In this document: piece by piece, positions 1 to 56,768 of the stretch | Layout of the letters: every line of letters starts with the position of its first letter | Numbering within the stretch: position 1 is the stretch's first letter | Source of the DNA: a virus | Length of the DNA: 56,768 bases | IMG/VR virus record: IMGVR_UViG_3300025030_000126 | Location: 1-56,768 of that record | Reading direction: 5' to 3' (one strand) | Position numbers and translations under genes: made by a program | Notes under the pieces: generated by a model | The model's database searches: none | The model's input: only the letters and a program-made list of their open reading frames with translations | Told to the model about the DNA's origin: nothing

Positions 1-8
1 CCTGCATC

Positions 9-272
9 ATGCAGGTAGGCTTTTCCGGCGAGTACGTGGACAAGTGCGTAAAGGTGGAATGCACCCCGCAAGAAGCCCTCGCCCTGCTCAATCATAAAGG
101 CATCGTTGCTTCCTGCGAAGGATCAAGGCATGCCGACTTCATGCGCGAGACCAGCGGGCGGCACGGGTTCCTTGCATGGTTCTCTAACGGTCACACGCTC
201 ACTATCGGAATAGGGACCGACGCCAAAAGCAACCCGATTGCATCCTGCCTGCTGGCAGACTGGAGGAAGTAG
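9..272 (+). CDS. Small hypothetical phage protein, possibly 5'-truncated
   Basis: This is an 87-residue reading frame at the window edge. The ATG at 9 has no visible upstream context, so the true start may lie outside. No family was recognised; the product is a small soluble protein with no signal peptide. The next gene follows 2 nt after the stop, with a GGAGGA ribosome site inside this gene's end, so it looks like part of a co-transcribed run of small genes. Confidence 0.65.
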   Translation: MQVGFSGEYVDKCVKVECTPQEALALLNHKGIVASCEGSRHADFMRETSGRHGFLAWFSNGHTLTIGIGTDAKSNPIASCLLADWRK

Positions 273-274
273 CC

Positions 275-499
275 ATGAGCAAGAAGATGACGAACTCAGA
301 GTATGCAGCGTCTAAAGGCATTACGCTGGAACAGCTCAGAACCGAAAGCATGGCATTCTTGCAGTGCGAAGGCTATGACGATGCAGGTAACGAGTACGAG
401 ACCCTTGACGCATGGCTTGACCGCAAAGCCCCAAAAGAGACTATGGACCCCGTAGACGGTGGGCGGGGAGTCGGTCAGTATGGTAAGGATGACGAATGA
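275..499 (+). CDS. Small acidic hypothetical protein
   Basis: This 74-residue protein starts at an ATG preceded by GGAGGA at 262-267. It is rich in Glu and Asp, with an N-terminal stretch (SEYAASKGITLEQL) that resembles a short helix-turn region, but no family could be assigned. Its TGA overlaps the next ATG as ATGA at 496-499, implying translational coupling. Confidence 0.7.
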   Translation: MSKKMTNSEYAASKGITLEQLRTESMAFLQCEGYDDAGNEYETLDAWLDRKAPKETMDPVDGGRGVGQYGKDDE

Positions 500-711
500 G
501 AATACCAGAGGGATTGCTGATGATGAGATGTTTTGCCTGCCGCGTACTCCGCACCATCAGGGCTTTCTTGTCCGTGCTCTCCGATGAGCGGGGCAAATGG
601 CGAGTCATCTTTCCTGGCGGCCTGAAAACGTATTGGCTTCCCTATTCGAAGGCTAAACATCTTCATGTGTTCGGCGGCGGCAGGCTGATATTTAGAGGGG
701 ATGAGGAATAA
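496..711 (+). CDS. Small basic hypothetical protein
   Basis: A 71-residue, Arg/Lys-rich protein coupled to the previous gene by an ATGA overlap and to the next by a shared base at 711. The beginning (MRIPEGLLMMRCFACRV) contains one CxxC pair but no second pair, so a zinc ribbon is not supported. Function unknown. An alternative start is the internal ATG at 523, nearer a conventional spacing from the upstream purines. Confidence 0.55.
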   Translation: MRIPEGLLMMRCFACRVLRTIRAFLSVLSDERGKWRVIFPGGLKTYWLPYSKAKHLHVFGGGRLIFRGDEE

Positions 712-1076
712 TGCGACTTTTCGAGGAAATCCCACGGGTCAAGTTTGAAGTTGGCGCAGTCTACGAGCAACCGGAGACTGGAGCAAAGCGAAAGCTGCTT
801 TCGATCTACACCCGCAGGGGCAAGAAGCACGTCACCTACGAGGTCGTCACCCCGGACCCGCGCTATGGGGGCAAGGGCAACTTCGCACACCCTGGAGCGG
901 AACGCCACGTACTGTTCCACGCCTTCCAGAACTGGTTCACTGGCAACGACAACAGGAAATACATGCAGCAAGGAGCCCAACATGGAAACCGTCAAAACCG
1001 TAATGATGATCCCCGCCGACCCGCGCAACGGGAAGCCGCTTGTCACCTCAGCCATGAAAGCAGCTTGCATTGGTGA
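711..1076 (+). CDS. Hypothetical protein with a long 3' overlap
   Basis: The first 80 or so residues read like a normal protein (a beta-rich stretch with GKKHVTYEVV). The last 30 residues (from about 982) are low-quality sequence that overlaps the next gene by 95 bases in another frame. Either the overlap is real, or an indel has removed an earlier stop. Function unknown. A GGATGAGGA purine run lies just upstream of the ATG. Confidence 0.55.
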   Translation: MRLFEEIPRVKFEVGAVYEQPETGAKRKLLSIYTRRGKKHVTYEVVTPDPRYGGKGNFAHPGAERHVLFHAFQNWFTGNDNRKYMQQGAQHGNRQNRNDDPRRPAQREAACHLSHESSLHW

Positions 1077-1374
1077 ATTCAGCGTTGAGCGGGAAGCGGC
1101 ATGCCCTTCCTGCTACTTTGAGGGCGAGGTGCCAGAACAGGGATGCACCATCTGCGGCGGGACCCTTACCTATACCGAAAAGATCGACGTCCCATGGGAC
1201 ACCATGAAGGACATCTACAAGATGATGGCGAACGTGGCCGCGAGCGGGATCACCGCCCCGGTGCAGCCCCCCGTGTTCACTGTCGGGTTCGACCCTCCGA
1301 TGAAGGGCGACCATGCAGCAGTAGCAATCAGGATTGGCGAGCAGTTGGCCGTCTTCACCGTGAAACCCCAATGA
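982..1374 (+). CDS. Zinc-ribbon hypothetical protein
   Basis: A 130-residue protein starting at the ATG behind AAGGAG (970-975). The frame stays open further upstream, but that part looks like shadow coding and lies inside the preceding gene. Cys41, Cys44, Cys55 and Cys58 (CPSC...CTICG) form a four-cysteine zinc ribbon of rubredoxin-like spacing. Function unknown. The stop overlaps the next start as ATGA (1371-1374). Confidence 0.75.
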   Translation: METVKTVMMIPADPRNGKPLVTSAMKAACIGEFSVEREAACPSCYFEGEVPEQGCTICGGTLTYTEKIDVPWDTMKDIYKMMANVAASGITAPVQPPVFTVGFDPPMKGDHAAVAIRIGEQLAVFTVKPQ

Positions 1375-1622
1375 ATTGCCCGGACTGCGGCACGACAACC
1401 AAGGTCATCAATACGCGACAGCACGCCACGCGCCGGTATCGGCGGCACGAGTGCGGGAACGGGCACAGGTTCACCACATGGGAACTGTTTGAAGCGGAAC
1501 TGCTCACCCTTGACGGTACCATCCCCCGCGAGCGCATAGCCGAGGCCGTAACGGCAGCTCTCCCGGAATTAATCGAGTCGATAGCTACGCGGTTGGCAAC
1601 AGCCAGCCACAGAGAGGGTTAG
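1371..1622 (+). CDS. NrdR-like isolated zinc-ribbon protein
   Basis: An 83-residue protein. The first 37 residues closely follow the zinc ribbon at the N-terminus of NrdR-type regulators: CPDCG at 3-6, an RRYRRHEC segment, then GHRFTTWE. Metal ligands are probably Cys3, Cys6, Cys28 and His32. NrdR proper (about 150 residues) has an ATP-cone after the ribbon. Here there is only a short helical tail, so a nucleotide-sensing role is not supported; a stand-alone DNA-binding ribbon is a reasonable inference. It is translationally coupled to the gene before it. Confidence 0.75.
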   Translation: MNCPDCGTTTKVINTRQHATRRYRRHECGNGHRFTTWELFEAELLTLDGTIPRERIAEAVTAALPELIESIATRLATASHREG

Positions 1623-1625
1623 GCC

Positions 1626-1781
1626 ATGAGCGAGAAAGCGGAATCGTACCAGTTTAACGAGAGAGGCGAAGTCCACTGTTGCCAGTGCCCGCTATTCAGC
1701 GTAAAGGATGTCCCTTGCAAGCACAAGCTGAAGGGTAAGCCTTGCCCGACGCGGGAGAGCATGGCAGCGGAGGCCGCATAG
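1626..1781 (+). CDS. Very small cysteine-rich protein
   Basis: A 51-residue protein beginning at ATG 1626, three bases after the previous stop. It holds Cys19, Cys20 and Cys22, then Cys31 and Cys40, arranged like a compact metal-binding knuckle (HCCQC...CKH...C). Its TAG shares a G with the GTG of the following gene (TAGTG), so the two are likely translationally coupled. Function unknown. Confidence 0.65.
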   Translation: MSEKAESYQFNERGEVHCCQCPLFSVKDVPCKHKLKGKPCPTRESMAAEAA

Positions 1782-2308
1782 TGAGCGCGGCGGCCAAGGT
1801 GTGCCCTTGCGGGCGAGAAATAACCAAAGACCAGTGGGCCGTAGAAACCCCGGCGCAGCATGCCGAGCGCCTGGAGTCAGGGCGATGCCGAGCAAAGTGT
1901 AAGCGGCTTTTCCCGGCTGGCAAAGCGGAGCGCGGGAAGCCTAGCCTGCCCGATTCCATCCCCATTTCGTCATTGGTGGGGGAGGGTATTGTTCTGAGGC
2001 CGCAGCCAAAGGAGCAACCTTGGCGTTCTGAGTCCTACAGAGACTTCATACGCACGCAGATATGCCTCAACCCGGATTGTCGTTCAGGTATGCAGTCTGA
2101 GGCACACCACGAGCAGGAAGTGGGGCACGGCGGCAAGGCGACTCTCTGCGACGACTCCCGGACCCTCCCCCTGTGCCCCTTGTGTCATGTACCGATCAGG
2201 CACCACTACGGGCGTTCCATTTGGCGTAAATGGAAGATCGACCCGGAACAGATGATTCTGCACTTCAACGAGCTTTGGATGAGACAAGGAGGGGTTATAA
2301 AATCATGA
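1781..2308 (+). CDS. HNH-type nuclease candidate (DUF968/Ref-like)
   Basis: A 175-residue protein. The GTG at 1781 is preferred because it overlaps the upstream stop; an ATG at 1742 would sit inside the upstream gene. The N-terminus has a CPCG/RCRAKC zinc knuckle. The C-terminal half has the order expected of phage HNH proteins of the DUF968/Ref kind: a CxxxxC pair, AHHE, a GHGGKA segment, then LPLCPLCH followed by HH. This suggests a beta-beta-alpha metal nuclease acting on DNA. Family knowledge covers recombination and DNA processing; a specific role here is inference. It is coupled to the next gene by ATGA. Confidence 0.65.
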   Translation: MSAAAKVCPCGREITKDQWAVETPAQHAERLESGRCRAKCKRLFPAGKAERGKPSLPDSIPISSLVGEGIVLRPQPKEQPWRSESYRDFIRTQICLNPDCRSGMQSEAHHEQEVGHGGKATLCDDSRTLPLCPLCHVPIRHHYGRSIWRKWKIDPEQMILHFNELWMRQGGVIKS

Positions 2309-3255
2309 AACGGTATAGCGCGGTAGAACTGGAGACCCTGCTGAAGGGCACCACAGAAGGCATTTGGAGCGAGGGCCGTATAGCGACCGTCTTCAGGTCG
2401 TCATCGTTCAACCGGACCCAAAGCGTGCTGATGGCACAGGTGAAAGGGGACGACGGTATCGCCCCCAGCGACCACGCCAGGGCGAATGGCATCCTGATGG
2501 CGATGGCCCGGAACTTTGCCATGGAGTTGCTGGACTATAAGCTCCATCGCTACGGGCAAGAGGACTGCTCCGGCTGCTCCGACCGCGACGCGGAGATCGA
2601 GAAACTGAAGGAGCGCGTGGCGTGGTTGGAGTCACAGAATGACTTTGACGCCAAGCGCCTGCGCCGTCTCGCTACGCTTTGCGGGGTATCAATCCCCGAG
2701 TCCGACGAGACCCTGCTGAACTGCGCCGGGACAGTGCTAGGCTCCATCATAAGAGGGGTTGAGGCAAGGGCGAATCAGTCTCAGGACACCCTGCACAAAG
2801 CCTTTCAGGTGATTCGCAGTAAAAAGGAACAGTTTGACCTCATCTACGCGGAGAACCTGCGTCTGAAGGAGTCGCTGCGCCCGGATCAGGTAGGCGATGC
2901 CATAAGAGAGGCAGCTTCCGACGTGGCGCTCGCCAAGGCCCGTGAACTGGAGTGCAAGGACTGCCAGCAGATCAACTTCCACGAGGACTGCCATGCCGTG
3001 CAGGAGAAGACCGCCGTCCGGTGCGTGGAGATTGCCGCGACCTTTAACGACGGCCATTATCCCCTTGGGATGCAAGCCCGGATAGCGGCAGCGATCAGGG
3101 AAGAGTTTGGGGTTGAGGATGGCGGCATTTGCCCTGAATGCAGATCCGACAGCACCATCACAACCGAGACCGCCAGCGGGGTCCAGGGCGACGGCCAAGA
3201 AGTTGGAGTCACAACCTATCTCTGCCTGCCGTGCAGAAACGTTTGGAGCGAATAG
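2305..3255 (+). CDS. Coiled-coil protein with C-terminal zinc ribbon
   Basis: A 316-residue protein started by the ATG in the ATGA overlap behind GGAGGGG. Central residues contain a charged heptad segment (EIEKLKERVAWLES), predicted as a coiled coil. The C-terminus carries CPEC and CLPC pairs separated by about 30 residues, a zinc ribbon. No known enzyme motif was seen. A DNA-associated structural or regulatory role is possible but unproven. Confidence 0.7.
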   Translation: MKRYSAVELETLLKGTTEGIWSEGRIATVFRSSSFNRTQSVLMAQVKGDDGIAPSDHARANGILMAMARNFAMELLDYKLHRYGQEDCSGCSDRDAEIEKLKERVAWLESQNDFDAKRLRRLATLCGVSIPESDETLLNCAGTVLGSIIRGVEARANQSQDTLHKAFQVIRSKKEQFDLIYAENLRLKESLRPDQVGDAIREAASDVALAKARELECKDCQQINFHEDCHAVQEKTAVRCVEIAATFNDGHYPLGMQARIAAAIREEFGVEDGGICPECRSDSTITTETASGVQGDGQEVGVTTYLCLPCRNVWSE

Positions 3256-3257
3256 CC

Positions 3258-3743
3258 ATGGATAAAGAGACTCAGTTCAAAGAGATAGTAGAGGCGCGGG
3301 GCGACGGCAAAATGGTTTCCTTGAGCAGTCATCCCCTCCCCGGAGAGTACGTCATCACCAGCATCCAAGCCGGGAACCTTCGCGGGGAGCGCGGCTGGGG
3401 CTTCTACATCGGCTACGTCGTGCAGGTCCGTAAGCAGGCAGGGGCTTTTGGCAGCGACATGATCCTGCTCCGGCACCCGGACGGCACCCTGATGCGCCAC
3501 GAGAACCAATCCTTCTACCGGATGCGCCCGGACTGGGAAGAGAAGGCCAAGGCGCTCTTTAACGAGGGAATCACCCCGGAGATGGAAGACTACACCCAGC
3601 CCTACACGCTGGGCAACGGGGAGTACCCGGAGACCGGGGCGATCATCGAGCCCAACAATAACGGCCCGGAGCCGGACAACAGCCCCATGGCATCCATCAC
3701 CATCACCCACGGAGACGGCAGTAAGACAGTGGAGGTATGCTGA
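3258..3743 (+). CDS. Hypothetical phage protein
   Basis: A 161-residue soluble protein starting at the ATG two bases after the previous stop. The middle is beta-rich (PGEYVITSIQ, GWGFYIGYVV). The C-terminal 35 residues are Pro/Asn/Gly-rich and probably disordered. No family recognised. The stop TGA overlaps the next ATG (TGATG at 3741-3745). Confidence 0.7.
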   Translation: MDKETQFKEIVEARGDGKMVSLSSHPLPGEYVITSIQAGNLRGERGWGFYIGYVVQVRKQAGAFGSDMILLRHPDGTLMRHENQSFYRMRPDWEEKAKALFNEGITPEMEDYTQPYTLGNGEYPETGAIIEPNNNGPEPDNSPMASITITHGDGSKTVEVC

Positions 3744-4402
3744 TGGCCGAGAACGTCAAGATTTTTGTGGTTTGCCTCGCATCCCTCAAGAAGTTCCGGG
3801 CGCATGCGGTCTATAACGGCGAGACCTTGGTAATCGGGATGGTCCAGCAGATTGAAGCGACCGGCATCTTCGGCAAATGGAAGGCTCCCCTGATTAAGGA
3901 GATCGAAGAGAGGAAGGCAGACGGGTACATCGTTCTTGTCGAGGAAAAGACGGACTACATATCTCAGTACGCAACGCAGTACCTCCTTGAGGAGTTGAAC
4001 GACGATCACGAAGGCTCCAGGCGGTCCAACTATTTCGATGCACTCGACTGGTTCTTTGCGCTTGCCGACACCGGCAACATTGTGTTCCATTCCGACTGCG
4101 CTCAATTCAACATTAACGCCGTCAGCGAGGGCGGCATGGTTGACCGGCAGAATGACGACAAGGGCCGGAGCGTCTATAAGGTGGACTGGAAGCGGTTCAA
4201 CGGTGGTTTCCGCGCAGTTCTGCTGTGCGTCGTGGCTGCCCTCTACGAACCCCTTTCCGAGCGGTTCCTTGACGTGATGTTCCAGGCCGACGAGCGGGCG
4301 CACGTCATAGCGAACCCCGCGCTGAAGATGCGGGCGCTGATCCATGATATGAACGTGTCGAAAGGAAAGGAACTGGAGAAGATCAGGGAGGGGATGTCAT
4401 GA
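3743..4402 (+). CDS. Hypothetical protein, alpha/beta
   Basis: A 219-residue protein. The ATG at 3743 is chosen over the in-frame ATG at 3737 because GGAGG (3731-3735) is only one base from the latter and seven from the former. The N-terminus alternates strands and helices (KIFVVCLA, YIVLVEEK), suggesting a Rossmann- or RNase H-like core, but no catalytic signature was identified. Coupled to the next gene by overlap at 4399-4402. Confidence 0.65.
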   Translation: MAENVKIFVVCLASLKKFRAHAVYNGETLVIGMVQQIEATGIFGKWKAPLIKEIEERKADGYIVLVEEKTDYISQYATQYLLEELNDDHEGSRRSNYFDALDWFFALADTGNIVFHSDCAQFNINAVSEGGMVDRQNDDKGRSVYKVDWKRFNGGFRAVLLCVVAALYEPLSERFLDVMFQADERAHVIANPALKMRALIHDMNVSKGKELEKIREGMS

Positions 4403-4713
4403 CGGGCGCTCAATTCCCAAGCAGAAAAAAGGATTTACTGGTAGAGGTGTTTTTTATAGGCGCAGGCACTCCCCCGTTTATTTGCGGGGTAGACGGCCAC
4501 GCGACTACGAATGTGCTCGAAGAGATCGAAACCATGCTAGTGGATGAAGCCGATCTCGCCGAATACACCACTTTCGAGAAAGGAGAGGGGACCTACCTGT
4601 TCAAGGCGGTTCACGAGCCTGCCGACGAAGGATGTTCTGCTTACTGGGAGTTGGAACAGATAGCATTCGAGCCGACCCCCGCGCCCGATCTTGGAGAAGA
4701 CGACAGGGGGTAG
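4399..4713 (+). CDS. Acidic hypothetical protein
   Basis: A 104-residue acidic protein in the overlapping gene run. It has a hydrophobic strand near the start (LLVEVFFIGAG) and a Glu/Asp-rich remainder. Function unknown. Its stop is one base before the start of the following gene. Confidence 0.65.
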   Translation: MTGAQFPSRKKDLLVEVFFIGAGTPPFICGVDGHATTNVLEEIETMLVDEADLAEYTTFEKGEGTYLFKAVHEPADEGCSAYWELEQIAFEPTPAPDLGEDDRG

Positions 4714-4714
4714 T

Positions 4715-4888
4715 ATGCCGACTTGCTCTAAGGATCACCCCATCAACATCATTTGCCTTGACCGATGCTGCTACTTTGGAGAGCGCAACCCTCTCGTGAG
4801 GTTGCAGCGCCGTTTGGACCGAGTAGACAACGAGAACAAGCGGTTGAAGGCCCTTTGGGACAAGCGAACGGCAACCAAGGCAGGATAG
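4715..4888 (+). CDS. Short protein with Cys cluster and leucine heptads
   Basis: A 57-residue protein. The ATG at 4715 is preferred over ATG 4691 because AGGGGG lies five bases upstream and it abuts the previous stop. Early Cys/His residues (CSKDH, CLDRCC) could bind metal. The second half (RLQRRLDRVDNENKRLKALW) is a short amphipathic coiled coil. Function unknown. Confidence 0.55.
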   Translation: MPTCSKDHPINIICLDRCCYFGERNPLVRLQRRLDRVDNENKRLKALWDKRTATKAG

Positions 4889-4898
4889 GGAGGCAAAA

Positions 4899-5072
4899 TT
4901 GAGTTACGGAGCACCCGAAAGCGTGGCCGTGGCAATGCCATGGAAAACCGAAACAGTGTGGTGCCCGTTCTGCGCGTCAGTATGGGTAACAGTCTTCATT
5001 CACGGTTCAAAGCTGCTTGAGTGTCCTGGCTGTCATAGGGATGTGACAGTAAGACTCGTTGGCAGGGCTTAA
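4899..5072 (+). CDS. Tiny zinc-ribbon protein with TTG start
   Basis: A 57-residue protein. The TTG start is supported by GGGAGG ending six bases upstream. The reading frame is convincing: Cys22-Pro-Phe-Cys25 and Cys42-Pro-Gly-Cys45 form a classic zinc ribbon with a beta hairpin between. It resembles small phage zinc-finger proteins of unknown role. It ends the upstream run of small genes; a possible promoter follows. Confidence 0.65.
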   Translation: MSYGAPESVAVAMPWKTETVWCPFCASVWVTVFIHGSKLLECPGCHRDVTVRLVGRA

Positions 5073-5079
5073 AATTGTC

Positions 5080-5108
5080 TTGTCAAGCAAAAATAAAAGC
5101 GTTAGAGT
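5080..5108 (+). promoter_or_regulatory. Weak sigma70-like promoter candidate
   Basis: TTGTCA at 5080-5085 and TAGAGT at 5103-5108 are separated by 17 bases in the only AT-rich gap of this region, upstream of the peptidase gene. The -10 match is 4 of 6, so this is tentative. Confidence 0.35.
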
Positions 5109-5130
5109 GCCGCAAACATGAGGTCATGCT

Positions 5131-5730
5131 ATGACTTACCCCAAGAAAGACGAAATGTGGTTTACTGGCATTGCCCGCGCCGAGCAGTTCTGCAACGCCA
5201 ACGGCCTAGTGGTGCCGCATTTTGTCCGTAAGGAAGAGAAGGATTGGCCCTTCGGGACCTGCGCCTACTACCGCATGACCCCTGATGGAAAAGGCAAGGT
5301 TGTCGGCTGCGTGAAAAAGATGGCTCATGTTGGAGTTGCGGCGGCGGCATGGTCTTACCCCGGATACATTGCCGATAGGACTCCCTTCGGAGTCATCGCC
5401 CACGAGATTGGGCACCATGTTGACTGTCTCATGGGGGAAGAAAGGGGACATACCTATTTTTCTGACTTCAGCAAACGCATAAAGGCGGAAAGCGGAGAAA
5501 AGCCGATTACCAGCTATGCCCCCAATGATGCGGAATGGTTTGCTGAGATGATGCGCCTCTTTATAACCAACCCCAACCTGCTCCGGGAGATCCGCCCTAA
5601 AACTTTCGACATCCTTTTGCGCGAGGGTTTGCAGACAGTGGAAGAGAGATGCTGGACGGAAGTGCTCAAAGATGCCCCGGAGCGTACCTACCAACAGGCT
5701 CTAAAGAAAGCATTAGGCAAACTCACATGA
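5131..5730 (+). CDS. Zincin metallopeptidase-like protein
   Basis: A 199-residue protein with the zincin signature HEIGHH at about residues 91-96, preceded by a strand-helix pattern (TPFGVIAHEIGHHVD). The two His of HExxH and a downstream acidic residue in APNDAEWFAEMMRLF would bind zinc. No signal peptide is seen, so it would act in the cytoplasm or be packaged in the virion. Start ATG 5131 has GAGG seven bases upstream. Similar small zincins occur among phage polyvalent proteins; the substrate is unknown. Its stop overlaps the next start as ATGA. Confidence 0.75.
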   Translation: MTYPKKDEMWFTGIARAEQFCNANGLVVPHFVRKEEKDWPFGTCAYYRMTPDGKGKVVGCVKKMAHVGVAAAAWSYPGYIADRTPFGVIAHEIGHHVDCLMGEERGHTYFSDFSKRIKAESGEKPITSYAPNDAEWFAEMMRLFITNPNLLREIRPKTFDILLREGLQTVEERCWTEVLKDAPERTYQQALKKALGKLT

Positions 5731-6038
5731 CCATTTCCCGCCTCTCCCCCTACAACATCCCCGATGACCTTGTTCGTTCCGACCTGTACCGGGAAATCCG
5801 CATCGGCCAGACGGCGGATAACGACTGGTTCCTGCACGAGATACAGCCCGACGAAATACTGATGCCGGAGTTGATAGCATACCGCCGCTACCAGACGGTA
5901 GAGACAAAGTGGATCATCCTCGTGGCCGCAGGACTGGACGACATGCGCGAGGCCATGGAGTCCGGCAGCACGATAAAGCTCCCCCCGGTCGTCTGGATCA
6001 GGGAGAGGATCAAGTTCTATGCCGGGGAGACCGAGTAG
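5727..6038 (+). CDS. Baseplate wedge protein, gp53-like (tentative)
   Basis: A 103-residue protein. The second half follows the gp53/LysM-like baseplate pattern in which a short Tyr/Trp-rich helix precedes an AGLDD segment and a SGSTIKLPPVVWI strand. In T4, gp53 is a wedge component of the baseplate. The small size fits only the core of that family. Overlap with the peptidase gene and proximity to structural genes support a tail role. The assignment rests on pattern, not on alignment. Confidence 0.5.
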   Translation: MTISRLSPYNIPDDLVRSDLYREIRIGQTADNDWFLHEIQPDEILMPELIAYRRYQTVETKWIILVAAGLDDMREAMESGSTIKLPPVVWIRERIKFYAGETE

Positions 6039-7232
6039 ATGCCCGTAAAGCAGATTACCCGGATGGCAGAAGATGACAAGCAGCTTCGCTTGTTCGAACG
6101 GCGATGGAAGGCCGCGAACAGCCGCACCGTCAAATCCCGCGAAACGGAACCCGTCCAGAAGTTCCTCACCGAAGAACTTCTCCGGGACCGCAAATCCCTC
6201 ACCAAGAACGGCAGGCAGAACCTTGTGCTTCAGTACGGCTCTTCCGGCCAAGTGGAGTACACCCTTGCCGAGCTGAACGCCATGGCGAAGAAACTCTTCG
6301 CCGCTGAAGACAAGTTCGGCACCAACGTCCGGGGTGTGAAAGTCGGCGACTTGTTGAGGTCTTCTCTGACAATCGACAAGGCGCGGTCAAAGAAGATCAG
6401 GAGCGCAGCCCTTTACAAGGTGGCAGGCAACACCCTGTTCTTCCAGACGGCATCCAGCGGTGAAACGCCAGGGGCACCCTCTCATTACGTTGTCAGGATT
6501 CGCCTCGAAGACTGGGGCACCGCGATCAGGCGAGGGGAGGGGAAGAACTACTACCCTGCGGCGATCAAGGCCGCCATGGGGAACATCTCCTTCGACTGCT
6601 CGTGTGGGCGGCATCAATACTGGTACCGCTACCTCGCCACTATCGGCGGGTTCAACCTGATGCCTGAAGAGCTGGTATTCCCGAAAATCCGCAACCCGAA
6701 GCTCAAAGGGGCATGCTGCAAGCATACCCTGAAGACCATCATGACCATGCAGGGTCCTGTCATGTTGACCCGCATTGCGGCAGAGATGGAGAAACAGGCG
6801 CAGAAGACCAACTTCGAAGAGGGCCGGGGCAAGTTCGTCAAGGCCGATGAGGCCGAAAAGCTCCGGGCTCAGTCGGAAAAGATGAAGATGACCTCCGCGT
6901 TCAAGGCTTTCAAGAAGGCGCAAGCTGCTTTCGAGGAAAAGCAGAACAGCGCGGCAGCCAAGAAGGCTATAGCGGGGCTACGGGAAAGGAACGATGCCGC
7001 GATGAGACAGATCATCCAAGAGAAGCAGGCCGCCGAGGCCATAGCGAAGAAGGAAATACAAAAGAATAGGCAGTTGCAAGCGGATATTGTCAAAAGCAAA
7101 TTGGCGACAGCATTCAACGTGGGTGTGCGGTTCAAAGTTTCTAAGGAAGATATCATCAAAGGGTTTGCTGAGGATGAAAAACTTTCTGTCGAGGACGTAA
7201 CCGAGATAGCCAAAGAGGGTCGCTTGATATGA
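6039..7232 (+). CDS. SWIM-like zinc-finger protein
   Basis: A 397-residue protein with a CxC...CxH SWIM-type motif: Cys187-Ser-Cys189 and Cys227-Lys-His229. These are separated by an aromatic segment (YWYRYLATIGG). Residues about 245-350 form a long Lys/Glu/Ala-rich coiled coil. SWIM fingers bind DNA or proteins, so a virion DNA-associated or head-tail role is possible, but no specific homologue is named. The last codons overlap the tnpB start (ATGA). The final segment may have been reshaped by the insertion of tnpB, since TTGAT, a known IS605-type target, lies at 7224-7228. Confidence 0.65.
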   Translation: MPVKQITRMAEDDKQLRLFERRWKAANSRTVKSRETEPVQKFLTEELLRDRKSLTKNGRQNLVLQYGSSGQVEYTLAELNAMAKKLFAAEDKFGTNVRGVKVGDLLRSSLTIDKARSKKIRSAALYKVAGNTLFFQTASSGETPGAPSHYVVRIRLEDWGTAIRRGEGKNYYPAAIKAAMGNISFDCSCGRHQYWYRYLATIGGFNLMPEELVFPKIRNPKLKGACCKHTLKTIMTMQGPVMLTRIAAEMEKQAQKTNFEEGRGKFVKADEAEKLRAQSEKMKMTSAFKAFKKAQAAFEEKQNSAAAKKAIAGLRERNDAAMRQIIQEKQAAEAIAKKEIQKNRQLQADIVKSKLATAFNVGVRFKVSKEDIIKGFAEDEKLSVEDVTEIAKEGRLI

Positions 7233-8275
7233 TATACCGGCATTTAAAGCTTAAATTGACGAAAGTACAAGAAGAGTCTGTCCATAGGTGGATTCCTAGC
7301 CTGACCTCAATATGGAATTGGGCAATTTGTAAAATAGAGAATGATTCGAAAGGGGGCATCTACTACTCGCAGAAAGAGTTCCAAAACATATTATGCGGGA
7401 CCAGTAAAGTCCTCAATATACCGAGCCACACAGTTCAAGGCGTGTTAATTTCTGCCCACATGGCATGGCAGATGTGTTATAAGAAGGCGGCTAAAAAACC
7501 AAGATTCAAGGGCAACCGCAACCGTCTCAACAGTATCCCGTTCCCCGACCCGTTCCGAGTACCAAAGGATAACAGAATCACGGTCCCAGGTTTGGGCAGG
7601 GTTCGTTACCACAAGCAAGATATCCCAGAGGGCAAGATCAAATGCGGCAGGGTCGTCAAGCGGGCCTCCGGCTGGTACCTTTGCCTATTCATTGATGCTG
7701 AACCTGCAAAAATATCTGGAACAGGCGAGGGGGCCGTTGGCATCGACCCCGGCTATAAGCACCTGCTCACCCTCTCAACTGGGGAGAAAGTCGCCCATCC
7801 GAAAGAGTTGCAGCACAGCATCAAGCGTATTGGACAAGCCCAGCGTGGTGGTAATAAACGACTTGTAGCCAGACTTAACGAACGTATTGCTAACCAACGG
7901 AAGGACCGAAACCATAAACTATCCCATCGTTTAGTTGCAGAGAATGCAGTTATTGCTTTCAGTAAAGACAACATCAAGGGTCTGTCTCGTGCAGGCTTTG
8001 GGAAGTCCGTGGCAGCAGCAGGTCATGGGCAGTTCCGATTAATGTTGGCGTACAAGAGCCGTGCAGGCGGTCGTCAATACATCGAAGTTCCCAGTAAAGG
8101 TTCCACTAGGACCTGTTCAACTTGCGGTGCCAGTACCGGGCCTCAAGGGCGAGCAGGACTATCGGTAAGGCAATGGACGTGTTCGGCGTGTGGGACGCCT
8201 CATGATCGCGACGTGAACGCCGCGATCAACACGCTCAATGCTGCGCTCGGAATGAGCGTCGAGAGGGCCATTTAA
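7229..8275 (+). CDS. tnpB: TnpB-family protein with substituted RuvC-II residue
   Basis: A 348-residue IS200/IS605 TnpB (OrfB) protein, an RNA-guided RuvC nuclease family ancestral to Cas12. RuvC-I is intact (GIDPG, Asp173). The zinc ribbon has Cys296/299 and Cys318/321. RuvC-III (HDRDVNAA, Asp328) is intact. At the RuvC-II position, where active TnpB has I-x-x-E-D-L-N, this protein reads IAFSKDNIKGL, so the catalytic Glu is Ser245. It may be nuclease-dead, as in TnpB-like repressors (TldR), unless a relocated acidic residue substitutes. No tnpA is present. The ATG directly follows TTGAT and overlaps the upstream stop. Confidence 0.9.
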   Translation: MIYRHLKLKLTKVQEESVHRWIPSLTSIWNWAICKIENDSKGGIYYSQKEFQNILCGTSKVLNIPSHTVQGVLISAHMAWQMCYKKAAKKPRFKGNRNRLNSIPFPDPFRVPKDNRITVPGLGRVRYHKQDIPEGKIKCGRVVKRASGWYLCLFIDAEPAKISGTGEGAVGIDPGYKHLLTLSTGEKVAHPKELQHSIKRIGQAQRGGNKRLVARLNERIANQRKDRNHKLSHRLVAENAVIAFSKDNIKGLSRAGFGKSVAAAGHGQFRLMLAYKSRAGGRQYIEVPSKGSTRTCSTCGASTGPQGRAGLSVRQWTCSACGTPHDRDVNAAINTLNAALGMSVERAI

Positions 8276-8359
8276 GGCCCGTCTGAAACCTCAGATTGTC
8301 GAGAGAGTTCAAAAAGCAGTGGTCCGGGACCGCATACATCCTTCGACAGGGAAGCAAAT
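8276..8359 (+). ncRNA. Possible omega-RNA 3' portion and guide after tnpB
   Basis: The 84 bases after tnpB contain three inverted repeats: GGGCC/GGCCC around the tnpB stop, TCTGA-AACC-TCAGA (8282-8295), and GGTCC-G-GGACC (8320-8330). TnpB guide RNAs normally overlap the 3' end of tnpB and run past the element end. If the scaffold ends near GAGAGAGTTCAA (8301-8312), the guide would begin about 8313. This is inference from family architecture. Confidence 0.4.
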
Positions 8360-8581
8360 ATGGCTTGCGACATGACGATAAAAATCGAGCACATCCAGAC
8401 TTCTAGATCCAGCTTGGACTTCCAAGAGTTCGCACGTTACGTAGAGCGCACTGTGATGGCAACGTTATCGTCTGCGCCCAAAACGGACGGGCAGGAGGTG
8501 TACGGCGTGTCCCCTTTTTCGCAAATCCCCCGTGACATGCTGCCCCTTATGTTGCCCGCGCAGGCAAGGAGACCTCGATGA
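8360..8581 (+). CDS. Small hypothetical structural-region protein
   Basis: A 73-residue protein beginning 84 bases after tnpB, with a modest GGGAAG ribosome site. It ends in an ATGA overlap with the next gene. No motif recognised. Its position in a run of virion genes suggests a structural or assembly role. Confidence 0.6.
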   Translation: MACDMTIKIEHIQTSRSSLDFQEFARYVERTVMATLSSAPKTDGQEVYGVSPFSQIPRDMLPLMLPAQARRPR

Positions 8582-9057
8582 TACCCCGCGACTACCGAGC
8601 CACCGGCAATGCCCTCACCGCCGACATCAACACCACTATCACCTATCACCCGGACAGCTTCGAGTGCCTGCTTTACAGGGCCGATTTGTCAGCCCCGGAA
8701 ACGGTAGCGAGCAATGCCGATGTTGTGGGTTCCATGGAGACATCGGAGCGTGCCGTCACCTATCTGGACCCCGTGGAAGCGCGGGCGATGCGGGTCGTGG
8801 AAGGCCCGTTCTTCCAGTCGGCCACCAATGCGGGCGATGGCCCTGACGGCAACCTCGACCAGCCGCTGGTTCTGGTACTCAATCTGGAACCGGTGCCGGA
8901 GCAGTCCATCATCCAATATGAAGAGATGATCGGCGAGGACGACCGGAGGATGGTGAGCGTCTATGTCGTAAAGAGCGACCTGATAGGGTCCATTCCAGGC
9001 GGCAAAGAGCGCCACTACTGCATCCCGTTCAAAAGCATCGAAGGGGAGGCCCCGTGA
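8578..9057 (+). CDS. Hypothetical virion-region protein
   Basis: A 159-residue beta-rich protein, overlapping both neighbours by four bases. No transmembrane or catalytic features. The tight coupling to the following 363-residue structural-type protein suggests a shared tail or head assembly function. Family not recognised. Confidence 0.65.
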   Translation: MIPRDYRATGNALTADINTTITYHPDSFECLLYRADLSAPETVASNADVVGSMETSERAVTYLDPVEARAMRVVEGPFFQSATNAGDGPDGNLDQPLVLVLNLEPVPEQSIIQYEEMIGEDDRRMVSVYVVKSDLIGSIPGGKERHYCIPFKSIEGEAP

Positions 9058-10145
9058 CAGAACTGAACGAACTATCGGAACTGCAAAGCGTCGACTTTGC
9101 CTTTGGAGCGTTTCTCGCTGGGGCCTTCGCGGGATACGCCGACAAGGGGCCGCAAGGCTGGCGGAACTTCATCAAGCGACCGGTGAATAAACAGATTTTC
9201 CGGCATGACGCCGACACCCCGGAACAGTTCATGCGCGACTTCCTTTCCAGCCAGAAGGACAAGAAAGTCACAAGCACGCGAACCAATGACGAGGATGTCG
9301 TTATCTCCAGCACCTTCGTCAATGCCCCGCTCTTCCCCGTGGTCTACTACTTCCGCAAGCCGGGGCTGGTGAACACGCAGGATCAGAAGGGTTCACGCGG
9401 GCGCGTATGGAACGGCAACAGGATTTTCGACCTCCAGCAGCTCCCCGTCGCGCTCGACTACAACCTCGTGCTGATGGCTTGGGACAAACTGGCCCTCGAC
9501 AAGATTTCCCTCGCGTGGTATGCCTACGTCTCTTCGCATGATGCTTTCATGGCCCCCTTCGAGATCGGCGGCGAAAGTTTTGACGTCCGGGTCTCTCTGA
9601 TGGATAACAAGAACATCGCCATGCAGAACGCCTCAGAAGTTATGGACGGCAAAAGGCTTTATGCCGCAACGACTCCGGTCTCCATCATGACCAACATCCT
9701 CTTCGGCAAAGAGATCGACCTTCCTGGCCCTTCTCGCGTCATTTTCGGCAGTGTCCCGCAGGCAGAACAGCGATACGTGCTTACTTTGGCCGACGATCTG
9801 TTCAGTTTTGACTCTGCAACGAAGGAGGATGGCCCCAGACCTATCAATCCGGGCACGGTCAGGCTCATGGTAGGGGCAAGGGTCGTAGCGACCGACGACG
9901 GCAAAGGGGCGATCAGCGGGAGCTATGAACTTGACGATATCGTCATCCCCATTGTCGGCACCGTGGACTACTACAGCGGCATCATTTCTGTGAGTTTTGG
10001 AAGTAACCCAGCGGGGGTAGTCAGCGTGGCATTCCAACCGCTTGACGGCAGGATCAATGTAGACTGGGAATTTGAAGGCGATGGCTTTTACGATGACGGC
10101 GGGATTGTCGACTACGATGACGGTCAACCTATGGTTTGGGGGTAA
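9054..10145 (+). CDS. Structural protein sharing a domain with the capsid protein
   Basis: A 363-residue protein with a GTG start inside the previous gene's stop overlap, preceded by AAGGGGAGG. Residues about 268-330 form a beta domain with the pattern V-R-L...DDGKG...GTVDYYSG-I...VSVAF. The same pattern occurs within the putative major capsid protein (residues about 232-293, with GTVDYVNG), so the two proteins appear to carry homologous beta domains. Residues 70-250 look like a separate mixed domain. A tail or baseplate role is likely from context; exact identity unknown. Confidence 0.65.
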   Translation: MTELNELSELQSVDFAFGAFLAGAFAGYADKGPQGWRNFIKRPVNKQIFRHDADTPEQFMRDFLSSQKDKKVTSTRTNDEDVVISSTFVNAPLFPVVYYFRKPGLVNTQDQKGSRGRVWNGNRIFDLQQLPVALDYNLVLMAWDKLALDKISLAWYAYVSSHDAFMAPFEIGGESFDVRVSLMDNKNIAMQNASEVMDGKRLYAATTPVSIMTNILFGKEIDLPGPSRVIFGSVPQAEQRYVLTLADDLFSFDSATKEDGPRPINPGTVRLMVGARVVATDDGKGAISGSYELDDIVIPIVGTVDYYSGIISVSFGSNPAGVVSVAFQPLDGRINVDWEFEGDGFYDDGGIVDYDDGQPMVWG

Positions 10146-10151
10146 AAAGGA

Positions 10152-13100
10152 ATGAACAAGGTATATTTCTGGCTGGCACTGTTACTGATACCCACGGCGC
10201 TGATTGCTGCCGACATCTCGCACACTCCGCTCGTGCCGGGGGCGCTGCTGTCTACCGACCGAGTGCCGATGGGGCGACCTTCGAGCGGGCTGGCCGACGG
10301 GAAGGGCGCGGCCTACACTGCCAGTATGAACCAGATCAGGCAGTACGTCCAAGGGCAACTGTCATCCGCTCAAGGCGGGGTAGCCGCTACTGTCGATGTT
10401 GGAACTACTACCACCGGGGCCGCAGGCACCAGTGCGAGCGTCACAAATTCAGGCACCGACAAGGCCGCTATCCTCAACTTCACCGTGCCACGCGGAAACA
10501 CTGGTGCTGCGGGGACTACGGGGGCTGCTGCGACCATCGCGGTTGGCACAGTGACCACGGGCGCAGCCGGTTCCGAGGTAACAGTCACCAACGTCGGCAC
10601 ACCGACCGCCGCTGTATTCGATGTGCGTATCCCCAAAGGGGACAAGGGGGACACCGGGAATACCGGCGCGACAGGGGCACAAGGCGAAGCGGGGGTTCAA
10701 GGTATTCAGGGGATTCCCGGCGATCAGGGGCTGGAAGGACCTGCGGGCGCAGGTTCTGAAGTTCCGGGGCCGCCAGGGGCTCCCGGCGATCCGGGCCTGT
10801 CGGCGTATCAGGTGGCCGTTGCAAACGGGTTTGTTGGGGATGAAGCGGCATGGCTTGCCTCGCTCCAAGGTGAGACAGGACCTCCGGGTAGCGGCGGCTC
10901 TGGTGCGTTTGCCGACATCACGGGCGCACCGGGGGATAACTCTGCGCTGGCTGCCGCGCTCGGAGCGAAGGTTGACACCTCGTCTTTGGCAGCCGTGGCG
11001 ACAACCGGCGCGTATTCCGATCTCACAGGCAAGCCGACCCTCGGCAACTCCGCCGCTCTCGATGTCGGCACCACCGCCGGCACGGTGGCCGCGGGTGATG
11101 ATGCCAGGATAGTTGCGGGAGGGACGGCGTTGCAGTCGGATGGGGATGGGAGCGGCTTGACGGGTATCACCCCTGGGCAGGTCGGGGCAGCTACCGCAGC
11201 GCAGGGCGCTTTGGCGGATAGCGCGTTGCAGACCATCACCGACTCTACCAGCACGACAAGTAGCGCGACGGCGGCGAGCGCGACGGCGGTGAAGTCTTTA
11301 CAGGACTCTAAGGCATCGCTCACCGCCCCGTCCTTTACTACCAGCATTCAGACCCCAGCTATAGGGATCAACCACGCTCCGGTCACAACTGGGCCTTTGC
11401 TCTATCTCTACTCCCCACAGAAAACCCAAGGTTTCTACCAGTATCACTATCAGAATAGCGACCCCGGTATAGCAGACGGCGGCACATTCTCCCCATTCCA
11501 TGTTGAAGTGGCCACCACGGCCACGCAGGAAACACCCAATACGCTACTGAGCGGGGGGCTTACCTCCACGCTCAATTTCGGCCAAGGGGGCGCGGCATCT
11601 GTCGGGACCGGCCACGCCGCCAGCCTGTCGACGGTGATTTACGGCAACGGCGACGCCGCCAGCGAGCACGCCGGGATATTCAGTGCGCTGCGCTACGACA
11701 TTGGGACGGGCTTTGCTCAGACGGCGGGGCCTTCGGGACGCGGCTGGCTCACGGATTTCAACCTGCACGGGCCTGTCAACGTCCAGCCGAATCTCCTGAC
11801 GGGCATCAATATGTTTGCCAACAACTACTACAATGGCTCCCCGGTGTCCGGGCCGTCCGGCGCGATCTGGATCAGTACTGGAAAAGGGCTGGGCGGAGGC
11901 ACGGGCGGCGGTCCGCACACATCCGCTAACACCTACCCGCTAGATGTGGGACTCGGCATCGTTGGCACTTCCTATGCCGGGAGTACCGCAAACGGATTTA
12001 ACAAGGGCATCCAGATCGGGGGCACGGGCTCAGGGTGGGAGGTTCCGTCATCCAAAATAGGCACAGGTATATCTTTGGAGGGGACGCAGGGTGTTGGGGC
12101 CGATTTCTCCGTGGCGACTTTTAGCAACAACTCCACCGCCATCAAACTAGGTCCGACTCAGAAAATATCTGACGGTACCAACGCGTACACACTGGCGGAA
12201 CTTGCCGCAGGGGGCGGTGGAGGGGAGGCGAACACCACATCCAACGTAGGTACCGGCGAGGGCACTCTGGCGAAAGCTAAATCCGGCGTTGACCTCCCGT
12301 TTAAAACCATCAAAGCAGGTAGCAATATCACTATCACCAACAACGCTGATGATGTGACCGTTGAGGCAACGGGCGGTGGGGCGGGTACTGTCATAAGCGT
12401 GTCTTCAGCAAACGCCGATATTGCTGTATCAATGGCATCGCCAACGCCGGTTCTTACTCTTAATAGTGGTACCAGTGCTAACCAGATAGTCAAACGTGGC
12501 GCTAACGGAGCCGTTACGTTTGCGAACAGCGCGAACGATGGGACATCTACAATATCTCCATCCCGAACTATGACAGGGGGAACCGGCGCGGGAACCTCAT
12601 ACAGATCGCTAAACTCGACATTCGGGTTAACAACTACGGATTCTGCCGATAGTGGTTACCTCAGCGCGGGTGGCTTCACAACTACGTACAACGGTTCAGG
12701 TACGTCTGCTTTCACCGGCGAGCTGCGCTCGTTAGTTGTATCGGGCTATAACCAAGGTTCGGCGACTGCGTCAAATGTAACAGGTGTGCTATCAGCGGGT
12801 GGTGCTACAAGCACTGGTGGTATCGCTACGTACACCGGATTTAAATCAGCGCCTTATTCGCCAGGGGCGGGGGTCATAACTACAGCGATAGGCTTTCTGA
12901 GTGACTCCACTACCTATTCCAACGCTACAAATAAGTGGCATTTCTACGGGAACGGAGATGCCCGATCCTACCTTAACGGCAACCTCCAGATCGGCAGCGC
13001 CACGGCCACCACAGGCGCAGAAAAGCTCCAGGTGACGGGTAGCGCATCCATCTCGGGCAACCTCCTTGCCAAGACCTTTACCCCAACGCTCCCATCTGCG

Positions 13101-13409
13101 ACCACCTACGGAGCAACAACGACCATTGACCTTAGTTTGGGCGACTCACCCTCAGTCACCCTCACAGGAGACCCGGCGCTGGCGTTCAGCAATCCTGTAG
13201 CGGGGCAATGGCATACACTCAACCTGATTCAAGACGGGACAGGGGGCAGAACTGCCACATGGCCCTCGTCCGGCCTAGTCTGCACATGGCGGAATACATC
13301 AGGTAATGTGGCACCTACTTTACTGACAGGGGCGAACAAGGTCGACTCGTTCGTAATCCACACGCTATCGACAACCAGCGCCGAATGCTGGACTGCGAAT
13401 AACCAGTAA
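10152..13409 (+). CDS. Collagen-like tail fibre protein with signal peptide
   Basis: A 1085-residue fibre-type protein. Residues 1-20 look like a Sec signal peptide ending ALIAA, which is odd for a virion protein. Two roughly 45-residue beta modules (77-118, 127-167) precede a Gly-X-Y collagen-like stretch (about 162-216) and the AYQVAVANGFVGDEAAWLASL motif common in phage tail fibres. A long Gly/Ser/Thr-rich beta region follows, then a C-terminal beta domain (about 985-1085), probably for trimerisation or receptor binding. The family usually mediates host attachment. It is followed by a 7-bp inverted repeat. Confidence 0.85.
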   Translation: MNKVYFWLALLLIPTALIAADISHTPLVPGALLSTDRVPMGRPSSGLADGKGAAYTASMNQIRQYVQGQLSSAQGGVAATVDVGTTTTGAAGTSASVTNSGTDKAAILNFTVPRGNTGAAGTTGAAATIAVGTVTTGAAGSEVTVTNVGTPTAAVFDVRIPKGDKGDTGNTGATGAQGEAGVQGIQGIPGDQGLEGPAGAGSEVPGPPGAPGDPGLSAYQVAVANGFVGDEAAWLASLQGETGPPGSGGSGAFADITGAPGDNSALAAALGAKVDTSSLAAVATTGAYSDLTGKPTLGNSAALDVGTTAGTVAAGDDARIVAGGTALQSDGDGSGLTGITPGQVGAATAAQGALADSALQTITDSTSTTSSATAASATAVKSLQDSKASLTAPSFTTSIQTPAIGINHAPVTTGPLLYLYSPQKTQGFYQYHYQNSDPGIADGGTFSPFHVEVATTATQETPNTLLSGGLTSTLNFGQGGAASVGTGHAASLSTVIYGNGDAASEHAGIFSALRYDIGTGFAQTAGPSGRGWLTDFNLHGPVNVQPNLLTGINMFANNYYNGSPVSGPSGAIWISTGKGLGGGTGGGPHTSANTYPLDVGLGIVGTSYAGSTANGFNKGIQIGGTGSGWEVPSSKIGTGISLEGTQGVGADFSVATFSNNSTAIKLGPTQKISDGTNAYTLAELAAGGGGGEANTTSNVGTGEGTLAKAKSGVDLPFKTIKAGSNITITNNADDVTVEATGGGAGTVISVSSANADIAVSMASPTPVLTLNSGTSANQIVKRGANGAVTFANSANDGTSTISPSRTMTGGTGAGTSYRSLNSTFGLTTTDSADSGYLSAGGFTTTYNGSGTSAFTGELRSLVVSGYNQGSATASNVTGVLSAGGATSTGGIATYTGFKSAPYSPGAGVITTAIGFLSDSTTYSNATNKWHFYGNGDARSYLNGNLQIGSATATTGAEKLQVTGSASISGNLLAKTFTPTLPSATTYGATTTIDLSLGDSPSVTLTGDPALAFSNPVAGQWHTLNLIQDGTGGRTATWPSSGLVCTWRNTSGNVAPTLLTGANKVDSFVIHTLSTTSAECWTANNQ

Positions 13410-13416
13410 TCATTAC

Positions 13417-13465
13417 CTGCGGCTAGGCTGATCCCCGAAAAGGCGCACCCTACGCCCTGCCGCAG
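13417..13465 (+). repeat. Inverted repeat after fibre gene
   Basis: CTGCGGC (13417-13423) and GCCGCAG (13459-13465) are perfect complements with a 35-base loop and no T tract. This could be an RNA processing or folding element rather than a terminator. Confidence 0.35.
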
Positions 13466-13495
13466 ATTCTATAGGGCAATCCTGTGGGAGGATTT

Positions 13496-13906
13496 ATGAA
13501 AAACGCAATGTTGATTTTTTGTATTACGGCAATGTTGATGATGTTCGCGGTTGTGGCACGGGGAGCGGATTACGGAATACTGCGCGAAGGTGGGTGGAAG
13601 TACGGGAACGTCTACTCCCTTGAACTAGCTCCGGGATTCTCGGCAAGGACAGTGAAAGAAGTGATGGGCGTGTACTCTGACTCAAGAGAAGCCCTCGCAG
13701 AGTACATTAGGGTTTCCAACAGACAAAACGGTGTGCCAGATGTGGTGCTGGCTGTCGTTCTCAAGTCCGCAGAAGGAGAAGAAATAAGATTAGACGTTGT
13801 GGCAGTAGATGATTTGCCGTTGCATAGTGTTCCCGTTGCTTGCGGCAAAATCAAAGCTAAAAAGTGCTGGTTCATCAAGTACAAAGATGAGGAGAAAGGC
13901 GAATGA
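13496..13906 (+). CDS. Small exported protein
   Basis: A 136-residue protein. The ATG at 13496 follows GGGAGGATTT and is preferred over GTG 13484. Residues 1-23 form a signal peptide with a hydrophobic core and a VARGA-type cleavage region, so a periplasmic location is expected. The mature part has no recognised motif and contains two Cys near the end. It overlaps the next secreted protein gene by ATGA, suggesting the two act together outside the cytoplasm, for example in lysis or superinfection control; this is inference. Confidence 0.7.
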   Translation: MKNAMLIFCITAMLMMFAVVARGADYGILREGGWKYGNVYSLELAPGFSARTVKEVMGVYSDSREALAEYIRVSNRQNGVPDVVLAVVLKSAEGEEIRLDVVAVDDLPLHSVPVACGKIKAKKCWFIKYKDEEKGE

Positions 13907-14178
13907 AAACCCTCATCGTAGCACTGGTATTGATCCTGGCTGCATCAGCTGCGAGGGCGGAAGACGCAAAAGATACTCGAACTTTGCGCTCCGCAGTATC
14001 GGTGCTCCACCGGCAGGAACAAGACACCTGGAAAAGATTGAAGGCGTCTGAATATACTCTAGAGAAAACGGAGTGTGCAACAAAGGCACAGCGTAAGGAG
14101 CTGGAGGTATTGCGCCGCCAATGGGTTGACACACATTCTGCGCTCAGCAGTCTCAAAAGACTGCTCGGGCAGGACTAA
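13903..14178 (+). CDS. Small exported helical protein
   Basis: A 91-residue protein with a clear signal peptide (LIVALVLILAASAARA) and a mature part that is almost entirely charged helix (RQEQDTWKRLKASEYTLEK). The size and secreted coiled-coil character recall spanin subunits or periplasmic phage proteins, but no lipobox is present. It is translationally coupled to the upstream exported protein. Confidence 0.65.
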   Translation: MKTLIVALVLILAASAARAEDAKDTRTLRSAVSVLHRQEQDTWKRLKASEYTLEKTECATKAQRKELEVLRRQWVDTHSALSSLKRLLGQD

Positions 14179-14223
14179 CCACTTTCCGTTGCGGGAGAAC
14201 ACCCGCCATAAAGGAAACCTACG

Positions 14224-14667
14224 ATGAAAAAAATGATTTTTCTGATACTCCTCCTGCTCCCCTCACTCTGCTACGCCGGGCCGGGAGCGCGACGGTTGTT
14301 GATGGTGGCCAAGCCTCTACCTCCAAACGAACTATTCACCTCTGGTGCTAATGGTTGGTCCGGCGCATGGGGGTGGGAATCCAGTTCCCATATGGGCGGC
14401 GGAATGTATGCAACATCAGGCGAGTCCGCCATGACTAAAGTGATTTCTGCACCAGCACCTTGCAATATGACGGTTTACTCCAGGGTTTCCACGGGGTCGC
14501 TTTCGTCGTTCACGGCCTGCAACGGGGCTGCATGCGTCAATCTCAACACATCGTCTACGTGGACTAAATCAGGAGATTTGGCGCTTAGCACAGGTGACAA
14601 TACGATAACTATCACTGCGTCAGGTGGAACCTACGGCGCATTAATTGACACCATTGAATTTAGATAG
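14224..14667 (+). CDS. Exported beta-sandwich protein
   Basis: A 147-residue protein with a strong signal peptide (IFLILLLLPSLCYAGPG). The mature part is Gly/Ser/Thr/Trp-rich with alternating strands and ends in GALIDTIEFR, typical of carbohydrate-binding or fibre-tip beta-sandwich folds. RBS AAAGGAAA. It is the third secreted-type product in a row. Role in adsorption or surface modification is inference. Confidence 0.65.
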   Translation: MKKMIFLILLLLPSLCYAGPGARRLLMVAKPLPPNELFTSGANGWSGAWGWESSSHMGGGMYATSGESAMTKVISAPAPCNMTVYSRVSTGSLSSFTACNGAACVNLNTSSTWTKSGDLALSTGDNTITITASGGTYGALIDTIEFR

Positions 14668-14807
14668 CGGCATCGGCAACGGCGGAACATGGGCCGCCGA
14701 CACGTTCAGGAAGCCGACACCGTAAACAACCGGCGTGCGGGCAATGAGTACGACGCGGCCAGATAGTTATCACCTGAACGCCGTAGGGCGGTCTTAAAGG
14801 AACCGAT

Positions 14808-15800
14808 ATGGCATCAAACCAAGAAGATATTTTAGTCCAGAAGATCACCATCATCCGGGATAACAAGCCCTTCGAGTCTTTTGATAGGTCGTTTCTCACG
14901 GAACTGACCTACATTGAGACATCGGATATCTCCGGCCCGCGCCTGATATTCGTCATGGACGACTACTATCGTATTATCCGGGATGAACTGGGGGTGAAGC
15001 CAAGGGACATCCTTGAGGTTGTGCTTTCAGACCGTTTCCAGCGCGACGGGCTCGACAAGGCAATCCGTTTCGTCATCCTGACAATGCCGATCAACGACCG
15101 GTGGATCACCTTCAACTGCATAGAGGCGAGTGTCTATAAATTGAAGCTCCCTGCGCGGGAAGCGGCGATATTCAGCCAGAAATCAGTCCAGGCCATCATT
15201 CAGAAGCTCGCCCCCGGACTGAAGTATGATGTGGGGTCGTTCCCTGTGCTAAACGACTACCATCTTTTACCCGCAATGCGGCCATCAAAGCTGCTCCGAC
15301 AGATGGCGCAGGAGCATGGTGCGGTCTGCTTCTGGCAAAGGGGCCAGATCGTGTTCAGGAAGCTGAAAGAGCTTTACAGCGCAGCGCCTGCGATGGTATA
15401 CAGCCACAACGACACGCGCAAGGAGAACAAGATCATCGTCTACTCCAGGCCGAACACCGAAGGCATCATACAGGATTTGACCGAGCGCAACTACGTTGGA
15501 TGGGACATGGTTGAGGGGTTCCAGAAGTCCAGCAGGGTCCCAAAAGCTCCGGCAGAATTCACGTCGGCATCCAAGGCGAGCCTCGATAACCTCACTGAGA
15601 TACCAAAGCCCGTCATTGACTTCAGCACGGCGGGCAACGGGGCGCTACTCCCCGGCCTTACTCTCGGGCTGGAGTGGAACACCGAACGCGCCGACATGCC
15701 TATTGACGAAAGCCTTCCTGCCAAGGTCGTCATCGGCATGGTAGCGCACTCGTGGAAGCCGCAGTCGTACTTCTGCCAAGTTTCCGGCATAAGGAACTAA
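14808..15800 (+). CDS. Baseplate hub protein, gp27/gpD-like
   Basis: A 330-residue protein whose N-terminus (VQKITIIRDNKPF...LTELTYIETSDISGPRL) resembles the first barrel of gp27/late-control-D hub proteins. It is followed by segments typical of that family (PSKLLRQMAQEHGAVCFWQRG). Such proteins form a trimeric ring at the tube end and carry the spike. The next gene encodes a gp5-like OB-fold spike, giving the usual hub-spike order. Start ATG 14808 has AAAGGAA upstream. A 140-bp gap with short GC stems precedes it. Confidence 0.65.
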   Translation: MASNQEDILVQKITIIRDNKPFESFDRSFLTELTYIETSDISGPRLIFVMDDYYRIIRDELGVKPRDILEVVLSDRFQRDGLDKAIRFVILTMPINDRWITFNCIEASVYKLKLPAREAAIFSQKSVQAIIQKLAPGLKYDVGSFPVLNDYHLLPAMRPSKLLRQMAQEHGAVCFWQRGQIVFRKLKELYSAAPAMVYSHNDTRKENKIIVYSRPNTEGIIQDLTERNYVGWDMVEGFQKSSRVPKAPAEFTSASKASLDNLTEIPKPVIDFSTAGNGALLPGLTLGLEWNTERADMPIDESLPAKVVIGMVAHSWKPQSYFCQVSGIRN

Positions 15801-15803
15801 ACT

Positions 15804-16541
15804 ATGAGCGATGATATGAGAAATCACGGGAAGCGTAACGACCGGATACACCGGGAGTGCGTCGGCATCGTGGAGACAGAGGGAAAGGACGACCCGAAAA
15901 AGCTGCTTTTGGTGCAGGTTCGGGTTTTTGGCATCTTCGACAACACACCCGTCAAAGACCTCCCTTGGGCGGAATACAAACTGCCTATCGGCGCACGGCC
16001 CAATGACGGCTCATTCGTCCCGGTGAAAAAGGGCGACCTTGTATGGACCGATTTCCCCTATAACGGCGATTCACGCCGCCCCCGGATAACCGGCAGTGTC
16101 CACTATGCCCCGGAAAAGGTGCCGAGCTTGCCCCACGAGACGTTCGCAGGACCAGACGCATACGTCCATGCCAGGACCGGCGATGAACCCGCGCAGCCCG
16201 CGCATGTCTACGGGGAGGACGCTGTAATGACCCTTCACGGGGTCATGATAGCGATCAACAAGGACGGTTCCTATAACGTCGTCCAAAAGGCTACCGGTAC
16301 GGAATTTACCATCACCAAGGACGGCGACATGATTTTCCACGTTGAGGGCGATGTGTACCGATCAGCATCCGGCTTGGAAGACGTGCGGATCACAGGCAAG
16401 CAGGCAACCACGGCCATGGAAGGGATAGACCACGACGGCGGCACGGGCGACCCCAAAGGCAACGTCAACGGGCACTGTCTTTGCTGCTGGAGTGGGCAAC
16501 CACACCCCATGGTATCGAACAACGTCAAATCAACCCTGTAG
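15804..16541 (+). CDS. Baseplate central spike protein, gp5/VgrG OB-fold-like
   Basis: A 245-residue protein. Residues about 18-110 follow the gp5/VgrG OB-fold pattern: a bypass strand (KLLLVQVRVFGIF), DLPWAEYKLPIG, a GSFVPVKKGDLVWTDF segment, and a SRRPRITG turn. No lysozyme domain is present. A beta-helical stretch (about 135-200) likely forms the needle shaft, and two Cys-Cys residues near the end could bind a metal at the tip. It would pierce the outer membrane during contraction. Partner: the gp27-like hub encoded just upstream. Confidence 0.7.
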   Translation: MSDDMRNHGKRNDRIHRECVGIVETEGKDDPKKLLLVQVRVFGIFDNTPVKDLPWAEYKLPIGARPNDGSFVPVKKGDLVWTDFPYNGDSRRPRITGSVHYAPEKVPSLPHETFAGPDAYVHARTGDEPAQPAHVYGEDAVMTLHGVMIAINKDGSYNVVQKATGTEFTITKDGDMIFHVEGDVYRSASGLEDVRITGKQATTAMEGIDHDGGTGDPKGNVNGHCLCCWSGQPHPMVSNNVKSTL

Positions 16542-16550
16542 GAGCAAGGC

Positions 16551-16778
16551 ATGGCCCTCGACGCAAACCGACTGGCAGAATTACGAAAGGCCGCCATGGA
16601 TGCGGTGCCCTCGCCGCAAAGCAGCGATCCCGCCGACACCATCGCCTACCGGGAGGCCCTGCTTCTCGCTGACTCCATCGCCATCGTTGCCGAGATCGTC
16701 GGGCATTCCGAGCTTGTATCTGTAACGCATGATACCGGTGGAGCTGGAGCGGGCATAATCACGGGCAAGGTAAAATAG
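16551..16778 (+). CDS. Small hypothetical virion-region protein
   Basis: A 75-residue protein: an amphipathic N-terminal helix, an alanine-rich central helix, and a Gly-rich end (GGAGAGIITGKVK). It starts 9 bases after the spike gene with GGAGCAAGG as ribosome site. It may be a spike-tip or connector component; no family assigned. Confidence 0.65.
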   Translation: MALDANRLAELRKAAMDAVPSPQSSDPADTIAYREALLLADSIAIVAEIVGHSELVSVTHDTGGAGAGIITGKVK

Positions 16779-16787
16779 GGAGCTACC

Positions 16788-16958
16788 ATGCAAGATAAAG
16801 GCATAGGCCGCGACGCCTACAGGAGAAGCCTGGAGCAGAACACAGGGAACCCCGTTTATGGCAGGAAGTCAAAGCCTATGAGCACTGCAAAGCGCGAAGA
16901 ACTGGCACGCCTCTATGACATAGAAGTCGGCAAGAAAGCCACATCCCTCCTAGATTAA
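16788..16958 (+). CDS. Very small protein upstream of the capsid gene
   Basis: A 56-residue basic protein with ATG 16788 behind AGGGAG. It is Arg/Lys-rich in the first half with a helical second half. It is the last gene before the capsid leader. Function unknown. Confidence 0.6.
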   Translation: MQDKGIGRDAYRRSLEQNTGNPVYGRKSKPMSTAKREELARLYDIEVGKKATSLLD

Positions 16959-17016
16959 TCCCCAAATCCCCAATAATACCTTTATATACCCTTTCTAAGC
17001 TTTTCCTTTCTCCGTA

Positions 17017-17053
17017 TTGTTGTCGCCAATATCTACTGCTTTGATGCGACAAC
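17017..17053 (+). promoter_or_regulatory. Hairpin in the capsid gene leader
   Basis: GTTGTCGC (17019-17026) and GCGACAAC (17046-17053) are perfect complements around a 19-base loop, 28 bases before the capsid ATG, in a 122-bp gene-free gap. It could stabilise the abundant capsid mRNA or act as a protein-binding site. Confidence 0.45.
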
Positions 17054-17080
17054 CCTAATACAAGGAAAAAGGAGAGCCCC

Positions 17081-18691
17081 ATGAGTACCGAAGCGTACCA
17101 AGCTCTGGTGACGGACGTCACAGAGAAAGCGCAGCACATGAAGGATGCGCTTATCAAACCGGTGATTGACGAAAGCACCGGCAAATTCATCCTGGAGAAG
17201 GCCGCAAGGACGGACGCTCTCAATGCAGCGGTTCCGCACACCATTTTCGAAGGGTGCGGCCCGGATGCAGGCATGGTGCTGGCGACCGCCTCCAACGCTG
17301 TCCGTGCATTTTGCAGGCAGCGCAACCGCATGCCGGGGGATGACCTGCTGGCATCGGCCTACACCGCCATCCAGAACGTCATGGGAGCGTCCGCGCACAC
17401 GTCTCGTTCCGGGCTGATCCTCGAAAGCGCGGCGACCATGAACACGCAGGACTCCAACCAGTCGCTCATGCGTAACCGCATGATTGCCCTGGTGCTGCCG
17501 ACCATGCTCCAGTCGATCACCTCCAACATGATCGGCTACATCCCCGGCCAGTTCAACCAGTCCGAAATATTCCGCGTCTGGAAGACGGCAGGGTCCACCT
17601 TTGGCGACCTCACCAAGGGCGACCGCATTCAGTGGGACTACACCGGCCAGTACAGCTCCATGGACCAGCGCCACCTGACCATCGCGGGCGACGGTGCCAA
17701 GAGGGGCCTCGCCGACGAGTTCGACTTCGTTTCCACCGACAAGTTCGGCGGTGCCTACCCGATGAAGAAAAAGCGGGTTCGCATCCTGCACGACGGGAAC
17801 CCCGTGGGCCAGGACGACGGCAACGGCTACCTGACCGGCAACTTCAAGGTCGGCGAGACCGCCGTAGTCGTGTCCGGCACCGTGGATTATGTCAACGGCG
17901 TCATCCATCCGGTCTTCAGCGTCGCACCGGCCAACCTGATCCCCGTGCATGTCGCCTTCGACGTGGACATCGAGAAGGCCCCGCAGCTCATCCCGTCGAT
18001 CAACCACGAGATGGACAGCTACACCGTCTACCCGCACGAGTCGGCGATCACCGCGAGCACGACCCTCCAGGCACTCTGGGGCATGCGCCGGGAGTTCAAT
18101 GTGAACGTGGACAACATGGCGACCCTTGCCATGAAGAACCTGCTCGCCGCCGACAAGGACCGCAAGCATCTGCACGACCTGTACTTCTACATGAAGGGGT
18201 CCGAAAGCTGGACCTACACCATCCCGGAAACCGGCGTCAACATGCAGGACTACTACGAGACCCTGAGAACCACGCTTCTCACCATCTCCTCGACCCTGCT
18301 GAACGCGAACGGCGTCTCCGGCCTTGTCGGCATCGTGGCCGACCTGAAGACCTGCGCCATCATGAAGTCGATGCGCTCCCCGCACTTCGACCCCGCCCCC
18401 GGCTACGCGCAGATCCCGCAGCCGCACTATGTCGGACGCCTGTTCGGCATGTGGGACCTCTACGAAGACCCGCAGCGGGCCGACTACTCCAGCCTCTGCT
18501 TCGCCAAGGGGCGCAACATCTGCGAGGCGGCCTACATCGGCGGCGACGCGATCCCCGCCATTGCCTTCAAGCATGGCGTCCTGGGCGACCTGAAGTACAA
18601 CAACACCCTCTGGGAGTTGTCCTACCGCGACCTCCAGCAGTTCAACGGGCGCGACTACATCATGGAGCTGAAGCTCATCCCCGCCGAATAA
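17081..18691 (+). CDS. Major capsid protein (putative)
   Basis: A 536-residue protein with very biased GC-ending codons, a long leader and a downstream hairpin, all consistent with high expression. The N-terminal region is helical. GLILE115-SAA matches the hydrophobic-x-Glu cleavage pattern of T4-type prohead proteases, so a propeptide of 115 residues, similar in size to the HK97 delta domain, is predicted. The rest (SNMIGYIPGQFNQ, TGQYSSMDQRH) fits an HK97-fold capsid. Residues about 230-295 look like an inserted beta domain shared with the protein at 9054. RBS AAAAAGGAG. The assignment is from context and sequence style, not alignment. Confidence 0.7.
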   Translation: MSTEAYQALVTDVTEKAQHMKDALIKPVIDESTGKFILEKAARTDALNAAVPHTIFEGCGPDAGMVLATASNAVRAFCRQRNRMPGDDLLASAYTAIQNVMGASAHTSRSGLILESAATMNTQDSNQSLMRNRMIALVLPTMLQSITSNMIGYIPGQFNQSEIFRVWKTAGSTFGDLTKGDRIQWDYTGQYSSMDQRHLTIAGDGAKRGLADEFDFVSTDKFGGAYPMKKKRVRILHDGNPVGQDDGNGYLTGNFKVGETAVVVSGTVDYVNGVIHPVFSVAPANLIPVHVAFDVDIEKAPQLIPSINHEMDSYTVYPHESAITASTTLQALWGMRREFNVNVDNMATLAMKNLLAADKDRKHLHDLYFYMKGSESWTYTIPETGVNMQDYYETLRTTLLTISSTLLNANGVSGLVGIVADLKTCAIMKSMRSPHFDPAPGYAQIPQPHYVGRLFGMWDLYEDPQRADYSSLCFAKGRNICEAAYIGGDAIPAIAFKHGVLGDLKYNNTLWELSYRDLQQFNGRDYIMELKLIPAE

Positions 18692-18723
18692 GCGTAAAGC
18701 GAACACGGGAACGGGACAATGAA

Positions 18724-18753
18724 GGGGCGGTCTGAAAGGGCCGCCCCCTCTTT
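18724..18753 (+). terminator. Hairpin after the capsid gene
   Basis: GGGGCGG (18724-18730), loop TCTGAAAGGG, CCGCCCC (18741-18747), then CTCTTT. A 7-bp GC stem with a weak T tract: a partial terminator that would raise capsid mRNA over downstream genes. Confidence 0.6.
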
Positions 18754-18765
18754 AAAGGAGCTTCC

Positions 18766-19251
18766 ATGAAGGTCACTTTCATCAACAACAGTTGCAGCAG
18801 GTTACGTCGGCTTTACTCGCGGTTCGAACTGGACCTCCCCGGCAACAAGGAAACCACACTGCTTGTCCCGGACGTGCTTGTGGACAACGTGGAACGCTAT
18901 CTCCGCACACACCATCCTGCCGTAGTGATGGTGAAAAATGCGGCTGATGCGGGGCCAGCCCCGGCAGCCTCAAGCGTCGCGGTGACCATTACGGACAAGA
19001 CGGTTCTGGATATCAACGTGGACGATCAGGAGACCGAAGCGCCGGGCATCACCATCGAGCAGCATCTGCGATCCATTGGGCTGCTCTCGGACACTCCCGT
19101 AGAAGAGGCCCCCATCGTTGCCGAAGTTGCCGAAGTACCGGCAGAGCAGGCGGCACCGGAAGCATCCAAACCGGCCAAAAAGGGCGGCGGCAACCTGATC
19201 CCGGCGAAGAAAGCTGATAAGCCTGCCAAAACTTCCGGAGGCAAGAAATGA
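18766..19251 (+). CDS. Hypothetical head/tail protein with Ala-Lys tail
   Basis: A 161-residue protein. The first 60 residues are a small beta domain, and the remainder is acidic then Ala/Pro/Lys-rich (APEASKPAKKGG), probably disordered. It sits between the capsid and sheath genes and overlaps the latter by ATGA, so a head-completion or capsid-decoration role is plausible. Confidence 0.65.
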   Translation: MKVTFINNSCSRLRRLYSRFELDLPGNKETTLLVPDVLVDNVERYLRTHHPAVVMVKNAADAGPAPAASSVAVTITDKTVLDINVDDQETEAPGITIEQHLRSIGLLSDTPVEEAPIVAEVAEVPAEQAAPEASKPAKKGGGNLIPAKKADKPAKTSGGKK

Positions 19252-20957
19252 AGCAAGTCATAACCAATGCCGCAGACATCACCATTCTGCGTACCGATGC
19301 CAGCGCGACCACGAAGACAGGGGGCGGGCCTATCTCCATCGGAGCATCGGCTGTAGTGGCGAGCAAGGGGAAGCCCTTCACGGTCATTCGCACGCTGGCA
19401 TCTACCCTGGAAAAACTTTTCGGCAAGGCACTCCCCAAGAAAGCGGCAGGGGCCGAGGGGCTCCGGCACGTCAACGACGCGCTGAAAGAACTGCTTTACT
19501 GCAACTTGGTCCGGGTCGTCAACGAGGATTACCGGTTCCCGTCGCTGGCTTTCGCTACGGATGACGGGGCGGCCACCACTGCGGCCAATACCCACAACAC
19601 TGTTTTGTCCATCGGGGCGGGCAATTTTCTCCAGGTCTGGCCGGTGGACGGCGACCCCTCCGTCAACCGTTCCTTCGAGGTTGCCAATGTGGTGACGGAC
19701 AAGGGCGCATACGATACCGCAGTGGTCTACGCGGTCAACGATGTAGTGGACGTGGCGGGCGGGCGTCTGATCTGCATCGCCCCCCATATCGCCACCGATG
19801 CCGACCCGACCCTGGCGATCCCGACCGTCCGGTGGGAGGTCTACAACGGCCAGTACGACGAGCGGTTCACCATCAACTTCTACGACGAGGACAAAGACGG
19901 CACCGAGTATCTGCTTGAAACCTACCTTGTCGGCGTGGACTCCTTCGACAAGGATGACATGGGACTCCCGGCCTACATCGAAACTGTTCTTGAGCAGCAG
20001 TCCACGCGCTTCAGGGCGAACTTTGATGAAGACGAGACGTGGGCCACGGTTCTCACCGGCCTGAAAGGGATCACCAAGACCACGTTCACCGGGGGCACCA
20101 ACGGCGGCGAGCCTGTTACCGCCGACTGGAATGCCGCCTGGGACCTGTTCAGGAACGAGACCTTTGCCGCGAACCACATGTTCGCTGCGGGTCTCTACGA
20201 TGCCGATGCGCTCGCCAACATGATCGACGTTGCCGACAAAAGGCGGGCCGCCTGCTACTTCGACGTTTCCCCGGCACTCACCTCCGCACAGGCCATCGAG
20301 TGGCTGAAAGGCACAGGGCTTGCCAGCCGCAATGCCCGCGTCACCCACTCGCCGTTCTCGGCCAACGACCCGACCTATGGCGGGGGGATGGTATGGGGCG
20401 TTTCCGGCGACAAGGTAGCGGCCAAGTGCCGAGGGGAAGCAATCTTCTCCGGGTCAACTCCCGGTGTCCACTTCGCAGCGGCAGGCGCGAACCGCGCCAT
20501 GCTCACCCGCACGGGTGTGAAGCCCCTGCACGAGGAAGACGCGCCCGACCGGGATGCCCTTTACAGGGCGAGGATCAATCCGGTAGTCGCCGGGGGAACT
20601 GGAGGGGCGGTCATAGACGACGACCTTTCCCTGCACTTCAAAGAGGACTACAGCAGGCTTGCCTGGGTTGTGGACATCGACAACTACATCGCCCACAGGT
20701 TCTACCAGGGAGCCGCAGCACTGAAGTTTGAACCGGACGGCCTTACCTTCTCCGGTCTGACCTCCATGACCAAGGAGATTCTGGACGAGATGGTCACTTC
20801 CGGGGCGCTCGTGAAACCCCGCGACCCCGAAGACGGCGACAAGGAGTACATCCTCACCGTCGAGCAGATCGAGATAGACCTTTGGCTGGTAACGTGGTAC
20901 ATCTGCCCCACCGGCAGTGCCCGCAGGATCGTCGGACAGCCGCGCTACATCAAATAG
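19248..20957 (+). CDS. Contractile tail sheath protein
   Basis: A 569-residue protein of the gp18/FI sheath type. The N-terminus is an extended arm (ITNAADITILRTD). The C-terminal domain has features of the family: DIDNYIAHRFYQGAAALKFE, TSMTKEILDEMV, and a final YICPTGSARRIVGQPRYIK strand. Sheath subunits form the contractile tube and interlock via N- and C-terminal strands. Length is within the family range. It marks the phage as a myovirus. Confidence 0.75.
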   Translation: MKQVITNAADITILRTDASATTKTGGGPISIGASAVVASKGKPFTVIRTLASTLEKLFGKALPKKAAGAEGLRHVNDALKELLYCNLVRVVNEDYRFPSLAFATDDGAATTAANTHNTVLSIGAGNFLQVWPVDGDPSVNRSFEVANVVTDKGAYDTAVVYAVNDVVDVAGGRLICIAPHIATDADPTLAIPTVRWEVYNGQYDERFTINFYDEDKDGTEYLLETYLVGVDSFDKDDMGLPAYIETVLEQQSTRFRANFDEDETWATVLTGLKGITKTTFTGGTNGGEPVTADWNAAWDLFRNETFAANHMFAAGLYDADALANMIDVADKRRAACYFDVSPALTSAQAIEWLKGTGLASRNARVTHSPFSANDPTYGGGMVWGVSGDKVAAKCRGEAIFSGSTPGVHFAAAGANRAMLTRTGVKPLHEEDAPDRDALYRARINPVVAGGTGGAVIDDDLSLHFKEDYSRLAWVVDIDNYIAHRFYQGAAALKFEPDGLTFSGLTSMTKEILDEMVTSGALVKPRDPEDGDKEYILTVEQIEIDLWLVTWYICPTGSARRIVGQPRYIK

Positions 20958-21007
20958 CCACCGTTTGAAACAACGAGTTCACTTTCAGAGTAAAAAGGAG
21001 AGCAGAC

Positions 21008-21205
21008 ATGTTAAAGGAAGTAGTTACCGACAACTCGCAGATGTACCCCTCAGACGTCGCCAATCTCAGAGAGGCGGTGGTGGAGATGCAGGCCATCCTT
21101 GCACTTCTCGGAATCGACTCGCCGGAAGGCATCACCGACGCCGGGGACGGAGTGAAACTGAAACTGGTAGTGACCAACCGCGTAGCCGAATGGGTCGAAG
21201 CGTAA
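21008..21205 (+). CDS. Small hypothetical tail-region protein
   Basis: A 65-residue helical protein (SDVANLREAVVEMQAILALLGI) with a strong AAAAAGGAGAG ribosome site. It lies directly after the sheath gene. Function unknown. Confidence 0.7.
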   Translation: MLKEVVTDNSQMYPSDVANLREAVVEMQAILALLGIDSPEGITDAGDGVKLKLVVTNRVAEWVEA

Positions 21206-21257
21206 CCCTTCCGGTCAGTCACCCCTTAACACAATTCCGTAAAAAGGAGATTTTCAC

Positions 21258-21482
21258 ATGAAAAAGTCGATACTTGTTGCAATCGCTCTGTTTGTCCTGT
21301 GGGTTGTCGGCGGGGCTGCCTTTGCCGCCTCTGGCGACCGGACCCCGGTGAACAAACTGAAGCACGGTGCCCCGGCTGCCGGTTCTACCTGTGTCCAGGG
21401 GGAACAGAGGGTGACTGCGAAGTTCGTATTCACCTGCATGACCACGAACGGGTGGAAAAACTACAGCTCCGCTTCCTTCTAA
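21258..21482 (+). CDS. Small exported protein
   Basis: A 74-residue protein with a textbook signal peptide (KKSILVAIALFVLWVV, then AFAAS). The mature 50 residues have two Cys that could form a disulfide. A secreted product in the middle of a tail gene cluster is unusual. RBS AAAAAGGAG. Confidence 0.7.
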   Translation: MKKSILVAIALFVLWVVGGAAFAASGDRTPVNKLKHGAPAAGSTCVQGEQRVTAKFVFTCMTTNGWKNYSSASF

Positions 21483-21523
21483 CTGGACTATCCAAAATCA
21501 CCGCCCGCAGGAGGGTAGATAAG

Positions 21524-22198
21524 ATGCGCGAAGAATTCAATTATTATGCACACCAGCCGCACGAAGAGGAATCCTTCCTGGGGGTAGGGTCGATGGCGCT
21601 GAGACCGGGAATGACCATCCTTGAGGCCGCCGCGCCCGACAGTTCCCTGATGGGGGATTTTTCGGGGAGCCAGACCCGTAGCGCGGCAATGGCTCTCGCC
21701 CTGGCGTTTGTCGAGGGGGGCGACTTCAGTTATGCAGCCCTCGAAGCGGGCGCTTTCCTGATGGCCGATGCCGACGAGGATCAGGACATCTCCGATGACG
21801 AGCAGGACTTCTTGAACGAACTGCTCCAGGGTGTGGCCGACGCTTTCACCTCCCTGGGGGCCGATGCCGGAAACGTCGCATCCTTCATGGATGACGAAGA
21901 CGACGCGGCAGGGGCGACCCTTGGCGCGTTCCTCTCCGAGAAGATGAGCGGGACGACCATGGACGACGACGAGATCATCGCCAACTACGCGGTCGGCGGC
22001 GACATGGTTCTGGAGTCCATCGTCAAGGTCGTCAGGTCCGGCAAGGTTGTACTGAAGCGCAAGCGCATCGGCAGGCCGAAGAAGATCACCGCGATCCAGC
22101 GGGCGGGCTTGAAGAAAGCCCGCATGAGGGCCTTCACCGGGGCAGCGAAAGTCCACCGCGCCAAGTCGATGAAGATCAGAAAGCAGAGAGGGATGTAG
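21524..22198 (+). CDS. Hypothetical structural protein with a maturation-like motif
   Basis: A 224-residue protein. ATG 21524 is chosen for GCAGGAGGG upstream. Near the start MTILE34-AAA matches the capsid cleavage-like motif. The central part is very acidic (DADEDQDISDDEQDF) and the C-terminal 50 residues very basic (KKITAIQRAGLKKARMR), a charge layout seen in scaffold-like or DNA-binding head proteins. Family unknown; a head or internal virion role is inferred. Confidence 0.65.
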   Translation: MREEFNYYAHQPHEEESFLGVGSMALRPGMTILEAAAPDSSLMGDFSGSQTRSAAMALALAFVEGGDFSYAALEAGAFLMADADEDQDISDDEQDFLNELLQGVADAFTSLGADAGNVASFMDDEDDAAGATLGAFLSEKMSGTTMDDDEIIANYAVGGDMVLESIVKVVRSGKVVLKRKRIGRPKKITAIQRAGLKKARMRAFTGAAKVHRAKSMKIRKQRGM

Positions 22199-22201
22199 TA
22201 A

Positions 22202-22780
22202 ATGGGATTTGTCGGGAACGCCGATAACCGAGTAAGCGAGTATCTGAAGGCATGGATCAAGCCGACAGGTTCAGATTCTGGCGTAGTCGGTCTTATCGGC
22301 CCCGGCACTTCCCGGCAGCTCCAGTCGAACTGGAACTCTCCCTTCGAGCAATCCAGCGTCGGCAGCGCCTACGAAAAGACGGCGGGGCTGGTTCAGCAGA
22401 TGACGGGGCTCACCTCCGTCTCGGCACTGAACGGCGAACAGATTTGGGACGGCAACCGACCGGAAAGCGTCAACCTCGTCCTGATCTTTTACGCGATCAC
22501 CGACCCCGCCAAGGAGGTCATGCAGGCACTGGCTGCACTCGAAAGTATGGCGTCGCCACAAGTTAATAAATTTGCCCCTGGGGGGAGAATTCCCCAGACC
22601 GTGACGTTGAACATCGGGAGAGTCAGCCTTTTTACTGAAATGGTCATCGAAAACATCCCGTCTCCGCTTGACGGGCCGAAAGACAGCCTTGGCAGGCTAA
22701 TCAAGGCGGAAGTCAATATCACCCTCCAGACCAAAAACATGTATAACGCCTCAGACATACCCAGATCCTGGCGCGTTTAG
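22202..22780 (+). CDS. Tail tube or baseplate-associated protein (tentative)
   Basis: A 192-residue protein. The C-terminal half (QTVTLNIGRVSLFTEMVIE, then DSLGRLIKAEVNITLQTK) follows a pattern common in baseplate-tube junction proteins of contractile tails. It lies between the sheath and a tube-like gene. The exact family is not certain. Confidence 0.55.
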   Translation: MGFVGNADNRVSEYLKAWIKPTGSDSGVVGLIGPGTSRQLQSNWNSPFEQSSVGSAYEKTAGLVQQMTGLTSVSALNGEQIWDGNRPESVNLVLIFYAITDPAKEVMQALAALESMASPQVNKFAPGGRIPQTVTLNIGRVSLFTEMVIENIPSPLDGPKDSLGRLIKAEVNITLQTKNMYNASDIPRSWRV

Positions 22781-22790
22781 GAGAACTTAA

Positions 22791-23318
22791 ATGTCGAACC
22801 TCGCAGGCAACAAAGAGAACATCGCACGCGTGAAGCAGAGCTACAAAAACATGCTTGCCCTTGGCGAGGGTGCGAATGGTGCCGACTTCCGCATGACGTT
22901 CAAAGAATATCCCGATCTGGAGTTTCTGGTCCAGTCCGGGCAGCTCGCGGCCATGGCGCGTGAGATGATCGAATCGAAAGGCCCGCATGGCGTCATGTTC
23001 AACCAGCAGGGCAATTTCAAGAACGCGGTCGACGCACCGGTCACCTTCAAATCGGTCATCTCCGGCAAAGAGCGGGAGTTTTTGGCCGACTGGGTGAAGA
23101 ACAAGAAGTACATCACCGTCATCCTGGCTCAGATTTCCGAGTCGCAGCCGCAGTCCAATGCGAACAACACCGTCACCTATGAGGATACGTGGATCGAGAT
23201 CGACGGCACGGACCTCTCCGTTGACGATGGGGCTGTGCTGGTGAAGCCCTCCGGGACGCTGCATATCAACTGGGTGAGCTGGCTGGACGACGGCCAGGAA
23301 ACCTTGAGTTGGAAGTAA
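22791..23318 (+). CDS. Tail tube-like protein
   Basis: A 175-residue beta-rich protein. The end (VTYEDTWIEIDGTDLS...GTLHINWVSWLDD) resembles phage tube or tube-adaptor proteins. Size and position three genes after the sheath fit the main inner tube or an adaptor. It is followed by a 9-bp hairpin that could set expression level. Confidence 0.55.
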   Translation: MSNLAGNKENIARVKQSYKNMLALGEGANGADFRMTFKEYPDLEFLVQSGQLAAMAREMIESKGPHGVMFNQQGNFKNAVDAPVTFKSVISGKEREFLADWVKNKKYITVILAQISESQPQSNANNTVTYEDTWIEIDGTDLSVDDGAVLVKPSGTLHINWVSWLDDGQETLSWK

Positions 23319-23335
23319 CCCCCTCCCTGCTGTAG

Positions 23336-23363
23336 CCGGTATGGTGTTTTCCCGCCATACCGG
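23336..23363 (+). terminator. Perfect 9-bp hairpin after tube-like gene
   Basis: CCGGTATGG (23336-23344), a 10-base loop, CCATACCGG (23355-23363), followed by TCATTTAC. The T tract is weak, so it may be an attenuator or mRNA-stabilising hairpin. Confidence 0.5.
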
Positions 23364-23402
23364 TCATTTACAACTACCCCGGATGATCCCCAAGGAGCCA
23401 CC

Positions 23403-24065
23403 TTGACAGCCGAAGACCTCCTAGAACAAGTCGTCGCCCAATTTCAGGTCATGCTTCTGTCGCCGGAGGCGCAGGCGTCCATTCTCGCGCAGGTTCTCCG
23501 GGTTTGTCAGGCCAAGATGGGACCTTTCACCGAGATCACCTGTGATGGCACCGTGGACACCCCCGCTGATTTCCTCTCTGTGGCTTCCGCTATGGACGCC
23601 AACGGGCGCTGGCAGGATGTGGTAAGGGTTAAAACCGCAGCAATCCCCGAGACCGAAACAGACGCCGCCGTCGCGGCAACGGACAAACTCCAGATCGTGG
23701 GGCAAGTTCCTGTTGACCCCCCTGTGCTTTCACCCTTGGAAGTGGCGCTCACAGTCGGTAACCGGAACGGCTTTTACGGGGCTGGCCGAGTTGCGAGCAC
23801 CAAGGCCGTGAAGCCCTTCAGGATCTTCTATTTCATCGACTTGGCGCAGTGCGAAGAGCTGCCGCCGCTTGTCCAATCGTACCTTTACGAGTACCTCTAC
23901 ATCCGCCTGGAGATTCCGAACAACAAGAGATCTCGTGAGGTTGCCAGCACCACGGGCATGCAGGTTGAGCTTCCGAGCGATGAAGAGCTGAAGCAGCGCA
24001 AAGACCTCATCGAGACCGACATGGAAGAGTCGGCGGCCATCATCCCTTCAGCGGCGGTTTTCTAA
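23403..24065 (+). CDS. Hypothetical neck/tail completion protein
   Basis: A 220-residue protein with a TTG start supported by AAGGAGCC upstream. It has a helical N-terminus, a central beta region and a helical C-terminus (SYLYEYLYIRLEIPNNKRSREVA). One base overlaps the next ATG (TAATG). From order between two tube-like genes it could be a tail terminator or connector, but no motif proves it. Confidence 0.6.
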   Translation: MTAEDLLEQVVAQFQVMLLSPEAQASILAQVLRVCQAKMGPFTEITCDGTVDTPADFLSVASAMDANGRWQDVVRVKTAAIPETETDAAVAATDKLQIVGQVPVDPPVLSPLEVALTVGNRNGFYGAGRVASTKAVKPFRIFYFIDLAQCEELPPLVQSYLYEYLYIRLEIPNNKRSREVASTTGMQVELPSDEELKQRKDLIETDMEESAAIIPSAAVF

Positions 24066-24640
24066 TGGCCGAAGACTTCAACAGACTGAAGCGTATTTCC
24101 AGGCGGTTGGTTCATGCACCGTTCCAACACCCTTGGGAGTTCCGCTTAGAGATCAGCGGCATGGCCGAAAGTCTCTCCAGACGCACCGATGGCGTGAGCG
24201 ACTTCGATCTGCTGGTCAAGGACATCTCCTACGGTTCGATCACCATCGAGACCGAAGTGATAAAGGCCGGGGGGATCACGCTGACCTTCCCCGTGGGTAC
24301 CGAACCTGTCACGATGACGATGACGATCAGAGACTTCAAAACCCGCCCTTTCTACCGGTGGTTCCGGGACGAGTGGGTTCCGCTGGTAGTCAACCCCGAC
24401 GGCACGTTCAACCTGCCGACCCAGTACCTGAAAAAGGTCAGCCGAATTTCTCTCTCCGACCCCAAAGACATCGAGACGTGGTACATGCTCCCGACTAAGA
24501 TCGGAGATGTCACCGAGTCGGTTGAGGCAGATGGGTTTCTTGAAACGCCTGTAACGATGATCCAATTCCGGTCTCAAGGCGATACCGGCACGAAAGCAAC
24601 TTATCAGGAGTTTGTTGAACCCAAGTGGGCGAAGCAATAA
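24065..24640 (+). CDS. Second tail tube-like protein
   Basis: A 191-residue protein. HPWEFRLEISGMAESL near the start and several long strands (GSITIETEVIKAGGITLTF, PVTMTMTIRDF) match the tube-protein pattern in gp19-type folds. Having two tube-like proteins fits a main tube plus an initiator or terminator. Coupled to the preceding gene by TAATG. Confidence 0.6.
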   Translation: MAEDFNRLKRISRRLVHAPFQHPWEFRLEISGMAESLSRRTDGVSDFDLLVKDISYGSITIETEVIKAGGITLTFPVGTEPVTMTMTIRDFKTRPFYRWFRDEWVPLVVNPDGTFNLPTQYLKKVSRISLSDPKDIETWYMLPTKIGDVTESVEADGFLETPVTMIQFRSQGDTGTKATYQEFVEPKWAKQ

Positions 24641-24665
24641 GCATTTTGCGTAAAGGGGTGGGTAA

Positions 24666-25535
24666 ATGGCTTGGTTAAACGCAACATTGGCCGATTCTGT
24701 GGCTGGCATGACAGCGAAGGCGAATGCCGCCATTGCCGCAGCCGAGGCTGCACTTGCAGCACTCAACAGCCAGACGACGGCGATGCAGTCCAAACTGACC
24801 GCCATGCTCGACGCGGCGACCGATAACAAGTCGATGCTCGACAAGATGGCAGAGTCCGGCTTCTACATGATAACCCTCGCGCCCCAAGTGGGTTCATGGA
24901 CCGCAAGGCTGACCGGGGCGGCGAACGAGCCGATCAACTCCGGGTTTTGTGCCGGGACCGCTAACCTGATCCTTTCCGCCGACCCTGCGGTCGTGGCAAA
25001 TGCCTATGCCAAGGTCAAGGCCGCGCTGCTCAAGCCGATTGACGATGCGAACAAGTTCATAGATCAGACCGATTTCTCCGACTTCATCCCGGAAGCCCCG
25101 GTCTATGACGATTTCCCCGCAGCCGAGTTGCCTGACTGGGATGTCCTGTACCCTTCAGGCCAATGGCAATCGGCCAAGCTGGGGGATGTTTTCGGCGGGG
25201 CAATGTCTGGTCTGGGTACTGCGTCGGAGGGGTTAAATAAGGGCGTCAAGGAGCTTCTAGCCACGGCCAACCACGTCGGGAAGATCACCTCCGCTTTGGA
25301 CAAAGGACTGACGGCAGCACAGGACTTCATGGCGGGCTTGCAAGCTACGGGCGTTTACTCTATCATGCTGCCACCTGGGGCCGGGGGCTACCTCGACCGC
25401 CTCCAGGCCGAAGCAGGCGCACCGCCCGTCGACTCCGAAATGTATAGCGCGGGGTTCGTCTGCATCGCCGTTGCTGCCGGGGCCGAAGACCTCGCCGCCA
25501 AGTACGCCACCATCAACCAGCTCATGAAAGGCTAG
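24666..25535 (+). CDS. Tail protein with internal duplication
   Basis: A 289-residue protein. Residues about 47-121 and 209-287 are similar to each other: an Ala-rich helix, then SGFYMITLAPQVGSW / TGVYSIMLPPGAGGY, a Leu-Ala stretch, SGFCAGTANLIL / SAGFVCIAVAAG, and a final helix. Such duplication suggests a pseudo-dimeric unit. Context is tail assembly. Function unknown. Confidence 0.65.
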   Translation: MAWLNATLADSVAGMTAKANAAIAAAEAALAALNSQTTAMQSKLTAMLDAATDNKSMLDKMAESGFYMITLAPQVGSWTARLTGAANEPINSGFCAGTANLILSADPAVVANAYAKVKAALLKPIDDANKFIDQTDFSDFIPEAPVYDDFPAAELPDWDVLYPSGQWQSAKLGDVFGGAMSGLGTASEGLNKGVKELLATANHVGKITSALDKGLTAAQDFMAGLQATGVYSIMLPPGAGGYLDRLQAEAGAPPVDSEMYSAGFVCIAVAAGAEDLAAKYATINQLMKG

Positions 25536-25540
25536 AACCT

Positions 25541-26395
25541 ATGCTGCCACGTTTTTCACTGCCGTCCAGGCCGGACATACTTATCACCATGAGGGAGGCG
25601 ACCGTCGCCGAGACTCTTGACTTCGCCGGGGTCAGCGTCGGCCACGAGGAAGAGGTGACAACCCTTTTCCTCAACACCGTTCAGGACAAAGCAAGTTTCG
25701 TGGACTGCCGGACGTGGACGGCGGAAGACCGCAGGTATGCGCTGTACTGGTACTACAGCAACACCCCCGGCGACAAGGACGGCCCGCTCTCCTACGAGTG
25801 TCAGCACTGCGGGGAACTGCACCACTTCCTTCAGGACTACCGCAAGCTGGACGAGACCTATAAGCCGATTCAGGGACTACCAGAGCGAGAACTGGAATGG
25901 GAAGGCGAGAAGGTCATCGTAAGGCCAGTGGATGGCTACGGCATGGAAGAGCTGGAAGAAATGCAACTCGTGCTGGATGAAATCGGGGACGAGAACAGCG
26001 GGGAGTACCAGAGACAGGCCGCCCTTATGCGCTTCACTCGGTTTGAACTGGCTGTCAGTTTTGCCGATCCCGGCAATTGGGCGAACCGCATCGCCGACAA
26101 GCTGAAGAGCAAGAAGGATCTCGAAGCGGAAGGAAAGGCCAAGGCCGCCGAACTCCGGGCGGCAAAGCGCAAGAAGCTCATGTCCATGTCCTACGGCAAG
26201 TTTGAGCAGTTTGCGGGACTGGTCGTGGAGAAGCTGCTGGAGATGGAGCACGGGCTGAATTCGATTTACGAGGGGGGCAAAGTCTTTCTCATCACCCCGC
26301 CGCACCAGTGCCCCAAAAAGAAGGACGACAAGGAGGCAACGACCCGAATCCGGGTCACCTTTCGGAATAGCGACTACATTCCAAGACTACACTGA
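25541..26395 (+). CDS. Tail assembly chaperone-like protein (zero-frame product)
   Basis: A 284-residue protein directly upstream of the tape measure, the standard place for tail assembly chaperones. It has a zinc knuckle (CQHCGELHHF, about residues 87-96), helical segments, and a basic helix (SKKDLEAEGKAKAAEL). After residue 274 a second frame stays open to 26525 and encodes a convincing C-terminal domain. A UUU-CGG site at 26360-26365 could shift ribosomes +1 into it. This matches the G/GT arrangement of many phages. Chaperones of this kind bind the tape measure and help tube polymerisation. Confidence 0.65.
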   Translation: MLPRFSLPSRPDILITMREATVAETLDFAGVSVGHEEEVTTLFLNTVQDKASFVDCRTWTAEDRRYALYWYYSNTPGDKDGPLSYECQHCGELHHFLQDYRKLDETYKPIQGLPERELEWEGEKVIVRPVDGYGMEELEEMQLVLDEIGDENSGEYQRQAALMRFTRFELAVSFADPGNWANRIADKLKSKKDLEAEGKAKAAELRAAKRKKLMSMSYGKFEQFAGLVVEKLLEMEHGLNSIYEGGKVFLITPPHQCPKKKDDKEATTRIRVTFRNSDYIPRLH

Positions 26396-26525
26396 GGCGT
26401 CCTGGCACATCGTCCTGAACGACCTCTGCTTTTTCTGGCATCAGGATAAGGGCAGCATGCTCCAGACCGAAAAGAGCCACGTCCTTTCCTCCTATAACTC
26501 CATGCTGCGACGATTAAAAAAGTAG
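26363..26525 (+). CDS. Frameshift extension of the tail chaperone (+1 frame)
   Basis: After Phe274 a +1 shift at ACC-UUU-CGG would give a 53-residue tail containing FQDYTEASWHIVLNDLCFFW and ending NSMLRRLKK. It reads as real coding (aromatic and amphipathic residues) and lacks its own good start codon; the only ATG would leave 22 residues. The TAG is 6 bases before the tape-measure ATG. The shift itself is inferred. Confidence 0.5.
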
Positions 26526-26531
26526 GGGCCT

Positions 26532-28400
26532 ATGTTCGAAGAAACCGTCAAAACCCAGAAGGCCGAAGAGAAGGACCCGATAGAGGCTCTTTCCGAAATC
26601 CTCGAAAAGTTCGAGAGCCGCCCCCTTCTCAAGAAAATCGAGCGCAACACCGCCGTGCTGCCGACCCTGCTACGAGCCCTGACTGTCGCCAAAGGGACCA
26701 AGGCCGCGCACATGTACGTGCGGGACTTTGCCAAGATCGAAAAACCCCTGCGGCAATCCACAGAACGGCTGAAGGCGACCGCTGGCCCCGTCGCCGTGCG
26801 CCCCTCGGCGGTCGCGGCCCGGATAGCGCAAGCGGCGACAGCCAGGGCCGTCACCCGGAACGCTTCTCCGGTGCTCCCCGCGCCCGTAGTGCCTACGCCA
26901 GTTGTCACCCCTATCCCCGCCACGCCTCGCTCCGCACGAGCGGCAATTTCCCGCGCCACAACAGCCATCAATCAGCCGGAACGCGCCAAAAACGGACGGT
27001 TCAAGTCGGCGGGGGAACTGGAGAGGGAAAAGCAGCAAAGCCAAGAACCTGTCAAGGGAATGAAGGGCTGGTTTAAGGCCGCCATTGGTGCCGTCATCGG
27101 CAAGGGGAAGGATAAGGGCGGGGATATAGGGGACGCGGCAGGCAAGGCCGTTGGCGGGCCAATTTGGGAGGCTGCCAAAGAGATGCAGGGCGCTGTCGGC
27201 GAGCTGAAGGAAAAGCTTCAGGACGACAAGACCCTGTTGGGGAAAGCTTTCAAGTTCCTGGGCCGGAAGACCCGCCTTGCTACCGGACGTAACGCCGCGC
27301 CGACCGAAGGGACCGAGCAGCGTCGGCACCGCGAACTGATCCAGGCCATAGAGGGCGGTGGGCATGGCGGCGGCGGGGGCAGTGCCGGGGCTGGTATTGC
27401 CGAAGCTATCGGCGGTGGGATCACCGGGGCAACAGGCGTCAAGTTTTTGAGCAAGATTCCTGGGGCGAGCATCGCGGCCAAGGTCCTGGCAAAAGCAGGT
27501 CCGGTGCTGGGGGTGCTCGCCAGCGGGACGGTGCTTGCGGGAGCAGCCGCCGTGCTGGCTGGAGGGTCTGCGCTGAAATCCCTCTTCATGGGTGGAAGCA
27601 ACCCGATCAACGACCTCTATAAGAAGACGGGATTGCCAAAAGTCAGCGAAAGCCCCGAGCAGCAGGAGATGAACCGCAGGGGTGTAGCCTTCACCAAGAA
27701 GATGAATGAGGAGAGAGTTAAACAGGGCAAACAGCCCCTAGAGTACAACCCCGTCACTGGGGATGTGATACCGCAAGCTGCTAGCGAGCAAATAGAGAAG
27801 TCCAGCAAGAAGAACGGGCTGAACTCGAACCTCATCAAGGGCGTAATCAGCACGGAAAGCCAAGGAAACCCTAATGCTAAGTCGAAGGCCGGAGCTGTGG
27901 GGCTTATGCAACTCATGCCTCGAACAGCAAGAGACCTTGGCGTTGCCGACCGCCGAGACCCAAAGGCGAACATAAAGGGGGGGACCGCACACTTAGGCCG
28001 CCTGATGAAAAAGTATGGCGGCAACGAAACCCATGCGCTTCAGGCGTACAACTGGGGCGAAGGAAACATGGACGCCTACCTAAAAACGGGACGGGGGGCG
28101 AAGGGACAAGCGATGCCGCTGGAAACAATCAACTACCCTGTCAAGGTCCAGCGCAACAAGTCAGCATATGAGCGGGGGGCTATCGTCCCGGCAAAGACGC
28201 AAATCAAGGAGGTATCCCAGCCGACATCTCTGAAGGATGTGGTTCCCGCCCCCTTGACGGCAACCCTTATGGGGACCGAAAAGCTCATATCGGCACTGAA
28301 CAAGCAAGGTGCGCCCAAGAAGGAAACCGCAGGGCTGGCCCCGATCAAAACCCACTTCGATGACACGATCCTCAACCTGATGACCCACGACAGGATTTGA
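26532..28400 (+). CDS. Tape measure protein with lytic transglycosylase domain
   Basis: A 622-residue protein. The N-terminal 300 residues are helical, with Ala/Pro-rich linkers and a Gly-rich segment (275-305). Residues about 316-349 form a long hydrophobic stretch that could cross the inner membrane. Residues about 425-520 are an SLT domain (LIKGVISTESQGNPNAKS, GLMQLMPRTA, HALQAYNWGEG), with catalytic Glu442. At about 0.15 nm per residue the tail would be near 93 nm. On ejection the SLT domain would open peptidoglycan locally. Confidence 0.75.
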   Translation: MFEETVKTQKAEEKDPIEALSEILEKFESRPLLKKIERNTAVLPTLLRALTVAKGTKAAHMYVRDFAKIEKPLRQSTERLKATAGPVAVRPSAVAARIAQAATARAVTRNASPVLPAPVVPTPVVTPIPATPRSARAAISRATTAINQPERAKNGRFKSAGELEREKQQSQEPVKGMKGWFKAAIGAVIGKGKDKGGDIGDAAGKAVGGPIWEAAKEMQGAVGELKEKLQDDKTLLGKAFKFLGRKTRLATGRNAAPTEGTEQRRHRELIQAIEGGGHGGGGGSAGAGIAEAIGGGITGATGVKFLSKIPGASIAAKVLAKAGPVLGVLASGTVLAGAAAVLAGGSALKSLFMGGSNPINDLYKKTGLPKVSESPEQQEMNRRGVAFTKKMNEERVKQGKQPLEYNPVTGDVIPQAASEQIEKSSKKNGLNSNLIKGVISTESQGNPNAKSKAGAVGLMQLMPRTARDLGVADRRDPKANIKGGTAHLGRLMKKYGGNETHALQAYNWGEGNMDAYLKTGRGAKGQAMPLETINYPVKVQRNKSAYERGAIVPAKTQIKEVSQPTSLKDVVPAPLTATLMGTEKLISALNKQGAPKKETAGLAPIKTHFDDTILNLMTHDRI

Positions 28401-28404
28401 AGCC

Positions 28405-28752
28405 ATGGCCGAGATAGAAGAGTACAGTTTCCTCATGGATATTGACGAATCGGGCTTAGAACGGATGTCCGATCAGCAGGCCATGGAAGAGAGAATCCGG
28501 GAGTGGCTTGCAACGCCTGAAGGGACCGTTGCGGATAAGCCGGGATGGGGTCACAGGCTTTCAAGGCTGAAGTTCGAGCCATCGGGGCCTGACACAAACG
28601 TGATGGCGGAAATGCTCATTGCTGAAAAGCTTTCCCTTGACATCAAAGATATGGTACTAAAAGGCGTCCTAGTGGATTTTAAGGAAATAGACCTTATGTA
28701 TGTGGTCATCGACTTTGGCTTTGGGGCCTTTGAGGGGGATGTCAAGTTATGA
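28405..28752 (+). CDS. Baseplate wedge protein, gp25-like
   Basis: A 115-residue protein with the gp25/GpW pattern: an EERIREWLATPEGTV helix, PGWGHRLSRLKFEP, then a C-terminal beta hairpin (MYVVIDFGFGAFEGDVKL). gp25 proteins link the sheath initiator to the wedge ring. Its start follows the tape measure by 4 bases, and its stop overlaps the J-like gene as ATGA, the usual 25-J order. Confidence 0.8.
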   Translation: MAEIEEYSFLMDIDESGLERMSDQQAMEERIREWLATPEGTVADKPGWGHRLSRLKFEPSGPDTNVMAEMLIAEKLSLDIKDMVLKGVLVDFKEIDLMYVVIDFGFGAFEGDVKL

Positions 28753-30155
28753 TTTCTGTGCAAGACGCCATAGACCAGTTCAAAGCGATCATTGGCACAG
28801 CCGCGTCTTGGGTCCGGCTGGCAAAAAGCCAGTTTGTGGACCAGATAGCGATTTTCCTGAGCTGGGCTTTGCGTGATGCGCTTTGGAAACTGGAACGGGT
28901 GAAGCAAGAATTCTTTCTCGCCACCGCCATCAACGACTCATCTGTCAGAGCCCACGCTGAAGGGCGGGAATACCTGCCCCGAAAAACGACTCCCTCCAGG
29001 GGGGCTGCACGGATAACGAATAACGGTGCCTACTCCGTTGCTATCCCGGCAGACACCCCCTTCGTATCAGTGGCACAGGTTGATTACCTGATAGAATCGG
29101 CAGTCGCCATCCTGCCTGGAGCATACGCCGACATAGAAGTCGTGCAGCTCTCCAAACAGGCACCCATAACGGTCTCAGTTTTGGAAGAGGTGCCCTTTAT
29201 CGAGATTCTGTTCCCGAAAGAGACAAGCGGCAAGCTCGCGTCCTTCAGGGTGTCGGTGGATACCGGCGACGGCTTCGAGTCTTGGACCTATGCCCGTCTG
29301 TTCCAAAACTGTGCTGCCGATGCAAAGGTCTACGATGAGTTTTACAATCACAGCGGGCAGACGGGTATCCGCTTTGGGAACGGCATATTCGGGATGATAC
29401 CTCCGTTCGACTCCGTGCTGAAGGTGGACTACTGGACGTCCGAGGGGGACACGGTCCTCGTGACAGGCCAGCAACTGCAACTGGTCTCCGATCTGCTGGA
29501 CCTGAATGGGGACTCCGCAGACCTGGGGATCGTCACGCTGGACAGCATAGACGGCGGCGGGGCGGGCGAAAGCATCACGGAGATGCGTAAAAACCTCCAT
29601 TACTGGCCACGGTATAACAACAAACTGGTATGGGATGACGATTATGCCTTCTACATCAAAAGCAGGGTCGCGGGGATCACCTGGATCAAGTGCTGGGGGG
29701 AGCAGGAGCAGGAGGCGGAAAGCGGCTTTGACGTGCAGAATATAAACAAGATTTTCGTCTCGGCCTACGCGCCGGGGAACGCGGGACTTTCCGACGAAGT
29801 GCTGGCCGTGCTGGCCGACATCCCGCTCCTGAACCGGAAGTTCAACTGGACGGCCCCGCTGCTGTCGGCATTCACCATCGCCATCACGGGCAAGGTCGGG
29901 CGGGACGTGGATATCCCTGCGGCGGTCATCGGCATAAAGGACGTTTTGATCCCGAATTACGGTCTCGATTCGGCTGCGAGGCTTGATGTTGTCCGTGTCT
30001 CGGACCTGTACGATATCGTCAAGGCAACGGGCTACTTCAACGGCCCCGGAGCCTATTATGAGATAGCCATTGCAGGGGTCACCTCGCCCGCAGAGCTGAA
30101 AGAGGCTGTGTCGCTCGACATCGAAAGCAGCACGTTTACCCTTACCTACCCTTAA
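28749..30155 (+). CDS. Baseplate J-like protein (gp6-type)
   Basis: A 468-residue protein. It has a helical N-terminus, a beta domain beginning GAARITNNGAYSVAIPADTPF that is typical of baseplate J proteins (the ATITGTxGTxIPAGT position), a central GGGAGESITEMRKNLHYWPRYNNK motif, and a C-terminal IPAAVIGIKDVLIPNYGLDSAA segment. J/gp6 proteins form the dimers of the inner baseplate ring. The order after gp25 and before an I-like protein supports the call. Confidence 0.8.
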   Translation: MISVQDAIDQFKAIIGTAASWVRLAKSQFVDQIAIFLSWALRDALWKLERVKQEFFLATAINDSSVRAHAEGREYLPRKTTPSRGAARITNNGAYSVAIPADTPFVSVAQVDYLIESAVAILPGAYADIEVVQLSKQAPITVSVLEEVPFIEILFPKETSGKLASFRVSVDTGDGFESWTYARLFQNCAADAKVYDEFYNHSGQTGIRFGNGIFGMIPPFDSVLKVDYWTSEGDTVLVTGQQLQLVSDLLDLNGDSADLGIVTLDSIDGGGAGESITEMRKNLHYWPRYNNKLVWDDDYAFYIKSRVAGITWIKCWGEQEQEAESGFDVQNINKIFVSAYAPGNAGLSDEVLAVLADIPLLNRKFNWTAPLLSAFTIAITGKVGRDVDIPAAVIGIKDVLIPNYGLDSAARLDVVRVSDLYDIVKATGYFNGPGAYYEIAIAGVTSPAELKEAVSLDIESSTFTLTYP

Positions 30156-30167
30156 AAGGAGTCTCTT

Positions 30168-31199
30168 ATGCTTGACTGGATGGTGAAGAGACTCACCCCC
30201 GCCAAAAGGGAAGTCGCCAGATGGAGAGACCTGGGAGCCGCATTGCAGACCTTTTGGGAAACCCTCTTCGATCCCGAACTCGACAAAATTCGCCGCATGA
30301 ACTCCATATACACGGCAGATCTTGACGGGCAACGCCGGATCGTCGCCGACCTGGGGGATTACTTCGAACCGGATCAGGCCGACATATCCATCCCCATATC
30401 CGTTGCCATGCGGAAGCTGGAACTGGCGATGAAGGACACTGATTATCCTATCCGTTCGGCAATCCAGCGTATCGGACTGGAAGGGTCGATAGGGGGGTCA
30501 TCGCAGTCGCTCTACCTGCTTGATGGGGGAGGCAGCGGCAAGGTGGGGCGTCTCCAAGCCAGATGGAACAGGGGGGCATCTTGGCAGATCGAGGTGCAGA
30601 CTGTCCAAGGGTATGAGCCGAGCGACCCCATTCTTATCCTCGACAAGGGTGAGAGCGGCAGAGTGGGGAGCATCCAGGCCCAAATCATAGGAGAGAACGA
30701 CGACCACGAGGATATGTGGTACGCCACGGTAGCCACCGCAGACGGGGTGCCTTCACCGGAAGTCTGGATGAAGGATGTGGACGGAGCCCGCAAATCGGTC
30801 CTGCTTGAAGCCGAGATCATGGTGGTAGACGGAGACGGCGTGGAGACTTGGCAACTTCTGGCAGTCAGAAGCAGGTACATCAACGGCGAAGGGGTGCAGT
30901 GGCTCCCGCTATGGGCTTTGGAGTCGGACGGACCTTATGGCACCCAGTTTTACAATGAGGCGGTGGGCATCCCCGAAGGGGCCTATTTAACCTCTCGCGG
31001 GGTGATACTCGCCGACCTGCGTGCCATAGATCAGGCGTCGCTGTCTCGCATAGACGATCTGGTCAGGAATATCAAGCCACTGCACATCGTCTATGACGGG
31101 ATGATTTTCATAGGCACTGATTTCTCGCAGTCTTTCAACCTCATTGCCGAATCGGATGAGCACATACTCGCCGAGGAAGGCGACAACGTTATCACGTAA
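30168..31199 (+). CDS. Tail protein I-like baseplate protein
   Basis: A 343-residue protein following the J-like gene, the usual place of tail protein I/gp7. The N-terminus (WRDLGAALQTFWETLFDPELDKIRRM) resembles the helical start of I proteins. The centre has Gly-rich beta repeats (LLDGGGSGKVGRLQARW and LDKGESGRVGSIQAQI, a short internal repeat). The C-terminus (RNIKPLHIVYDGMIF) is the family-like end where proline-rich KPAH is common. It would connect baseplate and fibres. Confidence 0.65.
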   Translation: MLDWMVKRLTPAKREVARWRDLGAALQTFWETLFDPELDKIRRMNSIYTADLDGQRRIVADLGDYFEPDQADISIPISVAMRKLELAMKDTDYPIRSAIQRIGLEGSIGGSSQSLYLLDGGGSGKVGRLQARWNRGASWQIEVQTVQGYEPSDPILILDKGESGRVGSIQAQIIGENDDHEDMWYATVATADGVPSPEVWMKDVDGARKSVLLEAEIMVVDGDGVETWQLLAVRSRYINGEGVQWLPLWALESDGPYGTQFYNEAVGIPEGAYLTSRGVILADLRAIDQASLSRIDDLVRNIKPLHIVYDGMIFIGTDFSQSFNLIAESDEHILAEEGDNVIT

Positions 31200-31214
31200 C
31201 AGGGAGATCTTTTT

Positions 31215-31979
31215 ATGAAATTGTTCAGGTACGTCGCGGCCTTAATGCTGTTCCACACCGCAGCCTTTGCAGCAGACATCAAAGTCACTCAGATGCCTGC
31301 TGCGATCAGTGTCGCGCCTACCGATCTGCTGATGCTGGTGCAGGGGAGCGCGTCCAAGAAGGCGACTGTAGGTCAGGTCACACTAGGGGGTGTAGGGTAT
31401 GCGGCCAATGCGGGGACGGTAGCCAACACCATCCCGGTTCGAGACGGGGTCGGCAAGCTCCCTGGCAGCATAACCGGCGATGCCGACACGGTGGACGGAT
31501 TCCATGCCGCAGCCTTCGCCACGGCAGCGCAAGGGACTAACGCCGACAAGGCCGCTCCTACCGGGACCGTTATCACCTTTGCCGGGGCTACTTGCCCATC
31601 CGGGTGGCTGGCGGCAAACGGCGCGGCGGTAAGTCGGGCATCTCAATCCGTCCTTTTCGCGGTGATAGGGGTCACCTACGGCACTGGGGACGGCACTACT
31701 ACCTACAACCTACCTGACCTTAGAGGCGAATTCGTAAGGGGCCTGGATAGCGGCAGGGGGGTAGACAGTGACCGCGTACTCGGTAGCTGGCAGAACCATA
31801 CGTTCCAGCAGCATACTCACGGCGGGGTGCCTCTGAAAGAGAACGATGCCAGTGACGGTTCTGCCGCAAGCACCGTTTCCTTCACTGGCACCACTGCTAC
31901 AACTGGGGCCGTAACCGGCAGCTACGGCACGGAGACTCGCCCGCGAAACGTGGCACTCCTGTACTGCATCAAACCCTAA
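31215..31979 (+). CDS. Tail collar-domain fibre with signal peptide
   Basis: A 254-residue short fibre. Residues 1-20 (LFRYVAALMLFHTAAFAAD) resemble a signal peptide. Residues about 115-254 form a phage tail-collar domain: GTVITFAGATCPSGWLAANG, VIGVTYGTGDGTTTYNLPDL, RGEFVRGLDSG, and RPRNVALLYCIKP. Such domains bind receptors on the cell surface. RBS AGGGAGA. It lies directly between the baseplate and the large fibre. Confidence 0.85.
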   Translation: MKLFRYVAALMLFHTAAFAADIKVTQMPAAISVAPTDLLMLVQGSASKKATVGQVTLGGVGYAANAGTVANTIPVRDGVGKLPGSITGDADTVDGFHAAAFATAAQGTNADKAAPTGTVITFAGATCPSGWLAANGAAVSRASQSVLFAVIGVTYGTGDGTTTYNLPDLRGEFVRGLDSGRGVDSDRVLGSWQNHTFQQHTHGGVPLKENDASDGSAASTVSFTGTTATTGAVTGSYGTETRPRNVALLYCIKP

Positions 31980-32001
31980 TCGCTGAGAATTGGAGGTTGT
32001 A

Positions 32002-35000
32002 ATGAAATATTTGCTGATGAGCGGAAAACAGGCGGGCATTGCAGCGGCACTGATTTTCGTCGTATGGGCGGCGATGTTCGAGCCGACCCCGGACCTCGCC
32101 AGGGCCGCAACGGTAATCGGCCCCAGTTTCATGAACATAACGTCGCCGGGGCAGCAGACGCTGAGATCTACGCAGATCGGCAATACCGTGGAGATCGTCG
32201 GGACCGGCGATATAACCATTACCACGGATCGAACGGCCAAGAAATTAACCATATCGTCGTCCGGTGCCGCGAACCTTACAACCCTCACGAATCAGGCGAC
32301 AGCCGCAGCAACTTCGGCGCAGTCTTCAGCCACATCGGCCATGAACGACGCGGTGACGGCATTCACCAGGGCAGATGCGGCGAGTGCTTCCGCCATCTCA
32401 GCGGCACAAGCGGCTACCAACGCATCGGCGGCGAAGTCGGCGGCGGTGCAGGCGCAGGCCAACGCAGTGCTGGCGCAGGCACAGGCGAATACGGCGGCGG
32501 CGACGGCATCGGCTATGGTGGAGACCGCAAGCAGCATAGTGATGGATGTCGAGGGGGCGGCGGCGTCAGCAGCGGCGGCGGCCATTTCGGAAGCCAATGC
32601 AGTCTTCGCCGCAAACGAAGCCGATGGAGACGCGGCGGCGGCGGAAACGTCTGCCACGGATGCCGCTACTTCGAGCACTTCCGCTTCAGGGTTCGCAGAC
32701 GCGGCCAACACCTCCGCATCGCAAGCCAGCACATCGGCGGGCCAGGCGGGAACCAGTGCCAGTGCAGCCGCTTCCAGCGCCACCACGGCGACGACCAAGG
32801 CGGCAGACGCCAGCACTTCGGCCACGGCAGCGGCGACATCGGCAAGTTCCGCCGACACCTACAAAACCGCAGCAGAAACAGCCAGCACGGCGGCGACGAG
32901 CGCCAAGGTGGCGGCAGAAGCGGCCAACACGGCGGCGGGTACGTCTGCTTCAGCAGCGGCAACGAGTGCGAGCAACGCAAGTTCTTCTGCCGGTGCCGCA
33001 TCTACGAGCGCCAGTGCTGCGAACACCTCGAAGCTTGCTGCCGAAACGGCGCAGACTGCGGCAACATCGGCGCAGACGGCAGCGGTCACGGCGAAGAACT
33101 CAGCAGAGTCGGCCAGCGCAGCAGCGGCCACCAGTGCGACCAACGCGGCGAACAGCGCCACGGAAGCGGGAGGGAGCGCCAGTGCGGCGGCGACTTCAGC
33201 AAGCGCGGCATCAACGCAGGCGACCAATGCGGGGAACTCAGCCACGGCGGCTAATACATCCAAACTGTCAGCCGAATCAGCTTATGACGCAGCCAGGGTG
33301 CAGACTTCTGGGGTAACCTTCAGTCTACCCACCTACGAGTTATTCTGGGGGTATGGTGGCGACCCTGCAACTACGGTAGCGATATACTCTTCTGGAGGTG
33401 CAACTATTAGTACGGTGGCTAACACCTCAGGTTCAGGCGGCCTAGCCCTGTCTATCTCCGGTGCTCCACCGTCTTGGATTGGTACACGAAAAGCTTATCC
33501 AGTAACCGAGGGACGAAAGTACAGGCTGACCGTTAAGGCAAGAAAAACTGTAGATGACGGTGGACTACTCTATATAATGTCAACACCACTAGATAGTAGC
33601 TACATGGCAATAAGGTACGACTATCTGGGTCTGCCCGCACTTGTAGTCGCTAATGGCTGGCAGACCTACAGCTATGAAATAATACCAATAGCGGGCGACA
33701 AATTTATTAGACCCGCAATTCTTCCCAACTACAACAACCTTACTGGAACAACTGAGATAGGTCAGATGTCTTTTGAAGATATCACGGAGTCAACAGCGGC
33801 AGCAACACAGGCGAGCGCAGCGGTCACCAGCGCGAATAACGCTTCCACTAGTGCGACCAATGCCGGGACGTCTGCCAGTGCAGCAGCTACCAGTGCAACC
33901 ACGGCGTCTACCCAAGCGGGCGATGCCAGCACTTCAGCCTCCCAAGCATCCACTTCCGCAACAAATGCTTCTGGGTCGGCCAACAGCGCCAGCACCAGCG
34001 CCACGGCAGCGGCCAACAGTGCGACCAATGCCGGGGACAGTGCTGGTGCGGCGGCCACGAGCGCAAGCACGGCTTCAACTCAGGCGACCAACGCAGGGAC
34101 GTCTGCTTCGGCGGCGGCGGTAAGCGCCGTTACCGCAGCATCAGAGGCCGCAGGTGCCAGCACCTCGGCGAGTGCAGCATCGACCTCGGCGAGTAGCGCA
34201 TCGACCTCGGCGGGGGCGGCTGGCACGTCGGCAACAGCGGCGGCGGCAAGTGCGACGGCGGCTAGCACCTCGGCGGGTAGTGCCAGCACCTATGCCAGCC
34301 AAGCTTCTACGTCGGCAGGCAATGCGGCGACCAGTGAGACCGCAGCGGGAACCAGTGCAAGCAATGCCAGCGCCTCTGCCAGCACTGCGTCATCGCAGGC
34401 AAGCAGCGCATCTACTTCAGCGGGTAATGCCTCTGCCAGCGCCACGGCGGCAAGTAACAGCGCCACTGCCGCAAGTACGTCAGAAGGGAATGCCCTTTCC
34501 TACTCGAATAGCGCAGCGTCGTCATCCAGCACCGCTTCGAGTGCAGCTACCACGGCAGGAACTCACGCAAGCAACGCCTCTGGGTACGCGACAAGCGCGG
34601 CGACGAGCGCCAGCGAGGCCGACACGGCGGCGAACCAGTATTCCGCTCAGTACACTCTCAAGGTCGATGCCAACGGGAAGGTTGCGGGGATCGGGCTTTT
34701 CTCGGATGGTACTCTAGGGAGCCATATTGATTTCACCGCCGATGCCATTACCATAGCTTCGGGCAAAACAAGTCCAACCGATACCACTACAGGGTACTGG
34801 CTGGGAAATGATTCAGGGACACCTAAACTCAGTATTGGCAGCAGTACCAACTATATGAAGTGGGACGGCACAAGCCTGAATTACACGGGAAAGATTAATG
34901 GCGACTATATCGTAAGGGGGAAGGTTTTCGCTAATAGCACCATAGAGGGTTCTGGATTCTATATTACCAAAGGCAGCACTGGCAGTTGGATAGTCTGGTT

Positions 35001-35187
35001 CACCGCCCCGTTCACTGCGGAACCTACTGTTACGATTACACCCCTAAGATTCGGAAAGGGAGCTGCCGTATCAATGTCGAGCAGTGGTGTTGGTGATTTT
35101 GGTGTTTACACAACGCTAGAGGACGCTGGGGGTGTTGCTCAGTATTCGGACGAAAGTTTCTCTTTTATAGCGATTGGGCCGCGATAA
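32002..35187 (+). CDS. Large Ala/Ser/Thr-rich tail fibre with J-type end
   Basis: A 1061-residue fibre. ATG 32002 is preferred (GGAGG five bases upstream) over TTG 31990. An N-terminal hydrophobic stretch (AGIAAALIFVVWAAMF) acts as a signal or anchor. Two long Ala/Ser/Thr repeats (about 95-425 and 600-880), probable coiled coils, flank an AT-richer beta domain (about 430-595) that looks inserted, possibly receptor-binding. The C-terminus (YSAQYTLKVDANGKVAGIGL) matches the DUF1983/protein J region, followed by a final beta tip. A tail-tip host-recognition role is likely. Confidence 0.75.
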   Translation: MKYLLMSGKQAGIAAALIFVVWAAMFEPTPDLARAATVIGPSFMNITSPGQQTLRSTQIGNTVEIVGTGDITITTDRTAKKLTISSSGAANLTTLTNQATAAATSAQSSATSAMNDAVTAFTRADAASASAISAAQAATNASAAKSAAVQAQANAVLAQAQANTAAATASAMVETASSIVMDVEGAAASAAAAAISEANAVFAANEADGDAAAAETSATDAATSSTSASGFADAANTSASQASTSAGQAGTSASAAASSATTATTKAADASTSATAAATSASSADTYKTAAETASTAATSAKVAAEAANTAAGTSASAAATSASNASSSAGAASTSASAANTSKLAAETAQTAATSAQTAAVTAKNSAESASAAAATSATNAANSATEAGGSASAAATSASAASTQATNAGNSATAANTSKLSAESAYDAARVQTSGVTFSLPTYELFWGYGGDPATTVAIYSSGGATISTVANTSGSGGLALSISGAPPSWIGTRKAYPVTEGRKYRLTVKARKTVDDGGLLYIMSTPLDSSYMAIRYDYLGLPALVVANGWQTYSYEIIPIAGDKFIRPAILPNYNNLTGTTEIGQMSFEDITESTAAATQASAAVTSANNASTSATNAGTSASAAATSATTASTQAGDASTSASQASTSATNASGSANSASTSATAAANSATNAGDSAGAAATSASTASTQATNAGTSASAAAVSAVTAASEAAGASTSASAASTSASSASTSAGAAGTSATAAAASATAASTSAGSASTYASQASTSAGNAATSETAAGTSASNASASASTASSQASSASTSAGNASASATAASNSATAASTSEGNALSYSNSAASSSSTASSAATTAGTHASNASGYATSAATSASEADTAANQYSAQYTLKVDANGKVAGIGLFSDGTLGSHIDFTADAITIASGKTSPTDTTTGYWLGNDSGTPKLSIGSSTNYMKWDGTSLNYTGKINGDYIVRGKVFANSTIEGSGFYITKGSTGSWIVWFTAPFTAEPTVTITPLRFGKGAAVSMSSSGVGDFGVYTTLEDAGGVAQYSDESFSFIAIGPR

Positions 35188-35188
35188 A

Positions 35189-35228
35189 GTTGTGGGCCAG
35201 TTGATATTAGCATCAACTGGCCCACAAC
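35189..35228. terminator. Perfect 17-bp hairpin between convergent genes
   Basis: Bases 35189-35205 and 35212-35228 are perfect reverse complements (GTTGTGGGCCAGTTGAT and its complement) around loop ATTAGC. It separates the + fibre gene from the - lipoprotein gene, so it likely works as a bidirectional terminator although no T tract is present. Confidence 0.7.
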
Positions 35229-35239
35229 GGAAATCCAGG

Positions 35240-35569
35240 TTAAGGAACAATAACGCCCGAATACAGATAGCCAACACCCCCCGTAATAGTTACTAATTTG
35301 AAATCGCTGGGTACAAACTTGGTAACTCTCATAGACTCCCCGCTGGAGGGCAATATGTCGTAGCCGGGGTCGTAGAAAACTAGGTATTTGTGCCCATCAG
35401 TGGCAGTTATGAGGGTATTGCCCCTTTCATCGCCAGCCACACTGGCGACATCGGCTATTACCTCCGCGTATTCCACCATTTTGGGCGCGTCACTCTCAGG
35501 TGAACTGCCGCAGGCCGTTAGCGAAAACATCAGGATGAGAATCGTTATTGCCAGCTTCAAATTTGTCAT
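35240..35569 (-). CDS. Phage-encoded lipoprotein
   Basis: A 109-residue protein, the only convincing reverse-strand gene. A signal peptide (LAITILILMFSLTAC) ends in the lipobox LTAC, so Cys20 would be lipid-modified. The following Gly-Ser-Ser favours outer-membrane sorting in Gram-negative hosts. The mature part is a small beta domain. It has its own promoter (35606-35641) and an AAGGGG ribosome site. It sits beside the receptor-binding fibre, as superinfection-exclusion lipoproteins do in some phages (T5 llp beside its receptor-binding gene); that role is inference. Confidence 0.8.
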   Translation of the reverse strand: MTNLKLAITILILMFSLTACGSSPESDAPKMVEYAEVIADVASVAGDERGNTLITATDGHKYLVFYDPGYDILPSSGESMRVTKFVPSDFKLVTITGGVGYLYSGVIVP

Positions 35570-35605
35570 TTCGTAGCCCCTTTTCAGAAAGTTATGGTAG
35601 CTCCA

Positions 35606-35641
35606 TTTATACCCCTTTTAGATTATCTGTCAAACAAATAA
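35606..35641 (-). promoter_or_regulatory. Operator-promoter of the lipoprotein gene
   Basis: On the minus strand, TTGACA (35628-35633), a 16-base spacer and TATAAA (35606-35611). A 19-base near-palindrome (TTATTTGTTTGACAGATAA on the minus strand, 35623-35641) covers the -35. The same element occurs at 53109 and 53632. Confidence 0.75.
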
Positions 35642-35670
35642 TGCAGCAAAAAGGGCTTCCAATAAAAATA

Positions 35671-35699
35671 TTGTGAATTGTCAATTAATCAAGTATCTT
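35671..35699 (+). promoter_or_regulatory. Promoter candidate for the Dar-like cassette
   Basis: TTGTGA (35671-35676) and TATCTT (35694-35699) are 17 bases apart, divergent from the lipoprotein promoter. A small palindrome AATTGTCAATT lies at 35676-35686. Its location supports ATG 35726, not 35678, as the start of the next gene. Confidence 0.5.
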
Positions 35700-35725
35700 G
35701 TGGGGCAAAAAACAGGAGGGGCGGC

Positions 35726-37543
35726 ATGGTAACGATAGAGTTTGAGGACTACACCAAAAAGGGGCTCAAGTCGCTCCTCCAGAAGTTCGATAAAGCAGGG
35801 CTCCCGGTAAAGGAGACCGTGGCCGACAACAAGAGCAAGCGCGAGAACGGTTACGCCATCAAGGCGGCTATGCTCACCTTCGAGAGCGGTCAGACTCTCG
35901 TGCTGAAGATCAAGGCCGGGGGAAGTCTCTATCAGGCAAAGCTGAACGGCAAGGTCCTGGCGATCAAGAACTACATCAAGCCGGACACCTTCACCGATGA
36001 GGTCCTGGCCTACGTCAAGGAGAATGAGCCCGCCTACGCGAAGCAGAAGGAAAAGCAGCTTTCGCGGGTGAAGGTCATCGCCCCCAAGGTCAAGGCGATC
36101 AACACCAGCACTGCCGAGCAGATTCACACCTTCACGGCGTCCTTGGAGGAGTTCAAAGGACAGAACGGGGCTGTGCAGGAGCAGATTGCGGCACTCCAGC
36201 CCGTTGTGGTCGAGAAGGACAGGAGCCTGCTGAGACTCCAGGCACAGATCGAAGAGGAAAACAACAAATCGACCGTTCTGCAAAGGCAACTCGAAAACCT
36301 GAAGAGCGGCATCATGGAGAGCGCCAACGATGGGCAACTCATGGAAACGCAGTGCCCCAAGTGCGGAGCAGTGATGGACGATTGCGAAGGCGGCAAAAAA
36401 TGCCCCGCATGCGGTTGTCAAATCGACGGCACGGGGGCAATCCTCGAAGCCGCAGGCACCGCCCCGGTGCAGATCGACCGTATCCGTATCGCGCAGGATC
36501 TGCTGCACGGCAGAGCAAGACACCCGAAACTCACCGCTGCCTTCATCGAGGGATTCAACAACTCCTGCGAGATCAACGACGCCATCGCCTTCATCGAGAG
36601 CTTCACCGATGACGAGCTGATGGGGTTCCTGAAGGCCGAAGAGAACATCTTTGAGTCGGTGCAGCTCAAGGCAGAGGGGAAGATTGCCCGACTCACCAAG
36701 AAAGAGTTCCTGACCGGCATCAAGGCCCCGGAAGATGCCGCGATCCTCGAAGCCGTCGACCTGTTCAACGCGCATCAGGAAGAGCAGGACATGCCGGGGC
36801 GGGCGATGATTCTGGAGTGGGGCAGCGATAACGACGGCAACCCGGATAATGGTGTTGAAACAGGCTCCCCTGCCGAGATTATCGGCGTTCCCGATGGGCG
36901 TGCTACCTACGCCGAACGCTCCGAGTCTACCGGCTGGGCGGTTTTCCAGGACACCACGATTCTCTCCCCCTTCACCTATCCGGCGCCTATCGTTGCAACC
37001 AGCGGTTCCCGTGGCGATTGCCCGAAATGCGGCAGCGACATGACCGCCTGCGAGGGAGGCAGGGAGTGCCCCGCCTGCGGGTGCAAGACCGACATGGACG
37101 GCATGGTGATGGAGAGCGCCAAGCCCCATAGCAACGGTACCGAAGTCACCCTCAAGGGCCACCGTGAAGAGGGCGACGCGCTCGCGGGCAAGAAGGTGCT
37201 GATTCTCGAATCCGTCCCGACCGCTCATGGCCCCTTCTACAAGGTCCAGCACGAGGGGATGATCTACCGGGGCATAGCGCCCGCGATGATCCTCGAAGGC
37301 ATCGGGCTGGAGATCGACAGGAGCGGGGAGCACGACATTGACGACCCGCTGCATGTTGACGACCCCGAGCACGATCAGGGGGCAACAACCCACAAGCCGT
37401 GCCCGTGGTGCGGAGCAGACGTGCAGGAAAATGTCTGCATCAACTGTCACCGGCAGTACCCGATGGCCGTGCAGGACAGGAAGACCTGGGAGGCCGCCAA
37501 CAAGCCGCTTCCGGCCAACGATTTCCCCGAGCAATACGAATAG
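35726..37543 (+). CDS. Polyvalent-type protein with three zinc ribbons
   Basis: A 605-residue protein; ATG 35726 follows CAGGAGGGG. The N-terminal ~120 residues have the small beta domain common beside DarA-type genes (AMLTFESGQTLVLKIKAGG). A coiled coil follows at 140-195. Zinc ribbons lie at 210-229, 432-451 and 559-573. The first two are close copies (CPKCG...CEGG..CPACGC), each followed within about 12 residues by ILE241-AAG or VME463-SAK. Further cleavage-like motifs are IME198-SA and ILE495-SV. This suggests a packaged precursor cut during head maturation. No enzyme motif was seen. Confidence 0.7.
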   Translation: MVTIEFEDYTKKGLKSLLQKFDKAGLPVKETVADNKSKRENGYAIKAAMLTFESGQTLVLKIKAGGSLYQAKLNGKVLAIKNYIKPDTFTDEVLAYVKENEPAYAKQKEKQLSRVKVIAPKVKAINTSTAEQIHTFTASLEEFKGQNGAVQEQIAALQPVVVEKDRSLLRLQAQIEEENNKSTVLQRQLENLKSGIMESANDGQLMETQCPKCGAVMDDCEGGKKCPACGCQIDGTGAILEAAGTAPVQIDRIRIAQDLLHGRARHPKLTAAFIEGFNNSCEINDAIAFIESFTDDELMGFLKAEENIFESVQLKAEGKIARLTKKEFLTGIKAPEDAAILEAVDLFNAHQEEQDMPGRAMILEWGSDNDGNPDNGVETGSPAEIIGVPDGRATYAERSESTGWAVFQDTTILSPFTYPAPIVATSGSRGDCPKCGSDMTACEGGRECPACGCKTDMDGMVMESAKPHSNGTEVTLKGHREEGDALAGKKVLILESVPTAHGPFYKVQHEGMIYRGIAPAMILEGIGLEIDRSGEHDIDDPLHVDDPEHDQGATTHKPCPWCGADVQENVCINCHRQYPMAVQDRKTWEAANKPLPANDFPEQYE

Positions 37544-37572
37544 CCATTAATTTCCCGGAGGGAGGGACACCA

Positions 37573-39459
37573 ATGTTATACCGCATGCAGGACGCAAGGA
37601 AGATCAGAATCACCTTTGACCCGTTTGCCAAAGGGTTCACCCCGGAGCAACTGACCGATGCTCACTACCGCCTCACCTGTGACCCGAAACAGGCGCTGCT
37701 GATTCTGGAGTGCGCCGACATGGCCGACATGGACGCGGAGTACGGCGGCGAAGAGCAGACCTGCAACGGCTGTTCTGGCAACTGCGCGGGCTGCGGCAAT
37801 GCGCGGGACAACGGGATGGTTCTGGAGGCGGTGCGGGTTCGCTCCTTCTCCCGGACGGCACAGACCATGATGGCCCTCGCCAAGTCCCTGAACCGGTACA
37901 TGGCCGACAAGGGTCTGACGGTAGGAGAGGCCAACATCGGCAAGCCCCGGCAGTCCGGCATGTTCGCCACTGTGACGGTGCAGTTCCCTGTTTCGGACGG
38001 GCAGGCGATCACTATCGTTTTCCACTCCCCGGACAACAACAAGATGAAGATCACCGCCGCCGACGAGATACTGGCCTTCCGCTGGCTCTTGAACAAGCGG
38101 GACATCACCGTGGCCGTTTCCCCGGAAGGTGAAGCCGACGTGTCTCTGGAAGAAGTAGGCAAGCGCGTCGCCATGCTGGTAGAGAAGAACGCCAAGGTCT
38201 TCGCTTCCAAGTCCAAGGAGATAGCCGACCAGAAGACGGCGCTCGCCGACGTGCAGACTCAGGTTGCCACGGCGCAGGCCGAGAACCAGACCCTGATGGC
38301 GACCCTCACGGAGACTCAGGCGCAGGCGGAAACGCTCGACGGTGACATCCAAAAGGCGACCGAGCAGCTTACCAAGGTGCAGGCGTTCAACGCTGAACTT
38401 GAAACCCAGATCAGCTCCCTTCAGGCCGTGCAGAAGGGGAACGAGGGTAAAGCTCCGGGGGAAGGGGCGAAAACCCCGGAACAGGTGCAGGCCGAAGCGG
38501 ACGCGGCAATAATCACAGGTTCGGTTGATAAGTACGTTAATGAAATGTCCGGTAGAGGGTTCACTGTGAAGCCTCTAGGAGAAGGGCTGTCATTTCAGGG
38601 CGCGTCCTTTGATGACCCTTCTGGGGAGGCTGCTGGCGGGCTGGCATTGAGATCCTTTTACTATCCTTCGGGTAAGGGCGGCTTTACCGTGCAGGCTTCT
38701 CTTAATGCCGGGGCAGGCAAAGTTGCCGAAGACTCTGCCGAGTACACGGCCAAGTCGTTTGCGACACTCGATGGCATGTTTGCAAAAGCCCTCGCATGGA
38801 TAGACAAGAAACTGGCAGGGATGAAGAAGGCGGAAGCCGAGGTTGTCAACCCGCCTCTTGAAGTCCCTGTTGGGACGCCAAAGGAAAATAGTGTCTTCTT
38901 TGCAGAAGGACCAGTACGCAAAGGGTTATCCTCTACAGAAATAGACGCAGAAACACAAGCTTGGCTTAATAATGCCATGGGTGAGGCTACAGCCAAAGTC
39001 CGTAGTCTCAACCTACCGGCTGAATTCAACGAGCAGGTAGACCGATTTGAAAAATCAATCGGCAACGTAGTCACGCTGAATGACCAAAGAGTAGCCGATG
39101 ACGGCAATATGGTCTGGTTTATGATACGTAATGCACTCAAGATCGACGCCGCAGAAGTGGAGGATCGCGTTTATCAGTATCAAGTAGAGGTAATAGCCAG
39201 AATCAAAGACGCAGGAGATCAGGCGATACCGACCGACACCAACCCCGACCGCGCCGAAGAGAACGAGGCCGTCACCATCCTGAACGACATCATCGCCGGG
39301 GCCTATGCAACCAGTACCGAAATGGATGCGGCTCTTGACGAGGCGGCATCAGCACTGGAAGCCGCTGGGATGATGGACGACCCCGCAATCGACAAGCTGC
39401 TGAATGAAGCAGCCGATGCGCTTACGGTCAAGCTCCAAGCCGAATCGGCGGGGGTGTAA
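37573..39459 (+). CDS. DarA-like (defence against restriction) protein
   Basis: A 628-residue protein; ATG 37573 follows GGAGGGAGGGA. A zinc ribbon (CNGCSGNCAGCG, 64-75) is followed by VLE85-AV, the cleavage-like motif. Residues about 95-215 match the DarA N-terminal domain pattern (FPVSDGQAITIVFHSPD, FRWLLNKRDITVAVSPEG, VEKNAKVF). A coiled coil spans 215-290. Residues about 310-550 are encoded by AT-richer DNA (38500-39225), unlike their flanks, suggesting an exchanged domain. In phage P1, DarA is a capsid-internal protein, processed in the head, that protects injected DNA; that role is inferred here. Confidence 0.75.
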   Translation: MLYRMQDARKIRITFDPFAKGFTPEQLTDAHYRLTCDPKQALLILECADMADMDAEYGGEEQTCNGCSGNCAGCGNARDNGMVLEAVRVRSFSRTAQTMMALAKSLNRYMADKGLTVGEANIGKPRQSGMFATVTVQFPVSDGQAITIVFHSPDNNKMKITAADEILAFRWLLNKRDITVAVSPEGEADVSLEEVGKRVAMLVEKNAKVFASKSKEIADQKTALADVQTQVATAQAENQTLMATLTETQAQAETLDGDIQKATEQLTKVQAFNAELETQISSLQAVQKGNEGKAPGEGAKTPEQVQAEADAAIITGSVDKYVNEMSGRGFTVKPLGEGLSFQGASFDDPSGEAAGGLALRSFYYPSGKGGFTVQASLNAGAGKVAEDSAEYTAKSFATLDGMFAKALAWIDKKLAGMKKAEAEVVNPPLEVPVGTPKENSVFFAEGPVRKGLSSTEIDAETQAWLNNAMGEATAKVRSLNLPAEFNEQVDRFEKSIGNVVTLNDQRVADDGNMVWFMIRNALKIDAAEVEDRVYQYQVEVIARIKDAGDQAIPTDTNPDRAEENEAVTILNDIIAGAYATSTEMDAALDEAASALEAAGMMDDPAIDKLLNEAADALTVKLQAESAGV

Positions 39460-39460
39460 C

Positions 39461-40120
39461 ATGGCCCTTTCCTTTTCCGAGAGACGAAGCCTTCAAAAGA
39501 CCGTCATGACCAACCTCGCAGCCCTTGCGGCGGGGAAGGTCACCTTTTCCGACCGGCGCAGACTCCAGAAAGAAGTCATTGAGGCCATGGCGAAGTTGAA
39601 CGCCACGGCCCCGGCAGTAGTGACCGAAACGGGCAAGCAACCGTGGGAACTGACCTACAGCGTAATCAAGGACGCTCTGGACTTCATTGATTTGGCGGGC
39701 AGGGATAAGGCCGCGTCATTGATTGCAGCACTCTATCCTGAAAACGCTGATGAGACGTCACCCCGTCTTGATTTCACAAGCCTTTCAAGGAGGCACAAGG
39801 ATTCAATCAGGCAGGCACTCGCAGACGGCAAGACCGTCCCGCCTGAAGTCCTTGCTGAGTATGCAGAGTTTTCGCAAGTCAACCTCCCGCCCATCAACCA
39901 GAACCTCGCCGACCTTCAGTCGGGCAAGTTCGACAGTCTCGACCCTCTGGCCTTCCTTGGCAAGCTGAAGTCCATCGCCGACGCCATCAACGACATCGAA
40001 CCCCTGAAGGGTCCGGCCATCGCCTACATCGAGAAGAACAGTGACAAGGTGAACTCCATCATGGAGAGTGCCATGCACGAGGCTTTCGGGAAGCTCTGGA
40101 GCGCGGGCGCGGGGGCGTAG
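39461..40120 (+). CDS. Polyvalent-cassette protein with N-terminal repeat
   Basis: A 219-residue protein. Two similar 25-residue helices begin it (FSERRSLQKTVMTNLAAL and FSDRRRLQKEVIEAMAKL). The C-terminus carries SIME202-SAMHEAFGKLW, so cleavage would remove a 17-residue tail, like a capsid-targeting or maturation peptide. Function unknown; it lies between DarA-like and HAD-peptidase genes, with the next gene starting immediately after its stop. Confidence 0.7.
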   Translation: MALSFSERRSLQKTVMTNLAALAAGKVTFSDRRRLQKEVIEAMAKLNATAPAVVTETGKQPWELTYSVIKDALDFIDLAGRDKAASLIAALYPENADETSPRLDFTSLSRRHKDSIRQALADGKTVPPEVLAEYAEFSQVNLPPINQNLADLQSGKFDSLDPLAFLGKLKSIADAINDIEPLKGPAIAYIEKNSDKVNSIMESAMHEAFGKLWSAGAGA

Positions 40121-42685
40121 ATGCAAAAAACCATCTGTGTCGACTTCGACGGGGTAATCGCCGACTACAGCCAGGGCTTTCAAGGCAGGGAGGTATTTGG
40201 CGAGCCTTTGCACGGGGCGGGTTCCAGCATGGGGGCGCTCAAGGAGGATGGCTGGAGGGTCATCATCTTCACCACGCGCCCGAACACCCCCGCCTTGCGC
40301 GAGTACCTGCGCGAGAACGGCATCCCCTACGATTACATCAACGAGAATCCCGACCAGCCGAAGGGGGCCAATCCAGGGAAACCAATAGCCAGCGTCTACC
40401 TTGACGACCGCGCCTTTAGGTTCAAGGGGTGGGCCGATTTCCGCTATGCTCTTGACGCTATGGTGAAAGAAAAGATCCTGGAGTCTGCCGCTTCCGACGA
40501 CTGGCAGGGGCTAAAGCTGCTTTTGGAACCGTCACAGGCCCCCTTGATTTTAGAGGGTGCCATCACCCCGGACGACGACCTGCTCAACGAGTGGTGGGGT
40601 AAGATTTGGCCCCAGTATGAGGATGAGGGGTACACGAAAGACGAGATAAGGGGGTACATCCTTAGTGGCAACTGGGATGCCGACCATCTCCGCAACGACA
40701 TCGCCGAGCATGACGCCAAGTATGACGACGGCCCCGGTATTGTGCTTTCCGACAGTGCGGCGGAAGAGGCGCAGACCTACGCCGTCAAGGGTATTCGGAA
40801 CGCTCCCGACTTCGCTTCCCTGGCGTCGTGGTTCGCTTCCGCTTTCGACAACGGGCCAGCGGGGGAATTTACCGGTGTCTCGGACGCAGCACGGAACATT
40901 GACGCCGTTTGGTCGGTTGCCAACCGTCTAAAGACTTTACGCGCAATCCATGATGACGAAAACGCGGATATTGACGACCGACTGGAGGCGACCAAGGAAT
41001 TCAATACCATCGTGATCGACTATCAGATCGGCCTTGGAAATGGCGCGTTTATCTACAAGGACACCGTCACAAGGTTGACAGGCGTAGACGTCAGCAAACT
41101 CAAAATGCCGATTGAGGGAACCGTGTACGGCAACATGAAACTCGCCGCTTATCGTGATGAGGCTCAGAACGTATACGCCCGCGCAGGAGTGGCACCGCAG
41201 GCCGCACTCAGGAGGATCAAAGCCGCCAACGACGAAGTGACCCGCGCCACGGAAGAACTGAGCGCCAAGGTGACGCCGATCAACCAAGCATGGGATTCCC
41301 GACGTATAGCTATCCTCGATCAAAATAGTTACAAGGAGAAACAGCAGGAGATCAAGGATGTTGAGGCGGCGTTCAGGGCGAGGCGGGAGGAATTGGGCAA
41401 AGAGCGGCCCAAGGATTTCTCCTACGCTATCGGAGCCAACCAGGCGGATTACCTGCGGACCTACGAAGAATGGTCAGCGAAGATGCAGGCCATATGGGAT
41501 GAGCAGGGTGACGCACTCGGAAAGATCCGGGACGAGCTACGGGCGCTCTATGCCGCCGCCGAGCAAGAGGCAGGCGACATCAACGCGGAGACGGCCCCCT
41601 TCCTCGAAGAGTACAAGCGTTTCACCGACGCACAAAGTGCCGAGATAGCCGCAGCTCGTGCCGATATCGGCAAGATCAAGGAGCACGTTATTGCCGTTTC
41701 CCCTGTGTCGCAAGAGACCGCCGAGCAATGGTTCAAAGACATGGTGTTGATCCCCAAGAACATGCAAGCCAACTTAAAGAAACGCGGCTATGACATGGAG
41801 ACCTTGCAGCGGGACATGACGGAGTTCCATCGCCTCACGGGTGGGAGGCTCCCCCGTATCAGCTTTGAGACCAAAGGGGGTGGCAGGGCCGCAGCGCAGC
41901 CGGGGATAGGAGTGGTGTATGTGGCCGGTGACTTCCCGCGTCAAACCCTTTTCCATGAACTCGCTCATATCCTAGAAGACGACGAAAGGACCCGTATCAT
42001 AGCCAACAGTTTTCTTGACCAGAGAACCGGGAGACTGGAAGAACGGAAACTGAAAAGATTGTCCGAACTCACGGGGAACCCTGGCTATAAATCTAGCGAG
42101 GTAGCGTTCCCTGATAGTTTCGTCAATCCTTACGTGGGGAAACATTACAGCGACGGGGCAACCGAGGTCTTCTCTATGGGGATGCAGTATTTCTCTTCAC
42201 CGGAGGCTATGGCGACCTTACTGGAGAAGGACCCCGATCACTTCAACTTCATGCTGGGCTATGCCGCTACCTTGCCACGGATTGACAAGGCCAAAGTGGA
42301 GGCACAGCAAAAGGCCATGGGCGAAAAGAAGGATGCCTTGCAAACCTCAGAGGAGTTTTTAAAGTCCATCGACAAGAAAATCGCCAAGGCAGGGGATTTC
42401 TGGACTAAAGAGAATATTGGTATTATCAATGGCTATCGGAATACGTTCTTCGCGCAATATGATGGTCCTGACTATCACAAAGAGGGCGTGATTTCGCGCC
42501 ATCAAACGTGGTCAGTCAAGGGAGAAAAGAATATCAAGCGGGCTATCTGGATCTGGATTGCGGCAGGCAAGCCGATGAGCGGAGATTTCTACATTGATAA
42601 CCTAGTCAACGATGTATTCAGCCGAAAGAAGATAGAGATCACCGGCAGTTTTGCCAAAGACCCAGCCATACAGGGGGCGCTATGA
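40121..42685 (+). CDS. HAD hydrolase - metallopeptidase polyvalent protein
   Basis: An 854-residue multidomain protein. Residues 1-115 are a HAD-type phosphatase domain: DFDGVIADY (Asp8, Asp10), IIFTTRP, and YLDDRAFRFKGW (Asp95/96). KILE121-SAASDDW marks the end of the domain, and LILE145-GA is a second possible cut. A long helical region is followed by a zincin motif (LFHELAHILEDDE, His612-Glu613...His616). Similar fusions are known as polyvalent proteins injected by phages. If cut at 121, the phosphatase would be released from the peptidase part. Confidence 0.75.
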   Translation: MQKTICVDFDGVIADYSQGFQGREVFGEPLHGAGSSMGALKEDGWRVIIFTTRPNTPALREYLRENGIPYDYINENPDQPKGANPGKPIASVYLDDRAFRFKGWADFRYALDAMVKEKILESAASDDWQGLKLLLEPSQAPLILEGAITPDDDLLNEWWGKIWPQYEDEGYTKDEIRGYILSGNWDADHLRNDIAEHDAKYDDGPGIVLSDSAAEEAQTYAVKGIRNAPDFASLASWFASAFDNGPAGEFTGVSDAARNIDAVWSVANRLKTLRAIHDDENADIDDRLEATKEFNTIVIDYQIGLGNGAFIYKDTVTRLTGVDVSKLKMPIEGTVYGNMKLAAYRDEAQNVYARAGVAPQAALRRIKAANDEVTRATEELSAKVTPINQAWDSRRIAILDQNSYKEKQQEIKDVEAAFRARREELGKERPKDFSYAIGANQADYLRTYEEWSAKMQAIWDEQGDALGKIRDELRALYAAAEQEAGDINAETAPFLEEYKRFTDAQSAEIAAARADIGKIKEHVIAVSPVSQETAEQWFKDMVLIPKNMQANLKKRGYDMETLQRDMTEFHRLTGGRLPRISFETKGGGRAAAQPGIGVVYVAGDFPRQTLFHELAHILEDDERTRIIANSFLDQRTGRLEERKLKRLSELTGNPGYKSSEVAFPDSFVNPYVGKHYSDGATEVFSMGMQYFSSPEAMATLLEKDPDHFNFMLGYAATLPRIDKAKVEAQQKAMGEKKDALQTSEEFLKSIDKKIAKAGDFWTKENIGIINGYRNTFFAQYDGPDYHKEGVISRHQTWSVKGEKNIKRAIWIWIAAGKPMSGDFYIDNLVNDVFSRKKIEITGSFAKDPAIQGAL

Positions 42686-45243
42686 CCTACTTTCCCATTA
42701 CCCCCTACATCTTCGCAGTGGTAACTCTTGCTGGTACGGTTAAGATATCCTTTCCGGCAACCCAATGGGACATAGCAGTATCCCCGGAAACGGACGGCCC
42801 CGGCGCGGCCATTCTTGCGGGTTACTTGGCAGAGTACGGCATAGGTTTCAGGGGCCAGCTTTTCACTCTGGAAGCCGTTTCTCCCATGGACCTACACCAT
42901 GCCCTTCTGATGAACGCTACAACGCACCACGGCCCTCTCATAGTCTCCTTTGACGTGATAGGGTATGTTCCCGAAACGAACCCGGACGCCGAGGATGACA
43001 GCCGGTGGGCTGATGAAGAGGATGATGAGGACGATGGAAACATGGGGATCAGTGCGGTGCTGGAAAGCGCAATCGCAGAGGATTGGCGTGAGGAACTTTA
43101 TGCTGCCATGGCGGAAGACGGCCATTTATTTGAGTCTTCTGCTGAAGATAACGAATGGCGTCTCAAGCCGAGCGTACTGGGGCGGTTGCAGGGTAAAGCT
43201 TTACAGGAAGTCAGGGCACTTGGTTTCGATACCGAAGAAAGCGCCATAGTGATTGACGGTAGCGCTATCGCATATATCCGTACAAAACATGGCAATCAAC
43301 TCACTCAGGAGGATGAAAAATACCTCAAACTTGCGGTAACCCATCCTACGGAAATCTTGCCAAATATCGACAAGGGCGGATTCATGGGGGTGGGCCGCTC
43401 TAAGAGCGTCCTGATGATCTATCGTGGTGACAAGGATTACATGACGATTGTGGAGGTGGGGCCAAAGGACGGAACAAATGTAGTATGGAACTTTTGGAAG
43501 ATGAAGGGGGCCAAGGCGAGTAATTACTTGGCTAAATTTAGACAAGAAAAAGCCCGCATTCTTCAGTCTGGAGGGGCGACCATAGCTATCCCTCGTGTTC
43601 CTCCTACCAATGGAGGCAGTGGCAAACCGGAGGGTCTTCCCGGAAGTCAGACTGAAGAAGCGGGTTCTTCAGATTCAAAGGTATCAAAAGACGGCAAGCC
43701 TGTCAAGCCTATCCTCGAATCTGCCACAGCCGAAGAGGTACACGCCGCCGCTCACGAGGCCGCCACGAGTCACCTGAACGACCTCCCGGAGCCGACCGAA
43801 GCGCAGAAGCTGGTGGGGAAGTACAAGATGGGGCACGTCCGTATGCACGGGCTTGACATCACCATCGAGAACCCCAAGGGCTCCGAGCGTAAAGGGATCG
43901 ACCCGGACGGCAAGCCGTGGGCCGTCACCATGCCCTACCACTACGGCTACATCAAGGGAACGCTTGCCGTGGACGGCGACCACGTTGACTGCTGCATCGG
44001 GGATCACCCGGAGAGCGAGCTTGTTTTTGTGACGGACCAAGTAGACGCTAAAACTGGGCGCTATGATGAGGTGAAGTGCATCCTTGGCTGCCTCTCTCAG
44101 AAAGATGCTCATACCCTATTCATTTCTGGGTTCAGCGACAACAAGGGGGCGAAGCGGCTGGGGGCGATGACCGCGCTGCATATGCCGGACTTCAAGTCAT
44201 GGCTCTCCGGGGATACCACAAAGCCGCTTTCGGATGCGATTATGGAGGCGGCCTTCACCGAGTCCGAGTTACGAGAATGGGCGCAACGCTCCCCGCTTGC
44301 ATGGAAAGCCCGGATTCTTGACGCAGTATCCTTTGACGACATACAAGCGGCTTTCGCGCAGAAATGGCCGGGGGTCATCTCCCCGCCTGCTGCTGTCAGA
44401 TATAGGGGGATGGAGAACCTACACCCAACGGCAATGGCCGAAGTGGAGAAAGTGCTAGGCCAGATAGTGAACGATTTTGGACTGCCTGAGATCGGCGTTT
44501 CCGTGGGAACTGATAGCCGTAGGGCGCTGGGCACTGCAAGCTGGGGCGGTTTTTCGCTGAACAAAAAGTTTGAGAACAAGCCGCTAAATGAAATAGACAA
44601 GGAATTGCAGCTTCAGTACAGGTTAGGCTGGGTTACGGCGCACGAAGCCGGACATGTCATTGAACATATTATTGAGGATGCTCCCGATGTAAGGGGAGAA
44701 AAAAACCTTGGGTACCAGCGGGCTATAAGGAAAATCAAAGCCGATCAAGCCAAAGATACCAGCGCAGATGGTGGTACTGTTACGCTCTATGCTCAGAAAA
44801 ACAACAGCGAGTTTGTAGCAGAGCATTTTGCCGATGCGGTCATTAGGGGCGACAAGGCAAGCCCCTATTCCAAACTGGTATACCAGACACTAAAGGAGTG
44901 GTATGCCAAAAACAAATACAAAAGTTTCAGAGATGCCAGTAACGGGTACAAGCAAGAGCTGGATAAAGAGCGGGCGATTAAAGCCGAGAAACTTGCACGG
45001 GCCATAACCAAAGAGACTCTGCCCGGAAATGGCAGCATCGTAGAAGATAAATTCGGCAAGGAATATCTGGTTATGATGGCAAGGAACAGCATTGTCAATG
45101 TCGTGCCAATCATAGACGGTAAGGCGCAAGTCAACTCAGAGAGTCGGATTTCATTCAACATAGACCCCGGCTTTACACCGGCATCCGATCAAACTAGGAA
45201 CCAGCCATTATATACGACAGGACGTGACTATTATGCAGATTGA
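42682..45243 (+). CDS. BECR nuclease - pyrophosphatase - zincin polyvalent protein
   Basis: An 853-residue protein. After an N-terminal domain and an acidic linker comes VLE128-SA. Residues about 180-290 resemble the phage BECR/PBECR nuclease fold (IAYIRTKHGNQLTQEDEKYL, SVLMIYRGDKDYMTIVEV). ILE346-SA follows. Residues about 376-512 are an inorganic-pyrophosphatase-like domain as found in polyvalent proteins (IENPKGSERKGIDPDGKPW, HYGYIKGTLAVDGDHVD). IME522-AA follows. The last part is a zincin (AHEAGHVIEHI, His654/658). Each boundary carries the capsid-style cleavage motif. Substrates are unknown; roles against host defences are inferred. Confidence 0.75.
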   Translation: MTYFPITPYIFAVVTLAGTVKISFPATQWDIAVSPETDGPGAAILAGYLAEYGIGFRGQLFTLEAVSPMDLHHALLMNATTHHGPLIVSFDVIGYVPETNPDAEDDSRWADEEDDEDDGNMGISAVLESAIAEDWREELYAAMAEDGHLFESSAEDNEWRLKPSVLGRLQGKALQEVRALGFDTEESAIVIDGSAIAYIRTKHGNQLTQEDEKYLKLAVTHPTEILPNIDKGGFMGVGRSKSVLMIYRGDKDYMTIVEVGPKDGTNVVWNFWKMKGAKASNYLAKFRQEKARILQSGGATIAIPRVPPTNGGSGKPEGLPGSQTEEAGSSDSKVSKDGKPVKPILESATAEEVHAAAHEAATSHLNDLPEPTEAQKLVGKYKMGHVRMHGLDITIENPKGSERKGIDPDGKPWAVTMPYHYGYIKGTLAVDGDHVDCCIGDHPESELVFVTDQVDAKTGRYDEVKCILGCLSQKDAHTLFISGFSDNKGAKRLGAMTALHMPDFKSWLSGDTTKPLSDAIMEAAFTESELREWAQRSPLAWKARILDAVSFDDIQAAFAQKWPGVISPPAAVRYRGMENLHPTAMAEVEKVLGQIVNDFGLPEIGVSVGTDSRRALGTASWGGFSLNKKFENKPLNEIDKELQLQYRLGWVTAHEAGHVIEHIIEDAPDVRGEKNLGYQRAIRKIKADQAKDTSADGGTVTLYAQKNNSEFVAEHFADAVIRGDKASPYSKLVYQTLKEWYAKNKYKSFRDASNGYKQELDKERAIKAEKLARAITKETLPGNGSIVEDKFGKEYLVMMARNSIVNVVPIIDGKAQVNSESRISFNIDPGFTPASDQTRNQPLYTTGRDYYAD

Positions 45244-45484
45244 AACCGACGAGCATGGCTCAGTTACGCATGGCCCGACTTTCAGTGCAGACGAACTTAT
45301 CCAATTGCAGGCGTTTAAGGACGAAATGGACGCAGCATATCCTCACGACGATGGCTCCAAGTGGAGTAATGAGGCTACACCTGTCAGGGTGAAATACAAC
45401 GGGATATTGACTGTGGGGCTCATCCCCGACGATGACATGGTTCATATCCCCATAACGCCCTACGTTTTCCCTCTTAGGGGATAA
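45233..45484 (+). CDS. Small acidic hypothetical protein
   Basis: An 83-residue protein overlapping the end of the previous gene. ATG 45233 fits the AGGA at 45219 better than the in-frame GTG 45224. Its end (HIPITPYVFPL) echoes the start of the 853-residue protein (YFPITPYIFAV), possibly a shared short motif. Function unknown. Confidence 0.6.
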   Translation: MQIETDEHGSVTHGPTFSADELIQLQAFKDEMDAAYPHDDGSKWSNEATPVRVKYNGILTVGLIPDDDMVHIPITPYVFPLRG

Positions 45485-45497
45485 CGGCATAGAATAA

Positions 45498-45568
45498 GCG
45501 TGGACTTTCCTTGCAGTTTTGACATACAATGCCGTCGCAATTCGACCGTCATAAAGGAGCGTCCACGC
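45498..45568 (+). promoter_or_regulatory. Inverted repeat flanking the darB-like leader
   Basis: GCGTGGAC (45498-45505) and GTCCACGC (45561-45568) are perfect complements. The right arm lies between the AAAGGAGC ribosome site and the ATG at 45570. On read-through mRNA the stem would mask the start. A weak promoter (TGGACT, 18 bases, TACAAT at 45525-45530) would start transcripts after the left arm, freeing the site. Confidence 0.4.
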
Positions 45569-45569
45569 A

Positions 45570-48500
45570 ATGAGAGTAAATCCCGGAACCGGCGCACTTG
45601 GTTATGCCAAGCTGTCGTTACAGCAGGCGACCTCATTCCTCGACTTCGCCGAGGTTTTCAAGACCCTCTTCAAGATCAGCATCCCCGGACAGGACCCGCC
45701 GAAGGACCCCAACGACTACAAGAACGAGAACAGCGACTACGGCCTGCTGGTTCGCGGCAAGAAGGCTCGCGAGAAGCTGAACAAGGCGGCCAAGGAAATT
45801 CTCTCCCGCGTGACGAACCCCGCCGACCTCAACGAAGAGGAACGGGCCATCCTGAAGCAGTATTCCGGCAAGGGGGGGCTCTCCGACAACTCCCAGTACG
45901 AATACTACACCCCCCAGCACGTCGCTGAAGGCGTCTGGAGCGGCCTTGTAGCCAACGGCATGAGTAACGGCAACATCCTTGACCCCAGTTGCTTTGTACC
46001 CACAACCTTGGTCAAAACACGCGAGGGCCGTAAACCGATCAGCGAGATACTGAACGGGGATCAGGTTTTCTGCCATGACGGCGGGTACCACGAAGTTGTC
46101 AATCTAGTTTCCCATGACGTTGAGGCAAGCCTTGTTGCTATCGAGGTGTCTGCCTTCCCCTCCCCACTTGAATCAACCTCCGACCATGAACTTTACGCGG
46201 TACAGACTAAAAAATGCACCGCAAGAAAAGACAGGCCATGCCATGTGCAGCAGGGTGAAACGTGCCAGTACCTTCAGAGGTACGGTTCAAAGACACGCAA
46301 GCACCGTTGTGGTGAGCCGTGGAAGTCTTACGTGCCATCGTGGGTGCCCGCTGAAAAACTCCAAATAGGGGATTGCCTTGTCGAAGTTTTTGACCGCACG
46401 GTAGAGGATGTTTCGACGCTGGTTCTATCGGAAGAGCGTACTGCTAATCTGCGCGGGCCACTCTCCATAGACTGCGACATCGCCTTACTTAAAGCCATAG
46501 GCATCTACCTCGCGGAAGGCTTTGTAGACGAAAACTCAGTCATTTTCGCCTTCAGAGAAGATGAAACGGACATGCACGAAGCCCTCATCTCAGCTTTCGA
46601 GCCCCATGGATGGAAAGTCAATGTCGTTGAGAGAGAAAACAACGAGTCTTCGCGCTTCATGGTGCATTCGCGCTCCCTTGTCGGGTTGATGAAGCAGTTC
46701 GGGCGTGGCGCAGAAAATAAAGCTATTCCAGCATGGTGCATGACTCTGCCATTGGAGAAGCAGGCCGCGTTGCTTTGGGGTATTTGGCGGGGCGATGGTA
46801 GCACGAGCAAGGACGGGATCACGGCGGTTGCGTCCGTAAGCAAAGAACTTGCTTTTGGAATAAGGGATATCCTCTATCGTTTTGGAATAGTCCCAAGCGT
46901 GGGGATAAGGACCGCGCTCAAGCCGGAGACCAAGCTCATTTTGGGGCAAACTATTACGCGGCAGTTGCCGATGTATAGTGTCGATATCTACGGGGAGCAT
47001 TTGGAAAATGCGGCAAAGGTTTTCGGTATCCAGCACCCGCAGATCGAAGCCCGCTCGCATACCCGGAACCTGTCTGGAGTAGTTAAAGACGGCATGGTTT
47101 TCCACAAGGTCAAACAGACGTCAAGGTTCGACTATGCCGGGAAGGTTCACGACCTGACAGTCGAGGGCGCACATAGCTATACCGCTGGCCCCTGTACCGT
47201 TCACAACTGCGGCCACGGCATGTTTTCGGCGACCAAACCGGCAGGCATGGTCATCACCGGCTGCGACCTCGACCCCGTGGCATCCAAGGTGGCGCAGCTT
47301 CTCAACGCAGGCGACTCCATCACCAACAAGAGCTTCGAGAAGTTCTGCTCCGACACCCCGGACAACTCCTTCGACGGCTGCTGCACCAACGTGCCCTTCG
47401 GCGACGCCCGTGGGGCCTACAAGTTCGATGACCCCCCCTACAAGAACGAGGGGAAGATTCAACGGTACTTCATCTCCCGGATTCTGGACAAGATCAAGCC
47501 GGGGGGGCTCGCCGTCCTGATCGTTCCTACCGACATCGTAGGGGCCAAGGGCTCGACCGACTGGGCCAAGTGGCGCAACTCCGTTTCCCGCAAGGCCGAG
47601 TTCCTTGGCGCTCACAAGCTCCCTTCCAAAACCTTCGCAGCACAGGGCACCGATACCGTCGTGGACGTGGTTGTCTTCCGCAAGCACCCGCAGAGCCTGC
47701 TGGACATCGTGAACGACCTCTCCTTCGAGACCCTGATGAGTACCAACGTCATCTTTGACGAGTTCATTGCAGGGCGCTACTGGCTGGGCGAGGGGCGGCC
47801 CTTCATCATGGGCAAGTGGGTCCCGAAGATTGCAGGCGACAGGTTCAGCCGGGAAGCCGTGGACGGCGACGTGGACGACGCGGGACTGAAGGCGAAGCTG
47901 GCCTCACGTTTCGTTTCCCGGATCGACTGGGCCGCGCTCGCCGTGGCAGAGCCGGTGCCCCGCAACTACGTGGAAGGCGACCGCAAGGTGATAAACGGCA
48001 TCGAGTGCGAGATGCAGCAGGGCGCATGGACCCGCGTGGCTTCAGTGGACGACAAGGAGGCCCTTGACCCGCAGAAGTACGGCGCTGCCAGCATCGAAGA
48101 GCTGAAGGCTCGCCTCGACTCCCCCAAGGGCTGCCTTTCCTTCACCGCGTACCAGCTCTTCGCCATCTACAAGACCTACCCGGACCTGCTGTCGGCCCTC
48201 GCTTCGGCATCGGTAGAGTTCGCCATGAGCCAGCCCAAGGAAGAGCTGGCGGAACAGCTCTTCAGGGGCTCCATCATCGGCGGAATGATTGCCCGCTATC
48301 AGGATCGGTTCAACAACGGGAGCGCCGACGACTCCGAGCGCCTTGCGCTTCAGGACCTCATCTCAAACGAGATCGACCGCTTCGGGCACCCGAAGAACAA
48401 CCGGGGCATCATGCTCACCGGGGAGTCTTCCAAGATGTTCGGCCTGTTCTCCAACGCCCTTGACGAGAAGGGGAACTTCTCCGACCTCTTGAACGGCACC

Positions 48501-51500
48501 CTTGAGGACTCCGGGCGGCATCTCCAGTACGACTCTACCAACGTGCAGTCGCTGGTGGAACACCTGTTCATCCGGGAAGGCATCCAGACCATCGAGCTTG
48601 ACGACGTGCAGAAGCTCTACACCGGGGGGCTGCCGGTGGCGTCTCTGGGCGACCTCGCCGCCTTCGACAACGTAGCCATCTCCCCGGACGGGATCATCTA
48701 CCCGATGTCCCGCTACTGCTCCGGCGACATCTATCCCAAACTTCAGGCCCTCTACGCCGCCATGGCCGACGAGACCGACGAGCGGATCAAGGCGAAGTAC
48801 ATGCAGATGATCGGGATCATCAACGGCAAGAGGAAGAAGACCAAGCCGGAAGATGTCGCCTTCGACTTCAACCACAAGTGGTACTCCAAGAGCTACGTGC
48901 TGGACTTCCTGAAGGAAAACGGCTACCCGCAAGTCACCTACGGCAGCGAGCAGGAAGTGCAGAAGGAAGACCCCTACTCCGGCAAGATGCGTACCGTGAA
49001 GGAGTGGGTGCAGGACCCGGAGAACCCCTTCGGCTCCTTCCGCATTCTGGGGGGCAAGAAGCCCGCAGGCTTCGACCTCCAGTTCGAGAACTACATGAAC
49101 GGCAAGCCTATCAGGGGCGGCAAGGATGACGACGACGGAGACCTGAAAAAGCAGTATTACGACAACATCAAGAACTTCCGCGAAACCTTCAACATGTGGA
49201 TGCAGCAGCAGCCCAACATTGACGAGCTGGCGGAACAGTACAACATGAAGTTCAACGCCTTCCTCCCCCCTGAGTACGAGATGACCGACTTGGGGCTTCA
49301 GGGAGTCAGCAAGAAGATCGTGCTGCACGGCTACCAGAACGCGGCTATTCGGCGTTTTTCCGAGGAAGGGCGGGGTATCCTCGCCGACGACGTGGGACTG
49401 GGCAAGACGCTCCAGACGCTGGCCCTTGTCAAGTACAACCTCCAGATGGGGCGCAGCAAGAAGACCTGTATCGTGGTTCCCAAGGCGGTCTTCTCCAACT
49501 GGTATCACGAGGCCCGCAACTACTACGAGGGGATGGACGACGCGCTGTTCGTGGGGATGCGCTTTGACCGCGCCAAGGACGGGGTAATCCTTCAGGAGCC
49601 GGTTCTCGATGAGGCAGGGAACCAGAAGATCAACAAGTACACCAACGAGGCCATGTGGCAGGACAAGATAGCCTCCGGGGAGTTCGACGCCACGGAAGTC
49701 TATGACGACATGTGGCAGATTCCGCAGAGCAACGTGAAGCTCGTGGTGATGACCTACGAGAAGTTCAAGAGCATACCGCTCCGGCCCGACACGAAACAGG
49801 GGTTCATCGACAAGTGGAGCCAGCGCGGCCTGCTCTCCAAACAGGCCATCAAGGCCAACTCCGAAGGGAAGGACGACGAGGTAGGCGACGAGAAGAGCCT
49901 GAACTACAACGAGGTCAAGCAGGTAGAACGCGCCGAGGGCAAGTTCGCCGATACCGGGGCCAAGAAGGGGGAGCTGCCGTACTTCGAGGACATGGGCTTC
50001 ACCGACGTGATAACCGACGAATTCCACTCCTACAAGAACAGCTTCGAGGCAGGCGAAGAGGCCAGCCGCCTTGCCTACGTCTCTACCGCCCCGGCGTCAC
50101 AGCGCGGGCTCGACATGCAGATGAAAATGGGGCACATCCGGGCGACCAACAACGACCGGGGCTCCTACGGGCTCACGGCGACGCCCGTCACTAACTCCCC
50201 GGTGGAAATCTTCAACATGCTGGCCTACGTCATGCCGCTGGAGGAATTCGAGCGGTTCGGCGTCTTCACCCCCGACGACTTTATCCGGGTCTTTGGACAG
50301 AAGGACATCGTGGACAAGATGACCATCGCCAACGAGACCAAGGCGACGGAAGGGCTTGTCGGCTTCCAGAACCTCGACGGGCTCCGCAACATCTTCCACA
50401 AATACTGCCTGCTTCGCACGGCAAAGGACGTGGACCTCGATCTTCCCCCCAGCGAGGAATTCCACGAGGAAGCAATCCTCACCGACGAGCAGCAGGGTAT
50501 CTATGACGAGCTGAAGGAAGAGGCCAAGGCCGCGACCAAGGATGACAGCTCGAAGTTCTCCGGCGACCCCCGCCCCGTCTTCTCCATCATCCGTGACATG
50601 GAGCAGGTTTCCATGGACCCGGACATCTTCCACAGACGGATGACCTTTCACTTCGCCAAGGGGGATCAGGAGAAGGTAAAGCAGCTTTTGAAGATCATCC
50701 CGCAGGAAGTCTCCGTCCGGGTCACTCCCCGCGTGGGCGACCCGGAGTATGACCTCGAAAGGGCCGAGATGGGCGAGCCCCAGAAAGCGGTGAGCCGTAT
50801 CTACCGCCTGCTAGATTCGCTGGAGACGGACCTGAAGGGGGATGTCTTCATCGTGCGCCTTGCCGACGCCTTCGAGCCGTTCCTGATGGACGCCAAGAAG
50901 CTCCGGGACGTGAAGCTCGACGTGGGCACCGTGGGGCACCCGCTCACCCCGAAATACGCCCTGCTGGTGGACAGGGTGCAGAAGATCCACGAGTTGGGCG
51001 GCAAACAGATCATCTTCAGCGATGAGAAGGCCCAACATCAAAAGGTGGCGCGTATCCTCACCCACTATCTGCCGATGCTCCGGAGCAAGATCGGCATCAT
51101 CAACGCCGACGAGGCGAAGGGGAGCGAGCTTCAGCGGATCAGCGACCGCTACAACTCCGGGGAATACTCCATGGTCATCTGTAACCAGAAGGCCGAAGTG
51201 GGCGTCAACCTCCAGAAAGGGACCCGCGCAATCCATCACCTTACCTTCCCGTGGACCCCTTCCAGCATCCAGCAGCGCAACGGGCGCGGGGTCAGGCAGG
51301 GCAACGAGGCCGACAACATCAAGATTTACTACTATCAGGGCAAGGGCTCCTTCGACGCCTACCGCCTGCACCTGATAAGCAAGAAAGCAGGGTGGATTGG
51401 CGACATCTTCCGCTCCGACTCATCGACCGCCGCCAACGCCAATGCCGCGAGCGCCGACGAAATCCGGTTCATGTTCGAGGACAACCCGGAAGAGGCCAAG

Positions 51501-53108
51501 CGGAAGTACATGGAAGTGGAAGCCAAGAAGGCGGAAAAGGCCAAGGCGCAGGCCAAGGCCCGCCTCGTGAACCAGTTGCAGGTTCTGGCCTCCAACGCCT
51601 CCGTGCTGCCACGCCTCGACGCGGCCAAGGAAGAAGACCGCGTAAAATACACCGCCGACATTGACAAGCTCAAGAACCAGATAGCCAACCTGCGCGACCG
51701 GGGCATGAGACTGGAAGAGGGGAGCGACGACCGCAAGGAAATATCCAAAACGATCCAGAACAAACAGGACACGCTGGATAGGACCCAGTGGAAGCTGGAC
51801 AATCTGGATTCTTCCTACGACAGACAGAAGGCCGAAGTACAGTCCCGGATCAACAAGATCACCCTCGAACTCCGGGTCAAGGCGCAAAAGGGGGAGCTTT
51901 CCTTCGATGAGAAGCTGATCGACAACCCCGGCAACTGCGTGGTGACGCCCAAGGGGATAGTCCTTACCGTGGGCGACATGTACGAGTTCGAGTACGGCTA
52001 CGGCGGCAAGACCGTCATCAAGGTCATCGAAGTGAATTCTGCTTCGAGGGGATTCAAGGCCGACGCCTTGCTGGGCCAGCTCAACTGGAATTCCATACCC
52101 AAGCAGTCGGATAATGATTGGTACGACGTGCAGGACTTCATTGCCGACCGTTCCCCGGTCAAGGTCTCCTACTCCGAAAAGGAAATGGCGCTCCAGAAAC
52201 TTCTCAGTCAGGAGTGGCGCTATGCCGACCTGCTCCGGGGCGACCTCGACAAGGAGACCTTCACCGAGCATTATGATAAAATCCGTTTCTACAGCTACGA
52301 TGGTTTCGTGCTGAGAGGGGCGCAGGGGATACTGTTCGGCAAGCCTCAGACGGGCCTGACGGTCTCTTATCCCGACGAAAAGAACGAGGCATGGAAGAAG
52401 GAGGTATGCGAGGCGTATCTCGCGCTGAAGCGGGCGAATCGCGCCTACGAGGCTAATAGCGTCATGAAGCTGATATTCGGCTACGCCTACGATGCCGTCG
52501 CCAGCGAGTACGGCAGGAAAGCAACCGAAGCAGAGGTATTGACGGCATGCTCGACCGCATGGCAGACGTACCTGAAAGAGTCAGGGTATGCCACACAGCC
52601 CGTCATTCCCGGCGTAGCCGTGGTAAGGGCTGCCGGTGACATCAAAGTGGCGGCACAGGCCCTTGGCGATAACACGAGCGAGATAAACACCATCGCCGAA
52701 CGGTACATGAACAGCCTCAAGGAAGACTTGAGGGCCAAGGAAGCGCAGGCGCGTGAGGAAGCCGAGCGGCTCGCACTGGAAGCCATCAAGAACGACCCCA
52801 ACTTCAAAGAGGTCCCGGAGCAGGTAAAAGCTGCTTTCCTCGCCTTGGGGATCACCGTCAAGACCAACAACACCAACGTGGTCATCCCCGGCTACAAGGG
52901 CCGCCCCGGCAAGAGCCATGCCCCCTTCACGAGCTGGTTCTTTCAGGACAGGAACGGCTTCAACGGGGTGCTGAGAAGGGTAAGCCCCATGATGAAAACC
53001 CGTTGGTCCGCGCAGTTCTTCTCCGAAACAGGCGGCGACTTCAACGGCGCATGGTGGTACGTGCCCATTTCTACCGACCTTGCCGAGGTTTACAAGCTGA
53101 TGGCGTAA
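45570..53108 (+). CDS. DarB-like methyltransferase-helicase with intein
   Basis: A 2512-residue precursor, or 2106 after splicing. The N-terminal domain is an N6-adenine methyltransferase: motif I DPS-CGHGMF is split by the intein (residues 141-546), and motif IV NVPFGD is at about 607. Then an SNF2-type helicase: Walker A DDVGLGKT (about 1273-1280), Walker B-like TDEFHSY (about 1480), and helicase C motifs AEVGVNL (about 1874) and QQRNGRGVRQG (about 1904). A coiled coil (about 1970-2100) and a C-terminal domain follow. P1 DarB has the same layout and shields injected DNA from type I restriction; that is the likely role. Confidence 0.85.
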   Translation: MRVNPGTGALGYAKLSLQQATSFLDFAEVFKTLFKISIPGQDPPKDPNDYKNENSDYGLLVRGKKAREKLNKAAKEILSRVTNPADLNEEERAILKQYSGKGGLSDNSQYEYYTPQHVAEGVWSGLVANGMSNGNILDPSCFVPTTLVKTREGRKPISEILNGDQVFCHDGGYHEVVNLVSHDVEASLVAIEVSAFPSPLESTSDHELYAVQTKKCTARKDRPCHVQQGETCQYLQRYGSKTRKHRCGEPWKSYVPSWVPAEKLQIGDCLVEVFDRTVEDVSTLVLSEERTANLRGPLSIDCDIALLKAIGIYLAEGFVDENSVIFAFREDETDMHEALISAFEPHGWKVNVVERENNESSRFMVHSRSLVGLMKQFGRGAENKAIPAWCMTLPLEKQAALLWGIWRGDGSTSKDGITAVASVSKELAFGIRDILYRFGIVPSVGIRTALKPETKLILGQTITRQLPMYSVDIYGEHLENAAKVFGIQHPQIEARSHTRNLSGVVKDGMVFHKVKQTSRFDYAGKVHDLTVEGAHSYTAGPCTVHNCGHGMFSATKPAGMVITGCDLDPVASKVAQLLNAGDSITNKSFEKFCSDTPDNSFDGCCTNVPFGDARGAYKFDDPPYKNEGKIQRYFISRILDKIKPGGLAVLIVPTDIVGAKGSTDWAKWRNSVSRKAEFLGAHKLPSKTFAAQGTDTVVDVVVFRKHPQSLLDIVNDLSFETLMSTNVIFDEFIAGRYWLGEGRPFIMGKWVPKIAGDRFSREAVDGDVDDAGLKAKLASRFVSRIDWAALAVAEPVPRNYVEGDRKVINGIECEMQQGAWTRVASVDDKEALDPQKYGAASIEELKARLDSPKGCLSFTAYQLFAIYKTYPDLLSALASASVEFAMSQPKEELAEQLFRGSIIGGMIARYQDRFNNGSADDSERLALQDLISNEIDRFGHPKNNRGIMLTGESSKMFGLFSNALDEKGNFSDLLNGTLEDSGRHLQYDSTNVQSLVEHLFIREGIQTIELDDVQKLYTGGLPVASLGDLAAFDNVAISPDGIIYPMSRYCSGDIYPKLQALYAAMADETDERIKAKYMQMIGIINGKRKKTKPEDVAFDFNHKWYSKSYVLDFLKENGYPQVTYGSEQEVQKEDPYSGKMRTVKEWVQDPENPFGSFRILGGKKPAGFDLQFENYMNGKPIRGGKDDDDGDLKKQYYDNIKNFRETFNMWMQQQPNIDELAEQYNMKFNAFLPPEYEMTDLGLQGVSKKIVLHGYQNAAIRRFSEEGRGILADDVGLGKTLQTLALVKYNLQMGRSKKTCIVVPKAVFSNWYHEARNYYEGMDDALFVGMRFDRAKDGVILQEPVLDEAGNQKINKYTNEAMWQDKIASGEFDATEVYDDMWQIPQSNVKLVVMTYEKFKSIPLRPDTKQGFIDKWSQRGLLSKQAIKANSEGKDDEVGDEKSLNYNEVKQVERAEGKFADTGAKKGELPYFEDMGFTDVITDEFHSYKNSFEAGEEASRLAYVSTAPASQRGLDMQMKMGHIRATNNDRGSYGLTATPVTNSPVEIFNMLAYVMPLEEFERFGVFTPDDFIRVFGQKDIVDKMTIANETKATEGLVGFQNLDGLRNIFHKYCLLRTAKDVDLDLPPSEEFHEEAILTDEQQGIYDELKEEAKAATKDDSSKFSGDPRPVFSIIRDMEQVSMDPDIFHRRMTFHFAKGDQEKVKQLLKIIPQEVSVRVTPRVGDPEYDLERAEMGEPQKAVSRIYRLLDSLETDLKGDVFIVRLADAFEPFLMDAKKLRDVKLDVGTVGHPLTPKYALLVDRVQKIHELGGKQIIFSDEKAQHQKVARILTHYLPMLRSKIGIINADEAKGSELQRISDRYNSGEYSMVICNQKAEVGVNLQKGTRAIHHLTFPWTPSSIQQRNGRGVRQGNEADNIKIYYYQGKGSFDAYRLHLISKKAGWIGDIFRSDSSTAANANAASADEIRFMFEDNPEEAKRKYMEVEAKKAEKAKAQAKARLVNQLQVLASNASVLPRLDAAKEEDRVKYTADIDKLKNQIANLRDRGMRLEEGSDDRKEISKTIQNKQDTLDRTQWKLDNLDSSYDRQKAEVQSRINKITLELRVKAQKGELSFDEKLIDNPGNCVVTPKGIVLTVGDMYEFEYGYGGKTVIKVIEVNSASRGFKADALLGQLNWNSIPKQSDNDWYDVQDFIADRSPVKVSYSEKEMALQKLLSQEWRYADLLRGDLDKETFTEHYDKIRFYSYDGFVLRGAQGILFGKPQTGLTVSYPDEKNEAWKKEVCEAYLALKRANRAYEANSVMKLIFGYAYDAVASEYGRKATEAEVLTACSTAWQTYLKESGYATQPVIPGVAVVRAAGDIKVAAQALGDNTSEINTIAERYMNSLKEDLRAKEAQAREEAERLALEAIKNDPNFKEVPEQVKAAFLALGITVKTNNTNVVIPGYKGRPGKSHAPFTSWFFQDRNGFNGVLRRVSPMMKTRWSAQFFSETGGDFNGAWWYVPISTDLAEVYKLMA
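45990..47207 (+). mobile_element. LAGLIDADG intein in methyltransferase motif I
   Basis: In-frame insertion of 406 residues between DPS and CGHGMF. Block A begins CFVPTTLVKT; block B has STSDHEL; two LAGLIDADG motifs lie at IGIYLAEGFV and IWRGDGS; block F is KVHDLTVEGAHSY; the end is CTVHN followed by +1 Cys. All splicing residues are present (Cys1, penultimate His, Asn, Cys+1). Codon use is less GC-biased than in the flanking extein, consistent with later arrival. Confidence 0.92.
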
Positions 53109-53144
53109 TAATCTGTTTGACAGATAAACAAAAGATGATAAATT
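53109..53144 (+). promoter_or_regulatory. Operator-promoter after the darB-like gene
   Basis: TTGACA (53117-53122), 16-base spacer, TAAATT (53139-53144). The 19-base palindrome TAATCTGTTTGACAGATAA (53109-53127) covers the -35, overlapping the preceding stop region. Same element as at 35623 and 53632. Confidence 0.75.
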
Positions 53145-53165
53145 TGCGACAAGGGGGATGCAGAT

Positions 53166-53570
53166 ATGATCTATAAACCGAAAGCCGAAGAATTAAATGC
53201 CATGCTGGCTGAATCGGGCCAAGCCCGCGACATGTGGGCTGAAGGATTCCTGGCAGTGGTCAAGCGCGTCCTTCTCAAGGACCCGCTGCGCTATCGCAGC
53301 TTTGGCCCGTGGTGGTGGCTGGTCAAGGCGGCGTTTTTGAAACGCGACGAGGCCGCCTTTGGGCAGACCATGGAGGACGCCTGGACCGAGAGTATGACCT
53401 ATGGCGACGAGACCCTGGACCTGTTGGCAGCGTTTGCCTATCAGGACGCGCAGATAGGGCGCGGGATCATGCGCGAGGCGCAGCACGTCCTTGATACGGA
53501 CGATGACCCGATCAAATTCTTCTCCAATGACGAAGATATGGAGCAGAGAGCGGCGGTCAAAAGGCCGTAA
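53166..53570 (+). CDS. Hypothetical protein under operator-promoter
   Basis: A 134-residue helical protein with a Trp-rich segment (RSFGPWWWLVKAAF). No signal peptide or known motif. It forms a one-gene unit: its own promoter upstream and a strong terminator 28 bases after the stop. RBS AAGGGGGA. An accessory or early gene is likely. Confidence 0.75.
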   Translation: MIYKPKAEELNAMLAESGQARDMWAEGFLAVVKRVLLKDPLRYRSFGPWWWLVKAAFLKRDEAAFGQTMEDAWTESMTYGDETLDLLAAFAYQDAQIGRGIMREAQHVLDTDDDPIKFFSNDEDMEQRAAVKRP

Positions 53571-53597
53571 CGAAAACCGGGATAGTTGATAACAGGA

Positions 53598-53626
53598 GGG
53601 GAGCGTGAAAGCGTTCCCCTTTTTTT
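53598..53626 (+). terminator. Strong rho-independent terminator
   Basis: GGGGAGCG (53598-53605), loop TGAAAG, CGTTCCCC (53612-53619), then seven T (53620-53626). One G-U pair in an 8-bp stem. It ends the 53166 unit. Confidence 0.9.
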
Positions 53627-53631
53627 GTGTA

Positions 53632-53667
53632 TTATTTGTTTGACAGATAATCCAAAGGGTGTATATT
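53632..53667 (+). promoter_or_regulatory. Operator-promoter of the structured-leader operon
   Basis: TTGACA (53640-53645), 16-base spacer, TATATT (53662-53667). The palindrome TTATTTGTTTGACAGATAA (53632-53650) is identical to the one on the minus strand at 35623-35641, and the spacer is similar (GATAATCyAAAGGG). Confidence 0.8.
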
Positions 53668-53885
53668 TGGGCTGTAACTGGCAGCAAATGCTGAAAGGCT
53701 AAAATCTCAAGTACCGAGCGAGTAACCCTTGAGCCTCACGAGGCAATAGTGGGCGAACGCAGCCGAAGCGGTAGAGTAGGCAACAGCCGGAGACAGAAAC
53801 GGGGGGGAGACCCCCGGCCAGTTCTACCAATAACAGCTCCGGGGTGGAGGGTGGGCCTTTGCCCCGGAAGCACAACGCAAGGAGG
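53668..53885 (+). ncRNA. Structured leader RNA or small RNA of unknown class
   Basis: About 220 bases without a convincing gene, between a promoter and the 53892 ATG. Candidate stems: CTCAAG/CTTGAG (from 53707), GCCTC-AC-GAGGC (from 53733), GGTAGA/TCTACC enclosing GCCGG/CCGGC and a G-run/AGA/C-run hairpin (about 53781-53827), and CCGGGG/CCCCGG (about 53838-53868). The density of GC stems suggests a folded RNA, either cis-regulatory or independent. No known riboswitch was recognised. Confidence 0.5.
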
Positions 53886-53891
53886 AAGGCC

Positions 53892-54227
53892 ATGATTAGC
53901 TTCAAGACGAATGGCGTAGACAAGGGACTTATCAAGGCGATAGTGGCACGGGCCGTTGCAGACGGGCTTGCTGAAGCCGAGAACTCCATTAACGTGAGCA
54001 TGAGCATCACCGCTTGCCATTGCAACGGCTGCCCATTGAAGTTGCAGGAGCTGCTGAACGCCGACGGGTTCAACTTCGCTCATGACCTCTTTGGCATCGA
54101 CCGTAACGTGAGCCATACTACCGGCAAGCTCAAGAACCATTTCCTCCCCCGCTACGCCAAGCCTGGAAGCGCCGTGGAGATCGGCACCGCGATTCACAAG
54201 GCCATTCTGGAGGGAGAAGCGGCATGA
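53892..54227 (+). CDS. Hypothetical protein with CxCxxC motif
   Basis: A 111-residue protein; ATG 53892 follows AAGGAGGAAGG. The in-frame ATG 53844 lies in the leader. The middle contains SMSITACHCNGCPLKLQELL, a compact Cys/His cluster that may bind metal. Coupled to the next gene by ATGA. Function unknown. Confidence 0.7.
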   Translation: MISFKTNGVDKGLIKAIVARAVADGLAEAENSINVSMSITACHCNGCPLKLQELLNADGFNFAHDLFGIDRNVSHTTGKLKNHFLPRYAKPGSAVEIGTAIHKAILEGEAA

Positions 54228-54676
54228 TTACCATCAAAGAGATCAGGCAGCTTATCGGGCAGGACGCCGAGCATGAAATTAAGGATTTCACCAAGCTCGT
54301 GAACCTTGGCGTGAACATGGGATGGCTCAAGAGGGCCGCGCCTTCCGTCGTAGAATTGACCGAGGAAGGGGCGCTTGCCTCGAAGCGCGTAGATGACAAG
54401 TGCCGCGTCAAACACCTGCGCTGCGCCTGCTGCGGGTCCGATGCTCCGGCGTTTCTCCAGTGGTTCAATCAGGATACCGGCTATGGGCTTTGCCCACGCT
54501 GTAACGGCAAGATCGCTATCAAGGAGGGCGTGGAGTACGTCCGGCGCACCTACGGACAGCCGGGGGTGCATCACTCCATTGACATCACCGGGACGCTCGT
54601 GCCGGGGGACCACAGCGAGTGCGGCCCCGACTGCTGCATTACCGGCGACCGCTGCGACGGGAGCCACCTGCAATGA
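54224..54676 (+). CDS. Winged-helix-like protein with zinc ribbon
   Basis: A 150-residue protein. The first 60 residues (TIKEIRQLIGQDAEHEIKDF...WLKRAAPSVVELTEEG) look like a small winged helix. Cys67-Ala-Cys-Cys70 (CACCG) and CPRC form a zinc ribbon. A Cys-rich end (CGPDCC) follows. Possibly a DNA-binding regulator. Overlaps both neighbours by ATGA. Confidence 0.65.
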   Translation: MITIKEIRQLIGQDAEHEIKDFTKLVNLGVNMGWLKRAAPSVVELTEEGALASKRVDDKCRVKHLRCACCGSDAPAFLQWFNQDTGYGLCPRCNGKIAIKEGVEYVRRTYGQPGVHHSIDITGTLVPGDHSECGPDCCITGDRCDGSHLQ

Positions 54677-54810
54677 GAATCATCATGGTCAAAATCACCG
54701 ACCCGAAGCCCTGCATTCAGTGCGAGAGGATCATCCAGATCGGCGAGTGGGCGCAGGCCCACGGCAGCACGGGTTTTTCTTGCGCGACATGCGGAGCGGG
54801 GAATGCTTAA
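54673..54810 (+). CDS. Tiny zinc-ribbon protein
   Basis: A 45-residue protein with CIQC and CATC pairs around a Gly-rich hairpin, a minimal zinc ribbon. ATG 54673 overlaps the upstream stop. Part of the same operon. Confidence 0.65.
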   Translation: MRIIMVKITDPKPCIQCERIIQIGEWAQAHGSTGFSCATCGAGNA

Positions 54811-54862
54811 TGACGGCAGCTATTTTCGAAGGCCATGAGCCCAATACATAGGAGAGACAGCG

Positions 54863-55207
54863 ATGCCAAAAGGATTTAATGCCAATGGGGAACCTCTTGG
54901 GGGTGCAAAGCCGGGGGCGGGCCGGAAGAAGGACTACAGGAAAGAGAACCCACTGAAGGTCAACAAGGGCATACGCTTTACCTGCGACGAGCACGAGGGG
55001 ATCACTAAGGCACGGGAGATCACTGGAGAGGGTGAAACCGAATTCATGCGCGAAGCGATCACCTCTAAGGTGGCGAAGACGCTGAAGAGGGCGGCAAAGT
55101 CGGGTGATATCTCGGTTGAGGAGTATGTGGCCAGGCTGTTTGCCATGAGTGAGCGCTACGGGAAACCGGGCTATGCCATGCAAGCCCGAGAGCTGAAAGC
55201 AGGCTGA
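54863..55207 (+). CDS. Ribbon-helix-helix-like DNA-binding protein candidate
   Basis: A 114-residue basic protein. It has a flexible Gly/Lys/Arg N-terminus (GGAKPGAGRKKDY, resembling an AT-hook). Then a strand-helix-helix pattern (NKGIRFTCDEHEGI, EFMREAITSKVAKTL) fits the MetJ/Arc RHH family, followed by a helical tail. RHH repressors bind palindromes as dimers, so it is a possible regulator of the 19-bp operators or of the palindromes just downstream. This link is speculative. Confidence 0.6.
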   Translation: MPKGFNANGEPLGGAKPGAGRKKDYRKENPLKVNKGIRFTCDEHEGITKAREITGEGETEFMREAITSKVAKTLKRAAKSGDISVEEYVARLFAMSERYGKPGYAMQARELKAG

Positions 55208-55344
55208 AGAGGCTAAATTTTTTTGGCCAAAAAACAGGCGTTGCAGCGTGGCAAGAATTTGGAAAAAAAGATTCTAAGTATCAGTGAATAAAATCAACTA
55301 CCTATAAAAAAACATTATGGGTAGTAGGGCAAAACGGGGGGGAT
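55208..55344 (+). promoter_or_regulatory. AT-rich regulatory gap with two palindromes
   Basis: This 137-bp gap holds a perfect 16-base palindrome TTTTTTGGCCAAAAAA (55219-55234). It also holds an 11-bp stem (ACTACCTATAA 55297-55307, TTATGGGTAGT 55315-55325, loop AAAAACA, one G-U pair) containing TATAAA. Likely operator or RNA hairpin control of the next gene. Confidence 0.5.
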
Positions 55345-55563
55345 ATGAAGGGACCGTTAGACGAAAATCGAGAGCTGACCGAGTTCGGGGATAAGACACC
55401 GCGCCTGTTCTATTGGGAGGAAGCTGTTGACGCCTGGTGCCCGGTTCCAGTGGACATCTGTGTGCTCGACCCCGAGGACCTGGACGAAGGGGAGGTCACC
55501 ACTATCCAGTTCAAGCGCGTTGATATGACGGATGCTGAGTTCGACGCTTTGCCGGAGGAATAG
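55345..55563 (+). CDS. Small acidic hypothetical protein
   Basis: A 72-residue acidic protein behind GGGGGGGAT. Patterns such as CVLDPEDLDEGEVTT suggest a compact beta domain. Function unknown. The following zinc-ribbon gene overlaps its 3' end. Confidence 0.65.
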   Translation: MKGPLDENRELTEFGDKTPRLFYWEEAVDAWCPVPVDICVLDPEDLDEGEVTTIQFKRVDMTDAEFDALPEE

Positions 55564-55801
55564 AGCCCTGTCCCTCGGATTTGTCAACGCCACGTGTGGC
55601 CATTGCGGCCACGTCGCCGACCTGGATGAGTTTTGCCGCACTCCGATCTTTGGCGAGCTGCCGAAGGGTGAGCATCAGTGCCCGGCCTGTGGTACCGCCT
55701 TCAAGCGGACCATGAGCGCGTACAAGATTTTTCAGGCCGGTGGGGAGTGGCATGCGATACCGGGAAAGTGTGAGCTTGTGCCGGTGGGGGGGAGGCTTTA
55801 A
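55532..55801 (+). CDS. Zinc-ribbon protein, start uncertain
   Basis: Up to 89 residues. ATG 55532 lies inside the previous gene with a poor ribosome site. GGAGGA at 55554 would favour a non-ATG start near 55569 (CTG). The clear part is CGHCG...CPACG, a zinc ribbon with an intervening helix, then a short beta segment. Stop overlaps the next ATG (TAATG). Confidence 0.6.
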   Translation: MLSSTLCRRNRALSLGFVNATCGHCGHVADLDEFCRTPIFGELPKGEHQCPACGTAFKRTMSAYKIFQAGGEWHAIPGKCELVPVGGRL

Positions 55802-55893
55802 TGCTGGGTGAACTGCTGTACTTGATCCGCCAGGACTTAGTGGATGTTTGGGAGAATATTCGGGATCTGTTCCAGGACGATGATGAGAACTAG
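55801..55893 (+). CDS. Very small acidic peptide
   Basis: A 30-residue frame coupled to the previous stop by TAATG; it forms an acidic amphipathic helix (VDVWENIRDLFQDDDEN). Real translation is plausible but unproven. Confidence 0.4.
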   Translation: MLGELLYLIRQDLVDVWENIRDLFQDDDEN

Positions 55894-55981
55894 CCCCCCC
55901 CGCCCCTCTCTCCCTCGCGCGCGCGTTAGCGGGTCACTCTGTGGTACCTGAGTGAGGACCAAAACCAAGGAGGTAACACAG

Positions 55982-56179
55982 ATGGAATTTGAGCCGGTCG
56001 ATTCAACAAACGTTGAAGGAACCCACCACGACGGCGAGGAGATCATGCACGTCCGGTTCATCGGTGGCGCGGTCTACAGGTACGAGGGCGTCACAGTCAA
56101 GGGCTACCAGAAGCTGAGAGAGGCCAAGAGCGTCGGCAAGCATCTGAGACTGATGGATGTCAGGGGCGTGAAGCTGTGA
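55982..56179 (+). CDS. KTSC-domain protein
   Basis: A 65-residue protein with the KTSC pattern: IMHVRFIGGAVYRYEGVTVKGYQKL, then a KSVGKHLR end (usual A-x-S-x-G-x). KTSC domains are small beta proteins often fused to or near nucleic-acid proteins in phages and bacteria. ATG 55982 follows AAGGAGGT, an ideal ribosome site. An 88-bp GC-rich gap with short stems lies upstream. Confidence 0.75.
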   Translation: MEFEPVDSTNVEGTHHDGEEIMHVRFIGGAVYRYEGVTVKGYQKLREAKSVGKHLRLMDVRGVKL

Positions 56180-56235
56180 AGCATCCGGCTTAGTCCGGTT
56201 AATCAGCCGCGATGCGGCATAAATTGGAGGGGGCA

Positions 56236-56768
56236 ATGAGCAAAGCTGAAAAAGCAAAGAAGGTAAAGGGTGCTGATGACGTGACGGTTATATCCGGTTT
56301 TAAGGGTTTCAATAGGGATATGGCCTGCCGTGGGTATCAGTTCAAAGAAGGCGAAACACATAAGCACGATGGTGTAGCGAAAGCTTGTGACTCTGGCTTT
56401 CATTACTGTGAGAATCCTCTGGACGTTTTTAACTACTATGCGCCAGGGCAAAGCGTTTTCTGTGATGTGGCCGGTAGCGGCCACATCGACCGGCACAATG
56501 ATGATAGCAAGGTAGCCTGCACTGAGATCAAGATCGGCGCATCGATTAAGCTGCACGACTTCATCGGGGCCTCTGTCAAGTTTCTTTTTAACCGCAAATA
56601 TGAAGAGGTCACATCCCAACACGCCACCGGCTACAGGTCGGCATCGAGCGCCACCGGCGACAGTTCGGCATCGAGCGCCACCGGCGACAGTTCGGCATCG
56701 AGCGCCACCGGCTACAGGTCGGCATCGAGCGCCACCGGCTACAGGTCGGCATCGAGCGCCACCGGCGA
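56236..56768 (+). CDS. DUF7666-like protein running into tandem repeats (partial)
   Basis: At least 177 residues, truncated by the window end. The N-terminal ~130 residues (GFKGFNRDMACRGYQF, CDSGFHYCENPLDVFNYY, DRHNDDSKVACTEIKIG) match the DUF7666 pattern. From about residue 130 nine-residue repeats begin (SATGYRSAS / SATGDSSAS), encoded by 27-bp units, likely forming a beta solenoid. RBS GGAGGGGG. Function unknown. Confidence 0.75.
   Translation, partial: MSKAEKAKKVKGADDVTVISGFKGFNRDMACRGYQFKEGETHKHDGVAKACDSGFHYCENPLDVFNYYAPGQSVFCDVAGSGHIDRHNDDSKVACTEIKIGASIKLHDFIGASVKFLFNRKYEEVTSQHATGYRSASSATGDSSASSATGDSSASSATGYRSASSATGYRSASSATG
56630..56768 (+). repeat. 27-bp tandem repeat array (continues past window)
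   Basis: At least five tandem copies of a 27-bp unit starting GCCACCGGC and ending GCATCGAGC. The variable middle is either TACAGGTCG (YRS) or GACAGTTCG (DSS), in the order Y-D-D-Y-Y and then a new D unit. All are in frame with the 56236 gene and have no spacers. Confidence 0.9.

What the first reader, a model, noticed from the sequence alone, without database searches (positions are those of the whole stretch)
7229..8340. Lone TnpB with RuvC-II Glu replaced by Ser, possibly a phage RNA-guided repressor
Alignment by eye to the ISDra2 TnpB pattern places Ser245 at the catalytic Glu, while Asp173, Asp328 and the zinc ribbon are intact. No tnpA exists, and the gene is fused into the virion operon by a stop-start overlap. 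TnpB-like nuclease-dead repressors (TldR) are known from prophages. A guide would start near 8313.
Basis: partly seen in the sequence, partly recalled or inferred. Interest (0 to 1): 0.8.

Follow-up and report, generated by a model that had tools for sequence, protein, structure and literature searches.

The report
RNA-guided homing-like TnpB, relocated catalytic acid
A phage carries a TnpB protein whose usual catalytic glutamate is missing, as in its whole family (where a new aspartate two residues on never varies), and whose guide RNA matches the intact version of the neighbouring tail gene in a sister phage, so it looks less like a dead repressor and more like an RNA-guided homing or competition nuclease.

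Summary
ORF 7229-8275 is a full-length lone TnpB with Ser245 at the RuvC-II Glu; Asp173, Asp328 and the zinc ribbon are intact; its start overlaps the tail gene's stop; the guide starts at 8313. The TldR reading is weak. Ser245 is not a private loss: all 59 clade members aligned, among them ones in elements with an adjacent tnpA, lack Glu at both the canonical and the Fanzor-type position, and all 59 carry Asp two residues later (D247). Canonical TnpBs (86/86) and Ealt TnpBs (79/79) have Leu/Val/Ala there. A relocated catalytic acid is the simplest reading, but is untested. A covariance model built without the window finds the guide scaffold at 8239-8312. In a sister phage that lacks tnpB, 18 of 19 guide bases match, next to the clade's TAM (TGAA), inside the allelic tail gene. 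In the window that part of the tail gene is replaced, so no self-target remains. This is the layout of a homing cassette or marker-exclusion nuclease. Nuclease activity, guide RNA expression and homing are inferred, not shown. The record is a 56.8-kb viral fragment with unknown host. Nuclease-dead binding remains possible.

The parts
7229..8275 (+). tnpB-like gene, 348 aa, full-length TnpB fold
   Evidence: AlphaFold2 model pLDDT 95.1, pTM 0.86; Foldseek best hits ISFba1 and ISDra2 TnpB
7745..7747 (+). Asp173, RuvC-I (GIDPG motif)
   Evidence: 57/59 clade members keep Asp; Gln in L053/L054
7961..7963 (+). Ser245 at the canonical RuvC-II Glu position
   Evidence: clade: S48 T7 L2 N2, never E
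7967..7969 (+). Asp247 (canonical Glu position +2), candidate relocated catalytic acid
   Evidence: 59/59 in the clade; Leu 86/86 in canonical and V/L/A 79/79 in Ealt TnpBs; lies at the end of strand 239-246 in the model
8093..8095 (+). Ser289 at the alternative (Fanzor-type, Ealt) Glu position
   Evidence: clade S53 P4 N2; Ealt clade E 79/79
8114..8191 (+). zinc ribbon Cys296, Cys299, Cys318, Cys321
   Evidence: invariant in A2
8210..8212 (+). Asp328, RuvC-III
   Evidence: 58/58 of clade rows with that column
8239..8312 (+). guide-RNA (reRNA/omegaRNA) scaffold overlapping the 3' end of tnpB and ending in TTCAA
   Evidence: covariance model R1 built from 22 relatives without the window: 31.2 bits, E 4.7e-6, the only hit in the window at E<=5; the model's structure shows covariation
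8313..8331 (+). guide, AAAGCAGTGGTCCGGGACC
   Evidence: 18/19 match to L251 5053-5071 next to TGAA in the allelic tail gene; only one viral contig holds the target pattern
6039..7232 (+). tail gene (phrog_1722; resembles P1 gp25), allele of the guide's target gene
   Evidence: 93.8% DNA identity to L251 over 6038-7058
7059..7229 (+). replaced C-terminal segment of the tail gene, lacking the guide's target
   Evidence: DNA identity falls sharply after 7058 (113 of 206 alignment columns over 7041-7232); the L251-type end also occurs in L255 (61% aa) and so looks ancestral
8332..8577 (+). 246 bp absent from L251, between guide and next gene; holds ORF 8360-8581
   Evidence: no match in any fetched locus; shared sequence resumes at 8578

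Best explanation
The gene most likely encodes an active RNA-guided DNA nuclease of the TnpB superfamily, from a clade in which the third RuvC carboxylate has moved from the canonical Glu position to an Asp two residues later. Scaffold RNA 8239-8312 and the following guide would direct it to TGAA followed by AAAGCAGTGGTC in the tail gene of related, tnpB-free phages. A cut there would lie between two homologous arms (ending at 7058 and resuming at 8578), so repair on the carrier genome would copy the new tail-gene end, tnpB, scaffold and guide: homing, with loss of the rival allele. The carrier's own target is gone because its tail-gene end was replaced. Shown by sequence: protein family, residue pattern, scaffold, guide-target match, TAM, replaced target. 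Inferred: RNA expression, cleavage, the role of D247, homing.
For: Three exclusive active-site patterns in three groups: E at the canonical position (86/86), E at the alternative position (79/79), D at +2 (59/59). Each group is one side of a branch in a tree built without the RuvC-II and Ealt columns; the window's clade has support 100. D173 and D328 are kept. Purifying selection: dN/dS 0.04-0.13 for the pairs where dS could be estimated, including pairs without detected tnpA or left end (L014/L021, L050/L065). The scaffold is found in the window and in the other such members tested. Guide 18/19 to the allelic site of sister phage L251, 12-nt perfect seed, TGAA TAM; one contig in the viral collection holds the target pattern. 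The 21-nt island 8311-8331 survives between replaced sequences. No self-target in the window. High-confidence TnpB fold. TnpB acting as a gene drive on plasmids is reported (PMC11870625), and an intron homing endonuclease drives competition between co-infecting phages (PMC11620839, abstract).
Against: No biochemical test. Ser245 plus D247 has no characterised precedent that I found. Two clade members (L053, L054) have also lost D173. Only one sister phage with the empty allele is known, and the window is a fragment. An 18/19 match is also what a plain past insertion at that site would leave.
Confidence: 0.58

Rival explanations
1. Nuclease-dead RNA-guided DNA binder (TldR-like or Cas12m-like): it binds the tail gene of a co-infecting relative and blocks its transcription without cutting.
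For: The catalytic Glu is absent; Cas12m2 with an HDD site binds and silences without cutting double-stranded DNA (PMC10442227); phage TldRs exist (PMC13418256); L053/L054 in the same clade have lost D173 too.
Against: D173 and D328 are retained and D247 is invariant across the clade. The same residues occur in elements that carry tnpA, where cutting is the known role of TnpB. The target is inside coding sequence, not a promoter. The carrier's own target segment has been replaced, as needed against cutting.
Confidence: 0.22
2. A relic: an IS200/IS605-type element inserted in the tail gene, the gene was later repaired by recombination, and tnpB with its scaffold is decaying.
For: No left end and no tnpA; the right-end hairpin is weaker than in relatives; the guide is by definition the old flank.
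Against: Intact ORF with all clade-invariant residues; scaffold significant at E 4.7e-6; strong purifying selection on relatives without tnpA or left end (for the window-L009 pair dS is saturated); a guide-length island kept while both sides were replaced.
Confidence: 0.14
3. A trans-acting or RNA-only role, for example tnpB regulating its own RNA or a host target through the guide, unrelated to the tail allele.
For: The host genome is unknown; no target in the window itself.
Against: The syntenic 18/19 match with correct TAM in the sister phage needs no second target.
Confidence: 0.06

Closest known systems
Canonical IS200/IS605 TnpB (ISDra2, ISFba1)
   Same: Fold, zinc ribbon, RuvC-I and RuvC-III Asp, scaffold overlapping the gene's 3' end, guide taken from the 3' flank, 5' TAM
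   Different: RuvC-II Glu replaced by Ser, with Asp at +2; DPG motif; no tnpA or left end; sits in a virion operon
Ealt TnpBs and Fanzor (PMC10711439)
   Same: Canonical Glu lost; DPG motif shared with Fanzor; the Ealt clade is the nearest group in the tree
   Different: No Glu at the alternative position (Ser289); invariant Asp247 instead
TldR, TnpB-like nuclease-dead repressors (PMC13418256)
   Same: Phage-borne, lone, RNA-guided, substituted active site
   Different: Two of three acids kept plus a clade-invariant new acid; the substitution is shared with tnpA-bearing elements; the target is a rival phage's coding sequence
Cas12m2 (PMC10442227)
   Same: Non-canonical RuvC triad in a compact TnpB descendant
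   Different: Cas12m2 loses the first Asp and has Asp at the Glu position; here the first Asp is kept and the Asp is two residues later; no CRISPR array was identified
Phage free-standing and intron homing endonucleases (PMC2988022 and PMC11620839, abstracts)
   Same: A nuclease gene next to the allele it targets; carrier's allele resistant; would spread by repair
   Different: Target choice by guide RNA rather than by protein; no intron
TnpB gene drive in plasmids (PMC11870625)
   Same: TnpB targets copies that lack the insertion
   Different: There the insertion sequence sits at its own site; here the neighbouring gene end is replaced and the element has no left end

Membership tests
TnpB superfamily | TnpB fold with RuvC and zinc ribbon | tested here: met
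TnpB superfamily | 3'-overlapping guide scaffold | tested here: met
Canonical TnpB | D-E-D triad with Glu at the canonical position | tested here: not met
   Ser245; 0 of 59 clade members have Glu
Ealt TnpB / pro-Fanzor | Glu 7 residues before the first zinc Cys | tested here: not met
   Ser289; 0 of 59
Ealt TnpB / pro-Fanzor | DPG at RuvC-I | tested here: met
   GIDPG in the window and most of the clade
TldR | Inactivated nuclease | not testable with these tools
   canonical Glu lost, but D173 and D328 kept and D247 invariant; activity needs an assay
TldR | Domesticated: no transposon ends or tnpA, linked to a partner gene | tested here: inconclusive
   no left end or tnpA in the window, overlap with the tail gene; closest relative L009 keeps a left end and a right end
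TldR | Guide directs transcription repression | tested here: inconclusive
   the only target found is coding sequence of a rival tail gene; repression not tested
IS200/IS605 element | Left end, right end and TAM at the insertion site | tested here: inconclusive
   degenerate right end ending in TTCAA, no left end; many relatives have both ends and TGAAC
Homing endonuclease gene | Targets the allele lacking the gene, at the insertion locus | tested here: met
   sequence match only:
Homing endonuclease gene | Cleaves and is copied into the cleaved allele | not testable with these tools
   needs co-infection or plasmid assay

The most novel reading that the evidence does not exclude
A phage-centred TnpB clade with a third arrangement of the RuvC catalytic acids (Asp at the canonical Glu +2), parts of which have left transposition and act as RNA-guided free-standing homing or exclusion nucleases: the guide is kept as a copy of the rival's tail-gene allele while the carrier's own gene end is replaced.
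Probability: 0.45. Interest if true: 0.82.

Novelty: new variant of a known kind. Interest (0 to 1): 0.68.

Why it matters
RuvC-II acids in the TnpB/Cas12 lineage are described at two positions; a clade with a third would change how TnpBs are sorted into active and dead, and a simple Glu check would mislabel it as dead. The natural guide-target pair between two sister phages gives a directly testable case of an RNA-guided nuclease used in competition between phages. About 60 loci of the clade are in the public viral contig collection, while none at E<=1e-50 is in 50,697 GenBank phage records, so the clade is easy to overlook.

Tried and rejected
Glu238/239 as relocated acid: the column is not conserved. 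Fanzor-type Glu: tested, absent. E286 as relocated acid: 48/59, replaced by L, P or F, and also common in Ealt TnpBs that already have their Glu. E218: 58/59, but also Glu in half of canonical TnpBs (43/86), so not clade-specific. A guide target within the window: best matches are chance-like. Guide targets of other clade members among fetched loci: none convincing. A first AlphaFold run with 6 sequences gave pLDDT 56 and was discarded; 147 sequences gave 95.1. A CRISPR-like array in L053/L054: only weak GCTCA periodicity, dropped. Close DNA relatives of the window among GenBank phages: none. The Altae-Tran 2023 and Wiegand 2024 papers are not held, so earlier mention of this clade there cannot be excluded.

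Full report
1. What is there. The ORF at 7229-8275 encodes 348 aa. Pfam, NCBIfam, PHROGs and PDB sequence searches all place it in the TnpB superfamily. An AlphaFold2 model from 147 aligned sequences has mean pLDDT 95.1 and pTM 0.86, and Foldseek puts ISFba1 and ISDra2 TnpB among the best hits. The record is a virus contig of 56,768 bases and the neighbours are tail genes, so it lies in a virion operon. Ser245 sits at the canonical Glu; Asp173, Asp328 and four zinc Cys are in place. The upstream tail gene ends inside the tnpB start codon region (ATGA).

2. The substitution is a clade trait. A viral-collection scan with a six-sequence alignment returned 64 loci. In 59 clade members aligned, the canonical position is S48, T7, L2, N2 and never Glu; the Fanzor-type position is S53, P4, N2 and never Glu; the residue two after the canonical position is Asp in 59 of 59. 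In comparison groups, canonical TnpBs have Glu 86/86 with Leu at +2, and Ealt TnpBs have Gly at the canonical position, Glu at the alternative position 79/79, and V/L/A at +2. The register has no gaps from H229 to G251, so this is not an alignment slip. In a tree built without the RuvC-II and Ealt columns the three groups separate with support 100, 100 and 97, and the window's clade is nearest to the Ealt clade among those sampled. The sampling of canonical TnpBs was narrow, so the sister relation is tentative.

3. Mobile members carry the same residues. A Y1-type tnpA lies immediately upstream in L006, L062 (same contig as L005), L038, L010 and L016/L017, spread over the clade tree. Many others have a left-end hairpin and a right-end hairpin ending in TCAA, with TGAAC before the left end in most cases. 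Loss of the Glu therefore did not come with phage domestication. Pairs of members give dN/dS 0.04-0.13 where dS could be estimated; for window-L009 and L039-L066 synonymous sites are saturated.

4. Guide RNA. A covariance model from 22 relatives, window excluded, has two helices with covariation (53 cells with changes on both sides against 20.9 in shuffles; the first helix overlaps coding sequence). It also finds the other members lacking a detected left end that were searched.

5. The target. Phage contig L251 is about 90-94% identical in DNA to the window on both sides of tnpB but has no tnpB: shared sequence stops at window 7058 and resumes at 8578. In L251 the tail gene continues and contains, at 5053, TGAA followed by AAAGCAGTGGTCAGGGACC, which matches the window guide AAAGCAGTGGTCCGGGACC at 18 of 19 positions with a perfect 12-nt start. 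My own arithmetic gives about 4e-8 for such a match by chance in the 170-bp replaced stretch. A scan of 2.9 million viral contigs for a codon-relaxed form of the target found one contig, the one L251 comes from. The window's own tail gene has a different end, while the L251-type end recurs in L255 at 61% aa identity, so the replacement happened on the window's side. The old target survives in the window only as the guide, a 21-nt island between unrelated sequences. No self-target was found in the window; the rest of the genome and the host are not available.

6. How it most likely works. Shown by sequence: family, residue pattern, scaffold, guide, allelic target with TAM, replaced self-target. 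Inferred: the RNP forms, D247 replaces the Glu in metal binding, the rival allele is cut, and repair copies 7059-8577 into it. The dead-binder rival is the main alternative: Cas12m2 shows that a non-canonical triad can give binding without cutting.

7. Comparison with what is known. It works like a homing endonuclease or the plasmid gene drive described for TnpB, with the target chosen by RNA. It is a TnpB by every tested feature, but neither canonical nor Ealt by active site, and TldR membership is undecided because activity cannot be computed. Within the clade, L053/L054 have Gln at RuvC-I as well and are better TldR candidates than the window protein.

8. Limits. One sister phage, one guide-target pair, no host, no coordinates, and two key papers not held. 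Guides of other members had no convincing targets among fetched loci, so homing is not shown to be general.

Noticed in passing
L026 5093-5128 and the matching stretch of L028: Two contigs 99.6% identical over 7.1 kb differ completely in the roughly 25-35 bases right after the guide scaffold, as if the guide had been exchanged as a unit.
   Followed up: partly
L053 4001-5110 and L054 4001-5110: Clade members that have also lost the RuvC-I Asp (GIQLSV) but keep D247 and RuvC-III Asp; possible true nuclease-dead TnpBs. Upstream DNA has GCTCA repeats roughly every 22 bases.
   Followed up: partly
L003 5001-6069: In a 210-kb virus contig the clade's tnpB sits in a run of structural-looking genes and its scaffold reaches into the start of the next gene, so the guide would lie in that gene's coding sequence.
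   Followed up: no
G003 (record of L004): 104574-105617, 91449-92489: One virus record holds two full copies of this TnpB clade plus three more distant TnpB-like matches.
   Followed up: no
window 13416-13477: Match to the Rfam int-alpA RNA family just after the tail-fibre ORF (40.9 bits).
   Followed up: no
window 10152-13409: 1085-aa ORF with collagen-like Gly-X-X repeats and matches to tail families.
   Followed up: no
window 8360-8581: 73-aa ORF in the 246 bp absent from the sister phage, without a match among fetched loci.
   Followed up: partly
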